Shown here piece by piece: positions 1 through 64,000 of a stretch of DNA of 64,000 bases; positions within the stretch are counted from its first letter, which is position 1; each line of letters begins with the position of its first letter. Made by a program: the position numbers and the translations under genes. The stretch covers positions 1,100,501 to 1,164,500 of the forward strand of contig JAUPFP010000033.1 in assembly GCA_036925085.1 (NCBI GenBank), in the 5' to 3' direction. Origin of the DNA: Brachycybe producta. Lineage: Eukaryota > Arthropoda > Diplopoda > Playtdesmida > Andrognathidae. The notes beneath the pieces are model-generated. The model was not told the DNA's origin and did not search any database. It worked only from the letters and a program-made list of their open reading frames with translations.

Positions 1-3000
1 GCATAGAAAAACATTATTTTACTGAGAACCCCTTCTTAGCAGGGTTATTCTATGTTTCGGAACCCTGCTCTGAGAGTTCAAATTTAAGTTTAAACACAAA
101 GTTTTTTCTTAAATTTATGCACTGATGAACACAGTAGTCGCTGGAGAGTTAAATTAATTTAAAAGCTATAATTATATCTTGATAATTAAGGCTAAAACGT
201 TTTATGCAAATAAAAATACAAAAAAAGAGCTCAGATTAATAACTAAAATAATAAAATAATAAAAATAATAAAATAATAATTAAATAATATTTAATAAAAT
301 GAATATTAAAATAAATATTATATCATAAAATAAATAATTAATAAATAATAAAATAAGTAATAAAATTAAATTAAATAGACCTATTTATAAAAAAAATTAA
401 TATAAAAATTAGAAATAAAAAAATTAGAATTATAAAAAATTAGAATTTTATCTGACAAAAATGTTTATGCACAAAAAATACAAAAAGTTACGAATTATTT
501 TTTTAACTTCTGGGATCTGTTGAGCGCTCATAAAAGGCCTTATTGGGGATTTCTCATATTTAGAACGATTTGGTTAATTAAAACGAACCCTGGTGTAGAA
601 TTATTATTTTTTTTTTATAAAGTTTCTTTTTTGAAGAAATAAGCAAAATGTTGCAACTTTATTCAAATTTCCAAAAATGATTCAATTTGCATATTTTAAA
701 TTAAACTAATTATTTTGCACATATATTATAGGCACTCATAATATGGTATCATAATATAGGCTACTAAGAATACCCAAAAGGGATTTTAACTGTCATTACG
801 CGTTTTGCACAAACTTTTTACTTTACTAATATGATCCCAAATGTTTTTAAATAAAAATTAAATAAACTAAAATAATTTTTTTTTAATTAGAATAAAAAAA
901 GGAATTCGTGAATTTCGTGGCTATAAAATAAAAAAAGTAAAATGGGTCATTTTCACAAACTGACTTAAAAAGGTCATTTTTTAAAAAATAAAAAATTTCG
1001 TTATGAGAAAATTTTAGCACCATCCATAAGGCTCGGATTTGTATGCAATACGAAGCAAATATTTCTTAATTATTTGTGGCCCAATTTCTTGTGACGTAAC
1101 AATCAAGTTTAGATCAATCAACTATTGTTTTGTTTTTTTCAATTAAAAACACATTAGAACCTAGAACTCTTAATTGACAACTGATAGTAACCAGAAATTT
1201 AGCCTCTAACTAGCCTTTTCGATTAGAAAAAGTTTGTAACATTACTGCAATTTTCACACACACGTCTGTCAATTCCATTTAATCAGAGGCGTGCTTGGGA
1301 AAATAATCTGGCTCTGGCATTTTATACTGGAATGGCAATATTTTTTTTTTTGAAAAAACCGGCCCTTCTGGCATTTGCCCGAGCTGCCCTTTGGCCAGCC
1401 CCGCCTTCTGCATTTAAGTTTCAGATTAGAGATTACTTCACAATTGGCACTTGGGCCACAAATTGAGAAACATTTACTTTGATATTTGCATAAAAATCCG
1501 AGCAATACCTTACTATTCTAGTTTCTAAAAGAAATTTGAATTCTATTTTCTGAATAAAGTTTTACCGTTAATATATGCATAAAAGAGATTAGCAAAAATA
1601 ATACAACTAAATCTTTAGTGTCTGTGAAATATTAAGTAGGCGTGGGTTGGATGGATTGAAAGAGAGAAGAAAACCCTCATTTACATGTAATACTCAAATA
1701 ATAAACAAAAGGACAAACACATTAAAACCACTCAATTTTAAACACCAAAATTTCCATTTTCAAACATCCTATAAAATTGTATAACGATGAGAATGTATTT
1801 CCGGTCACTTTTCCTTCACCAAATTCCTCTCCCCCCTTTTTTAGAGTATATAGTGTTTAGTATCAATAAAATGAAATTTTAAATGTCCACTGAAGACTAA
1901 TTTGAAGGGAATTAGCAAATCTAATTAGATATTCAAATATATTTTTTTTTCAAAGGATAATTTTCATTGGAGTTTCAGAAGTTTATTTTGAAAAAATATC
2001 TTACGTGTACATGAAAATATTCTCAAGAGACTGAGCTACACCTTTCTAGTTTCTAAAACACATTCTCTTGTTTCTCTTAATTTTGCACCTGAAAGTCAGA
2101 ATAATCCAAAGTTCGAAAACCACTTCTATTCATCATAAATCATCTTAAATCAAAAGATGTTGTCATTTTCCAATTAATAACAACAAATATTAAAACATGA
2201 AATTTGAAAAGTAGGCCTATTTCAGAGATGAAATATTTGTACTCTCCTTAAAGCGGCGATGCAAATTGGCGGCAATATTTAAAACAAGATTCATTGCAAA
2301 TTTACAACGTGTCCTTGAATAAATTGCATGCTAGATAAAGGGCCTTAATGTAAAGGTAGCTCAACTAAGGGCCTTGCCACATAGACCCAACTTTTTATGG
2401 TCGATTTTGACTGCAAAATGAAGCTGCAGGTGGGTTGCCGACTGTGATTGCAAGGTATTTTTCATGGAACGATTCGAAGTGGTCGCTTTTGATGACAACT
2501 CAGACTTCATTTTGCAGTCGAAATCGATCACTAAAAGTGGTCAGTGTGTTCCAACCCTAGGAAGCATCCAGTTCCTTAGCTGGATGTAACCAATAGATTC
2601 CATAATAATGTTACTTTTCTAGTTTCTAAAACACTTTCAAAAGTTATTTTCAAAATGAAAAATATTCAAGAGTTAGCTGTAATTAGTAATAAACTTACCA
2701 AAAAAAATGATTTTACCTTTTGTAGGCCCAATCACTTCCTCAGTATTCAGGGGTCATTCCAATTCCAATGCAAACAATACCTAGCATTTACTAGTATAAC
2801 TAACTAACCAGTGATCTCAACTTGTTTAGTAAACGTTTACCACAACCACGAATGACCACACAATTCAAGTATTGACTCCAAATAAATATATTTAGTTGTG
2901 TGAGGTGGTATCTTTGAGTTGAGCAAACAAACAAACAAACTTTTATGGAAAAAAAAAAGATAAAATTGCCAACAGAGGAAACATTCTTTAGGTGAATTCA

Positions 3001-3700
3001 TTCCCATGTTTTTTTCTTCTATCTTTGTGTTTCATTTTTATCTCATCCCCCCCCCTTGTTGATTTTTTTTTCTGGTTAGCACCGGCATCAACAGGTCACT
3101 TTTCTACCCCCAAAACGCTTCATTTTAAGGGAATTACAAAAAAAAAAATTCCAAAGTTCAAATGTTCTTTTCCTTTTTTTTATTTCTAAGGATGACCTTA
3201 TCAATCCATATTCTGAACATTTCGGAGTGTTGAAATTTATATAAAGACAGTTAATTATTGATCAAAAGATTTAAAAAGTTGAAAGAGAAAGTTGTTATAC
3301 TCATTTTCACCCCTTTTTTTGGGTTAAATTTACTTGTTAATAGAAAATTACTTAACATATGTCTAAATTTAAAAAAAAAAAAACTTGACACTTTGAACTC
3401 TCTCTCTCTCTCTCTCTGCTGAGAGCAGAACTCCATCATGGAAAAATCCTCTTCAAAAATACTCCCATTAAACTTTTTTTTTCATTAAATCTATGTTTGA
3501 AACCTTGTTCTGAGAGTTCAGAGTGGTAAAAGTTTGAAGCCCACAATGCGTTTAGAGTTAAAACATAAAACTTTATTGATTGTAAAATCACTTTCTGAGG
3601 TCACAATTCACACAATAATGATGAATATGTATGTACCAGGGCATGTACTGGTGCACCTGAGCCTCTAACAAGCCATTTTGATTAGAAAAAAAAACATAAT
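1..3700. other. Downstream intergenic DNA with low complexity and degenerate repeats
   Basis: No gene seen. 231-520 is almost pure A/T. 1130-1515 is a diverged copy of sequence around 3540-4010 (shared: AGCCTCTAACTAGCC-like, GGCACTTGGG, AAAAATCCGAGCA). 1515-2120 and 2590-2660 hold fragments of the fold-back family marked by CTAGTTTCTAAAACAC. A (CT)n tract lies at 3397-3418. Confidence 0.6.
2370..2560. repeat. Fold-back element, TTTTGACTGCAAAATG family
   Basis: The left arm (GGTCGATTTTGACTGCAAAA) is repeated inverted at the right (TTTTGCAGTCGAAATCGATC), with AGTGG-type ends. Related palindromes lie at 14155-14310 and 19295-19460. It looks like a non-autonomous inverted-repeat transposon; no coding capacity. 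Confidence 0.6.
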
Positions 3701-3707
3701 TGCAGTT

Positions 3708-3938
3708 AGCTGACACCTCGGTAGCACAATGGAGAAAGTCTCCGATTGTGGTGCCGGGAGGTTCCTGGTTTGAATCCTGGTGAGGGCATGGGTTTTTGTG
3801 TTGTCCTTTACATGGACAGTTTCATTCGGATTGGAAAACTGACTTGTGTTTGAAAATTGCCATTGTAATTGTTTTGTCTGTATGTCTCTGAAATGACCTC
3901 GATGTTGATGGGAACGATAAGCAACTAAATAATCACAA
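3708..3938 (+). mobile_element. tRNA-derived SINE
   Basis: The head resembles a tRNA with pol III promoter boxes: GGTAGCACAATGGAGAAAG (A box) and GGTTTGAATCCTGG (B box). A body and a tail ending in GATAAGCAACTAAATAATC follow, as in tRNA-derived SINEs. It interrupts a repeat whose other copy is at 1130-1515. The head is not a functional tRNA gene: no anticodon stem fold is credible. Confidence 0.7.
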
Positions 3939-5343
3939 TTACTTCATTATTGGCACTTGGGGCCAACCGTTACATTTGCAAAAAAATCCGAGCACTGACT
4001 CATTACATAAAAAGTCTTAAAACTGTGAAAGTCATACCATATGATGTTATACTCCTTGTGTGCTATTATTTTATGACTGTCATATTTATGCTGGAAGTAC
4101 AATAATAAAAATCGTCATATTAATATTTTGCAATTTGGTTTTGTGACAAGGTTATGAGCTAGTTATGACATTTTACTGTCATATGAAAGTAATTCAATTA
4201 CTTTTCTAAAGTTTTTAAAATAGGCCTACTTTGAATTGCCTATAAATTTAAAAAAAAAAATGTTAATTACAAAACAGTTTCTAATTTGACCTTCAAACTT
4301 TTACTTTTTTTTTTTGCTCGCAGTTTTGACAAAAAAAAAAGTTCTTTTCAAAGTCAAAGGAAATAATGTAAAGAGGACAAGAATTAGTGAATTGAAATAA
4401 ATATAGGTCTAGACCATATTTAAAATATATTCTCACAGCTTTTCGTTCAGAATCTCTCAAAAGTTAGAAAATTACCACTTTGTATTAAAGCCTCTCAATT
4501 CCGCCTTCATATTTTTGTTGTCTTGTTTACTTAGAAAAAGAAAAAAAAAACCTGCTTAACTAATTAGAACATGATTGTCATCCTCCTCCTTTCCAAACAA
4601 AACACCCTTTTCTCTCTAATAGATCAAATCAAGTGAATTAATGACACCTAAATTAAGGTTCCTATTTTACTTTCAAAAGTGATGTTAATTAAGTTCACTT
4701 TATCAAAAATAAAGAAAGAAACAACACTTTGGCAATTGTTTTCTTTATTCTACACAAAAACACCAAAATTTCTAAAAAAAAAAACCTTGTTTTTGTTTTG
4801 TGTTCTTATTTCTACTCAAAAGTAGTGTTAAAATTACTAATTTCAACTTGCTTCATCAAACAAATATAATAATCTCCTTGTGATTATGGATTCAAAAATT
4901 TAATTCTCTATTCAAATAAAGCTTTATTTGGTATCTTTTATTTTCTATCTTTTTATTATTATTGAAAAAAAAAAATTGTTAGCAATACAAGAGAAAGATT
5001 TTTTCCTTCCATTTTTATTTTTCTGTATGTGTGTCTAGGTCTGGTTTGATTGGCATCTGGATTATTTATTAGAAATTCGATCAGAAATATTTGATGGCTA
5101 AAAACTAAGATAAAATTGAATTGAATTAAAAAGGAGACTCTTCAATAATAGAATCTCCTCCATCACTGATTGATTTTAGAAAACAACTTTTTCTGATTTT
5201 TTTTTTTTGGTAAATCAGATGTAAACTCAAAAAAGTAAATTTTTACTTTAACAACATTTACAAAAATGTTGAGTTTTCTGTATCTTTCAAGAAGAAAACT
5301 TAAGTCCTTGAACTTCAACTTGAAGCCTCAGAACTGAGTTATA
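3939..5343. other. Intergenic low-complexity DNA
   Basis: AT-rich with many A and T runs. The start (to about 4010) continues the repeat that the SINE interrupts. No gene, tRNA or structured element recognised. Confidence 0.5.
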
Positions 5344-5690
5344 TTAAGAGGCTACACACATCACAACATCGCACTTACGAGGGCGTAATCAATGGAGTTT
5401 AACATAAGAGTTAGAAATTCGCGAATTTGAAGTAGCTCTTAAAAATATAAACCGCACTTACTAATTTTTTGTCATTGTATTACTAGATGAAGATATATTT
5501 AAGATGCACATTGCACTTAGAAAACTTAATATTGGGCAACTTTAATATATATGAAAAATAAACATATTGCCACCGCGAATGTGTATTTTAAAAATTAATG
5601 TGTTTTCTTTAACATCGGGCTCAATAGAAAAACGATGCTAGCGCTCTTTATAGAGATTTTTCGAAATAATTTTGCGCTGTAGCCTCTTAA
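5344..5690. mobile_element. Short inverted-repeat element, TTAAGAGGCTAC ends
   Basis: Ends TTAAGAGGCTAC and GTAGCCTCTTAA are perfect 12-bp inverted repeats 347 bp apart. A diverged relative lies at 34685-35002 (shared GGAGTTTAACATAA, AAACATATTGCCGCCGCGA-like core). No coding capacity: a MITE. Confidence 0.7.
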
Positions 5691-5699
5691 AGAGCATTT

Positions 5700-5897
5700 A
5701 GACTAACTCTCGATTATTAGGATATCAGTAATGCGGATTTTTGGGTAATCCCAACTGGTATTTATCATAATAGGCCTATAAATGTTTTTTTAATCAGTGT
5801 TTTTGGCATAGGGATAATTAAGAAGAAAAAAACCCGGCGATTTTCGGCCCAGGTCCAGTCCCATTTAGTACGAATAATCAAGATTCAACTGTAAAAT
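5700..5897. mobile_element. Degraded pogo/Tigger-like MITE
   Basis: The left part CTCTCGATTATTAGGATA and right end AATAATCAAGATTCAACTGT resemble the pogo-family terminus CAGTNGAATCTCGATTAT. The better copy is at 20503-20833. The left end is eroded. Confidence 0.5.
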
Positions 5898-6169
5898 GTT
5901 CTTTTTTTAAAAAAAAAAAATTTGGATCCCTGTCCAAAAGTTACTGATTTCTGAATTTAAAAAAAATTACTACAAGCATTCAAGAAGGCATGTAGTTGAG
6001 AGACATGAGTCCAATTGCAGTGTGCAAAATGCATTGTCAAAACAAGGAGCTATAAACCCAATAGTTATTGCATTGTGTTCTGGGTGCGAAAAAGTAACTA
6101 GTAAAAAAATACAGGCATGGAAAGGAAAATACTGATACCACCAGAAAACTAAGCTCTGAAAGCATTTCT

Positions 6170-7270
6170 GCTACACTCTCAGGATTCTCATGTTTGTCAC
6201 AAACAAACCTAGCAGAAGAGATTCAATTCAACTCAGTACACCTGCAATCAGCTTAAAAGCCATGTGGCAGGGGGGTCATCATTGTTAAATTGAAATCGTC
6301 CTAACAAATACTGTCAACTGGAAGAGAATTCCAAAGTCCATTAATTCTTTTAGTCTTTGAATGCCAGTATCTTCCCTTACTATGATGTGTATTCAATAAG
6401 TCATTAAGTAGGGCAATATTATCATCTGCCAGTAAACGTCCGAAAAGGGCAAGGCGTTGGGCATTTCTTCGACCTGCTAATGATTCCCATGTTAGTTCCT
6501 AAGCATAGAAGATATACTATCAGTATGTACGTGTATCTTCTTTTCACAAATCTTACAGCCCTATTGCTGTATCACTTTTATTTCGTGCTTTAAGTTACTT
6601 CTAAATGGGCTCCAAATTGGGGAACAATATTCTAAGATATGTTTAACTAAGGTAAAATAACAGACCTCTTTTACATTTTCTTTACAACGTTTAAGGGTGC
6701 ATTGGAGAAAATGCAACCTGTGGTTAGCTTTACTGACTTCATTGGTTATGTGTTCTTTCCAAAGCATGTCATTTGAAAAGGTAAAGCCATGATAGTTGAA
6801 TTTATCAACATGGGTTAGCTGAACCACCAAGAATGGTATCCTGCAGTACACCAGATGCTACTTCTGCCCAGCCTGAAACAGCACCACCAATTTGAACATG
6901 CTGTTGTCTATTGGCTAAGAAAGTTGGTTATTTATATTGAAAGTTATCATTTTTCTAATTAGCAGTGTCGAATGCTTTTGCAAAATCCAAAAATATTAAA
7001 TCAAACTCATCTTTAGAATCTAAACCAGACTATGTCTTGTATGAATAGTGCCAACTGGGAATCGCATGATCTGCCTTTCCTAAAACCATGCTGATTATCA
7101 TGAATTAACTTAAGACTCATGAGTTTTTAAATGCTTGATTGTGCAAGAATAATTATACGTTCGATGGTTTTACAAACAATGGACGTTAAAGAATGATTTG
7201 ATTCAAAATCACTGCTTTCTCCTATGTTTGTGACAAGTCATACGACACATTCTGTTACTTTAAGATTGTC
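6170..7270 (-). mobile_element. Decayed non-LTR retrotransposon (LINE), reverse transcriptase end
   Basis: Minus-strand translation in several frames gives RT landmarks in order: QHGFRKGRSCDSQL (about 7110), a DFAKAFDT-like motif (about 6980), then the post-catalytic region YHGFTFSND...HITNEVSKANHRLHFLQ and VKHILEYCSPIWSPF (6851-6561), and the 3' segment RRNAQRLALFGRL, SKGRYWHSKT, LWNSLPVDS (about 6480-6310). Frameshifts and stops break it, and the catalytic YADD part is missing. It resembles CR1/jockey-type elements. Confidence 0.8.
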
Positions 7271-8054
7271 AAATCACAATGATCACGTTTTGTCCATCCC
7301 TACAGCACTCAAGAATCTCAAAGTTGAAATTCTAGTGAAAAGTCCCCTTATTCTAATTAGGCCTTAGAAAAACTTAAGGCAAAAAAAAAACTCCCATAAA
7401 ACGTTTATTTTCAAGATATTTCCTCGTAAAAATACTATTATGGATTTATTATTTCACACTTTAGTTTTGAAATAAACTTCAAGATTTTTTTCTTAAGTTA
7501 CTTTTAAAAATCAAAATACCTCAAAAAATCTGAAAATTTGCATTTAAATTATGTTAAAATTTCCTCTTGATTACATTTTAAAAGTACAGAATCAAAAATC
7601 CATATTCTAAAACGTTGCTTAAAATAAAGCTTAAGCTTAAAATATAATCTTGGACAAAATATTTTTCTATATATCAGTCAATGTAAAAATTTTAAGCTTG
7701 GCTTTATATCTGAAAGTAACATTTTAGAATACGGTTGCATTATTATCGAGATAACGGTTTTTTCTTCATCGTTCGAATAAAACTTATACATTAAACGGCA
7801 CTGAAAATGTATCAATCACAATTAGTAAAAAAAAAAACTTTTCAAATGGAATAATTTACAAATGTCAAAAACAAAAAATAATCATTGGCGAATGAATTTG
7901 AACAAAAAATTCATATTTTGTTTTCCAAATTCATTTTACAAAAAATCATAATATATATAGAAACATAATTTACATAATTTGTTTTTTCTTCTCACACACA
8001 AAATTATTATTACAGTTATTACAGCTTATACTCTTTTCTCCATATTTTCTTTAT
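7271..8054. other. Intergenic AT-rich DNA
   Basis: A/T-rich sequence with imperfect inverted repeats around 7490-7760 (TTAAAATATAATCTTGG-type and AAGCTTAAGCTTAAAATA). No gene seen. Confidence 0.5.
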
Positions 8055-9570
8055 AAAACAACTTTGTACAATATATTTAATAAACAGAACAGGAAGAAAG
8101 GGGGGAAAAAGGGAACAAGTCCGTTAGTTGTGTTTCCGAAAGAGGACTGACCAACATCTCTCCTTCATACACCAACGAGAACACTTTTTAAAAAAAAAGT
8201 TTATAAGTTGCACAGAGTAAATTAAACAAATGGCAATTCACATTCACGGGGAGTCCCAACTTCCGAAATTAAGATTTTTTTTAAAAGTAAAGAAATTATG
8301 TGACAAAAATATAAGGACAGTGATACACTTTCCTATTGTCACAAAACAAGATTTTTTTTTTAAAAAACCCCTTCCAATCGAAAATGTCTCGTTTTTATCT
8401 AACATAAAAACGTGAAAGATATTCATTCTTCTAACATCATGGAATGGACTTTGAAAAAACGATAAGTTGCCTCAATCGAAGGCAATCTCTGTATTGCCAC
8501 AAACAAATGGGCAAAATTTTGTTACGAGACGACGAATCAAATCACACATTTTAAGAAAAGACAGACAAGAGTGTCTTGAAAAAGTAAACCCGACTGTGGA
8601 AAGGTAAAAAGTTGTAACCCTCGGTAAAGCGTCGTAATCTACTCTACAACGTTTTCAGGTCGACCGTGCGTTACGACGAACTTGACAACACAGATTCACT
8701 GTTGCCAATTTTCAGCGGCGTCGGCCTTTTACCAGTGTTCACTTAAAATAAGTCCTCGACTTAAAACTGATTCGAGTTACGTCGATTCTCTTTATAAAGG
8801 TTAGGTATGCTTACCTCGTCGTAAGAAGCTGCTTGTGGCGTTAGAGGGGATGACGAAAAATGTATACTTGTGTCAATTTGTCTAATAAAAAGCGAAAATA
8901 AAAAAAAGAACGCAGAAACCCTTTTGTTTAAACTGTTGATATATTGTCCCTTTTTCTATTAGGCTAAATGAACTAAATCCTAAATTTTTACTTCAACCCC
9001 TCTGACGTCATAAGCTTCTTACGATGAGGCAGGTATAATCGCTTTGCATTCTCGAAAAGCACCATTCGAATTACAATGTTTTTCAACTTGCGTGGAAACC
9101 TTCGGAACGAATTAAACCACATAAGTCAAGGACTTACTAAAGTTAAATGTGCCAAACCTTATTACGTGAAAACTGTAGGATTAGCAACTTTTCACCTTTC
9201 CACTTTTGAAATGGAATCTTCTTTTGAAAAGGTCAAGAATGAAACTTAAAAAAACAAAAAACAGAAAAGAGTGAGCAACTCTTCGTAAAAAACAAAAAAG
9301 TGAAAAGATGGGTTTGTAAGAGGAGGCAACAGCAACTTAAGAGCAACTTCGAAAGAATAGAATCGAAAGGGAAAATATATCTATTGGGAAGGGGAGAGAG
9401 GAAGCGAAATAAATCACAGATGGCGCAAAACACGGACACACAAACAAACAAACACACGTACTCAAAAAATAATAATAAAAAAAGGCTGCACTGTTGACTA
9501 AGCCCAAAAAAGTACAATTTTAGAGGCAAAAAATATTGTCATTTTGAAATTCTCCTCTCAAGTTTTCAAA
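8055..9570 (-). other. Probable 3' UTR of the latrophilin gene
   Basis: About 1.5 kb downstream of the stop codon is more complex than the flanking DNA and free of the transposon families seen elsewhere. It ends near a candidate poly(A) signal at 8081-8076. No splice pattern or open frame is convincing in it. The boundary is an estimate. Confidence 0.45.
8076..8081 (-). promoter_or_regulatory. Candidate polyadenylation signal ATTAAA
   Basis: The minus strand reads ATTAAA followed by TATATTGTACAAAG and a T/G-rich stretch (TTGTTTTATAAAG), the usual order of signal and downstream element. I saw no AATAAA on the minus strand between here and the stop codon. This is the most plausible transcript end. 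Confidence 0.35.
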
Positions 9571-10571
9571 TCAACATTCACTGTGTGATAGTCTGTGATG
9601 TTGTTGTTGTTGCTGCTGCTGCTGTTGGTGGTGATGATGGTGATGGGGTAAAGGATAATGTGGATGATGATGATGATGAAAATGTTGCTGTTGCTGCTGT
9701 AACGTGTTAAGGTGAGGGTGATTAAGGTGGTGTTGTTGTTGCTGCTGCTGCTGCGGGTCTTTACTCTGTAACCTACACACCACTTTAGGTCCATGTCCAT
9801 CTAACATGGCTACAAACATTGCATTATTATCATTTAGATGCTGAGGGTCACTCGGAGGTGGTGGTGGTTGTTGTTGCTGTTGGTATCCATTGGGGACGAC
9901 AACGACACCGTGGATCGAAGGTTCTCGACGGTGATCGGCCTGAGGAACGATGGGCTGCGGATGAGGTGGCATCTGTCCCGGATGATACGGTGGACCTTCG
10001 GCCATTAGAACCGGTATCGGTTGTGCCATTCCGGGAGGTCTCTGCCTTCCACTTGCCCTATTTGAAAACGATCCCATCACTCCTCCTTGACCGATCAGTG
10101 GTCGATTGTCTCCGTAGCTGCCAGACGATTGCCGACTGATGTCGCTTCGTCTACGACCGTCTTCGTCGCTGTAATCGGACACCGGAACCTCCGATCGATC
10201 GATCTCTTCGTAAACCGGTTCGCTATCTCGAGATTCGATGTCCATGTAGATGTGATTGAGAGGACTGAGTCGTACGTGTCGTGGATGGTGAGGAAGACGT
10301 AAGCTTCGACCCGAGCGTTGCAAGTCGTTCGTCACCGAGAGCTTCTCGCGGAAGTAGTCGCTACTGCAGTCCGAATCGACCACCGAGCAGTCCATCACAG
10401 ATAAATCGTTGGCAATGCCACCGTAGTCAATATTGTTGCGTTTGTAACGCGAACTTCCAGTAGTATTAACCATACTCTCCTCTGGCTCCGAACCACCGTG
10501 TCCGGAGTCTCGATTCGAGCTCTTGAATGAGAACCGTTCAACTTCTTGTTCTGGAGCCGTGGGACGGAGAC
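9571..10571 (-). CDS. Cirl: Exon 16: distal cytoplasmic tail with polyGln/polyHis end, residues 997-1329 and stop
   Basis: Acceptor TAAATTTAG at 10572; TGA at 9573-9571. It contains [56 protein letters not shown] and DNRPLIG, a conserved serine- and tyrosine-rich block typical of invertebrate latrophilin tails. A Pro-rich region follows ([17 protein letters not shown]), then long Gln and His runs from residue about 1225, ending HHRLSHSEC. The coding Gln/His runs come from CAG/CAA and CAT/CAC repeats, so their length probably varies between alleles. I see no obvious class I PDZ ligand. Confidence 0.95.
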
Positions 10572-13500
10572 CTAAATTTACATTTTAAAAATTAAACCAC
10601 CATTTTTAAATGTAAAAATAGCAATTTTAAATTTAATATACCTGTTGGTTTTGCTACTTTTGCGAGGTCTCCGTTCGCTGATGAGATCTGGGGGCTCTTG
10701 TTCTTGCCACTGCCCCATAGACGTTTCAAGTACTATAAGTCAAAAGGATGAAGTGTTTCGTCAACATCCGACTAACGAGTTACGAAATAGGTCGGTGCTG
10801 TTCGTAAAGACTCAAAACAGTAGTGAAGCAACTGTTTGGTTATTAGTCACTTCAAAATCCTCACGAAGGACCAGTCTTGTATTCAATTTACAACATAATT
10901 TTACGTTAAAAATCTTAACTAGTCTTCTGTAGTGCTTTAAAGAATAGCAAATCAGCTGCATTTACACTTATTCAATAAGACACCATGTACTTCTTGCCCT
11001 TGACCTTCTCTGTTAGCTGACTTGCTCATTGGCTAGTCAGTGGTCACCGCAAACTAGTAACTCAAAAATACGATATAGGGCTACTTCCAAAATTGGGGTC
11101 CCCAACCAGTCACATTCTTGGTCTTAAAGAGGGGTCACAAACTATGGTAGATATGATGATAGAATAAATCTAGTCACGTGTGACTATTTTGCAGTGACTA
11201 GTAGTCAAGTAGAATCAGGACTTCAAAATAGCCATGCATGCATGACTGTTTTATTCATCACATATGTGTACCATATCTTGTGACCACGATGTGACTAGTT
11301 GGTAATCTAAATTCTCGTAGTGGTCCTCTATTCTACATTTAAAGTCACCAATCTGCAGTGCCTAGCCAATGAGCGGTTACCTAACAGCAAAGGTCAAGGA
11401 CCCCAATGTCAATAAAGCGACCATAGTGCCTCATCATTGAAAATGTGCAATTGCTGATGATTGGCTAGTTTTTCCATGAAGTTTGTTACCAGCCGCCTGC
11501 CTCTCTACCTATCTGGTCTTTCAGGATTATTTTGCAGTGACTAAAAAAAAAGTCGAACCAGCCAGACCTTTAGACTCAAGTGAACAAGAAGATGTCAGAA
11601 TGACTACTACTCAGTTGAACTTTTTTAAAAAATGGAAGTTTGTAAAATCTTATTTTAGAAAAAGTTGTTACAGGGACAAGGGTCGTGTACTAAAGATTCG
11701 GGTTAAAATGACACCATATCGAAACAAAATAGGGGGGAATTAAAAAGTTTGCTTTAGGCTTCCTTTTTATGACGTTATGCCCATGAAAAATGAAGAGCTA
11801 AATTGAACCTCAACCAAAACCCTAAAAAGCACACGTAAAGCAATTTACGAGCAAGACCACAAACACAAGTTAAGGTGGCTCCAACAGGAATTTTTACATT
11901 CGTAAAAATGGACGTAAACTTTTTTTTTTTTCTTATAAAAAAATAAAACTAAAAACAAATTTAAAATTTGTTGGAAACTAGAATTATTTTCACTTATGAC
12001 AAAAAGAAAAAAAATCAATGTTCAATAAGAAGTAGTGTTTTATGAACTGATTTCAAAAATTCAGATAATTCTGCGCTTTTTGGAAGCAACGTATATTAAA
12101 AACGACGCTTAAATTAAAGTTTAACTTAAACCATAACGTAAGACAAAATTCTATGAGGTGTTTTTAAATTTAACTTTGTTTTAAGTTTCACTTTGGATTA
12201 AAAGGAACGTTTTACAATATGGCCAGAAGGAAAAATCCGAAAAGTGTTAGAAACTAGAACGGTAACCGAGAATCACATTAATAACATTTTCATATTGTTA
12301 TATTTCAAAATAAACTTTTTAGTTTTCATAAATAAAAATCGTAAAAAACATAACATAAAAAAACAAACCTGAAGTGTTTTGAGCTACCTTTCTAGTTTCT
12401 AAAACATTTTCAACGAGCAACATCTATTTACACCGCATGTGGACGTATTTTTTTAAACATCATTTGAGAAAGAAAAAAGGTTACGTCCAATATGTAATGT
12501 ATATTTTCATCTGTTGACAAATTTACTAAGCTTATCCGTACTTCAAAAATACTCAAACCATGTTAATTACTAATTTTGTTGTTAGCTTTTATAATTTCCA
12601 CACGAAAAGTCAGAAATGCCATAAACAAAACCTGTTGTTCTCCCAAATGCAAACATCACAGCACAAGAAAATAAAAAAGGAGACAACAAAAAAACAGCAA
12701 CGCGAGAAACCAAAAAGCTAAGCAACCGAGAAAGAGAAAAAGAAAGAAAACCGTTCCAACCATGCATTATTATATTTATGACCAAGTAACAAACAAACAC
12801 GAGGTAGCACAGATGACGAGGGAAAAATGAGGAGACGAAGGAGTTAAAAAAGATATTCGTAAACGGAAATAGAACGGACGGACGGACGAATGGATGGATT
12901 GGGGGGGAAAAGGGACGTAAAACATAACACATATTTTTCATCTCGGAAAAGTTGGAACGTAACAGCGATAGGGAAGCATTGCACTACCTGGCGAGGTTTG
13001 ATAGAGAGGGTATGGAAGACCATTACTTGTACCCACACTTTGCTGCTGTTGTTGATGAGAGGCCATTGGGGTACTGATCGAATTGGGCATCGATGCCGTG
13101 CCGTTCGAATTCACATAGAAGCTTGAACTGCGTTCTTTGGCCACCTCCTTCACGCAGCCCGGCAAACACGGACTGTGTCGTATCATCTTCCTGTACTCTT
13201 TTTGAACCTGTCATCGAAACAACAAAGACAAAAAGAAATTGTCGAAAAAACAAACATTAGAATTGTAAATCAAATGAACAGCAGAAACTTAATTCCTTTT
13301 GTACCTTTTCGTTCTGTACGCAGTGGAAGACGAATATGAAGAGTCCTTGAAGACTGTTCAAGACAGTGAACACGTACGCCATTATGACGGATTCCTCGTT
13401 CAAGTAGAGAAGTCCAAACGTCCACGTTAAACCGAGAAGAAAGACCAGGATGAGAGCACCTCGAATCCATGCTCTTCAAAAGGGATAAAAACCATTTTTA

Positions 13501-16500
13501 GGTTTATAAAAGCACAACTACTACATTTGAGAATTTTCGGTTGTTAAAAGTGATTAACGAAGCAGAAACGATCCCATTTTTAAATGAAACACTTTTTATC
13601 AAACACCCCCGCGATGGGCCAACCTTTACTTTAACCAAATTTTCGAAGTGTAAAAGCTTTTCAAACTCTTACTATTACGTCTTTCATAATCAAAATTAAA
13701 GCGAAACATCAAAGTGTTTTAGAAACTAGAAGGGTAATTCAATCACTTAAAGGCTATTTTCATGTTGTTCTTTCCTAAAATAAACTTTAAAAAATAAGCC
13801 ATCTTTAAAGCCCTCGGAGGATCTTTGTCAATTAAAAAGTTCATTTTGAAAGATATTAACATTGAAAATACTGTGTGGGATTCAACTACCCGTTCTAGTT
13901 TCTAACATACTTTCAATTTATTCTTTGTGTTGCTCTTCTGAAATACAGAATAACCAGACCTTGGCTTTACCAAAAAAATTGACTACACACTGGGATTAAA
14001 TTTAAGAAGAAAAACATGGCACTTTTGACCCTTCTTCTCAGCATGGTTCCAACATTAAATTTTTTTTGGAACCTTTAAAGTTAAGGGTTGTATTTTAATG
14101 ATTGATAAGTCAAAGGTGGTGCTAGACTCGTCAATTTCCGATGAAAGTTTCATGCAAGCACATTGGTACACGAACCACTTTTTAGTGGCCGCGTTTGATG
14201 GCAAAATGTAGTCGGCTTGTCGCTCGTGAACAAAAATTCGGCATATTTCCAAAGAAATACATCGACAACCACAGCTCAGCCAGCTCACCACTCAAAAGTG
14301 GTTCGTGTGCAAAGATACCTAAAAGTTGATAAGTTCAGCACCAACTATGACTCAAAAATCATTAAGAAACACGATCCTAAGTGCCGAAGTGTCCTCTATA
14401 GAATTACAAACACAGCTAAGAGACAAATGTCGAAGCAAAAAGCAAATTTACAAAGATACAAATTAATAGAGAAGTCATACAATTTATGAAGATTGGGGGT
14501 ACAGAAACCGTTCTCCATTTAAAAATGCGATCCATGCAAATTAAACTGTTAATAACAATTTGATCAAAGTCATTCTAAAGTCTAATAAGGTCTAAAAAGT
14601 ACAGAATTAGTCTTTTTTTTTTAGAGAAAAAAAAAGTCAAGATTCTTACAGATGTCGCCTCGTACGATCATGCAGTAATAATGTCTCAGCTTCATCCCTT
14701 CTAAAAACCCAATAATAACACAAAAGATTGTTGTTACAGCCATTTACCCAACATTATTGCGATTAATTAACAACCATGCTTCCGTATTATTTTCTTCATC
14801 ATGCATGCAAACTCATTCGCAGTGTTAAAGAGTCTCTTTTCTCTCGAACCGAACCGAGAAAAACGTTTCTTCGAGTTTACGATATCGTAGAAATTCTTAC
14901 CTGACATTGGACAGTTTTGTCTGTTCCTTCTTCTTCATCGACGCCGACACGTTAGCGTGCCGACACATCATGAAGATTGCTATGCTCAGAAACACGACAT
15001 TCGCCTGAAAACAAAAAATATATTTCGGTCACGATGGGGCTCCAGAGGAATCGAAAACAAAAAATAAAGGCTTTAATTGTACCACTATGACGGCAATGAC
15101 GGGACCAACGAAACTAAATATGAAGTAATTGTCAGTACGAAGCCAACAGTGTTTGTCGGTGCCGTAACTGAACGGATCGATGATGCAAGAGATGGCCACG
15201 ATCAGAGCCGATAGTCCGTAAGCAAACACGTAATACCATCGGATACGAGATTTTTCTGATTCGAAAACTTCGATGAGCATCACGTAAAGTTGAAATCCTT
15301 CGAGGAACATCCAAGCGAACGAACAGAGAAAGAAAAAGTGAAGAAATCCGGCTATGACACCGCAAAGGATCGGTTTGTCCGTTTGAGATATGCCAACGAG
15401 GAAGAGCACTTCGGCAATCAACAGGCAGATGCAAAGGTTCTTGTGAATCGTATTACGGTCACTGTTCAACCCTCTGAGTAATCGGTTAAACAAACACAGT
15501 GGAGGTTAGAGATTTCGGGACTTTTTTTGTTGATCAATGGGGGACAAACAGTTGCATCAATTAAACGTGACTTTTAAATAATTTTTGTAGATTAAATTTT
15601 TTAACTTTTAATATGGTTTTTATAGTGTAAACGCCCCTCAAACTCTGGTTATTCCATCTTTCAGGAGCAAAATCTAAGTAAAAGTTGAAAGTGTTTTGTC
15701 CTCCCGGATGGCGCCAGTGCAGTGCTACTATGTTCTATATTAGGTCTCTTCCCTCCACCCGCGTTTTTGAGAAAATTTATATTTTTCAAGCGAACGTTTT
15801 TCAGGAGGAACATTACAAACAAAATTCAAAGTGTTTTAGAAACTAGAATAGTTTGTGATAATGCAAAAAGTTTTTTCATTATGATATATTTTAAAATAAA
15901 CTTTTTAAGACAGTTTGAAAAAGGCGAAATTTTAGAAGCGCCAAAAAACAGGTCATTTTCAAACTGAACTATAAAATGTTTATTTTATAAGATATTGTTA
16001 AGAAAAAAACTTTTAGCATAATCTTTTACCATTCTAGTTTTGAAAACAATTTGAATTTTTTCATAATATTGTTTCTAAATTAAGTTCCCTTGACGTTTTT
16101 GTATCCAAATTTTATAAAAACGTCTATAGGAGTAACATTCTTGTTGATAACTATTGAAATAAACTTTTTATGTTAGTTTGAAAAATGACCCAAACTTTAA
16201 GCAGATGACATTTTTTTTTTTAAATTTTTGTCTTTAAAAAGTTTAATTTGAAAGATATTGACAAAGATATATTGACAGAAAAAAATACCATTAAGTGATT
16301 CAGCTTAAAATTCTAGTTTCTGATACACCTTCAACTTTACAAGTTACAATACAAGTTCAATAATTCGCAAAATCGTTTATATTTTAAATAAATTTAAAAT
16401 TAAATGTTGATTTAAAAAAAAAACTAATGTTTAAAAATGTATAAATAAAATATATTGATTTGAAAATCATCAATTTTTTATTGTATTTTTTACCTCAAAA

Positions 16501-19500
16501 ATCTTTGAGGTTTAAAAAGCTCTAATTTTAAAAATAGCTAAAAAAAATACATTAGTGTATTTAAAACTAGAAGAGTAACTAAAGGTAAACTGAAACTAAA
16601 GCTTCAATGACATCTTATTTGGTCCAACTTAAAGTGAAAACCAATACTGCGACATTGTCATAAAATTTACCTTTGAAGATAACATAGGAGAATCACTTCA
16701 AGTGACTTAACTTTTCTAGTTTTTTTTTATTTAAAAAAACTTCTAATTTCTTCTTAGTTACTTCTGAAACATAGAATACCCAGAGTTCTATCCATTCTTT
16801 TTCATTTGCATCTTTTTTGAACATAAATAAATATGAAAGTTTTTTTTTTGCGAACTTTAAAAATCACATTGTTGTCGGCAACTCTAATGGAAATAAAATG
16901 ATTAATTTCAACTTTGATTAATACTGACCCAAAACAAGAAAAGGTTAAGAATGCCAAACTCAAGCAAACGATCGAAATGATGCATCCGATATAGGTGATC
17001 AACTGAAGGGCAATCTCGTGCCCGTATGAAAGTTCGATTCCTTGAACATCCATAAGAACGGCAAAATTGGTTAAATGATTGCAAGCGCATATGGTATGAC
17101 TACGATTTGTCGACAGAACTTCACATCCGCTCGGTGACCACGTACTACAAAAACGAACAACATTGCCCACGAATTAAAACCTCCCATCGTATGATATCAT
17201 CAAACCAGTTTGTTTTTTTACCTCCTGGAGTAATCCCAGTAAACACAAGTCGGATTGGAGACGTTGTCTTCCCGATTGTGTTTTAGAATTACGAAAACCG
17301 GTTGCCTTAGTGGTTGATGATGTTTCCGTCCGAACGAAGCCGATACTACCTTCGAGTTGAGAACTTTCGTCGTTCGCGTTCCGTTATATGAAGAAGAAGA
17401 ATAACTGGAAGAGAACCTCGACGACGGTGGTTGTAACAATTCGTTCAAGTTGTCGTAAGTAAAAAAGATGACTTTAACGAGTCCGTTAACGGCTCGGTCC
17501 ATGAGTGCCTCCGCCGGCAACGAAATCACACCACCGGATACGTCCCAAACGGAATTAGAAATGTCTTCCGGCTCCGGAAAGGTCAAATCTCTGATGTTCT
17601 GAGTACGAATGACTTTGATCGACATTACTAGGTAGAAAAACAATTAGAACATTAGAATAACGAAACTGCAATAAACTTTAGTACTAGATCGAATCGACTT
17701 ACGTATGTTACTGCCGGACTGAATGGTCACCTTCTCGTAATTTACTTGGTCCGCCAAAAGGTAAGCATTCTCCTCTAATCCAAGAAGTAAGGCAGTTGCA
17801 GTTTTCATCTGCATCTGACGGCTCAGATCGTTCCACGAGTGGCGACTGTCGTTCGACAACAGATTGCTTCCGGTCTTAACGACAAACTACGGAGAACAGC
17901 AACGAAAACATTAAAACGGGACCACTTGACTTTTTTGTTAGATTGAAATAGAAAAGTAAAAGATATATTTTAAAAACAAATTTTTGTCGCAATTTTAATC
18001 AGAAATCCACATAAGGCACATGGGCTAGGTTCAATTTTTTTTTTGGGAGAAAAGAAACTAAAACCGCACCTTCATCAATTCCTTGACCAAATCCTCCTTG
18101 TGAGTACCAGTCGACATCTTGACACGTTCAGACATCTTATGTGCCATCTTCTTCAAAATGGCAGCCGCTTCGACGACGTCGCCACCGTACAGTTTCGAAC
18201 CGTTGGTCACTTGTACGAGATCGTCGGCAACACCGACTGGAGGATCACTCTTCTCCACCTGAGCGTTTCAAAAATCAACTTTTATTAACAAATAATCACT
18301 TTTCGACGTTCGGCAACTAAGATTATCGGAAGAAAACAATCACCCTGCTTGCAAGATCCATCATCCAAGCAGATTTGCAATCACTAAGATCAGGATTGTC
18401 GATCCATCGTGCCGGATTCACACTACACCTCCATTTTGCAAATCCTGAAACAAACGAAAACTTTAGAAAGGTTCTCGTGGTTTTGGCGGTTCCTAAAACT
18501 TACCCGTTGTGCCCGTCGGACAAGAAATCACAGCCATTTCACCCTGTTTTGTCCAGTTCCAATACAGATCACGAAGACGAATGGGAGAACAATAGTTTTC
18601 CCTATATTCCCATCTAATCGTTGTACTGGGAGTCGTTGGCACTGTGACTATTGGCGGTGGTGGTGTGGCAGTCATATGGTGACGAGAAGGTTCTGTCGCA
18701 TTAACAGGTGAAGCGACATCAGGCACACGGGACGGCACAGGCGATGGTTGCACCGTATGGTGGACCACGGTCGGCATCGAGACTGGACTAGTGATTGCAG
18801 GCTGACTGCTTGGAACCACGGTGGTTTCCGAGGCAGTCGTTGTGGTGCTTGAGGCTGATGGCGTAGTTCCTGCGACGACTACGCCACCTTCAGACGGTAA
18901 GTTCGGCCTCGTCACCAATGTCACCCATGCGGGTTGCGTCGTAGGCAACAGCCACGGTGGAGCAAACCTCGCCGGCGTTGAAGCTGGCGTTGTGGATGCT
19001 GCAATTTGAATCAAAGCGAAATTCAAGCAAAACACATTCCACCGAATTCATTCGATGCAGTTTTTTTTAGATATTGATTGCATCAAAAAGTTTCTCAATT
19101 TTTTTCTTCTTGAATTTTCATTTCCAGCATCACTTAAAATAAAATGAGCATAAAAAATTGAAAATATTTTGTTGCTATATACAAACAGGTAGTTCAACTA
19201 AGTGCTCTACCTACAGAGCATGAGTGTCGCTAATAGAAGGCACCAATTCTAGTTACAAAACAGTTAGAATCACAGTTACCGAGCACAAACCATCATTTAA
19301 ATACATCTTTTAGTGGTCGAGTTCGACTGCAAAATGTAGTCGGCGTGTTGCTTGTACAAAAAGGTCCAGTGTCGTTGTCAACAACCGTCAAACCACCTGC
19401 GACAACATTATGCATTCAAATTCGACCACTAAAAACGGGGTTTGTTTGCCAAGGGCACCAAAAATTGGTTTCACACAGAAAACTTTTGTGTTTGACGCAG

Positions 19501-22500
19501 CTTACCATGGTATAATGTTGATGATCACCACTGACAAACAGCCGGTGTTCGCTACTTAAACACGGCTAAAATACAAACACATTTTGTGTCGACACAAAGT
19601 GTTCCGTACGAAGCGGCATTTAAAAACGCAGCGACTAAGAAAGAACAGCTGATACTCAAATTTAGAGAGTGTCTATAGAAATAATTATAGCACCATAAAG
19701 ATAAGTTACACCAGCATGGATGTATCACAGTGGTATAGCCTCGTAAAAGGCTCTCTTTCATTCACAACATTTTTCTCTTAACATTTAGTTGAACTACCTG
19801 TATGTATATTAATCTTGATCAAAAATAGAAAATGAACCGTTTCTTCAGTCTGCATATATTTTTTTTTAAAAAAAAGCAAAGTGTAAATTAAAGTAAAAAA
19901 GTGTCACAGTCCAGTAAAAAAGAAGAAAACAAAGAGAAAAAAAGAAACCCTCCTCCAATTCCCCCCCAAAAAACCTCACAAACTTGGCTTTTTATTGTTT
20001 AAATTAGAGACTTAATTGTTAACACCTCAAACAAACACCTTTTCAGAAAAAGAAGAAAAAAAACCTCCACAGTTAAGAATTTAAATTTACTTTTTTTTTA
20101 TCTTTTTTACCATAATAAGATAAGAACAAAAAAAGTACAATGAAAAAGGAAAAGTTTCCACACACCTTGGAGATCCAAAAGAAAGAAATGTGCAAAAGAA
20201 AATGCAAAAAAAAAAGCAATTTTTTTTCGCTCAAATAGCTTTTTTTCTTTCTATAAAAATAAATTTTACAAGAAAAATTCTCCCTTTTTTTCTTAAAAAA
20301 AAAAGCAAAACACTTTTGGCAACTAAAATTTAAATAAAAGAAAGGGTTCATTTTCTATTCGAAATAAAACCAAAAAAAAAAAAAAGAATAAAATGAAACA
20401 AAAAAAAAAAAAAAAGAAACGAAAAGAAAAAGAGAGAAAAATTTGCACAAAAAGTGTTTTGCTAACTAAACTTTCACGAGATATAAAATCATAAAAAAAT
20501 AATACAGTAGAATCTCGTTTATTCGGACTTTATAGGTATTCCGGACTAGCTTTAGTTTTGACACCTTCCCCCCAATAGTGAAGAAGAACCCGTAATTAAG
20601 ACCTAAGGCCCGTAGACTTAACAGGTTAGCTGGTAACCCTCCCCCTAAGCCAACAGAATAAAGATGCACGGTGACGTTAGCAATATGGCGACTGATGGTG
20701 AGTGTACTACTTGCCTACGTCACCGTGCATCTTTAGTCCTTGAATCGTTTGGTTACCAGATAACTTATAAATCTACAGGCCCTTTGATCCGGAACCGGTC
20801 TCATGTAGTCGGAATAATCGAGATTCTACTGTAAATCTATAAAAAACAAAGCTGTTACCAAAAAAATTATATCCATGCATAATTAATAAAATATGATAAT
20901 AGGGAGGTTTGTCGGGTGGGTGGGTTGGTTTCATGCTTTGTTACGAACTTATAGAAAACATTCAAAATTCGACAGAAAATAAAAAAAAACCAAAGCAAGT
21001 AATAATTAATATTGTACGTGTTTGTTGTTGTTTTTGTTGTTGGCAGAACTGATCGAGAAACGTTTCGGACTTTTATTCGTAATCGGTGAAAATGTTAAGA
21101 TGGTTTACGAACAAGCTCATTTTCGAACTCTTTCTTCATGAATTTCTGTCTTTCGAGAGCAAAACTAATAGAAACCTGAAAGTGTTTTAAGAAACTAGAA
21201 GGGTAGGTAGCTTAATCACTTAAGGGGTATTATTTTCTCGTTTTCGATTATCTTTCAAATTAAGCAAAAATGTGATAAAAATATAAAATTTTTATATTAA
21301 AAAAAGCTTATTTTGAAAGATGAAACATGAAAATATTCTCTAGCGATTGGAGCTACCTTTCCAGTTTCTAAAAAAAACACTTTCAAGGTTTCTTTTCAAT
21401 TTTGAAACCGAACGAAACAAGAAATAATCAAAAGAGTTCGAAAAGGAGGATTCGCGTTTACACTCTTTTAAAAAAACCACCTTAAATCATCATCATCAAT
21501 CAACCTTTGATGTTTTGTTACCCGGTAATTTTAAAATTAGTTGTCTACCTGGCAAACACTGGTAGTGGGCTTCTAGATACTTGAGTGTGCCCACACAGGG
21601 ATCTCCAAATACTGAGGTAGCGGCTTGGATGGTACAGCTAGACTGTTGACTACATCTACAGAGAGTAAGTTAGCAAAACCACACAAAAAAAAAGAGTAAG
21701 AAAAATAGAGGAATTTTGGATTTATTTTTTTTAAATGTCACATCAATTACGACATCAAAAATTGTCAGTACGGTGTTTTTTTTATATTTGTTTAGAAGGT
21801 ACCGCGAGAGGGTACGAGAAGAGGGATTTCATTTTCGAAGAGAGAGACACACACACAAACACACTGAGAGAAAGAAAAAACAAGACACATTTTGTGGTTG
21901 TGCTCTTTTTTTTTTTGGTCACTTGGTCACTTCTTATGACACTCTTGGACACTCAATTGAGAGAACTAACCTAGATTATCACATCTGTATTGCACTTCAA
22001 GATATTTATAAGTCCCTGGACAGGGATCTCCAAAAATTGTACTGGCGATGTTCAATGAACAGCTGGACACCTGATCACATCTGGAAACATTTGATTGAAG
22101 AAGACAAAAATTGCTTTTTTTATATACTGTATATATATAAAGTACAACTACTGATTTTAGACTCCATTTTTTTATCTACGTAGGTTGTGATCAACTTGGT
22201 TATCCTCACATTCGTTAAAACGAAAAATGTTATTTGTGCAAAGCTGTATAAGCCAAGTACACACTTGAATAAAAAAAAGTCACGCGACAATGTATCACAA
22301 CTATCAAGGTACACAGTTGCAAGACTTTGTATCTATACAAGATCGAGCATCTACAACTATTTTATAAAATCAGTGTGAGACATCCTATAGACACGAACGA
22401 CACTGCCTGCAAAGCCTCTTATCAGATTGAGGGTTTTCTCATCAGTGGTCCCCACATGTATTCACTCCTTGAGGACTAGAAACTGACAAGTTCCTTGTCT

Positions 22501-25500
22501 CGCAATGTTGCAAAACATGTTTGCAAAACATATGTTCAATTTCGCGATTGGGATACCAAAAATCACGAGAATTTTGTCCTGTGATAGTCTCGTGACTTCG
22601 GGAACATTGTCTGTAGAGTCTAGACAGTCCAGCGATTCAGGCCCGGCGTTAGGACAAGGCAAGCGAGGCAACTGCCTTGGGCTCCGTTCATCGCTTGCTG
22701 CCTGAGCCTGCCTCGCAGCCTCGGACCTCGCAAACTCTAGGGCTGACCCTGCAGCAACTGTATATTGACAGTCGCTAGACAAGGCTAGATCCTAGTGTCG
22801 CGTGATATAGTATTCAAATGCATACTTTTGCATGTACAGACTCGCATTTCTGGTCATTTGTACCTAGGGTGATTCAACAATAAAATTTACTTTTAAGTTC
22901 CAGAAGAAATTGTGCATAGGGAATGTTCTGATTTGCTGCCATTCAACTAAATATTACATTTTGATGGGGAATTACTATAATAGCAGTAATAGTGATTTCT
23001 ACACTGCTTTTGGACTAAATAGCTCCTCTGCCAGAGGCCCTCTGAGCTGAACAGGGGTCGCTCGTCTGTGTGATCGTCTTAATAGTTAAATAATCAACTT
23101 TAATACTTTTAGAAAAAATTTAATACAAGGAAGTCCACTCCATTCCTTAACCTGTCAAATGAGTTTCAATAAAATTAAAAGAGATGGAAAGAAATTTCTC
23201 CGTTTAGTGACCACAAGATGACCACTACTACTTCTCAGGTAACGACAGAAACACACCAACTTTGTTTTCTCGATATTAATAAAATTCTGTAAAATAGAAA
23301 ATATATTGAAAAGAAGCGAGAAATGAAGACATCTCAAAGTTATGGTCACTTTCATTGTGACGATGACCACCTGTATAAAAATTACTGCAACACAAACTCA
23401 TTATTTAGTAAGTTGATATCGCTCTCTCTCTCTCCTTTTAGCTCGCTCTCGCTTTCTTTAGCTCGCCCTCTCTCATTTTAGCTCGCTCTTCCTCCTTTTA
23501 GCTCTCTCTCCTTTAGCTCGCTCTCCTCTCTCTCCTTTTAGCCCGATCTCGCTTTCTTTAGCTCTCTCTTTCTCTCCTTTTAGCTTGCTCTCCCTCATTT
23601 TAGCTCGCTCGCCCTTTCTTTAGCTCTCTCTCTCTAGCTGTCTTGTCTATCCCTCTCTCCATCCCAGTTGTTTTTTTTAAAAAAAAAAGGAAAAAGAAAG
23701 AATGTATCCCGAGCTTTTTTGTTCGAATTCATCATGATGAAAAATCCATCGCCCTAAAGCTAACAACTTTAAACAACAACAAAAAAATTCTTAGCATACT
23801 GAAAACAAAAAACAAGATTTCTTCTCTCAATTTATGTTGCTGAAACATGTTTTGTTTTTTAAAAAAAAGACGAATCATTTTTCTACTAGAAGAGAGGCTT
23901 TTTTTAAAACTTGGTTTATCACCGCCCTTAATTTATGAAGCATGGTTTAAGATTTGTATGTTGGGTCTTACTATATCATCTGCTTATCTGTATCACAGAT
24001 TAACAACATGACTGAAAATCCAACAAGAAAAACAGAGAGAGAGAGAGAGAGAGAGAGAAACGGATTACGAGAAAACTTAAAAGCCTTTTTTCTCTCTCTC
24101 TCATTTGCAATTTCTTCATGTTGCATTATCATCACATGCAACATTCATTTAACCATTGACATAAATTAAAAGGAATAGAGAAAAAAAAAGAGGGAGAGAG
24201 AGAGTTAGTTTCCATTAAATAAAAACAGCTAATACTTATTAAGTTAAATGGACTTGGACACACGAAAAGAGAGAGAGAGAGAAACTCTTGACTGACTCGC
24301 TCATTTCTTAATAACGAGCTCAAAATGGGTCGTAACTTTACAATAAGACATCTATTACCAGACATAAAAACTGGATTAGAATAAATTTGCATCAAAACAG
24401 ACATTTGCCGTTTACGAACATCTTTCTCTCTCCTTTTTGCTGCTCAACAAAAAAAAACCATGGCAAAATTGCCTGTAAGGGAAGAAACACACATGCTGAA
24501 AAAAAGAATCTCAGTGAATTTCACTTTGTTAGGCCAACTTAGGCCACTTTGTTGTTTCCAATGGAGTGAAAATTTGAACCTTTTTTGAAAATTTCAAATG
24601 GTGAAAAATTAAACACATGTGACCTTTGCCTATGATGGGTGGGGACCACATTTCTTCTATTTTTCACCAGTTGAAATTTTCAAAAAGTTCAAATTTTCAC
24701 TACAGTGGAAACAAGGCCTAAGGCATTTTTATTTATCCCAAACGGGATAATGAATATAACATTTTGTTATTTTTATTTTCTGGTGATTTTTTCAGCATGT
24801 GTGATCTTTTCCTAAAAACTCACTAGAACAAAAGCAGAAGAAATTGCAAAAAATCTACTAAAACCTGAAGATTTCTGCTAAGTTTTCTGCCGACTTCACC
24901 ATTATTCATACATTTTCTATGCAAATTCTTCTGGCAGTTTTTCCAGATGTTTTCTTTAGATTTATGTAAATTATGAAATTTTTCTGCATATCTATAACAT
25001 TTTTAGTAGTTTTTCAATGGTTTCTTTAGATTTATGAAATTTGTTTCATTTTTTTACAATTTTTCTACAATATTTATTGCAACTTTCTGCCAGTTTTCTT
25101 TAGATTTATGAAATTTGTTCTATATTAGTTCAATTTTTTTATTACAATTTTTCTACATTTTTCAACAAATTTAAGAAATTTCTGAATTTTTATTGTGCAA
25201 TTTTTCTGCATATTTACGCAATTTTTTACAGTTATCTTCAGATTTATGTAAATTTGTACAATTTCTCTAAGCTTTCTACGAATTTCTGCTATTTTTTGTT
25301 GTTGTTGCAAGCTTTTGGATGCAGTTTCTTCACTTAACGCGTTTTAGGGCGGTGAATTGTCGTCCATCATCAGAGTGATCAATGATCACTTTCAATTAGA
25401 AAGCAATTAAAAATGAGAATAATAAAAAAAAAACAAAAACGATGAAAGGCAGCAGCAAGCAAGGAGCTTGGTTTTTTTCTTCTCCACCAATAACCACTAT

Positions 25501-28500
25501 TTTTTTCCCTCCATCTAAAAAGAAAAGTGACGACATGCAAACACTTTATGAAATTAATGTACACTCGATGATCTGTGGAAGATAAACGACTGGATTAGTA
25601 GAAAGTAATCATCATTTACGATTACTGTTGAGTGAACATTTTTAATCCTAGAGACAAGAAAGAGAGAGAGAGAAAAAACGACGACGACATCAAAAGTAAC
25701 CAAGTGGCTCATAAAAATAAAACCCAAGTAAATATATACAGGGCGATCACAAAGCCACTCTCTCTGAAGCATTACGAAACACCCGAAAACACTTACTAAG
25801 AAACCACAAAACAAGTGCGTTCGGACCGATCCACATCAAGCTGAAAAAAGAAAAAAAAAAAAAAAAAAACACAAACAAAACAACAAACTCAGTGTGTTTC
25901 GCGACAAATTGGCGACAATTTTACAAACATTTCTGCGACTTTTGTGTGTTGTCTGCAATTTCACAAACAATTCCAATGTATTGCCTCAGTAATACGCAAC
26001 ATTTTGTCCGTGCAGTTGTGGACAGTTTAGTATTAAAACAACAACAGAACAGTTGCGTAGTTTACGTATGACCTCTCTATAGAAACACAAAACAAAACCC
26101 AAATTTGTTTGTGTTGTGTCACAAATATGTTGCGGTTTTGTCTTGAGTATTGCTGACAGTTGTTTCAGTTTTGTTTTGTTTTCAAACTCTTGCTTTTTCT
26201 GGCGTATTTTGTTCTGTGTTTTTGTCTCGAACTCATGTTGCACTTTTGTCAGTTTGATGTGGACCCGGGACTTAAGAGCGATGCTCTCCGCTTTAAAAGT
26301 AACTAGTTACTTCAAACGCACTCATAACACTCAAAACGAATTATGGTTGTCTTTCCATCAACAAGACTGTTTAGAGAGGCTAGAATTCTTACAACGTGAT
26401 AGTGTTTTTTTTTTTAAATCTAGCCTCTCTAAACAGTCTCACTGCTTGTAGGTGACGCTTTCGGCAATGACCGATGTCGCGAAATGCTAAAAAGAAAAAA
26501 ACGCTGTAACCACCCTGTACAGTAAAAAAAAAACATTAAATATCAAACAAATTATTGTAATTATAATTAATTCTAAAGAAAATCGTTTAGGAACTTTGGA
26601 AAAAAAAAAAATTACGAAACTGACTCTAGACAGTTGCGAAAAAAAAAAACAGCCATTGAATGTACTTTAGATCCTATTGATGTGTTAAATAAAATATAAT
26701 CAAAAGCGGACCTCACACATTAAATCAAAACTCATATTTGACATCAATTTCACTTGTTGCTGTAAAAAAAATATGATTAAATTCCGTTTTCGGCTGCAAA
26801 AAAAAGATAGCTTCAATAGATAGATACATTTTCTTACTTAATCAGACCCACACAAAGCTAAAGAAAAATTGCGTCATTTTTGAGAGGGTGCATTTGAGAA
26901 CATACGACCAGTGAGTGAGTGATACAATCTACTTCCGTAATGAATTTCTTTGAAAATGTCGACTATTTCATTTGAAAACGCCTTCAAGTCACTCTTCTGA
27001 TCTAGTAAAAAGATCGAAACAAGTAAAACGATTGATACGAATCGCAGACGATTGCCAGAAATGAACTTGATTAAGATGCATCCTGGGTAATGGGTATCAA
27101 AATTATTATTCATAAACGGCTTGCAATGCATTCTATAGGCTTAAGAGGGCTTGCTCCATAGAAAAATATTTGTGTAAATCCAAGGTAGATGGCGCCTGCA
27201 ACCTCCATAGGTGGCAAACTACACTCGCGGCCAATTAGTTGAAATCGAATGCAACCTTTTAGCTCTAAAAGCCACGTCCAAGACAAACTTAATTATCAGA
27301 GCACGTGACAAACTTACCCCCAGAACATAATATAAGCGCAGAAGAAAGCACGTGTAGAAATAGTGATGACACAATTAAAAGTTTACCACGTGACAAAAAA
27401 AAGAAAAGGTGAGTCAAGAGTTGAAGAAGTGTCAGTACATTTCTATGGGAGGAGGGCTAGTGGCGTCATCTAACGCTATACAGGGACAAAATTAAAGACC
27501 TACTTGCATTTTTAAGGAGAGCGGGCAGATAAAATCATGATTTTAATTAATTTAAAATTGATTTAAATCGAATCCTCCTATGAACGTGATATGTAGGCGT
27601 GTTCTCAAATGCACCCCTTCTTCATTATATAAATTACAAACCATAAACAATTGAAGTGGATTTTTTTAAAAAAAAATACGATTAGCGTAAATGTTACCTT
27701 TCTTGTAGGACTCTAAAGGACCTTGGAGCAATACAGTTGACACTCCAATCTGTGTTGCCGTGTTCATTGCAAATGGTGATACTAAATCGGCCATAGTTGG
27801 CTCTGATCAGGTGAATCAACTGACCATCATCACAGCTAATGAATAAGGGACTTCCTTCACAGGCATAAGCAGTACGATAGTGAGGCCTCTCTGAGAAAAC
27901 AAAAATACACAAATTAATTTTTATTAAAAACTAGAAACAAACAAGTTCCAAGAAAATTTACTACTCAAAAATATAAAAAACTTCAACCCTCTCTGAATAA
28001 AAAGAACCTAATGTTGTCCACATTGTGGAAACCATTATATGAACAGCTAATTAGCTAACAAAGTTCATAAACGGGAAATTCATTCAAAGTTTAGATGTCA
28101 TTTCCGGCATACAGGCTGACTGGTTGTTTGTCAGAAAGTTTCATAAAAAAAAGTCTCTTAAGAATTTGAACACGTGCAACTCAATGAGAGACTTGAGTCT
28201 CAGCATTAGTTTGAAAAGAAAGTTTTACCAGGTTGCATGTTATATCCGCACTATAAACAAAGAAGTTGCATGTCGCATGTTACAAGTTTTATTGCATCAA
28301 AAGTTGCTCGTGTGATAGTGGGGGAGGGGGGCTTAATTCATAACGAAAAATGCTTGAAAAACTCTTCTTGAGTTGTTGTGTCCAAGACACATAAGTCCGA
28401 GACAGTCAAGTCCGAAAACCCCCTTGAATTGAAGTGACATTTCAGTATATTTGATCACGTTCTTATAATAATATATCCTTTCATCATAAAAAAATCGTTG

Positions 28501-31500
28501 ATCAAATAAAAGATTCAATCAAAACACATTTTCATTTCAATTGTAAAATAACCGAGAAATCTGAAGTAATACTTGAATATAGATAAGGAAAAACTGTTTT
28601 CCAGAAAACATTTTTGCTTGCGTACGTGCACAAGAGCAACAACAACACCAACAAAACACTTAAGTTGATACACATAAGACCCCCACCCCCCACCTAATTA
28701 TTTTTCAAAAGGGGATTTATTTTTGTTTGCAATAATATTTCAAGAAAATCCTTCCTTATGTATTAGTAGTATTACAGTATGAAAATTCAAAATTAAGGTG
28801 GTTTTAAAAGTGTAAACGACCCCCCCCTCCCTCTCTTCTCGAACTCTGGTGGTTATTCTACCTTTTAAGATCAACATTAAGAGAAATTAGAAAGTATTTT
28901 AGAAAACTAGAAACAGTAGTTAATAAAAAAAAAACTTCTTTTGAAAAAAGTTAATATCAACATGAAAATACTTTTCTAGTTTCTAAAACATCAAGTTTTC
29001 TCTTTGTTGTTGAACCTGAGAGCCAATTTGCAATTAGGGTATTTTTTTCATGTTGATATTTTTTTTAAATAAGCTTTTTATAGCTACCCTTCTAGTTTCT
29101 AAAAAAAAAATTTCTAGTTTCTCTAATTCTTTTTTGCTTTTGAAACAAGATAGAATAATCAAGAGTTTTACATTGTAAATTAGCTGTTCATAACCCCCCA
29201 TCTTATAACACGAAACAAAATCTGATCCTTGACCCAAATGTCCCAACTTTAAGTAAACGATATTTTTTATTTAATGTTTGTATTTTATAAAAAGTTTATT
29301 TTGAAAAAAATATCAAAAAAACATAAAATTCAAAAATAAATCTTAAAAATCATTTGAAAAAAAAAAAAAACTATGTAAGTGCTTCTGTTAAAATTCCTTA
29401 CAAAGTGAGATTTTTTTTTCCAGCATGTGTGATTCTTCCCTTACTTATATTATATCCAATTATAATATATCCAAATGCAAGAAGATAAAAAACCAAACTT
29501 CAAGAAAACCAATTTAAAAAAAGAAAAATTATTCAACAAATCAACTTTAAAAAACAACTGAAATAAAATTAAAAAAAAACTGTCTATAAAACTCGCGATT
29601 AAGAAGAACAACACACCTTAAAACACTTCTATTAAAAAAATATGAATCAATTTAAGAATAATAATAAAAGCAGAAAAAAAAACAAGAATCTCGATCATAT
29701 TTATTTATTAAAAAAAACCCTTTCATATTTTACATTAAGATTGAAACATCTAAATATTTAAACAAAAAAAAATATTTAGAGCTGTTTTGATAATTTAAAC
29801 AACAAACAAGAAGCAAGATTTTTTAAAGAAGAAAAAATTCTAGTATGAAATTAATTGGTCGTTTTTCCATCGATTAAACTGAACACATAATAATAATAAT
29901 AATAATATACATAATGTATCTATCTATATTCAGAACACACACGTTGTGATGATGTTGTTGTTGTTGTTGTTGTATTACAAAAAAAAAAGGCAAATGAACC
30001 GGTAAGAAAATATTAAAATCGACGGTTTTAAAACAAGAAAACAACAAACACACGAGTGGAAGGAATGTTAGCCACCTTTTTTTTATTTAAAAAAAAACCT
30101 CTCAACCATTTTTCTCTCTAAAAAAAAACCTTCAAAGAGACAGAGCTCTATGTATATTACATAAACATGTGGCTGAGGTTTTTTTTTTAAAAAAACTTCT
30201 AAAAAGTTAGGCAGGCCCCCCATTTTTTTTTTTTACTATTATTTTGACAGGGCGTAAAAGATGCATTTCAAAATTCTGAACGTCTGTCAGTCAGACAACA
30301 GGAGAAAACCTCAATTTATACATGGAAAAAATATATATATAAGAACCACCACCACCACCACCACAGAAGAAGAAAACCTCCTCAAAAAAGAGTGGCTGTG
30401 TGTGTGTGGTCCTACCTTTACTTATAGATAGGAAGAAGTCATTAGATTATAGGATTTTATTATACTTCAAATACATATTTCACAATATTTCTAAATTTTA
30501 CCATAAAAAAGTGTCCATTTTTGTGTTATTTTTCTGTATTTTGCAAAGAAATTTAAGAAAATTTTACAGGGCAAAAAATGCAGCCAAGTGTCGAGTATGC
30601 TAGAAAAGATCTTGGTTAATTTTAGCCTCTATGTACAGCCTTACAAGTATAATTGGTTAAGTTTATACCTCCTATGTACCAACCTTTCAAATATACTTGA
30701 AAAAAATCTTAGTTAATTTTAACCTCTAAGTAAATCCCTTTTAAGTATAGTTGAAAAGATCTTGGTTAACTTTAGCCTCTATGCACAGTCTTTGAAGAAT
30801 TGAAAAAAAAAATCATGGTTAATTTTAGCCTCTTTTAGCTAATTTTAGCCTTTCGAGTATGCTTGAAAGATCTTGGTAAATTCTAGCCTCTAAGTAAAGC
30901 CTTTCGAGTATGCTTGAAAAGATCTTGGTTAATTTTAGCTACACAAAATAGAATACTTTCCAGAAAATCTTGTTAAGGACAAGCTTTAAGCTTAACTTTA
31001 TTTTAATGCATATAACCAATAACAATAAAGACTTAAAAAAAAAGCAACTCGAGAAAAGAACCAAAAGTTTTACTTGAAAAACTCCAACAATTGAATGAAT
31101 TAAAAGTTTGAAAGATATTTTTTGATGATACATTTTTCTTCAGAGAAAAAAAAAATATTATTCATTTGTAACTTTCCTAAAAGACAACTTGAAACATAAA
31201 AATAATTACTTTTTAATTAAAGATGATTGTAGAGAATCCCGTTTTTTATATGTCAAGTATTTTTAATTTGTGTTTTAGCCAAGTAAGAAATAACATCATT
31301 GTAAGTGATTTAATAATGTTTTTTTTTAAACGTACAAGGGTTACTCCAAAAGTACCATATATACCATAGTATCTTAAATTGAACTTTTATACTTCATCTT
31401 GAATACTTAATATCTTGTCCACACTGTAAAACTAAACACAATTAACTTAAATGCATTTAGGACTCCCACATTCAAGACAGAAACTTAGCACTCAAAACTT

Positions 31501-34500
31501 GAATCCTCTTGACAGGGTTCCTATTAACACCTATTAAATCAAGTTGCACCACAGAATGAAATTTAAATAACTTGTGACCGGAAGTATCACTAATAAAAAA
31601 AATCTTTGTAACACTACTAACAAAATTAATAGCCTTAATAATAGGGCTAGTTGGGCCGGGCCCTCTGCTTCGGAGTGCGGCCAATTTGATTAACCCCAGT
31701 TTTGTTTTTTTTTGTTTCGATATATCAATATTTCGATATAATATCGAAAAATCGAAAAAAAAAAAACTTGATATAATGAAAAATCACTAAAATATCGTTT
31801 TAATTTAAAAAAAATGAAAATATCGCCTAATGAAAAAAAAAATCGAAAAATTTAAAATATCAAAACAGAAAAAAAATATTTGTGGATAAAAAAAAACTTA
31901 AAAAATGCCAGAAAGTTTTAATAATTTTTTTTTATCAACCAATATTTTTTTCTGTTTTAATATTTTAAAATTTTCGATTTTGTTTCATTAGACGATATTT
32001 TTAATTTTTGTTTTATAAATAAAACGATATTTTAAATATTTTACATTTTTTCAAGGTGTTTTTTTTCGATTTTTCGATATATTACGAAAAATACCGTTTT
32101 TTTTTTATAAATAGATTTGAACCAATTTCGATTTTTCAAAAAAAAAAAAATATAGCCAGAAAGCCCTACTTGAAAAATTGCTCAGGAACGTTTTCAAAAT
32201 TGAAGTTCAAGGGTCAAGTTCTCCTTTAAGTGAACTTTCTTCACATCAAATAAAAAAAACCAAGTGAAAAGAAAACTTGAAAGATGATAGTAACCAAGTA
32301 ACATACTAAGATTTGTGACCTGATGATCATAAAAAAAGCCTCAAAGTGCATTCAACTTTTCTTTCTTTATATAATAAATAAAAAAAAAAGCCCAAGCGAC
32401 TAAAAAAAGTAGAAACAGGTTTTGTCTATTCTTATTGAGTCGTTGTAGTAATAGTAGTAGTAGTAGTGGTAAGTAGTAGCATTGTAGTGAGGTACCAACC
32501 ACCCTTTGCTCACCAACTTCACTGAAGAAAAGAGAAAAACGTCAAAGTGAGTTAAGGATAACAATGATTGTTAAAGAATGAAAAATAAAACGAATTTAGT
32601 GAAAGTGACCCCCTTTATCCACCCACCCTCTATTTCACTCCACCCCCTCCTTCACATCTTAACAATGAAAACATTACTGGACAATGAAATCGTTCCCTCT
32701 TTTTTTTTTAAACTGATAGTTAACAAAAGAAAATTGAATTCAAAAAGTAAATTGAGTTTATGATGAAATGAAAACACTACAAACACACATCTTCAATAAT
32801 AATCAATCTATTAAATTTAATAATAAAAAATCTAAACTAATGGAACGTTTAAAGATGTTTAGTGGAAAGCCGCGTTTCAGAAGAGCAACACTTATAGTAA
32901 GGAGAAAATTAGAAGTTTAGTTAGAAACTAGAACAGGGTAAGTAGTTGAAAAACTACGGGAAAACTCGGAAAAACCAATCCTTGGAGATAGCAGTGACAG
33001 ACAAGCAGCAGCTTCAAGGGTAGCACCGCAGCGCTAATACATGTATAGCGGGGAAAAGTCTCTCAAAGTTGTACCTGTTCAACTCGGTGAGACTGAGTCT
33101 CACACTAGTTAAAAGGAAAGTTTTATCCAGTTGCATGTCATATCACACTATAAACATTGAAGTTGCATCTCACATTGCACGTTTTATTGCATCATAAGTT
33201 GCTAGTGTGATAGGGGCTTATAAGTGATTGAGGTATCTCGCCCCTTCTAAGTTTCTAAAACACTTTTCAAATTTTTCTTCTTGAAAGACAAAGAATAACC
33301 AGAATTTGATGGGCGTTTTTACACTTTAAAACCAGCTTAACAGAGAGAGAGAGAGAAAACAATGGGAAGTTGTCACTTGTAATGAGAAAACAGAAGAAAA
33401 ATAGTTATGAATTTGACTGAATTTTTTTTTTTTAAAAAAGTCCTTTTCTTAAAATATAACAATGGGCCCTACTTCTTCTTCTTCTAAAAAAGGGACACAT
33501 TTGCTATAAACTCGTTTCATATTTTATTCTGTTTGTCGCTTAATTCAAATAAGAAAAAAAAAAATGGCGCCTTTCATTCATTGTCTTTTTTTGGAGGGAG
33601 ATTTTCTAAGAAAGAAAAGCAAAGTTCTTGTTTGTGATCCATTTTTTTTTATTATTATTAAAAAGAACAAACACATAGAAAAGAAAAGTGAGCGAGGAAG
33701 CAAGGAAATTCTTCAAATCCAATTGCGTTTTTTTTTCTCTCTTTCTCCATTGGAAGTTTTAAGAAAATTCCTTCCCCACTGAGAAAAAAGAGAGAAGGTA
33801 TATATTTTTCATATCCAGCTGTGTCATGGATTAAAATCTTCTCTTTTGAAAGAATGAGAAAAAAGAACAGGTTATTACAACATGAACATCATCTATATTA
33901 TCCATCAAAATACTAGAAATTCACAATTGAATGAAGGAGGAGGAGGAGGAGGTTTTTCATAATATACAAGATATATATGGAGATAATAGATTACAAAGCA
34001 CACGTTCTTGTCCTTTTTTTTTTTTTTGTTTGGTAAACTTTACTATAGTAATGATTCTAATGAAGAAGAGAAAGTCAGTACTACGAACATGGCTGCTCAG
34101 AACTTTTCAAACGGCCCTTTTTGTCATTGTTTTAATTAAGTACACAGCCCCTAGCTTATGGGCACAGACATGTCAACGATTCGAAACACAGGCAATTAGA
34201 AACCGAGATGAACAGAAGTTGGCTCCGCCCTTTTTATCACGAACGCAACATCTAATTGGTTGGTTATGTAGTCTGACGTCACATGCTCCGCCCTTTTCAC
34301 CACACAACAAACCAATTAGAAGTTGCCGGTCGTAATAAAAATGGCGGAGCCAACTTCTGTTCGTCCCGATTTCTAATTTCCTGTTTCGAAACCGGTAGAA
34401 CCGGTTCGCAAATTACTGTAACTGATTAGAACCGGTTCGCCAATTACTGTAACTGATTAGAACCGGTTCGCAAATTACTGTAACTGATTAGAACCGGTTC

Positions 34501-37500
34501 GCCAATTACTGTAACTGATTAGAACCGGTTCACCGGCATAGGTCGAAACCGATAACTGGTTCCGAAAAACGTAGATCCGGTTCGATTCTAGCATTTACCA
34601 CCTCTTAATTCTAATGTGTTGCACAAACCTGCTGAAGTTTTCCTGGGTTTTTAAAATTATTTTAATGGCTGTTTTTTTGGCTTAGCTCGTACTTAATGGA
34701 GTTTAACATAAAGAGTTAGTAATTTGCGACTTTGAAATACTTTTTAAAAATATAACCACACTTACCAATTTTTTGTCATTCTATCACTCGATCAGCACAT
34801 ATATTTAAGGTGCACATTGCACTTTGAACCATCAAAATAGGACAACTTTAAATATGAAAAATAAACATATTGCCGCCGCGACTGTGTAAATTTTAAAAAG
34901 TAACGTTTTTTCTTTAACATTGGATCTATGGGTTCAATAGAAAAACGATGCTATCGCTCTTTGAGGAGATTTTTCGAAGTAATTTAGTGATGTAGCATCT
35001 TCAATGCACATTGCATAAAATAATGCTTGAAAATCACTTTCACTTTCAAAAAAAAAAAAAACCAACTAATTTATCTTCGTTTTGTTTTGGTTGATAAACC
35101 AAACAAGAATGTTTTGTAGAACAACAATAATTCCTTTTTCACTGCCATTTTTGAATCGAAACCCTTATCTTCTTTCCCCTTCCCCCCTCCCCTCCTCTAC
35201 ATGCCATACTATTTAGGAATTTTCATAAAAAAACAACAACAAAATTGAACAAATACATAAATAACAATAAAAGTGCCCTTTTAAGTAGTAGTATGGCCTA
35301 TAAAAAATACGTATAGATTATATATTGGTTTGGTCAATAAAAAACTAATAATAATAAGCCACAACTGAGACAGAATTGAACATCATAATATGAGAATATA
35401 AAACACAAAAGAAAATTCATTTCTTGTGGTTTATTTATAATAAAGAATAGAAGAAGAAAAAAAAAAAGAACAAGGTGAATGAAGAGAAAAAGCGGAAGAA
35501 GAAGGTTTTCATCATTAAGAAATATAAACCAAGAGATAGGAATAAGACAGACATTCCTCCAATTTAGGAGAAGAAAACAAAATATTACTAACAAGAAGAG
35601 AAAGAATGAGATTTTCTCATTTCAAAAATAAAAGGAAATGTCCAAAGGAAACTAATATAAAAAAAAATAACAATGGAGAGATGAGAAAAGGATGCTAATT
35701 TACTTTTTATTAAAGAATTAGTAAAGTTCTCTCAATTCCCCTCTCAACAAAACAAGGATTCCATGGGAACAAGGACAAGAAGAACACCAAAACACAATTG
35801 TAGAAGAAACCTTCGAAGAGAATCGAAACCTTTTTCCTTTCTTAACCTAACAATCAAATATAACCTTCCTAACTGTGCTGTCATTTTCAATATCCATCAA
35901 CCATCATCATGTGCGGGATTATATAAAAGTTGCTTTCACCGTAAGATTGAAGCTTGTGACGTCAGAAGGGTTGACAAAATTGTTTAGGATTGTGTTATTC
36001 AAGCTTGGAACACAAAATACAGAATTTTACTGTGGAAAATAAATGAGGAAATTCGGGTTGCGTCCCCTCTTTATTGAGAAATTTGATTTGGTCGAACATT
36101 TTAAGACAGAAAAATCATACAACGGAAAAAGTTGTCGACCTTTTTCGTTGACTTTTGTAACAAGAAAATTTTTCTCATTTGTGATTTTCTGAACGGAATT
36201 CCGCTTGTGTGTTTCAGGCTTTAGTTGTCTAATGCCTTGTAGACACATCGAGTTAAATGAATTCAAATTAAATGTGTTTAGGTGAATTATACGGAATCCA
36301 GTTAAGGACATGAACCAAATAAAAATTGACTTTAATTATTAATATTTTTAAATTGAAATACTAAATCAATATTTTAATGTCAATAGTTTATATAATTAGA
36401 TTTCAGTATTAACTCAATATTTTCAGATTATTAACTGAATTAAATTGAATTCGACATATTGTTTGTTTGTCCTTCACAGGGCTCTGTAGAACACGTTTAT
36501 TATTTAAATGCATTTAAATTATCAGGTGTGTGTTACTAAGTATAACAGGAAAGCAATGATAGCAAATGTACCCACAACAGCTTAATTAACAGGATTCGTG
36601 CATTCTTTTATTACCCCTTTAAGTAATCTAAAACTTTTTAACCTAGTTAAAACTAGTTAAGGAATCAACTCAATTAAGGTATTTTACCATAAACTTCAAA
36701 CTTCTTTTAAAATTTATTACTAAAAAAAACTGCCCCCATTCGCGCTGTTCATTGTTCAACTTACTACCAATTTACTACCAAAGGAATTCTTTGAAGGCGG
36801 TTTTAAAAAATGTAAACGGCGTTTGATTAATTCTTTCTTTCAGGTACAAATTTTAAAGATAAAACTTGAAAGTATTTTAAAAACTAGAAGGGTAGTTCAA
36901 TCACTTCAGGATAATTTCACACTTAAAAAGCTTATTTTTTGAAAGATACCAGCATAAAAAACACCCTTAAGCGATTGAGCTATACCTTACCTACCCTTCT
37001 AGTTTCTAAAACAATTTATAGTTTCTCCTTAATTTTGTTCTTCTGATAAAACAGAATAATCAAAAAAGAGTTCGAAAATCAGCTGGTTCCTAAAGTTGTA
37101 AATAAACTATTAATTAATTCTGGGGCTTGTCAATCCTTTCGTTTTCTTTTGATGTTTTTTTGTTTGTTAAACCACGATTGACAAGCCAAAATTGACCGTC
37201 TATTTTACAGCTTAAACCCATTTTAATTTTATAAAACCAAACACATTTTAATGAAAAAGTTCAGAAATGTAATCAGCACATGTGAACTTAGCCAATTGTT
37301 AAGATTCGACTAGAAAAAGTACTTTTGTAATTAGTACATTTACTAGTACCGGTATTCAAAGAGTGCCACAACCACCCATTTGGAGTGTTTGCTGCCATTA
37401 TCTTTGTTCATATAGCAACACATTGCCCAAAACGGTTAAAAACTGGAAAATACTTTTTTTGTTTTTGTTGTTAACATTACTAAGATAGGAGGAGTTTGGT

Positions 37501-39495
37501 ATATTAATAGCCAAGAAATACACACCCTTTAAAATGATAATAGAAGATGGGATCATAATATGAAGACAAGACCAGACAGACAGACAGACACAGAATGTCA
37601 TGATTTTCACAATGCAATTTTAAAGAGATGGAGAGACAGACACACACACACACACAAAAAAAATGGCTACCTCTTTTGTTGGTTAATGGGGCATTATGAC
37701 AGGATTCGTCTATTCATAAAAACTTTTTTTGCAGAAAGAGTGAGAGAACACGCAATTATCCATGCTGTCAAATGAAGAGAGAGAGAGAGTGAAAAAAATA
37801 CCTAATGTCATCTTCAAGTAACTATAGGCCTAAGAAAAATACCATCAAATAAAAAAATGGCAACCTTTAGAGAAATAACAATAAGCCAAAGTGGATACAT
37901 CTTTTTTTTTTGTTTTGTTTGACATTGTGCGTCCATTTCAGTAGGTCTACTTCTATTTTCATTCCATACCCTCCTCCCCCTCCTCCTCCTTTTCCAAATT
38001 TTATCCATTAGTAAAAAAAAAACCAACCTCCTCCACCATGTTTTTTCCATCCATCTCACCTTTTTTTTGTGTCTACCTGTAATATCTAAAGACTTTTCCC
38101 CTTGTCCACATTATTATTAAAATTATTATTATGCAAACGCACGCACACATGTAGTAGTAGTCTATATTGTAGATAATATGTGCTTAAATTAAAAGCTTCA
38201 AAGTCGGCTATAATTTTATTAAAGTCTGTTATTATTAAGTGTGAGAAAAGAAACATTTTATCTCAAAAACAAAAAGTACCAGTAACTAAGCAACCTGTTG
38301 CATACGAACTTTTAAAACATCCCTTGGTTATTACTTCAGCTACTTATAACAATAGGTGCTGTTTTACATTAAAATTCGTACTGTAGAGATGTCAAAGATT
38401 CGGAACCAACCGGTTGAACCGGTTCGCCAATCACTGGAACTGATAGAACTCGTTCGCCAATCACTGGAACTGATAGAACCGGTTCGCCAATCACTGGAAC
38501 TGATAGAACCAGTTCGCCAATTACTGAAACTGGTAGAACCAGTTCGCCAATTATTGGAACTGATAGAACTGGTTCCCCAGTATAGGACGAATTGATAAGA
38601 ACTGGTTCTGAACCAAGTAGATTCGGTTCGGTTTTCTAAACCTTTGCCACCTCTAACTAATATGCTGTGCAAATCTGCTAATGCCTATTGAGTACTGGTT
38701 CTGATCAGTTCGTCGATCTTGACGAACCGGTTCAAATACCATTAGCAGATTTGCACAGTGACATTAAAACAAAATGTGCTATACCGCAATATTGCGCATA
38801 TATGCACATAATTTGTCGCACAAATCTGCTAATGCATATTAGGAACTGGTTCATCAAAATCGACGAACTGATCAAAAAAACCGGGCTTCCAAAACTCCGA
38901 ACCACAAACCAATTAAACCGGTTCCGAACCGAATAGAAACGGATCGGTTCTATGTATGCACTGCCACCTCTTAATTCCTAGCTCTCTACTTGTGACTTGG
39001 CAATCATTAACAATAAGAATCTAAGTAATTATTACAGTTGAAAATTTTAATAAAAATCGTCTTTTTTCTGTTTTGTGCAACTCTCTCTGTCTCTCTCTCT
39101 CTGTCTCTCTCTGGGAATGACGAGATTTTAAGTTTTTAACAAAGAAGTCTATGGAAAATCCACTGCATTTGAAATTGTAAGTTCGTTTCCAGTGCTGTTC
39201 TAAAGAACCGAGACGGAAAATATTTCGTGTTATCCGTTTTCGTGTTAAACGGTTTTCACTATACATTAATATTATATAAAAGAATATCACACAACAATGA
39301 CTTTTAAAATTTTCTATCATAAACAATAAAATACATAGGTTGGCCGTACACAAAAGGTTAACTCTCAAATGGAAAGACTGTTGTTGTTTTCTTGTGAATT
39401 GTCCGTCTCGACATCCCTTTCGATCTTCTCCCCGCCGAACACAACAACTTACAACATGTAATTACAATCTCATTCCAACCCCCTTTTTTCCATCA

Positions 39496-39533
<38 letters not shown>

Positions 39534-42500
39534 CTTTAAAAATTTAAAAATGAAAAACCTCAAAAATGAACAACGAAAAAAAGAGACAAAAAAAAACCCA
39601 TGTCCGTCCCTTTAAGAAATTACAACAATCTTATATTATTCACTAGCAACTATTATTTTTAAGACACGAAACTTGAGAAATCAACACGTGTACGGTTTAT
39701 AATATTATTTGAAATACACGCACACGTAACAGATGTGTAATAAATAAACGCAATGTGCGTATTGCAACAACAATGCCGAATTATAATAATACAATGGAGT
39801 GAGACAATGGCTTAAAAAAACTTACAATTTGTCCTTTTTGTGTGTGTGTGTGTGACAACGCAAACGCTAATGTTAACGTACTTGCTGCAACTGATGCATG
39901 ACAAAGAGGGTGCATTTGAAAACGCCTATATAGCTCTTAGTTGCGCATTTGTAAAATGCATTGAAATTGTCTACAAATCCGTGTCAGCTTTTAACAACAG
40001 CAGCAGCAGCAGCATTGGGTTTAAATTTTCAATGGCTGCGCGCATTTATATATTTTTTTTTTATATTTGCAATGCAGGTTATTTTTTTTTACTCGCTAAT
40101 TTATGTTTGTTTGTCCACTGCCACCTTCTGAAATATTTGAAAAATACTCCACACTGCACGAGGATTGGAGGAACCCATGACCAACATTACCAATGGACTG
40201 AGACCACTAACCACTACACCAACAAGACAAGACTCAATTACAGCTTGTTTTACTTTTTACACCATTTTTTTTTATAAAAGCGAGTATCACAAAAAAACAA
40301 ACATGTTTTTTTGTTTAATTTTCTTGTTTTTGTAATTATATACTGACAATGCGCATCTGGCAGCACTTGAATCTGAAGATCCCTCTGCCATAGGCCAACT
40401 GGCTGTCTGTAGAGTATTTTTTTGTAGATTTTGTAATTTACAAAATATACGACTCAATTAAGATTGCATTACCCATAATGCATCTTAACATTAAGTCTTG
40501 AATTCAAATCACTCTTGTAGAGTCCTAACAATCGTCTGCTTTTCCTAGTTGTCTTACAATAAGAGTGACTTGTAGTCGATTTCAAACAACAAAAAAAACT
40601 AAATGAAAGGTACCTACCTATGTTGTGTCTGTTCTCAAATGCACCCATTGTATAGCAATGAAGGAATACTTCATTCAAGTCCTCTTTTTCTATACTATAT
40701 GTGTGTTAAGAATGCAAGTATAGATCATTTATTTTGTCCCTGTAACATTAGATGGCGCCACTAGCCCTCTCCCCATAGAAATGTACTGACACGCTTCAAC
40801 TCTTGACGTCATTGCTATTTCTTCACGTGCTCTCTCTTCACTTATATTGTGTTCTGGGTGTAAGTTTGTCCACGTGCTCTGATAATTCAGGTTGTTTTGG
40901 ACGCGCTTTTAGAGCTAAAAGGCTGTATTCTATTTCATTTATTGGCAAGTGGAGTTTGCCACACCTATGGAGGGTTGCAGGCGCCATCTACCTTGCATTT
41001 ACAAAAGTATTTTTTTCTTTTTTCTATGGAGCCCCCTCTTAAAGCTGACAAATAGTACAGAAAGAAATGCTTGAGATGGGCCGTCACATCACTTAACCCC
41101 AATGAGCTCCAATTTTGAATAGATTTAATCGGGAACTGAGAATTGCATTTCAAGTTCCTTGAAATACAGTGGATTCTATGAGTAAAAAGTTCGAAACCAC
41201 AATGTTTTGAAGCTTGAGAGAGAGAGAGAGACCACAATTTTCTCCAAATTATAGCAAAAAGATTTTGCAATTTTACCTCTATAAACGGGTTTCTCAATTG
41301 TTAGCGAATTCCAAATGTGACGTGCGATTTACTTGCATTAAACATGAGAAAACCGATTTAGTTTTTTCCAAAAAAAAAAAAAAAAAAACTAAATTTGAAA
41401 CCGTTTTGTCGGATAATGTAAACATTCAAAGACATTGAGATCCCAAGTGAAGATTGAAGCCTGAAAATTTGAAAACAAAACCACTAAAACATCATCTTAT
41501 CATAAAGACCTCCCCCTTCCAACCCTCAGAAAAATTCCATAGATCCATCACTTAGTGTGTGTCAATTACTACACATCCCCATATGCTGATGGATCCTTTT
41601 TCAAGACCTAACAACTATTTCCAGTGTAACAAAACTATAATAAAACCAACCAAAAAAAAAAAGAGCTAAAAATTGGTTCAACAACAATTCATCAACCACA
41701 CAATTGAGTACCCAACACAAATATTGTTGTAATGGGCCAATTTCATAATGTTATTAGGTCAATTTTGACCTAAAAACATACTGAGAAGAAGTAGTTTCAA
41801 CTTTCTAGAGCCTAGTTCGCACTTGGCTACAAAGATAAGCGATAATGTAGTAGAACTGTCTATTGACTACTAAGATACAGTTGCTACACTTTGTATCTAG
41901 ACATTTTGTAATTTTCTAAATCAGGGATAGTCTCTGTCACCCCATGTGTCTCTCCGTGACATGTTCACTCCTTGATGACTATAAAAACTGATTGACAAGT
42001 TTTTTTTTTTGGTCTCGCAACATGTCCACACTATGAAACGTTGCACAACATTGTTTTCATAATTTCCATTTTATATGGAAGAACAAGACTTGCGAATTTT
42101 GACTCGCAACAGTCTTTAAACTTCCAAACATTATCTCTAGACAGTTTAGCGACTGTGTCTCGACAGTCGCTACAGAAGGCCAGATACTAATGTTGCGCGA
42201 CTTTGTATCCAAGTGTGTACTAGGCTTAATAGTTAATGTTACTTTTTAAAAAAAAAAAAAAAAAAAAAAAGAAGTCAACATCAATTGAAAGCTATCATCT
42301 AAAAATTTAAACTAAAAATCACTAACTATTAGATTTCAGTAAATACAGTCCTTCACCTTTTTTCCCCTCGATCCCCTAATTCCTTCTAAACAAGGATAAA
42401 AAGAAGGCCAAAAACATTTTCCGAAAACAAAGAGGCGAGACACAGCAGCCTCCAATTTCTCTCTCTCTCTCTCTCTCCACCCTCAGACAACTCAAAACCC

Positions 42501-42676
42501 ATCATTTTGGCTTCATAAGAAAATTAAATGGACGCCTGCTTGCCTGTGCCTGGTCCTCAGGCCTGCCTGCCTTCTTAGTTATTACTTTTCATTTTCCCCC
42601 TTTTTTCTCTCTCCTCCTTCCTTTCCTGTCAAAATTGTGTCTGACATTAAAGAAATTATCATCAAGAGTCTTTCAC

Positions 42677-42726
<50 letters not shown>

Positions 42727-45700
42727 AGAAGAGAGAGATAGAATACCCCTACATTAAAAATGATAAAACTCCCATTTTTTATTGGGATGGGATTGCGAAA
42801 GGGGGCTCAGGAGGGGGAGAAGTAAAAGTGATTGGCATATTGAATCACATACACATAAAAACACAGGTGAAACAAAACAAAATGCATGGTCAGCTATAGG
42901 CTAGACTTAGGTGCTCTTGATGTGTAATGTATCTATATGTTACTGTCAATCTGCGGAATCAGTCAATCTGCAGATTGCCTAGGCCATCTACAAAACTAAC
43001 CAACATGCTAGTGAATCTACCAAAATACAACACCTAAAATGTATTGCACTTTGTAGATTCACACTAGCAGGTTGGTTGTTTTACAGGTTTGCCTTGACAA
43101 TCTGCAGATTTACTGATTCTGCAGATTGACAGTAACATATGAACACTTTGGTTCAATGTTGCTGTTGTGTCAAGTCTTTTAAAGGGGATTTTTTTTGTTG
43201 CAATAACAAAAGCATCCTCCTCCCTCTCTAATCTCATCAATTGATGATGATGATAATAATGGCAAAAAAAAAAGTAAAAGATATAAAAATAAAAAGGTGG
43301 AGAGGAAAGAAATCGAGACATAGTTCTAAAAAAAATAACAGTAAAATAACCTCTAACTCCACCCTCCTTTCAAACAAAAAAGGAAAGAAAAAAAAAAGCC
43401 AGAAAATTAGGTCAAGTTATTGGTCAAAAGTGACCAAAACATCAAACTTATCTATATTTCCTCTACCCTCCTCCTCCCACATTTATCCTTTTTTGAAATA
43501 TTTTATATCAATTTGAACAAAATTGTTTTTTTTTTTTGGAAAAAATATCAGCCCTAATACCTAGTACACACACCTGATAATTTAAATGCATTCAAATAAT
43601 AAACATGTTCTACAGAGCCCTGTGAAGGACAAACAAACAATATGTCGTCGAATTCAATTAAAAAAACTATTGACATTAAAATATTGATTTAGTATTTCAA
43701 TTTAAAATATTAACAATAAAGTCAATTTTTATTTGGGTTTATGTCCTTAACTGGATTCCGTATAATTCACCTAAACACATTTAATTTGGATTCATTTAAC
43801 TCATGTGTTGTGTACAACGTATAAAGGTGTTGTAACTAATACCTTGTACACACATGAGTTAAATGAATTCAAATTAATTTCTGCTCTAAAATATTTTTAG
43901 AGCAGAAATTGGCCTGCAATAGGAACTAACCTTTTTTTTTTAGCCATTTTTGCGTAAAATTATCTGATTTTTATTATTATTATTAATGAATCATCATTAA
44001 AAACCATCGACAAAAAATGGGCCACAGCTCCACACACCTCCTTTTATAGATAAGATATTGTTTTTAATAAATCAATCAATCGTTATAATAAGAGGCGAGC
44101 CCAAGTAAGAATTTATACCAAAACGTGGTTCTCCAAGGAGCCAGCCCCACAAAAGGTGTACATTTTTAAACCCACCCTTTATTTCTATCTATCTGACCTA
44201 TTGCCATTAAGAGTACTTACTCACTGGTTTCAATGTGAAAAAAAAACCCTCTAAATTCCGTTATTGTTCAATATATTATCCATTTTTTTAAATGGATAAT
44301 AATAATAAACCTACTCCTCCTCCTCCTCCCTATACTATACAGATAACCTCAGCAATAATAATTTCTCTTCCATATTTTTTACCCTACATTTTGCTTTCTA
44401 CCCCATAATCATTATTATTTTTTTTAAAAAATCCTAAAAACTAAAAAAAAAATTGTATTTATAACGTTTTTCTATGTTTTTTTTTTTCTCTTCTCAAACA
44501 TTTTCAAGAAAATATCTATGAAATAAAGGTGGCTGGATATATATTTGTTTTGTTTTTATCTCCTCTGATGGCGCCACTATAGTGGTTGTATGTTTTATAT
44601 AAGATGTCTCTTGCTTTCACCTGCAGTTTTGCAAAAATTTATAATTTTTAAAGCAAACGTTTTTTTTTTAGAAGAAACAATACTGAAAAAAAAAATGCTT
44701 TAGAAACTAGAATAGTTGATGATAAATGATAATCCTAATAGTTTTTTTTTTCCTGATGACATCTTTCAAAATAAACTTTTTCATAAAATGCCAATATAAC
44801 CCCCCCCCCCCAAAAAACGGGCCATTTTCAAACTGAATTATAAAATGTTTTATTTTTTAAGATATTGGGGTTATGAATTTTTTGTTGTATTTTTCATAAT
44901 GTTGTTTCTAGAAAAAAAAAAAAAACGTTCGCTTGACATTTTTACGTCCAAATTTTTCCAAAAAAAAAAAAGACAGCCATGAAACTTAGCTTTAGCTACT
45001 ACAGTGGCGCCATCTTGAGAAAGGAGGTGAAGGACAAAAAAACAAAATAAATATCTATTCAGCCACCTTAACCTTTTCGAACACAAAAATAGTAAATTTT
45101 TATAAAACAGATGGCGCTTTTGTCGTAATAATTTACTGCCTTTTATATATGTTTCATTCTTTTGTTGTTCACTCAACATGATTTCAGTTTTATTACCATT
45201 ATATATATATATAATATGAGTATTTTTTTGTTCATCGTTTATACGATCATAAAAAGACGAAGCTCAGATAGAGAGATGACCCATCCCTCCCTCCCTCCCT
45301 CCCTTTCTAACAAGATGGTCAGTCTGTCTGTCTGTCCAATCTCACCATATGATTCTTTTCTACATCAAATTGCAAGCAATAAAACAAACACACAAAACGC
45401 ATAGAGAATAGAAATCGGACATCATTTTTTTTATATAGAAAAATCCTCCTCCTCCTTCTTCTATGGATATATTATTATTATTATTATACTCATATATACA
45501 GTGTGTATAAATCCATAACAAAAATATAAAAGCTTTTATGTCTAGGCTCAATCAAGAGAAAAAGAGAGATGACCACCATCAAATGCAAATAAATGACCAA
45601 TTCTCCTTCCACCCCCCCCCCCCCCTCTCTCTCTCTCTGTCCAGTAAAAATGATTCCCCTTCATCATCATAAATATTATTGTCTCAATTTGGTGGTCATC

Positions 45701-46868
45701 ATCCTCATCATAGTTCGTCTTCTTCATCTCCATCAATCACAGATCCTCACTGCCTTAAAATGGACATCAATAAAGTTTGAAAACTAATACTCACAAGATG
45801 GCATTGCCATACTTGTCAACTCAAGATTACTGGCTGAATCATTTAAATGAACAACCAGTCTGTGTTATACAAATGCTGCTTCTTTCTTTTTGTCAACAAT
45901 CATTGGGTACTTGCCCAGAGCAAGTTAAAATTGTTGCTTACAATGCTGCAGCATGTGGAATCTCCACTTTGTAGCGTTAACTCATGCAGTGGAAATGGTC
46001 CAGCATAGCACAGCATGAGATTTGTCTGTAGCAGACATAAGTTTACCGATAGTGTTACTGAATTTCTGGTGGAGCTTCATTGGAATACTTTAGCTCATTG
46101 TAGATCACAAATTAGTTTGCGTATGTGGTCAATGTCTCAAATGTTCGAGGTGCCCATGACTGTAACCGGAGTCCACAGTTTTCTGGAACTTGCACGTTAC
46201 TATCAAAGAGTTTCGGTGAAGAACTTCGCTAAAGTAGCAAGGGCACTCATGCACTGCACGAGTTAAATAAAAAAAGCTGCGTCTTTCGAGTGGTCGATGT
46301 GTCCAACCTCCATGTTAAGTTTATTTTCCGAACAGATATCCCAGTAACCGATAGCGAAATAAAATCTGCTATCCATTACTGGCAAGCAGATTGCTCAAAT
46401 TCACCATTTCAAGGCACAAATTCTTCCCAAATTGCCTCTAACGATATGGGCAATTCAAGGCATAATAAGTTGACGGCGCCATCTGTTATTATTTTTCTGA
46501 ATCAATTCTCGTCTAAAGGCAGACACCTTTATTTAAATAACACAACCAGTAATCTTGAGGTGACATATGGTACACACATATCTATAGTTAAATAATCCCC
46601 ATTTTTGTATCCTCTCTCTCTCTCTCACCCTCTGAAATATAAAAAAAAAATGATTGTGCTGCATTTTCTTATGGTTAAAGGCCCTGAGGAGGATAAGAAT
46701 GTCAAAAAACTATTTCAAAAGAACCCAGGTTCCAATAAGGTTATGGGTCGTACTCTCTCTCTCTCTCTCTCTCTCTCTCGACATCCATACATCGTCCTGA
46801 CACTTTTTACGACCGTAAAGTTATTTACGCAAAGCCGTTACCTTTACAGCTTTTTTTTTTACTTCTTC

Positions 46869-46900
<32 letters not shown>

Positions 46901-48846
46901 TTCTCTGACTCTCAGAAATCGTAAAAAAAAACCGACAATTTTTTTTTTATTTCTCTGAAGTATTTTTGTATTGAAATCAATTGAAACGCGAGAAAAAAAA
47001 TTCCATTTCTAAAACTTTCCAAAAAAAAATAACTAAATAAAATGGCGACACATTTCTTTATTCAACAAAAAATTTGGAAAAAAAAAAAAACTATCAACTT
47101 TCAAAATAATTTCTAGAAAAATTGTTTAAACTTCAAATTTGCATTAATCATGTATAATTTAAACATGATTAATGCAAATGTGAAGTTTGAGCAATTTTTG
47201 TAAAAAATAAAATTCGAATTTTAACCACAACTTAGTTAAGTAAAATAATTAGGCCTATAGTCGAAAGCTTTTGAAATATTCACAAAAAAAAAACAAGCGG
47301 AAGTGTAAACCACATAAAAAATTCAGTAGTTTTTAAGTTTTCCTTCCGTTTTGTATCTTTTTCTGTTGCATAAAATCACCAAAAATGAAAACTACAAAAA
47401 ATAATTTGATGGCGAACACAAATGAGAGCGACATCTAGTGACTTGAGTTGATTAAATCGTTGTATTCAGATGGCTATCATTTTTTATTGGTCGATATGAA
47501 CAAAATATAACAAAAAAAAATTGCTAAAATCCCATAATAATAGTCTGTATACGTGTTTCGTCAAGCCATCAACTCAAACCACTTGATGGCGCTGCAACAC
47601 ACTGCCTTGCCGCGGCAAGTTCAGTTGGCTCAGCCCTTGTTATGACGACTGGCAACTTATTATTGGCTGGTTATGAAGTCTGACGTCACATGCTCCGCCC
47701 TTTTCAACGTCAGACTACATAACCAGCCAATTAGAAGTTGTCAGTCGTCATAACAAGGGCGGAGCAAACTGAAGTTTTGACCTATTTCTAACTGCCTGTC
47801 TCCCATAATGTTTCCATACAATATTTGATTGTAATTCTCAATAGTCCCCTTTCTTTCTTTTCTGAGCTTGTCACAAGTTTGGTTTTGATTTTAACTCAAA
47901 ATTTCGTCAAAATAAGTTTTTCTCCCCTCTTACATTTTTTTAAACTTAAACTCTTATGTAAGACTTTTTATGGAACTATAAAGTGACGAATTTTACTGTA
48001 GTTTTTCAATGACGATCAGTGAGGACTCTCCTCCATCCTCCACACACCCTGGATCCCAACCCATCCATATATACTGTATACAGTTAAATCTGTTTCTAGC
48101 CAATATAAATTCACCCCTGTCTCTTCTCAATATAATTGCATACAACATTGAAAGAAATATAAAAGGAGAATAAAAATTTCAGGAAGAAGAGAAATAAATA
48201 AAATGGTAACAAACAAGAGCCACACACACAAATACAAAGTTAAGACAAGACATTCCCAACTCTTAGAGAATTTTGTAGAAGAAAAAAAAAACCTCGTGAA
48301 TTTATAAAAACATAGAATGAAATTAAGGTACCAATAGCCAAAAGAAGAAGAAGAAAATCAATATATATAAAAAAAATCCTGTGGTAAAGATATTAAAGAA
48401 AAAAAAAGGGGGGGATAAAAGGATGTTGAAGGTGGAAGAGAAAGGGGGTTAAAAAAAAAAGAACTGGGATTAAATGGCCTCGTAAAACAAGTTCCAAGAT
48501 ACTGGATTAAGTTGCCAATATCCAGTGGACATCATTACATGAGTTTCATCAATATATAGAAGGAAGAGCAGCACTACTACTACTACTAGTAGTAGTAGTA
48601 GTAACTGACCATCAGTGACCACTACACCACCCACCTAAATAATGTAATTCAATACAAAATCTCCTCTCTTTTCTATCTGTTTCAACAAGACCCCTCCCTC
48701 CAAACATAATCAAACTCACCCCCACCCCCTTTTCCTAACAACCAAACCCAACTAACCCCCTTAAGAGTTCATTCAATGACCACCATATTTCTTGAAGACA
48801 ACTTGATTGAATTCCAACATCACCCTATTCTACCCTTCTTATCCAA

Positions 48847-48877
<31 letters not shown>

Positions 48878-51800
48878 CATCCCAACTTGTATACATTTCA
48901 ATCTAAAGTGATGTTCTCTTTTTTTTTTCCAGTTTCTTCTTCTTATTTTGGAACATTCATTCACTTTTTATAGATGCTCCCCAAGACAGTCATAATAAGA
49001 AAAGAAGAGTAGAAAACGCTTTACACTGATTAAACTCATTTCGATATATATGTGTATGATACAAATCGATGTGTATCTCTTGTTCTGATTACAAGAAAAA
49101 AAGTTTCAAAGATTGTTGTTAAAGCTGACATTTTAAATTTATAATAGATTTACATTCCCCCCCCCCCCCTCCCCTCTTCCCTCTGCTGCTGCAAAACAAC
49201 AAATATGGTAGCTAATTGGACAAACCATTGGCTAGTCTACTTCAAAACTGTTACCAAGTTTCATCCACGAAAAGTGTGTTCCCCATTATTTACTGACAAA
49301 TAAGTTTGTCTCCAAAATGTCAATTTCAAACTTCTAAAAGGTAGTAAAATTTAACATCCAGTTGCAAACAAACTGTTGCTAGCGACACTCGTGAGTTTGA
49401 CATATGGTAGCAAAGCGCAAATTAAGCAACAATGGAAGTTTGCAACTAGCAACAGTCTCGAGCAAACATTGCTGGTGATATTAGACCTACACTATAGTGC
49501 CGCCACCACCACCAGTGCAGTTGAAGGCAACGAATCGGTAGTTGGCAAAAGTGGATATTGCCTCTGCTCTAAAACATCTATCATCACAAGCAACTTTTCA
49601 TTAAACTTTCATAGGATAAAACTTGCAACTAGTCATACAAACTGGTATTCAACTTGATGAAACTTGCGTGAGATTCCGACTCAAGGAGTTACACACACAT
49701 GTACAAGTTCTGGTTGTTAAAAGTTTCTTGAAAATGGTTGCCATTATTGCTGACAAATAAGATTAAGTTTCCAAAATGTCAATTTCAACTTCAGAAAGGC
49801 AATTTCCACTAGAACAAATAATAGTTGTAGCAACAATGGTTTCTTAAATGTTGCTCCAGCAACAACACTCATGAGTTTATGGCACATGTAGGGCTTATAT
49901 CCAACAACCTTCTGCAATGCAAACATGTTGATCACTACAATCTACATCAATGCTGAATTGTTGAATCAACAATGAAGCAACTTGTTGCTTCTAATTTAGT
50001 TGCTAAAAAAATACAATTGCTTCAAAATGCCTTTTGTCACAATCAAAAAATAACAAGAATTCCTAAGGCAAAAACTATTTGCTTAAAAAACATAATGGCT
50101 GCCACGTTTTGAGACAGAAATTAAAAATTTAAACATTTTTTTTATGGTTTCAAAGTTTTTATAAAATGATTTTTTTTTAAATATATATATTTAAGTGGAA
50201 ATTGTTTCTTTTAAAAAGACAATTACTCGGAATTTCATTCTCTTTTGTTCAACCTAAATAGTTCATTTGAAAATGAAATTTACAAAGGCGTGGTTCCGCA
50301 TAATACTTATTATTATAAAAATGATGATGATGAAAACAGCAGCAGCCATCATTTTTTTTCTTTCTCCTAACCTCTCTACACACAAAACCACCTTTTTTTT
50401 TGTTTCGTTATGCTTTTTAATTGACAAATGGAGATTTTTTTATATATACATTGTATTATATATCGAGGCCGGAAGTTGGTTCATAATATAATATTATAAA
50501 AAAGTATCAAACACTCATTTTCTTTCTTTATAAAAATGACCTTAAAACGTCAAATAATAACAATTTGACGGCCAAATCAAATTGGAAATAATAAAAAGAC
50601 TATCCAAACATGAAATAGGTGAAGGAGAATATTAAAAATCGAGAACACCAATAATATATATCAGTGGCTCACAGAGGTAAACTATGTTAAGTCACAAAAA
50701 CTCAATTGTACAGGGGAGTCATTTGAAAGGGACTGGCTCACTACAGCTACCAGAAAAAATATAATCCTTTCTCCCTAACCGAACCTTACCTAATGAAACC
50801 TAACCGAACCTTACCGAACCTAAACTAAACTTAATGACTCAAGTAGCTGTAGTGACCGTATTGATAAATAGAAAGGCCTATTTTTTTGGTAGCTGTAGTG
50901 ACACAAGTAGCTGTTCTCCCCCTAGTAGCTCTTGTGAGCCTTGGTAGCTGTAGTGAGCCCCCCCTCCCCCAACCTAATTCCCATACGGTTGTTCTTTACT
51001 GCTACTTTACAGCAAATTCGAAACCACAAAACTGACCATGTGTCTTAGCGGCGGCACGTGCAAAACTAACTCTGGGGAGTGTCTGGAGGATTAGTCTCTT
51101 GTCTCTCTTAAGCCACTTTAAAATTAAATGGCACAAGTATTTAACATCAGTTCTAAAAAGAATCATTCTCACAACATAAAAATTGAGAAAAAAAAACAAT
51201 CTTGTCAGTCAACTCTGAAAACTAGATAAAACTATTACAAGTATAAAAAAGCTAACACATTTAAGACAGATTTATGTCCCAGTTCTATCAATCAAGCCAC
51301 TTTTTTTTTTCTTTCCTATTATTAAAAATTGTTTTATCAATCAAGTCTGAAGCAAAACAACAACAACAAAAAAAAGCTTTGAGAGGTTAAAAGTTACATA
51401 TCAAAAATTATCAGAAAAGAAATCAATGATCCATAAATTAATTCAACATTAAAACCTAAACAACCTCCAAAATATCAATGAAGAAAAATCTAGGTGATCA
51501 TTATTTTAATTGAATTTTAAGATACTAGTGGGGTAACCCGTCATAAATGACGGGAGCAAAATTCACAATCAATTGTGCCCAGCATTAGAATTTCTTTTCC
51601 TCCGCCCTTTTATGACATCAGACCAAGTAACAAACCAATTAGAAATCGATGATGTTCAAAAAAGGGCTGAGCAAAAGAAATTCTAATGCTGGGCACAATT
51701 GCCCGTGATAAATTCTAGTTTAATTTTGCTACTATTATCCCCTCCCCTTTTTATATTTGAAAGAGAAAATGAGCTTTTCATTTTCTCTGGTGTGCGCATG

Positions 51801-52340
51801 CGCGTCGTTTGTTCCTTTTTTTTACTCCTTTCATTGCAATTTCAGTTTCTCCTTCCCCCTCCACGTTTCTCCCCCCCCCCTTCTACACTTTCCAACCTTG
51901 TGTGCAACATATAGTTGACCTTGAGAAGAAAAAAAAGCGGTTCATTCATTTAAATTTATATAAATTCCGATGTTATACACACACACAGACCTGGCGTAAT
52001 ATAAATATAATTTTTATGAACAGTTGATTTTCGAACTTTCGGGGCAATTGTGCCCAGCATTAGAATTTCTTTTCCTCCGCCCTTTTATGAACGTCATCAA
52101 TTTCTAATTGAGTTTGTTACTTGGTCTGACGTCATAAAAGGGCGGAGGAAAAGAAATTCTAATGCTGGGCACAATTGCCTGTGAATTTTGCTCCCGTCAT
52201 TTCGAAATATTAAAAGAAAACCAAAAAAAAAAAAGTACTCACCGAGAACGGCAACAGATGGCTGTGGTATTAGTAGAACAATGAAGAAGACTAATCCAAT
52301 AATAAACATAAAATTCCTGCTTCTCCTCCTTCTAGTCTTT

Positions 52341-52372
<32 letters not shown>

Positions 52373-52456
52373 CCTCCTTTCCATCACTATTACTGTTGTT
52401 TCCATGTTGGCAACACGACTGTCCTCTTCTTCTTCAAGATCTCTTCTTTTATTCAT
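9571..52456 (-). CDS. Cirl: Latrophilin/Cirl-type adhesion GPCR, whole gene (14 core coding exons plus alternatives)
   Basis: Adhesion-class receptor of the plasma membrane; in this family the RBL domain binds teneurins and related ligands and the cleaved GAIN domain exposes a tethered agonist. Core exons: 52456-52243, 27890-27698, 21655-21549 (or 22080-21971), 18998-18504, 18444-18344, 18258-18070, 17886-17703, 17627-17222, 17144-16929, 15473-15083, 15004-14901, 13473-13305, 13207-12988, 10571-9571. They total 3,990 nt and every junction keeps the frame, giving 1,329 residues plus stop. Domains: signal peptide 49-69, RBL about 76-170, Ser/Thr/Pro linker 172-300, HormR about 305-370, GAIN about 375-654 with GPS cleavage L654/T655, seven TM helices about 674-918, cytoplasmic tail 919-1329. 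There is no olfactomedin domain, as expected for protostome members. Exon joins are inferred from GT/AG sites, phase and homology, without transcript data. The symbol follows Drosophila usage. Confidence 0.93.
10642..10732 (-). CDS. Cirl: Exon 15: optional 91-nt C-tail exon that switches reading frame
   Basis: Acceptor CTTTTGACTTATAG at 10733 and donor CAACAG|GTATAT at 10641. Its length is not a multiple of three. Spliced after exon 14 it adds [20 protein letters not shown] and a basic stretch [11 protein letters not shown], then reads exon 16 in another frame to a stop, giving a 41-residue replacement tail. Read in the exon 16 frame it is also open (starting [14 protein letters not shown]), but that would need a partner exon of length 3n+2 that I do not see. 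Both readings are open throughout, so it could be an alternative tail exon, part of a larger unseen arrangement, or a chance splice pair. Confidence 0.5.
10997..11405. repeat. Fold-back element with CCTTGACCTT ends
   Basis: The left arm CCCTTGACCTTCTCTGTTAG plus GCTCATTGGCTAG is matched in inverted form at the right by GTGCCTAGCCAATGAGC and CTAACAGCAAAGGTCAAGGA. The interior is rich in TCAGTGGTCACC/GTGACTAGT motifs. Probably non-autonomous inverted-repeat DNA. Confidence 0.6.
12181..12420. repeat. Fold-back family F1 (CTAGTTTCTAAAACAC), partial copy
   Basis: Contains AAGTGTTAGAAACTAGAACG and, inverted, CTTTCTAGTTTCTAAAAC. F1 full copies read outward as GGTGGTTTTAAAATGTAAAC, a TCTTTCAGGAGC-like segment, GTTTTAGAAACTAGAAGGGT, AATCACTTAA, TTTTCATGTT and AAATAAACTTTTT, followed by the same modules inverted. 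Confidence 0.6.
12988..13207 (-). CDS. Cirl: Exon 14: proximal cytoplasmic tail, residues 924-997
   Basis: Begins [18 protein letters not shown], the conserved juxtamembrane helix-8 segment after TM7, then a variable Ser/Asn-rich part with a short Gln run ([11 protein letters not shown]) and [12 protein letters not shown]. Acceptor CGATGACAG; donor GCCAG|GTAGTG in phase 1, whose G joins GT of exon 16 to give Gly997. If the 91-nt exon at 10642-10732 is included, the frame changes here. Confidence 0.92.
13305..13473 (-). CDS. Cirl: Exon 13: TM6 and TM7, residues 867-923
   Basis: Encodes [20 protein letters not shown] (TM6 with the class-typical GLTWTFG motif), ECL3 NEESVIMA, and TM7 [20 protein letters not shown], ending QNEK. 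Acceptor CCTTTTGAAG; donor AAAAG|GTACAA in phase 0. One reading starts two bases later at a second AG, but only the first AG yields the conserved Arg-Ala-Trp junction. Confidence 0.96.
13630..13965. repeat. Fold-back family F1, near-complete copy
   Basis: Left arm from GAAGTGTAAAAGC through AAGTGTTTTAGAAACTAGAA; right arm with CGTTCTAGTTTCTAACATAC and CTGAAATACAGAATAACCAG. It lies in the intron between exons 13 and 12. Confidence 0.65.
13966..14649. other. Intron sequence beside the ICL3 cassette, with a fold-back element at 14155-14310
   Basis: 14155-14310 carries TTTTTAGTGGCCGCGTTTGA and, inverted, CACTCAAAAGTGG-type ends, a relative of the element at 2370-2560. The remainder is unremarkable AT-rich intron. 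Confidence 0.5.
14650..14700 (-). CDS. Cirl: Exon 12: in-frame 51-nt cassette in the third intracellular loop (optional)
   Basis: Acceptor GGGTTTTTAG at 14701 and consensus donor CATCT|GTAAGA bound exactly 51 nt with phase 2 on both sides, so it can be included or skipped without a frame change. Inclusion puts [17 protein letters not shown] between Arg867 and the Ala-Trp that begins TM6. The peptide is charged, fits a cytoplasmic loop and has no stop. The ICL3 of class B receptors faces the G protein, so coupling or phosphorylation could change. No homologue is known to me, and its use is inferred from splice sites and phase. Confidence 0.75.
14901..15004 (-). CDS. Cirl: Exon 11: end of TM5 and third intracellular loop, residues 833-867
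   Basis: Encodes [20 protein letters not shown], then [15 protein letters not shown], the TM5 end and lysine-rich ICL3 of latrophilins. Acceptor GTTTTCAG at 15005; donor GTCAG|GTAAGA is consensus. The exon ends in phase 2 (AG), which can be completed by A of either the 51-nt cassette (14700) or exon 13 (13473). Confidence 0.95.
15083..15473 (-). CDS. Cirl: Exon 10: TM2 to start of TM5, residues 702-832
   Basis: Begins [14 protein letters not shown], the family-B2 signature after TM1, then TM2 (about 715-730), TM3 with [20 protein letters not shown] (about 737-765), [10 protein letters not shown]4 (about 781-800), KHCWL with the conserved ECL2 cysteine (about 811), and the start of TM5 ([12 protein letters not shown]). 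Acceptor GATTACTCAG, donor ATAGTG|GTACAA. The junction residue is Gly (GG|A) where many relatives have Arg, a minor difference that may be real or reflect a slightly different splice point. Confidence 0.94.
15474..16928. repeat. Intron 9 filled by fold-back family F1 copies
   Basis: 15600-16070, 16090-16360 and 16550-16790 each carry GTTTTAGAAACTAGAA or CTAGTTTTGAAAACA-type arms. The first copy contains GATGGCGCCAGTGCAGTG, a module it shares with 44540-45065. No exon seen. Confidence 0.6.
16929..17144 (-). CDS. Cirl: Exon 9: GPS cleavage site, tethered agonist and TM1, residues 630-702
   Basis: Contains WSPSGCEV, then [16 protein letters not shown]: a complete GPS with the HL|T self-cleavage triad (L654/T655) and conserved cysteines. 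The new N-terminus TNFAVLM is the tethered (Stachel) agonist. After a short spacer, TM1 runs about residues 674-698. Acceptor TTTTTGTAG at 17145; donor TTTTGG|GTCAGT in phase 2. Nothing essential is missing, so autoproteolysis is expected. Confidence 0.96.
17222..17627 (-). CDS. Cirl: Exon 8: GAIN subdomain B and start of GPS, residues 495-630
   Basis: The beta-rich part of the GAIN domain: [42 protein letters not shown], then a low-complexity Ser/Tyr loop ([17 protein letters not shown]), [18 protein letters not shown] and the first GPS elements CVYWDYSR. Acceptor TTTCTACCTAG; donor AGGAG|GTAAAA in phase 2. The Ser/Tyr insert sits where subdomain B loops vary between species. First GPS Cys and Trp are present. 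Confidence 0.94.
17703..17886 (-). CDS. Cirl: Exon 7: GAIN subdomain A, residues 434-495
   Basis: Continues the helical GAIN part: [19 protein letters not shown], then [20 protein letters not shown], matching the family pattern Asn-x-Leu ... W-x-x-L ... Leu-rich helix ... EE-x-A. Acceptor TCTCCGTAG at 17887; donor ACATAC|GTAAGT is near-consensus. The exon begins in phase 0 and ends in phase 1, the last C completing Leu495 with TA of exon 8. Confidence 0.93.
18070..18258 (-). CDS. Cirl: Exon 6: N-terminal GAIN subdomain A, residues 371-433
   Basis: 63 whole codons, phase 0 at both ends. The sequence ([20 protein letters not shown], then [11 protein letters not shown]) is the helical first part of the GAIN domain, where family members carry a GGD-x-x-x-A-x-x-x-L motif. 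Acceptor AAACGCTCAG. The donor AAG|GTGCGG departs from GTRAGT, so this junction may be weakly spliced, though the phases on both sides fit. Confidence 0.9.
18344..18444 (-). CDS. Cirl: Exon 5: rest of HormR domain, residues 337-370
   Basis: Encodes [13 protein letters not shown], then [11 protein letters not shown], the conserved second half of the HormR domain (family pattern: aromatic-x-x-W-x-C ... PDLS-x-C-x-x-x-W). The acceptor GTTTGTTTCAG is strong. The donor is read as AGCAGG|GTGATT so that the exon ends in phase 0 and joins Val371 of the next exon. The HormR domain sits directly before the GAIN domain in latrophilins and does not bind a known hormone. Confidence 0.92.
18504..18998 (-). 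CDS. Cirl: Exon 4: Ser/Thr/Pro-rich linker and start of HormR, residues 172-337
   Basis: About 130 residues of Thr/Ser/Pro-rich sequence ([38 protein letters not shown]), as expected of an O-glycosylated stalk between lectin and HormR domains. It ends in the start of the hormone-receptor domain: [20 protein letters not shown], then SCPTGTTG with a characteristic Cys and Trp arrangement. Acceptor TCAAATTGCAG at 18999 and donor ACGG|GTAAGT; phases 1 in and 1 out. The linker has no sequence identity I recognise and is likely fast-evolving. No olfactomedin-like sequence lies between lectin and HormR. Confidence 0.92.
19295..19460. repeat. Fold-back element, TTCGACTGCAAAATG family
   Basis: Arms TTTTAGTGGTCGAGTTCGAC and, inverted, ATTCGACCACTAAAAACGG. 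Third member of the family at 2370 and 14155. Confidence 0.6.
20503..20833. mobile_element. pogo/Tigger-like MITE
   Basis: Starts TACAGTAGAATCTCG and ends CGAGATTCTACTGTA, the terminal inverted repeats of the pogo/Tigger group, and is bounded by TA, its target dinucleotide. 331 bp with no coding capacity; a non-autonomous derivative. Confidence 0.75.
21080..21475. repeat. Fold-back family F1 copy next to exon 3A
   Basis: Left arm AAGTGTTTTAAGAAACTAGA, right arm CTTTCCAGTTTCTAAAAAAA then GTTCGAAAAGG and CACTCTTTTAAAAAAACCAC. It ends about 75 bp downstream of the exon 3A donor in transcript order. Confidence 0.6.
21549..21655 (-). CDS. Cirl: Exon 3A: second half of RBL domain, version A
   Basis: 107 nt, phase 2 in and phase 1 out, encoding CSQQSSC...[20 protein letters not shown]. 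The acceptor TTACTCTCTGTAG is strong; the donor CCAG|GTAGAC is weaker. FGDPC-x-GT-x-KYLE-x-x-Y-x-C is the diagnostic end of the RBL fold, and the KYLEAHYQC ending is the form I associate with arthropod latrophilins. It joins exon 4 through a split Ala codon (G|CA). It shares 19 of 35 aligned residues with version B at 21971-22080 and lies 315 nt downstream of it in transcript order. Only one of the two can be used without breaking the frame. Confidence 0.9.
21971..22080 (-). CDS. Cirl: Exon 3B: alternative second half of RBL domain, version B
   Basis: 110 nt with the same phases as exon 3A. It encodes [10 protein letters not shown]...[20 protein letters not shown], an intact RBL C-terminal half with every diagnostic residue kept and no stop. 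Acceptor TGTTTCCAG and donor TCTAG|GTTAGT are present. The [12 protein letters not shown] form is close to the consensus of soluble rhamnose-binding lectins. Splicing both B and A would shift the frame and reach a stop near the end of exon A, so productive transcripts must choose one. Open frame, splice sites and preserved motif argue against a dead copy. Its use in transcripts is inferred. Confidence 0.85.
22247..22830. mobile_element. Inverted-repeat element with a nested insertion
   Basis: Begins AAGCCAAGTACACACTTG and carries TCGCGTGATATAGTATTC at the far end. A shorter relative at 41811-42232 has matching modules (CTCTAGACAGT..CAGCGA, GACAGTCGCTA, TTGCGCGAC). Relative to that copy, 22635-22755 is an extra GC-rich segment. 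Confidence 0.55.
23418..23640. repeat. Pyrimidine-rich minisatellite with TTTTAGCTCGCTCTC units
   Basis: About ten variable units of 18-35 bp built from CTCTCTCTCC and TTTTAGCTCG. It reads as an expanding CT-rich tandem array inside the intron. Confidence 0.75.
24870..25310. repeat. Degenerate tandem repeat, TTTCTTTAGATTTATG units
   Basis: Recurrent CAGTTTTCTTTAGATTTATG/AAATTTG/TTTCTGCATAT modules at roughly 60-70 bp spacing, heavily diverged. Confidence 0.55.
25820..26270. repeat. Fold-back region rich in CAAAATTTGTCGCAA-like words
   Basis: GATCCACATCAAGCTGA at the left is matched inverted by GTCAGTTTGATGTGGACC at the right. The interior repeats ACAATTTTACAAACA, TGTTTTGTTTTC and their complements. 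Probably a degenerate inverted-repeat element. Confidence 0.45.
26364..26439. repeat. Perfect 21-bp stem hairpin
   Basis: AGACTGTTTAGAGAGGCTAGA at 26364-26384 is exactly reverse-complemented at 26419-26439, with a 34-nt T-rich loop. See the findings. Confidence 0.8.
26886..27616. mobile_element. Inverted-repeat transposon, GGGTGCATTTGAGAAC ends
   Basis: The 16-bp ends are perfect inverted repeats 731 bp apart. A relative with nearly the same termini (GGGTGCATTTGAAAAC / GTTCTCAAATGCACCC) spans 39908-40646 in the opposite orientation. A separate repeat (27133-27515) is nested inside this copy. A minus-strand open stretch at 27131-26874 is not recognisable as a transposase. Confidence 0.7.
27133..27515 (-). 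repeat. Repeat family E (GATGGCGCC module), copy 1
   Basis: Shares GCAGGCGCCATCTA, TAGCTCTAAAAGC, GAGCACGTGACAAAC, AGTACATTTCTATGGGAGGAG-like and ATCTAACGCTA with copies at 40707-41042 and 58482-58858, which run in the other orientation. Each contains several CACGTG words. Confidence 0.65.
27698..27890 (-). CDS. Cirl: Exon 2: first half of RBL lectin domain, residues 72-136
   Basis: Encodes the N-terminal half of the rhamnose-binding-lectin (SUEL/Gal_lectin) domain: TAYACEG, then [18 protein letters not shown] with the family ANYGR motif, then TICNEHG and WSVNC. The acceptor TTTTCTCAG|AG at 27891 and donor GAAAG|GTAACA give phases 1 and 2. The last codon is completed by the A that begins either alternative exon 3, giving Arg136-Cys137. 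Cysteines in YACEG, ISCDD, TICNE and VNCIA match the conserved lectin disulphide pattern. In latrophilins this domain contacts teneurin. Confidence 0.93.
28080..28330 (+). repeat. Family M (GTTGCTAGTGTGATAGGGGC), copy 1
   Basis: Shares GTTGCATGTCATATC-like, TTGAAGTTGCATGTC and TTGCATCAAAAGTTGCTCGT with copies at 33051-33222 and 55345-55983. The long copy at 55345 also has the inverted end ACACTAGCAAAC, which suggests an inverted-repeat element of which this is a 3' part. Confidence 0.6.
28790..29200. repeat. Fold-back family F1, two overlapping copies
   Basis: Starts TTAAGGTGGTTTTAAAAGTG, then TTTTAGAAAACTAGAAACAG, and carries two right arms (TTTTCTAGTTTCTAAAACAT and CCTTCTAGTTTCTAAAAAAA), indicating a nested or compound copy. 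Confidence 0.6.
30596..30945. repeat. Tandem array of about 55-60 bp units
   Basis: Units of GAAAAGATCTTGGTTAATTTTAGCCTCTA type followed by a TTTCGAGTAT-like segment recur about six times with variation. Coding capacity is not maintained. Confidence 0.7.
32860..33335. repeat. Fold-back F1 copy interrupted by a family M element
   Basis: Left arm GTTTAGTTAGAAACTAGAAC; right arm CTAAGTTTCTAAAACACTTT then CTTGAAAGACAAAGAATAAC. Between them 33051-33222 is a family M copy, which appears to have inserted into the older fold-back. Confidence 0.55.
33336..34179. other. Intron DNA, low complexity
   Basis: T and A runs, short trinucleotide runs (CTTCTTCTT, GAGGAGGAGG). No gene or structured element recognised. 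Confidence 0.5.
34188..34384. mobile_element. hAT-like MITE with 8-bp target duplication (family C)
   Basis: 197 bp; ends ACAGGCAATTAGAAA and, inverted, TTTCTAATTTCCTGT, with terminal inverted repeats of about 48 bp reaching the CTCCGCCC word. TTCGAAAC flanks it directly at 34180-34187 and 34385-34392, an 8-bp target duplication as made by hAT transposases. Relatives at 47618-47807, 53127-53302 and 56606-56795. Confidence 0.85.
34398..34540. repeat. 31-bp minisatellite, GAACCGGTTCG units
   Basis: Four units of GAACCGGTTCGC(A/C)AATTACTG plus TAACTGATTA, alternating A and C at one position (GCAAATT, GCCAATT, GCAAATT, GCCAATT), then a degenerate end through about 34600 with TTACCACCTCTTAA. It abuts the family C element. 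Confidence 0.85.
34685..35002. mobile_element. Relative of the 5344-5690 MITE
   Basis: Shares GGAGTTTAACATAA, AATTTTTTGTCATT, AAGGTGCACATTGCACTT and AAATAAACATATTGCCGCCGCGA-like words with the earlier copy. The ends are eroded. Confidence 0.6.
35003..36229. other. Intron DNA, low complexity
   Basis: A/T-rich with GAAGAA and AATAATAA runs. No gene recognised; short open stretches lack any recognisable domain. Confidence 0.5.
36230..36543. mobile_element. MITE family G, copy 1 (about 310 bp)
   Basis: Ends TAATGCCTTGTAGACACATC and, inverted, ATCAGGTGTGTGTTACTAAG (compare CTAGTACACACACCTGAT). Internal ACGTTTATTATTTAAATGCA and CCGTATAATTCACCTAAAC words are shared with 43556-43818 and 60725-61032. 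Confidence 0.7.
36790..37110. repeat. Fold-back family F1 copy
   Basis: Starts AAGGCGGTTTTAAAAAATGT; contains AAAACTAGAAGGGTAG and, inverted, CCTTCTAGTTTCTAAAACAA and CAGAATAATCAAAAAAGAGT. Confidence 0.65.
37111..38383. other. Intron DNA with short tandem runs
   Basis: (CAGA)n/(CA)n tract near 37572-37655, GA-rich runs, a short (TAG)n run near 38153. No gene seen. Confidence 0.5.
38384..38660. mobile_element. Element with 30-bp AACCGGTT minisatellite and AGAGGTGGCAAAG-type ends
   Basis: Five 30-bp units (GAACCGGTTCGCCAATCACT-GGAACTGATA) fill 38416-38565. The outer ends AGAGATGTCAAAG and, inverted, CTTTGCCACCTCT are imperfect inverted repeats. Relatives: 34393-34610 and 57053-57212; a short partial copy ends near 38975. 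Confidence 0.7.
38690..38975. repeat. Degraded AACCGGTT element with inverted modules
   Basis: TTGACGAACCGGTTC with GCACAAATCTGCTAATGC and its inverse GCATTAGCAGATTTGCACAG-like words around 38660-38850, ending GCACTGCCACCTCTTAA. A degenerate relative of the neighbouring element. Confidence 0.5.
38976..39907. other. Intron DNA with (CT)n microsatellites
   Basis: (CT)n at 39080-39112 and 39500-39530, separated by AT-rich DNA. No gene seen. Confidence 0.5.
39908..40646. mobile_element. Inverted-repeat transposon, GGGTGCATTTGAAAAC ends, copy 2
   Basis: 739 bp; ends GGGTGCATTTGAAAAC and GTTCTCAAATGCACCC. The right 200 bp match the left part of 26886-27616 in inverted orientation (ATTGCATTACCCATAATGCA). 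No transposase is evident. Confidence 0.65.
40138..40222 (-). mobile_element. tRNA-like SINE relic within the transposon
   Basis: The minus strand carries GTAGTGGTTAGTGGTCTCAG (A-box like) and TCATGGGTTCCTCCAATCC (B-box like) at tRNA-like spacing. No credible cloverleaf, so a SINE head or coincidence. Confidence 0.35.
40707..41042 (+). repeat. Repeat family E, copy 2
   Basis: GAATGCAAGTATAGATCATT, GATGGCGCCACTAGCCCTC, TTCACGTGCTCTCTC and GGCGCCATCTACCTTGCATT; inverted relative to the copy at 27133-27515. Confidence 0.65.
41043..41810. other. Intron DNA
   Basis: Single-copy-looking AT-rich sequence with a short (GA)n run at 41214-41232. No recognisable gene. Confidence 0.5.
41811..42232. mobile_element. 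Inverted-repeat element, GCCTAGTTCGCACTTGG ends
   Basis: Ends AGCCTAGTTCGCACTTG and CAAGTGTGTACTAGGCTTA, imperfect inverted repeats of about 17 bp; 420 bp, no coding capacity. The longer relative is at 22247-22830. Confidence 0.65.
42675..42726. repeat. (CT)26 microsatellite
   Basis: About 50 bp of uninterrupted CT dinucleotides, followed by an inverted GAGAGAGA run at 42731. Confidence 0.95.
42935..43140. repeat. Long inverted repeat, ATATGTTACTGTCAATCTGC
   Basis: Arms ATATGTTACTGTCAATCTGC and GCAGATTGACAGTAACATAT are exact inverted repeats at the two ends of 206 bp. Inner modules CAATCTGCAGATTG, ACCAACATGCTAGTGAATCT and AGATTCACACTAGCAGG are also inverted. A MITE-like fold-back. Confidence 0.8.
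43556..43818. mobile_element. MITE family G, copy 2
   Basis: CTAGTACACACACCTGATAA start and CATTTAACTCATGTGTTGTG end. A second TACACACATGAGTTAAATG end starts at 43847, so it is broken or compound. Confidence 0.65.
43868..44539. other. Intron DNA, low complexity with a small palindrome
   Basis: CTGCTCTAAAATATTTTTAG plus AGCAG near 43884-43908 forms a short hairpin. Otherwise A/T and CTCCTCC runs. No gene seen. Confidence 0.5.
44540..45065. repeat. Fold-back F1 variant with GATGGCGCC ends
   Basis: Left GGTGGCTGGATATATATTTG then TGATGGCGCCACTATAGTGG; right CTACAGTGGCGCCATCTTGA then AAATATCTATTCAGCCACC. Interior AGAAACTAGAATAG. The 15600-16070 copy shares these modules. Confidence 0.65.
45066..45789. 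other. Intron DNA, microsatellite-rich
   Basis: (AT)n at 45202-45214, CCCT runs at 45284-45304, (CTGT) at 45325-45338, poly(C) followed by (CT)n at 45611-45638. No gene. Confidence 0.5.
45790..46590 (+). mobile_element. Decayed Gypsy-like LTR retrotransposon pol fragment
   Basis: [20 protein letters not shown], then [13 protein letters not shown] and (after a stop) KKAASFEWS at 46150-46300 match the stretch after the reverse transcriptase of Gypsy-type pol, where family members read V-x-SFLGL-x-x-YYR-x-F ... A-x-PL ... F-x-W. Stops and frameshifts break it. 45798-45970 is open ([16 protein letters not shown]...) but I do not recognise it. No LTRs seen. Confidence 0.65.
46591..47617. other. 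Intron DNA with poly(C)-(CT)n tracts and a strong hairpin
   Basis: (CT)n at 46610-46624 and 46754-46780, poly(C)/(CT)n at 46867-46900, and the 33-bp stem hairpin 47121-47195. No gene. Confidence 0.5.
47121..47195. repeat. Hairpin, 33-bp stem with 3 mismatches and 9-nt loop
   Basis: The left arm with TTTGCATTAATCATGT pairs with ACATGATTAATGCAAA in the right arm. Outer pairs extend to ATTG/CAAT. Confidence 0.75.
47618..47807. mobile_element. Family C MITE (CTCCGCCC), diverged copy
   Basis: Arms CCCTTGTTATGACGACTGGC and, inverted, TCAGTCGTCATAACAAGGGC, with AACTGAAGTTTTGACCTATT and TTCTAACTGCCTG at the right end. The left terminus is eroded. Confidence 0.6.
47808..49243. other. Intron DNA with microsatellites and a perfect palindrome
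   Basis: (ACT)5(AGT)5 at 48573-48602, poly(C)/(CT)n at 48846-48876, poly(C) at 49157-49168. No gene. Confidence 0.5.
49244..49990. repeat. Two inverted-repeat units rich in GTTGCTAG
   Basis: 49244-49640 contains GTTGCTAGCGACACTCGTGA with AAATGTCAATTTCAAACTTC and its inverse modules (TTGCAACTAGCAACAGTC). 49690-49950 repeats CAAAATGTCAATTTCAACTT and GCAACAACACTCATGAGTTT. Degenerate fold-back copies of one family. Confidence 0.5.
49991..51547. other. Intron DNA with AGCTGTAGTGA repeats
   Basis: 50740-50960 carries several copies of TAGCTGTAGTGA and CGAACCTTACC words, apparently a degenerate simple array. The remainder is AT-rich. No gene recognised. Confidence 0.5.
51548..51712. mobile_element. 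MITE family D, copy 1
   Basis: Ends with GACGGGAGCAAAATTCACAA / AATTGTGCCCAGCATTAG and, inverted, TGCTGGGCACAATTGCCCGT. Closely related to copy 2 at 52043. Confidence 0.75.
52043..52203. mobile_element. MITE family D, copy 2, beside the exon 1 donor
   Basis: Arms GGCAATTGTGCCCAGCATTA and, inverted, TAATGCTGGGCACAATTGCC, with long stems through CTTTTCCTCCGCCC. The right side continues TGAATTTTGCTCCCGTCA. It ends 40 bp from the exon 1 splice donor (52243). Confidence 0.8.
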
Positions 52457-52481
52457 TACATCCAGGTGTTGAGAAAGCGTT
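52243..52481 (-). CDS. Cirl: Exon 1 (coding part 52456-52243): signal peptide, residues 1-71
   Basis: First coding exon. A pyrimidine-rich acceptor (CATTCTCCAG) ends at 52482, so at least one non-coding 5' exon lies further right. From ATG at 52456 the frame encodes an acidic stretch (LEEEED), an Asn run, a basic cluster (KKTRRRR), then a hydrophobic core [20 protein letters not shown] (residues 50-69) that reads as a signal peptide with likely cleavage after Ala69. The donor CTCG|GTGAGT leaves phase 1, and its G joins AG of exon 2 to give Glu72, which leads straight into the lectin domain. The 48-residue region before the hydrophobic core is unusually long. Met18 (GCCAACATGG) has the best Kozak context, and Met50 alone would give a conventional signal peptide. 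Confidence 0.78.
52454..52461 (-). promoter_or_regulatory. Start-stop upstream element ATGTAATG overlapping the first start codon
   Basis: The minus strand reads ATGTAATG at 52461-52454: an ATG followed at once by TAA, then the in-frame ATG (52456-52454) of the receptor frame. A start-stop element can stall or divert initiating ribosomes. Here it may favour initiation at Met18 or Met50. The sequence is seen directly; the regulatory effect is inference. Confidence 0.4.
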
Positions 52482-53126
52482 CTGGAGAATGACAGACAGA
52501 AAAACAAAACAACAAATTAAGAGTCAATTTATTTTTAAATCCCCGCCATTACTTTGTAAATGTTTACTGTGTCCACTAATTGTATCAAAATTCAAGAAAA
52601 GAAAACTTATCACTTTCAACTTGAAAAACTTCCAAATTTATTTTAGTACCACCCACCATTTCAAACGACGACAAAGTTTAAAGGGTAGAGAGGCTAGGCT
52701 CTAGTCTCAACCACATTAAAAAAGCCTTAGACCGGGCGCAAATTAGGGAACCAAACGAGCGAGCAAACAGCAACCAAATAATGATCCCTTCACAAGAAAG
52801 TGGTTGCTGGCACACAATGGTTGCTTGTTCCATCTGCTCGCCATACTGAGCAGAACCAACATCCACTTACTACTGTTGTTAACTACCAATTTGGTGCCTG
52901 AAAATGCAGTGGCGGCACTAGTGTAGTGTCACCAGCAACAGTTGCTGGTTGCGCCCTTGCATTGTTGCCTATTTTGCGCCTGGCCTTATCAGTCAAGAAT
53001 ACAATGGCACAGAATGGTTGCTTATTCCCTCTGCTCACCCATATTGTGTAGTGTCAACATCCACTTACTACTGTTGCCAACTACTACTAATTTGGTGCCT
53101 GCAAATACAGTGGTGGCGTGACACTA
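52482..53126. other. Upstream DNA with GCAACAGTTGCTGG repeats
   Basis: The minus-strand acceptor of exon 1 borders this. 52735-53120 contains two direct copies of a segment with TCACCAGCAACAGTTGCTGG, CTTACTACTGTTG and AATTTGGTGCCTG. No exon recognised here. Confidence 0.5.
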
Positions 53127-53302
53127 CAGACAATTAGAAATCGGGATAAACAGAAGTTGGCTCCGCCCTTTTTATGACGAACGCAACTTCTAACTTCACA
53201 TGCTCCGCCCTTTTCAACGTCGAACCACACAACAAACAAATTAGAAGTTGCCGGTCGTCATATAAAGCCAACTTCTGTTTGTCCCGATTTCTAATTACCC
53301 GT
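53127..53302. mobile_element. Family C MITE inserted in a repeat
   Basis: CAGACAATTAGAAATCGGGA start and CCCGATTTCTAATTACCCGT end, with CTCCGCCC internal. It separates two parts of the GCAACAGTTGCTGG repeat, so it is younger than that repeat. Confidence 0.7.
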
Positions 53303-54549
53303 CATGTCACCAGCAACAGTTGCTGGTTGCATGCAAGCTTGTAATTGTTGTCTAATTTGCGCCTGGCCTAATGTAGTTAGGCGTTGTTCTGTACAAAACT
53401 GGTAACCCATTCACTATATTACCAAGAAAGACAAAAATAATAAAATTCGTTTTCAAATGCAACAAGAGGATTTAAACAAGAAAAAAACCCTCGACCCGAC
53501 CCCTAAAAAAAAAGAGAAAAAAAAGTATCTTGATAGAAAACAGATTTTAAAAAGCTAAATTTAGGGGGTAAACCCATTCGAGAACAACAAAATATGACAC
53601 AAAGTGATAAATTTTAAAAGATAATAGTAGAAATAACTAACTTCTCATTCAATTTAAGGGTAAATAAATCACAGTTGAGGGAGGAGAGAGGGTTTTTTTT
53701 TCTTCTTCTTCTTCAAAAGAGTCGGGGATCCGTAAAAAAAAAATCCTCATAAAATCAGGAACAACAGTAGCAGCAAAGTTATGAACATGTGAGACCTAAT
53801 TCAAAATGAAACATTTGTCATTTTTTTTTCTTTCTTTCTTTCTATATTTTTATTTTTTCCTTTCTTTTATTTAAAGACAAACTGACTTATTTGATAGACA
53901 TTTAATGGAGTAGAAGTCAACAACAATGGAATCAAATATGGCAATATATTATTACTATACACACCATTATATAAAAGAGGAGGATAGGAAGAGGGGGAGG
54001 TTATAATATAAAAGTTATAAATAATAAACAAATCATAATAAAGACGAAGGGAATGTTTCTATAACTAACTAAAACATAAGAACTTCTCAACTAAAATGTG
54101 CATTTTGTTGATGGTTGCAAACCATGTTGTTGTAGTTGGCTAGCAATATTTTGATTAAAAACGAAATCCGTCCGATAGACAAAAAAAAAAAATCGATATT
54201 TCACAATATATCGAAAAAGGCAAAACAATACAATTAAAACAAAAAAACATGTTTTTGTGATACTCGCTTTTATGAAAAAAAAAAGAAGGATTCGAGAACC
54301 TTTTAGGATTCGAATCGAATTCGAGAAAATTTAGAATTCGTCTCACCTCTAGTAAATAGTAACTAAGTTGGAAAAAAAAAAACCCCAGAACTTGAACAAA
54401 CCCTCTATTCATCCATATACTTAATACATGGAAACTATTTCTGAACTCATTTAATTTTTCTTGACATTATTCGATGCAAAACAAAAGGATTTTTTAATAA
54501 TATGAGACAAGGTAGACTTTTAATCAATAATTATTACATCAAACTAACC

Positions 54550-54598
<49 letters not shown>

Positions 54599-54634
54599 AT
54601 AATCAAGAAAAATGTATTTCTAATACCCTACCCT

Positions 54635-54682
<48 letters not shown>

Positions 54683-55344
54683 CTACTAAATGAATATTTT
54701 CCAAAAATCTACAATAAAAATGAAAATGTATGAGTAGAAGCAGGATCCCACATACAGAAAAAAAATAAGACAAAAATGAGAATTAGAAAAAAAAAAAAAA
54801 AGAATAATTTTGAATAATTCTTTCTATTTATTTGGCAGAAAATACGACAGAAAAAAGAAGAGGCTAAAATTGTATCTTAATTCAATGGCTCCTCCGCCTG
54901 CTATAATTTATCCCTTCCTATTATTCTGATTTTTTATTATTTATGTTTAATATTTTTTTGCATTTTTGTTTTTACACACATGTGAAATCCAAGTCTTAAA
55001 TCAACAAGAAAATATTATATTAAGACTTTGATTTTTTGCATTTATTATTATTATTATTATTATGAATATGCGAGCTTTAAAAGCTAATAAAAATACATGT
55101 AATTTTTGTCATCCGAACGAGCTAAGGGAAAGAAAAAAAAACACATAATGAAAAAACCTCTTGAGATTTTTATCAGAAAAATTTTTTTTAATTGAAGATT
55201 AATAAACAAAACTTATAGAAAGACAAAAATATTGGAAACTTAATTAACAAAAAAAATCTAGAAGACCCTTTTTTAAGGCCAAAATATCAAAAGAAACCCC
55301 GAATTACATGTAGAAGAAATATTCTTCACAAAAAACTAAACACA
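53303..55344. other. Upstream DNA, low complexity with facing (GA)n and (CT)n
   Basis: (GA)n at 54552-54595 and (CT)n at 54638-54680; T, A and CTTT runs elsewhere. No exon or promoter recognised. Confidence 0.5.
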
Positions 55345-55983
55345 CTAGCAAACTCCGATGCAATTCAACTTGCAATGCAACCTGTGATGTGACTTGCAAC
55401 TAGAACTTTGTAATAAACTGCTATATCACACTATGCAACCTATAGTTGCGAATCAAGTTTTCAAAACTTCGTTTATGTTAAGGGGCCGCCGACATTCGGG
55501 TGAATCTCGTACGGTATATCGGAAGCCATTTAACTTTTAATCCACGTTTTACTGAATTTTAAAATTTCAATTCTATTCTGGATTATCCAAGTAAAATGCA
55601 GCTAAAAAGTAAAATGACTTTTCCAACCACACGAGGATCTGCTGTGAATCGCAGTGAAAATCGTACATGATTTTCTGTTCAATGTCTGCCCCCTTGGTTT
55701 GTGTCCGTAATGTGATCAACTAACAGGAAGTTCATAAAACCGGGAATTCGTTCCATGTTACATATGTCATTTCCGGCAAACGGCCTGATTGGTTGTTTGT
55801 CAGAAAGTTTACTTGAAAAGTCCCTCAAAATTGAACATGTGCAACTCAATGAGACCGAGTTTGACACTAGTTTAAAAGGAAAGTTTTATCAAGTTGCATG
55901 TCATATCACACTAGAAACATTGAAGTTGCATGTCACATTTCACATTTTATTGCAACAAAAGTTGCTAGTGTGATAGGGGCTTA
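55345..55983. mobile_element. Family M, longest copy, inverted-repeat ends
   Basis: Begins CACACTAGCAAACTCCGATG and ends TTGCTAGTGTGATAGGGG, with internal ACTTGCAATGCAACCTGTGA and GTTGCATGTCATATCACACT. About 640 bp, no transposase. Confidence 0.6.
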
Positions 55984-56182
55984 ACAAATCGAACCTGAAT
56001 GAAGGAATGAGGAACTACAGAAAAACAAAGCGTTCGCGGATAGGAAAAAGGAAGGACATAACATAACGCCCCCCTTTACCTTCATCATCCTCATTCCCCC
56101 CCCCCAACTTCTTATAAGTAATCCCCCACTTTTTCTTTCTCTCGGTATATCCTCCAATTAATGTTCATGACACAGCAGCAGC

Positions 56183-56223
<41 letters not shown>

Positions 56224-56574
56224 CTACTCAAAAACAAAAAATCCCATCTCTTATCCCACCTTAAGATTTTCTTAACTCCCTCTCACTCACAATTGATGTA
56301 ACTAAAAGCCCTGACTTGAGATGATGTGTGTAATTTAAGATTTCCTTTAAGAGTAAGGAGGGGTTCTTGTACAAATTCCAATTTCCTAGTTATATCAGGT
56401 GTGTTAAGGGTATATAAGGAGGAGGAATAATAATACCTTATATCTCCACCCCCACCCCCTCCCTCCCTTCTGTCCAGTGGTGTTTCATCTCATAGGAATT
56501 CAATCTCGCACGATAACGAGGGTTGGAAGTGGAGGCTAGCAATGGTTTTGGGGTTTGAACAATGGCGGCAATCA
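55984..56574. other. Upstream DNA with (GA)n
   Basis: (GA)n at 56185-56220 and CCTCCCTCCC runs. No gene recognised. Confidence 0.5.
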
Positions 56575-56605
56575 GGTTATTTGACCACGTTTGGCTCTCG
56601 TCAGT

Positions 56606-56795
56606 ACAGGCAATTAGAAATCGGGACAAACAGAAGTTGGCTCCGCCCCTTTTTATGACGACCAGCAACTTCTAATTGGTTTGTTGTGTGGTTCGAAGTT
56701 GGAAAGGCCGTCCGGAGCATGTGACGTCAGACTACGTCGGTCGTCATAACAAGGGCGGAGCCAACTTCTGTTTGTCCCGATTTCTAATTGCCTGT
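56606..56795. mobile_element. Family C MITE flanked by 31-bp direct repeats
   Basis: Ends ACAGGCAATTAGAAATCGGG and, inverted, CCCGATTTCTAATTGCCTGT. Directly abutting copies of GGTTATTTGACCACG plus TTGGCTCTCGTCAGT lie at 56575-56605 and 56796-56826, with one T/C difference. Confidence 0.85.
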
Positions 56796-56826
56796 GGTTA
56801 TTTGACCACGCTTGGCTCTCGTCAGT

Positions 56827-57052
56827 TCCTTCTTGTGAACTGGAGGGAATTGGAGGAATGTTACTTAGTATTCTGCACTCGATACTCTTATGTAGTGTCT
56901 TCCTCCCAGTTAGCCTCCATCTCAAACCCTCGTTGTCGTTTTAAGGTGGATTCTTGTTAATATTTTATTTTCGCTATCGCGCAACACATTAGCCTAATGT
57001 GCTGCGCAAATCGGTTCGTCAAGACCGGTTCCCAATATGCATTAGCAAATTT
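56827..57052. other. Upstream DNA
   Basis: No recognised gene. GCACATTAGCC/GGCTAATGTGC words around 56983-57003. Confidence 0.4.
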
Positions 57053-57212
57053 GAGAGGTGGCAAAGGGTTGAGAATCAAACTGAATCTACACGGTTAGGA
57101 ACCAGTTCTTATCAGTTCGACCTATACTGGTTCTATTAGTTCCACAACTTGGAGGACAGGTTCTATTAGTTCCAGTACATGGTGAACCGGTTCCCAACCA
57201 TGGACACCTCCA
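57053..57212. mobile_element. AACCGGTT element, copy with GAGAGGTGGCAAAG end
   Basis: GAGAGGTGGCAAAGGGTTGAG at the left, TTCTATTAGTTCCA repeats, then GAACCGGTTCCCAACCATGG and a CACCTCC end. A relative of 38384-38660, inverted. Confidence 0.6.
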
Positions 57213-58204
57213 AAAAAAAAATATTATCCTAATATTTAAGAAGTTATAACCAAAAAAGTCTTTCATTGAAAACCTTTTTCTATTTTCCCATTTTCGCTGC
57301 CTTATATCTTGAATTTACTCTTTTTTTTCTTCTTGTCGTTCAATCAACCATTTCATATATTTATGCAGAAAAATTATCTTTTTCTTCAGTGGAAAAAGAT
57401 GAAAACCTCAAAAGCACGAAAAAGATCCAGTTCAACAACAAAATGTCTTCACCCTGTGACTCCATTTTTGAGCATTTTTTTTTTCTTCCTTATAAAATCC
57501 ACCAAAAAAAAAACCCTAACAAAAAATGCTATCACCTCCTTTTTCTCTTCGTAATCTATTTTCAAAGGATTTTTGCTGAAATTCACACAACACGAACTAT
57601 ATTATTATGAGAGAGGGTCCCCCACACAACATTTTTCATTTTGTATCATTCAATATCCACACCTCATACCTCCTTTCCTTATCTTCAAATATTTGAGATT
57701 ATTTCAAATTTTGCAATAGAAGAAGAAGAAGGGCCACAAAAAAAAGCTCTCCAATAAATATATATTTCAAATTCTAGCAGCTCCTTTTTTGTTGTTGTAA
57801 AACACCAGGTGAACTGGAAACCCATATGTTACAAAATACAACAGAAGACAGAGGGGGGGGGGGAGGAGAGGAGAGGGGAGGGGGGAGGAGAGGGGATGGG
57901 GGGGAAAGGGCAATAGGCCCATAACATGACTCAAAAGTATCATCATAATGAGGATTATTATCTAAAAACCCTGTAATTAGCAATAAAAAAACACAGGGTT
58001 CTTTAGACTAATTACTATTCTAGTGTCCAAATCTCGTGTATAACAGACTAATAAATCAATTTTAATGACCTCTTTTTTTTGTTGTGTCTTCTTTTTTTTT
58101 TATAACACTTATAAAGTAGCCCTCCTCTCCCTCCCTCCCTTATTGCAAAATATGTAAATGATAGAGAGAAGAAGAAAAAAAAAAAACACTACAATAGAAC
58201 TCTT
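57213..58204. other. Upstream DNA with a G-rich tract
   Basis: 57852-57910 is almost pure G with short A spacers. Otherwise T/A-rich; no exon recognised. Confidence 0.5.
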
Positions 58205-58450
58205 GTGTTATTCTATGTTTTAGAAACAAAATTATAAAGAAGAATGTCTTAAGTGTTTTAAAGAAACTAGAAGAGTAAATGAATCATTTAAGGTGATTTT
58301 TTTGTTGTTGCAATTTTCAAACTACACCATTAAAATGTGAAAGTTTTTCTAGTTTCTAAAACACTTTCAAGTTTCTCTTCATTTTGCATCTTATAAAATG
58401 CAGAATAAGAGTTCGAGGCGCGCGCGTTTACAAATTAAAACTACCTTAAA
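58205..58450. repeat. Fold-back family F1, short copy
   Basis: AAGTGTTTTAAAGAAACTAG and, inverted, TTTCTAGTTTCTAAAACACT with a right end GTTTACAAATTAAAACTACC. Confidence 0.65.
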
Positions 58451-58481
58451 TTCAGAAATAATATGGAAAAGAGAATAGTCA

Positions 58482-58858
58482 GAGGCGTAAGAATGCAAGT
58501 AGATCATTTATTTTGTTAACGTAGCATTAGATGGCGCCACTAGCCCTCCTTCCATAGAAATGTACTGACACTCTTCAATTCTTGATTCACCTTTTTTTTT
58601 CTCACGTGGCAAACTTTTAATTGCGTTGTCGCCATTTCTACACGTGCTCTCTCTCTTCACTTATATTGTGTTCTGAAGAAGTTTGTCCACGTGCTGATAA
58701 TTAAAATTGTATTTTGGACGCGCTTTTACAGCTAAAAGGCTGCATTCGATTTCAACTAATTGGCACATACGTGTGTAGTTTGCCACACCTATGGAGGTTG
58801 CAGGCGCCATCTGCCTTGCATTTACACAAGTCATTTTCTATGAAGCTATCTTAAATCG
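58482..58858 (+). repeat. Repeat family E, copy 3
   Basis: GAATGCAAGTAGATCATTTA, GATGGCGCCACTAGCCCTCC, CACGTGCTCTCTCTCTTCAC and GCAGGCGCCATCTGCC; same orientation as copy 2. Confidence 0.65.
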
Positions 58859-59839
58859 TGGCAGAAATACGGGTTAGTTAAGGCTAACTAACCTCAAACC
58901 AGGTTCTTTGTTTGAAAAAAAAAACCTCCATAAAACTTGTCTTCTACCATAAATTCACATAAGAAAAGCTCTTTTTAACAAAAAAAAAATAAAAATCTCT
59001 CTCCTAAACGGAAGTAGAACTAAAATGTTTTGTCCACTTCAAAAAAAGAGAGAACTTCTATTGACATTAGACACAAGGGACACTGGACATCAAGAGAAAA
59101 GACACACAACAACAACAACACATGACATAGCCGCCTCCAGTGAACCAAACACAACCAAACCACCTCAAATAAGAAGATGAACAAAAAACCCCTAGAAATT
59201 CCCTGGACACAAATCCCTTCTCCATTTTTTAACCCCTGTTTTTTCAAAAAAAAAAAAGGTGTGCAACCAAGTGAAACACCCTGGTGAGCAATACAGGTCC
59301 TACTCTCCTCCTTCTCCCTCCTGCTGCTGCTGCTTTTTCACTAAAGGTTTGCATACACACAACCAACAAACACAAACTGACAGCCATCTTTAATCTCCCT
59401 TCTCTCCCCCAGCTTCCACCTTATTTTTTGATAGAATATAATGTGGTATATATGGGACACTCCTTTGTTTAGCAATATCGCTCTCTCTCTATATTTGGCA
59501 GTCATGTGAGACAATTGCCAAATCAGAAATTACTTATGCAGAAGAAATAATGATAATGGCAACCAAAGAAAGAAAAAAAAAAATAAGAAAGGTGGAAAAC
59601 AATTGACAAAAAAAAAAAAAAATTAGAGAAAACATCATCATCATCATTGCAACTAAATGAAAATAAAACTATATTCACATTTGAATAAAAACCAACTACA
59701 CTTAAGTCAATGTTTTACACGTTTTAAAAGTTGCAAAAGGCAGCCATTTTGTACAATTAAACGCATTTTAGCAAATGAGTAAATGTCGTTAAGTACAGTT
59801 TAAAGTAAAAAAAAACCTGCCTCATAGAAAACATCATTA
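58859..59839. other. Upstream DNA, low complexity
   Basis: Poly(A)/poly(T) and trinucleotide runs (CTGCTGCTGCTGC near 59320). No exon recognised. Confidence 0.5.
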
Positions 59840-60290
59840 AGAACAAACATATGTGTTTTAGTAACTAGAAACTTACATATAATATTGTTTATTTTTACAG
59901 ATAACAAGAAAATCAAATTCATTTTACTCTTCTAGTTTCTAAAACGCTTTAAAATTCTTTCATGTTGTTTCTAAAAAAAAATACACAAATCAAAATTATG
60001 CCAAAATGGTTTTAAAGTGTCCTTTGCTCAACACAAGCTCTGGTTTACAGTATACTAGAATATCTTTCAGAAACTAGAAGGGCAAGCTAGCAGCTCAAAT
60101 CACTTTAAAGATATTTTTCACGTTTAATATCTTTTAAAATAAACTTTTTATTTTGAAAGATATCGACATGATTCAGCTACCGTTCTAGTTTCTAGCACAC
60201 TTTCAATTACCTTAGTGTTGTACTTCTAAAAAGTAGAATAACCACAGTTCGAAAATCACTTCCATCTTTAAGTCATTTTAAGGTGGTTTT
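59840..60290. repeat. Fold-back family F1, two copies
   Basis: First copy TGTGTTTTAGTAACTAGAA with TCTTCTAGTTTCTAAAACGC; second AGAAACTAGAAGGGCAAGC with CCGTTCTAGTTTCTAGCACA. Confidence 0.65.
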
Positions 60291-60660
60291 AAAATGTAAA
60301 CGGCACTCAAACCCCCTGGTTATTATTGTATTTGAAGTGCAAAATGAAGAAAAAGTTAAATGTGTTTTAGAAACTAGAAGGGTAGCTCAATCACTTAAAA
60401 GGTATTTTCATGTTTATATTTTTTCAAAAATAAGCTAAACTTTTTAAGTGTTTAAAAATAACCCAACTTTGGACAGAAGATATTTTTGTTTATAAAAAGT
60501 TTATTTTAAAAGATGTCAACATGGAAAATACCCCTGAGTGATTGAGTTACCCTTATAGTTTCTAAAACACTTTCTAGTTTTTTTTCTCTAAATTTTTCTC
60601 CTGAAAGACAGAATAATCAAGACATCGAAAATCACCAATTCATAAACCCATCTTAACAGA
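60275..60660. repeat. Fold-back family F1, best complete copy
   Basis: Starts TTTTAAGGTGGTTTTAAAAT then GTAAACGGCACTCAAA, contains GTTTTAGAAACTAGAAGGGT and a fully inverted right half ending CATAAACCCATCTTAACA. Useful type copy of the family. Confidence 0.75.
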
Positions 60661-60724
60661 GCGGATTGTAAAACTACCATTATTCAGATTGACTAGTCAT
60701 TTTAGGATTTTTTGTGCGCAACTT

Positions 60725-61032
60725 ATACCTAGTACACACAGCTGATAATTTAAATGCATTTAAATAATAAACATGTTCTACAGAGCCCTGTGAAGGACAA
60801 ACAAACAATATATCTAATTCAATTTATTCAGTTAATAATCCCAAAATATTAAGTTAATACTTAAATAAAATATAAAAACTATTTGACAAAATATTGATTT
60901 CGTATTTCAATTTGAAATATTAATAATAAAGTCAATTTTTATTTGGTGTTCATGTCCTTAACTGGATTCCGTATAATTCACCTAAACACATTTAATTTGA
61001 ATTCATTTAACTCATGTGTGTACAAGGCATTA
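60725..61032. mobile_element. MITE family G, copy 3
   Basis: ACCTAGTACACACAGCTGAT start; ACTCATGTGTGTACAAGGCA end. About 308 bp; the clearest member with both ends. Confidence 0.7.
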
Positions 61033-63309
61033 GACAACCTTTGGGGTTTTCGAGAAAACAATAAAAACAATAGACGATTTCAGGTATTAAGGATATAGAG
61101 AAAAATATAACATTCCAGATTGATGGACACGAAAACATTCTTTCTCTCTAAAAAGGAAACTAACTTCAGATTTGGGTCTTACTGAAGTGTGCTCCCAATA
61201 TCTCTTCTCAACAGAAAGAGAAAAGTCTGGCCCCCCCCCCCCCCCTAACAACCCCTTTGTTGTTTGTTGGTACTTTTCTTTCTGAATGATCCAAATTCAG
61301 TTCAATGCACAATAAATAACACCACAAACAAACCAAAACTTAAACAAAAGCTTGGCAAAACAAAAATGTTTGTCTATAGTAACTTTTAGTTTTGTTTTCT
61401 ACTTTTCTAAGTCAATGACTAGATGAGTTCTGGCAATCATTTTTCTTGCTAAATTTAGCAATAAAATTTACCAGACAGACTATGTCTTATCAAAAACAAC
61501 AATCATCAAAATTTGCTTTGTTTGCAACAAAAGTCAATTTTGGTAGCCATTTTTATTATGAAATTGATCCCCTATGATATAAATTATAGCACAGTCAACT
61601 TCGGTTGCTTCTTTTTCCTTTTAAAATGTTGTTTATGTTTGCCACAAAGGCAATTTTCGGTTGCTTCTTTCCCTTGAAAATGTTTCTCGTGTATGTTTGC
61701 AAAGAAGTCAACTTTGATTACTACTTTTCTTTGAAAATGTTGCTGATTTTTTGGAAGAAAATCAATTCTGGTTGCCATTTTCATTTGAAAACTTAACTAT
61801 TTTTTCACGAAATTTCATTTTGAAAGTCATTTTGAAGTTCAAAACGTTGCTAGTTTCGGAGCAAATTTCATTCTGGTTGCCATTTTCATTTGAAAACATT
61901 CCTATTTTTTTTACGAAATTCCACTTTGTTAGGAAATTTCCAAGTTAATATGGCTGTAATTCTAAACAAATCCAAAACTCTTTTTGTTTTCATAAGTTTA
62001 CTCTCTCCTATTTCCAACTTAAGCTTATTTTTATAAAAACAAACAGATGGCAATCAGTCAGTCAAGAGTGCCTCTACCTGCCTGATATAACTCTTCTTTA
62101 GCGACTTAAGTCACTGATCCCCCCCCCCCCCTCTTTTAAGTTTCTCTGTTGGACATCACTGATTATCCACTTTCATATACCAAATGAGACCTGACAATGT
62201 ATGTTGGGGTTAAGGAGGGGGGGGGGGGGGGTTTGAGCACTAAATTAAGGCATCAATAATAGTCTTCAATTTTGCGCACAAGAACTTAAATAGTATTAGT
62301 AAAACTTTCAAGTTTCAAGTCACAAAAAAAAAAGTTTAGTCTTTTAGACACACAAATACAAGTATAAAAAACCCCTGTTTCTCATTCTGTTGCATCCCTT
62401 AAAATTCCCTCTTTTCTTCTTTTTTTTTGGCAAACAAGGAACCTCATTCATTTTTCAGTACAAAAAATACTATTTTTTTTTTCTTTTTCTAAAATGATCC
62501 CCCAGATTTCTATATAATAATGCTATGTTTCCCTCTCTTCCATCTTGTTTTCAACTCCCCACCAAAATGTAAATCCAAACCATTTTTCCTAAAAATACAC
62601 CCCCCCCCAACTCCATGGTAGTTTCACACCCCCCCTTTCCCCTACCCTTTTATATATTCCCAAAAACCTGAAAAAAAGAGATTCCTTTTCTATATGGTTC
62701 TCTCTCTCTCTCTTGTTAGTTTGAATAAAAAGAAGCAATTCTTCACAAAGTTCTCCTTACTCTCGCTCTGACTTTGACAACTTCATTCATGTCCACAGAA
62801 CCATCAATTAGGAGAGAAAAATCGAGATTCAGGAGAGAGAGAGAGAATCCATCCAGCCATCCCTCTTTCTATTCGCAAAGCCCAGGTCCAAAAAAACCAG
62901 TAGAAAAAGACCTATTGACAATATTTTGTGGACCCTTCTTGGGTTAGAACTATATTAGACCTTCCTCACTTCCATACAAATATGGACATTGAGAGATCAA
63001 AAACGAGAAAAATGGGGGTCCCAATGCAAAAAAAAGGTGTGTGTGCACACAACAAAAGGGCTCTCTTCTTGTGACAACATACAAGTATCGTTATGTCCTT
63101 TTTAAAAATCTACCCTTAATACCCACCCTCCCCCCACTTTTTACCACCTTTTGTGTATATTGGACTTCATTTTGGTCACATATTCAATAGTCGATTTCAA
63201 AGTAAGTTTTTTTTTTCCAACAAGAATGTGGTCGTTTTGAATCAACATTTAAAGTGAGAAAGAACCGTTTCTAACACGAAATAAGAACAGACTTGAATAT
63301 ATTTTTGTG
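61033..63309. other. Upstream DNA with degenerate tandem repeats
   Basis: 61540-61930 repeats TTTCATTTGAAAA(C/T), CAATTCTGGTTGCCATTTTC and AAAATGTT at roughly 60-70 bp spacing. Poly(C) at 61232-61246 and 62120-62131, poly(G) at 62217-62231. No exon or promoter recognised. Confidence 0.5.
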
Positions 63310-64000
63310 TTAAACGAATTCGTTTTAAAGTGTAACAACGCCACTCGAACTCTTTAATATTCTGTTTTTCAGGTGCAAAAAAAAAAATGAAGAAAAACTA
63401 GAAAAGTTTTTTTTTTTAGAAAGTAGAAGAGTATAACTCAATCAATTCAGGATATTTTCATGTTGTTATCTTTCAAAATAAACCTTTTCCAAAGTTTCAA
63501 ACCAACACAACTTTAAACAACTTAGAAAGTTTACTTTGAAAGATATCAACATGAAAATACTATTAAGTGATTCAGCCACCTTTCTAGTTTTTAACACAAT
63601 ATTTCTCGTTTTAAAGTGTAAAATGCCACTAGAAAGAAGCTATTCTGTTTCTTCAGGAGCAAAATTAAAAGAAACTAGAAGGGTATCTCAATGACGACTA
63701 GAAGATATGTTCATGTTAAGTTATCTTTTAAAATACACTTTTTTTTGATAAAAAAAAATTGAAAATTATATCTCCTGCTTTAAATTAGGTTATTAATTTA
63801 TTATAAAACATACCTAAAAGTTTATTTTGAAAGATATCAACATGAAAATACCCTCTTTTAAGTGATTGAAGTAGCTAGCAGCTACCCTTCCAGTTTTCTA
63901 AAACACATTCAAAAGTTTCTCTTCTTCACTTTGCTCCTGAAATACAGGAATAATCAAGAGTTCCTAGAGACATTTTTACAAATTTTAAAACCATCTTAAG
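63310..64000. repeat. Fold-back family F1, two adjacent copies to the window end
   Basis: First copy starts GTTTTAAAGTGTAACAACGC, has ACTAGAAAAG and ends near 63625. The second runs 63600 to the last base, ending TTTTAAAACCATCTTAAG, which is the family terminus. Confidence 0.65.

Follow-up and report, generated by a model that had tools for sequence, protein, structure and literature searches.

Tandemly duplicated, probably mutually exclusive exons for the second half of the RBL lectin domain in the latrophilin gene of Brachycybe producta

Latrophilins (ADGRL/Cirl) belong to the adhesion GPCRs, and outside vertebrates few of their ligands are settled. In vertebrates, splicing also alters the adhesive part of this receptor family, i.e. 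at SSA and in exons 9, 14, 23 and 28 of Adgrl2 (PMC6629964, PMC13108381). According to the available sections of these papers, SSA/exon 9 inserts 4-5 residues between the lectin and olfactomedin domains, and the SSA insert lowers the affinity of Lphn1 for teneurin; the other Adgrl2 exons are cassettes in the GAIN domain, an intracellular loop and the C-terminal region, and no exchange of half a lectin domain is described in those sections. Drosophila Cirl resembles the gene described here in having RBL, HormR and GAIN domains without an olfactomedin domain (PMC13197933, in the part available); by contrast, the splicing reported for it swaps the 7TM region for one helix, and no RBL exon pair is mentioned in the available part of PMC11043342.

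Among arthropod genes, mutually exclusive exons are found in CadN, MHC, MRP and srp, where adjacent homologous exons are likewise used one per transcript (PMC9013439, available part). Judging from abstracts, Dscam1 has the same type of exon choice. In the accessible text of a paper on spiders, mutually exclusive exons are named for venom genes only (PMC6700725). We found no description of an RBL exon pair in the accessible text of the open-access literature; such a pair may well be annotated elsewhere already and yet be undiscussed. Here, we describe a latrophilin gene of the millipede Brachycybe producta that, judged from its sequence, very likely carries a tandem-duplicated, mutually exclusive exon pair within its RBL (SUEL lectin) domain.

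The latrophilin gene and its reading frame

The gene lies on the minus strand of the window, i.e. the whole stretch of 64,000 nt that was analysed, which belongs to contig JAUPFP010000033.1 (C33) of B. producta; the genome searched comprises 295 Mb in 442 contigs. The order of the encoded domains is RBL/SUEL lectin, HormR, GAIN, GPS and 7TM. The partial model consists of exons 1-10, and the exon for TM6-TM7 was matched separately. The features are as follows, in the order of transcription:

52243..52309, minus strand: exon 1, part of the signal peptide, predicted from its translation and a GT donor, phase 1 into exon 2
27698..27890, minus strand: exon 2 (193 nt), which encodes the first half of the RBL domain and is modelled as constitutive, phase 1 in and 2 out
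21971..22080, minus strand: exon 3B (110 nt), the upstream of the two alternatives for the second RBL half, phase 2 in and 1 out, lectin profile 40.3 bits
21656..21970, minus strand: intron separating 3B from 3A, 315 nt, fold z -0.78
21549..21655, minus strand: exon 3A (107 nt), the downstream of the two alternatives for the second RBL half, phase 2 in and 1 out, lectin profile 31.9 bits
18504..18998, minus strand: exon 4 (495 nt), with the Ser/Thr/Pro-rich linker and the beginning of HormR
18344..18444, minus strand: exon 5, end of HormR, from the joined model
18070..18258, minus strand: exon 6, GAIN, from the joined model
17703..17886, minus strand: exon 7, GAIN, from the joined model
17222..17627, minus strand: exon 8, GAIN, from the joined model
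16929..17144, minus strand: exon 9, GPS and TM1, from the joined model
15083..15473, minus strand: exon 10, 7tm_2 from TM2 on, 3' boundary uncertain
13305..13473, minus strand: TM6-TM7 exon, open reading frame with a 7tm_2 match, boundaries set by eye

For exon 1, we chose as start the Met that precedes the hydrophobic stretch; the open frame extends further upstream. In the model containing 3A, the GAIN, GPS and 7tm_2 profiles scored 133, 60.4 and 164.6 bits, respectively, all above their cut-offs, and the HRM (HormR) profile scored 23.3 bits in the joined model, slightly below its cut-off of 26.2. In a profile search, no match to an olfactomedin domain was detected in the partial model. For the lectin itself (SUEL_Lectin, PF02140, cut-off 31.4), exon 2 alone matched profile positions 1-46 with 24.3 bits, i.e. 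under the cut-off; joined to exon 3B it scored 79.6 bits and joined to exon 3A 74.0 bits, with the match spanning profile positions 1-80.

The introns around the exon pair also contain two repeat structures: a MITE-like element in intron 4 (window positions 20503-20833), with 27-nt terminal inverted repeats that are 93 percent complementary and an inner hairpin, and a near-perfect 24-nt hairpin in intron 2 (26364-26439), the arms of which are 96 percent complementary and flank a 28-nt loop.

An earlier note on this DNA had described exons 3A and 3B, of 107 and 110 nt, as sharing identical phases (2 in, 1 out) and an intact FGDPC-x-GT-x-KYLE-x-x-Y-x-C motif. Both exons were located at the places given there, on the minus strand; joining of the exons bore out the phases, and the motif is intact in both. 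The letters used in that note oppose the order in the transcript because 3B precedes 3A in transcription. Both exons are flanked by AG and GT, the edges being CAG/ATGTGATC...CTAG/GTTAGT for 3B and TAG/ATGTAG...CCAG/GTAGAC for 3A. Both donors depart from the consensus, as GTTAGT of 3B has no purine at +3 and GTAGAC of 3A has no G at +5, and thus either exon might be little used. Regulated exons often have off-consensus donors.

Exon 2 stops in phase 2; the first base of either exon 3 completes an Arg codon, one base is left over at the end of that exon, and exon 4 adds two. Joined models containing only 3B or only 3A are open for 784 and 783 codons, respectively, to the end of the partial model. 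By contrast, the model containing 3B followed by 3A reaches a stop within 3A after 150 codons, and the model skipping both exons reaches a stop after 122 codons. Since only the versions with a single exon 3 are open, the reading frame itself permits exactly one exon 3. The proposal in the earlier note that double inclusion shifts the frame into a stop, and that productive mRNAs must choose one exon, therefore agrees with the predicted frame, which double skipping breaks as well. A premature stop well upstream of later exon junctions leads to nonsense-mediated decay. With both exons or with neither, several exon junctions of the model follow the stop by more than 380 nt, and hence decay of such transcripts would be expected.

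Competing RNA pairing within introns is a feature of some, though not all, mutually exclusive exon pairs; for this pair, the predictions gave no support for an RNA structure that would enforce the choice. In the 315-nt intron between 3B and 3A, 20 of 100 shuffled sequences folded as stably as the native one, and pairing among introns 2, 3 and 4 was equally strong in 49, 43 and 50 of 60 composition shuffles. Moreover, the length of this intron seems to exceed what simple steric exclusion would allow. In total, the filter imposed by the frame is the sole candidate exclusion device that has support in the sequence. We propose that splicing would choose between the two exons according to cell type or stage, that nonsense-mediated decay would remove transcripts with both exons or with neither, and that the first half of the lectin, the linker and the receptor body would stay constant with the second half of the lectin being exchanged.

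Authenticity and origin of the two exons

In tblastn searches of the whole window with either exon as query, the other exon was recovered at about 1e-12, the next best hit had a value of 0.18 or worse among the matches listed, and no third copy rose above noise among these matches. Against solved latrophilin RBL domains, 3B alone matched LPHN2 at 4.4e-9 and 3A alone matched LPHN3 at 5e-8. The alignment of the two exons had a z of 9.5 relative to shuffles, none of 300 being as good. The 19 identities counted in the earlier note were recovered; its denominator of 35 aligned columns was not, as the recount, from the first to the last Cys, covers 33 residues. An assembly artefact, whether through a collapsed allele, a wrongly joined haplotype or sequence brought in from a different gene, is extremely improbable: nothing was found in its favour, the 601-base stretch carrying both exons matches the genome only once, 36 of the 99 coding bases are different between the exons, and the lectin profile shows no other locus with either exon.

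Alternatively, only one of the two might serve as exon 3, the other being a silent or decaying duplicate that splicing seldom or never includes. The departure of the 3A donor at +5 would fit this possibility, as would the Leu in 3A at a position where all nine solved repeats compared have Tyr. However, neither copy has a stop, a frame shift or a lost cysteine, and the splice sites and phases of both fit. Of the 12 positions invariant across nine solved RBL repeats, 3B keeps all 12 and 3A keeps 11. Moreover, of the 33 bases at each codon position, 11 first, 8 second and 17 third bases differ between 3A and 3B, with a one-sided Fisher p of 0.024 for positions 1 and 2 versus 3, and the NG86 estimates are 0.34 for dN and 1.90 for dS, the latter being near saturation and the comparison covering 33 codons only. 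In simulations with a uniform mutation rate and no insertions, letting both copies drift neutrally until they differed by as many nucleotides as the native pair gave at least 19 identities in 16 of 40000 runs. When one copy was held constant in protein and the other drifted neutrally, at least 19 identities without a stop were seen in 42 of 10000 runs with 3A constant and in 36 of 10000 with 3B constant; a common pattern of 15 residues, which was picked after the data had been seen, appeared in 0 of 10000 runs of each kind. Finally, the intron flanks of the two exons are dissimilar (z relative to shuffles of -1.0 for the 100 nt upstream and -2.3 for the 100 nt downstream), so that likeness ends at the exon edges, which indicates that the duplication is not recent. 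Together, this argues for an old duplication that has been kept by selection on both copies, and we consider a silent duplicate unlikely.

The second exon could alternatively act mainly as a switch of expression level, with inclusion of both exons or of neither leading to decay and the difference in protein being incidental. Both of these versions do yield premature stops well 5' of later junctions; however, a pure poison exon would have no need to preserve an entire lectin half together with the cysteines and residues of contact, and we regard this possibility as very unlikely. We conclude that the 3A/3B pair is real and probably functional.

How old the pair might be is suggested by comparison with other RBL domains. 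All nine distinct sequences of solved latrophilin chains match both forms, and each scores higher with 3B than with 3A, also when the exons are used alone; these nine chains are not independent, Lphn1 being present twice and Lphn3 five times. Three chains of fish and shellfish lectins are split, one favouring 3B and two favouring 3A. A provisional sequence of the Drosophila Cirl exon, used as a lead only, agrees with 3A at 23 of 33 residues, through KYLEAHYQC, and with 3B at 18. A neighbouring stretch of this provisional sequence differs by one residue from a primer listed in the available part of PMC5548486. If the provisional sequence is right, 3A is of the insect type and 3B of the ancestral type, and the duplication would predate the split from flies. 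On this tentative reading, which we think possible but would not favour, the pair is an ancient arthropod feature, with 3B the ancestral, vertebrate-like form and 3A the insect form, and flies and others have kept one of two lectin faces. Were it true, published work on Cirl ligands would cover only one of two receptor types. Searches for relatives in collections of prokaryotic and viral sequences returned one match and none, respectively; the single match is a stretch of a bacterial gene that matches by chance.

The exchanged lectin half and possible ligands

Positions of mouse Lat-1 were moved onto the window through alignments, in which cysteines 96, 102, 115 and 128 match the four Cys of each exon. 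In mouse Lat-1, Glu42, Tyr63, Gly117 and Lys120 are residues of the rhamnose/galactose-type RBL pocket, and Tyr119 together with Gln77 borders the methyl group of the sugar (PMC2430599, available part). Of these, the rhamnose contacts Glu42 and Tyr63 are encoded by exon 2 and unchanged in the window, and Gly117 and Lys120 are encoded by exon 3 and present in 3A as well as in 3B. The residue corresponding to Tyr119 is Tyr in 3B and Leu in 3A; Tyr is found there in all nine solved repeats compared and also in a tenth. At residue 116, 3B has Pro where 3A has Val, and Gln77, in exon 2, is replaced by Thr in the window. Other differences between 3A and 3B fall in the segment between Cys96 and loop 2 and in the last strand. 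As read from these alignments, the swap alters the sugar-binding loop at its rim, the segment that precedes this loop, and the last strand. Mouse Lat-1 binds rhamnose only weakly (1.8 mM), and it has been argued in the same paper that RBL domains attached to receptors may bind proteins and not sugars (PMC2430599, available part). We therefore treat the sugar reading as a lead and not as a result.

The earlier note had suggested that the choice of exon provides two lectin surfaces related to teneurin. In vertebrate latrophilins, teneurin is bound mainly through RBL (PMC7195488, PMC6978801), and invertebrate latrophilins likely form teneurin complexes according to one review (PMC6629964), as far as the accessible text of these sources goes; by contrast, a second review, likewise accessible in part, doubts binding between invertebrate latrophilins and teneurin (PMC6422961). 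The teneurin contacts named in the available sections are S38, R44, D49, D67 and the disulphide C36-C66 for LPHN3 (PMC7195488) and D55, D68 and D73 for Lphn2 (PMC6978801), the latter three corresponding by our count to D49, D62 and D67 of LPHN3. The boundary between exons 2 and 3 falls, also by count, at residue 91 of LPHN3, and the named contacts all precede it. Moreover, by alignment and counting of positions, R44, D49, D62 and D67 of LPHN3 read S, Q, S and N in the window; position 38 says little because it is Gly, the same as in mouse Lphn1. Thus, the swapped half is without named contacts and the constant half is without the charged ones, and the teneurin part of the earlier note is not supported. 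There could be further, unnamed teneurin contacts in the swapped half, given the partial view that the two structural papers offer here, and a choice between teneurin-binding states would be compatible with the exon pair itself; nevertheless, we judge such a choice improbable, and on the sequence teneurin would not be the first ligand to bet on for this receptor.

Other partners have been reported for invertebrate latrophilins. Toll-8 is a reported partner of Drosophila Cirl, and in C. elegans the GAIN and RBL domains of LAT-1 mediate its binding by LAG-2 (both PMC13197933, available part). We propose that the exon swap would tune which glycan or glycoprotein the receptor meets, in arthropods perhaps Toll-8, and would not tune teneurin contacts. 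The pair would then be a natural experiment, with two receptors identical but for the second half of the lectin, one of them altered beside the methyl group of the sugar. It predicts ligands specific to cell types, gives a direct test of the importance of the sugar pocket, and may explain how one arthropod latrophilin gene serves several partners.

Related genes and comparison with known systems

When the 784-residue model was compared with the genome, there were 20 matches among the best candidates, 10 of them to the gene itself and 10 elsewhere at 28-49 percent identity. Of these best candidates elsewhere, nine matched the GPS-7TM part, one the part comprising linker and HormR, and none the RBL part. 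By profile and protein search, no second RBL-bearing latrophilin was found in the genome among the best candidates scored.

Several observations concern other parts of the assembly. The mitochondrial contig (C442, 15359 bases) has nad5-nad4-nad4L on the strand of cox1 and a moved nad2, with genes named by eye; ARAGORN detected no trnL2 between cox1 and cox2, and the gene order differs from that of Strigamia maritima as given in the available part of PMC4368715. Copies of COX1 in two larger contigs, at C1:12697416-12698753 and C17:4027703-4029047, one of which is almost full length with one internal TAA, are probable nuclear insertions of mitochondrial DNA. The insect odorant-receptor profile gave weak matches in the genome (8, the best with 32.3 bits at a cut-off of 25.8).

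Among the best candidates, a further PF02140 locus (contig C14:1658273-1663858), which we labelled EVA-1-like, resembles the latrophilin gene in that the halves of its RBL sequence lie on separate exons and two second halves are present. By contrast, its halves follow each other in series as first-second-first-second, an arrangement that was read from open frames with three of the four halves detected by the profile, and they thus form two domains and not alternatives. EVA-1 is a two-RBL protein (PMC2430599, available part).

Compared with CadN, Mhc, MRP, srp and Dscam1, the latrophilin pair has only two copies and lies in the lectin domain of an adhesion GPCR. Moreover, its predicted exclusivity follows from the reading frame, with no intronic pairing device found in introns 2, 3 and 4. 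As a splicing device, the pair would be of a common arthropod type.
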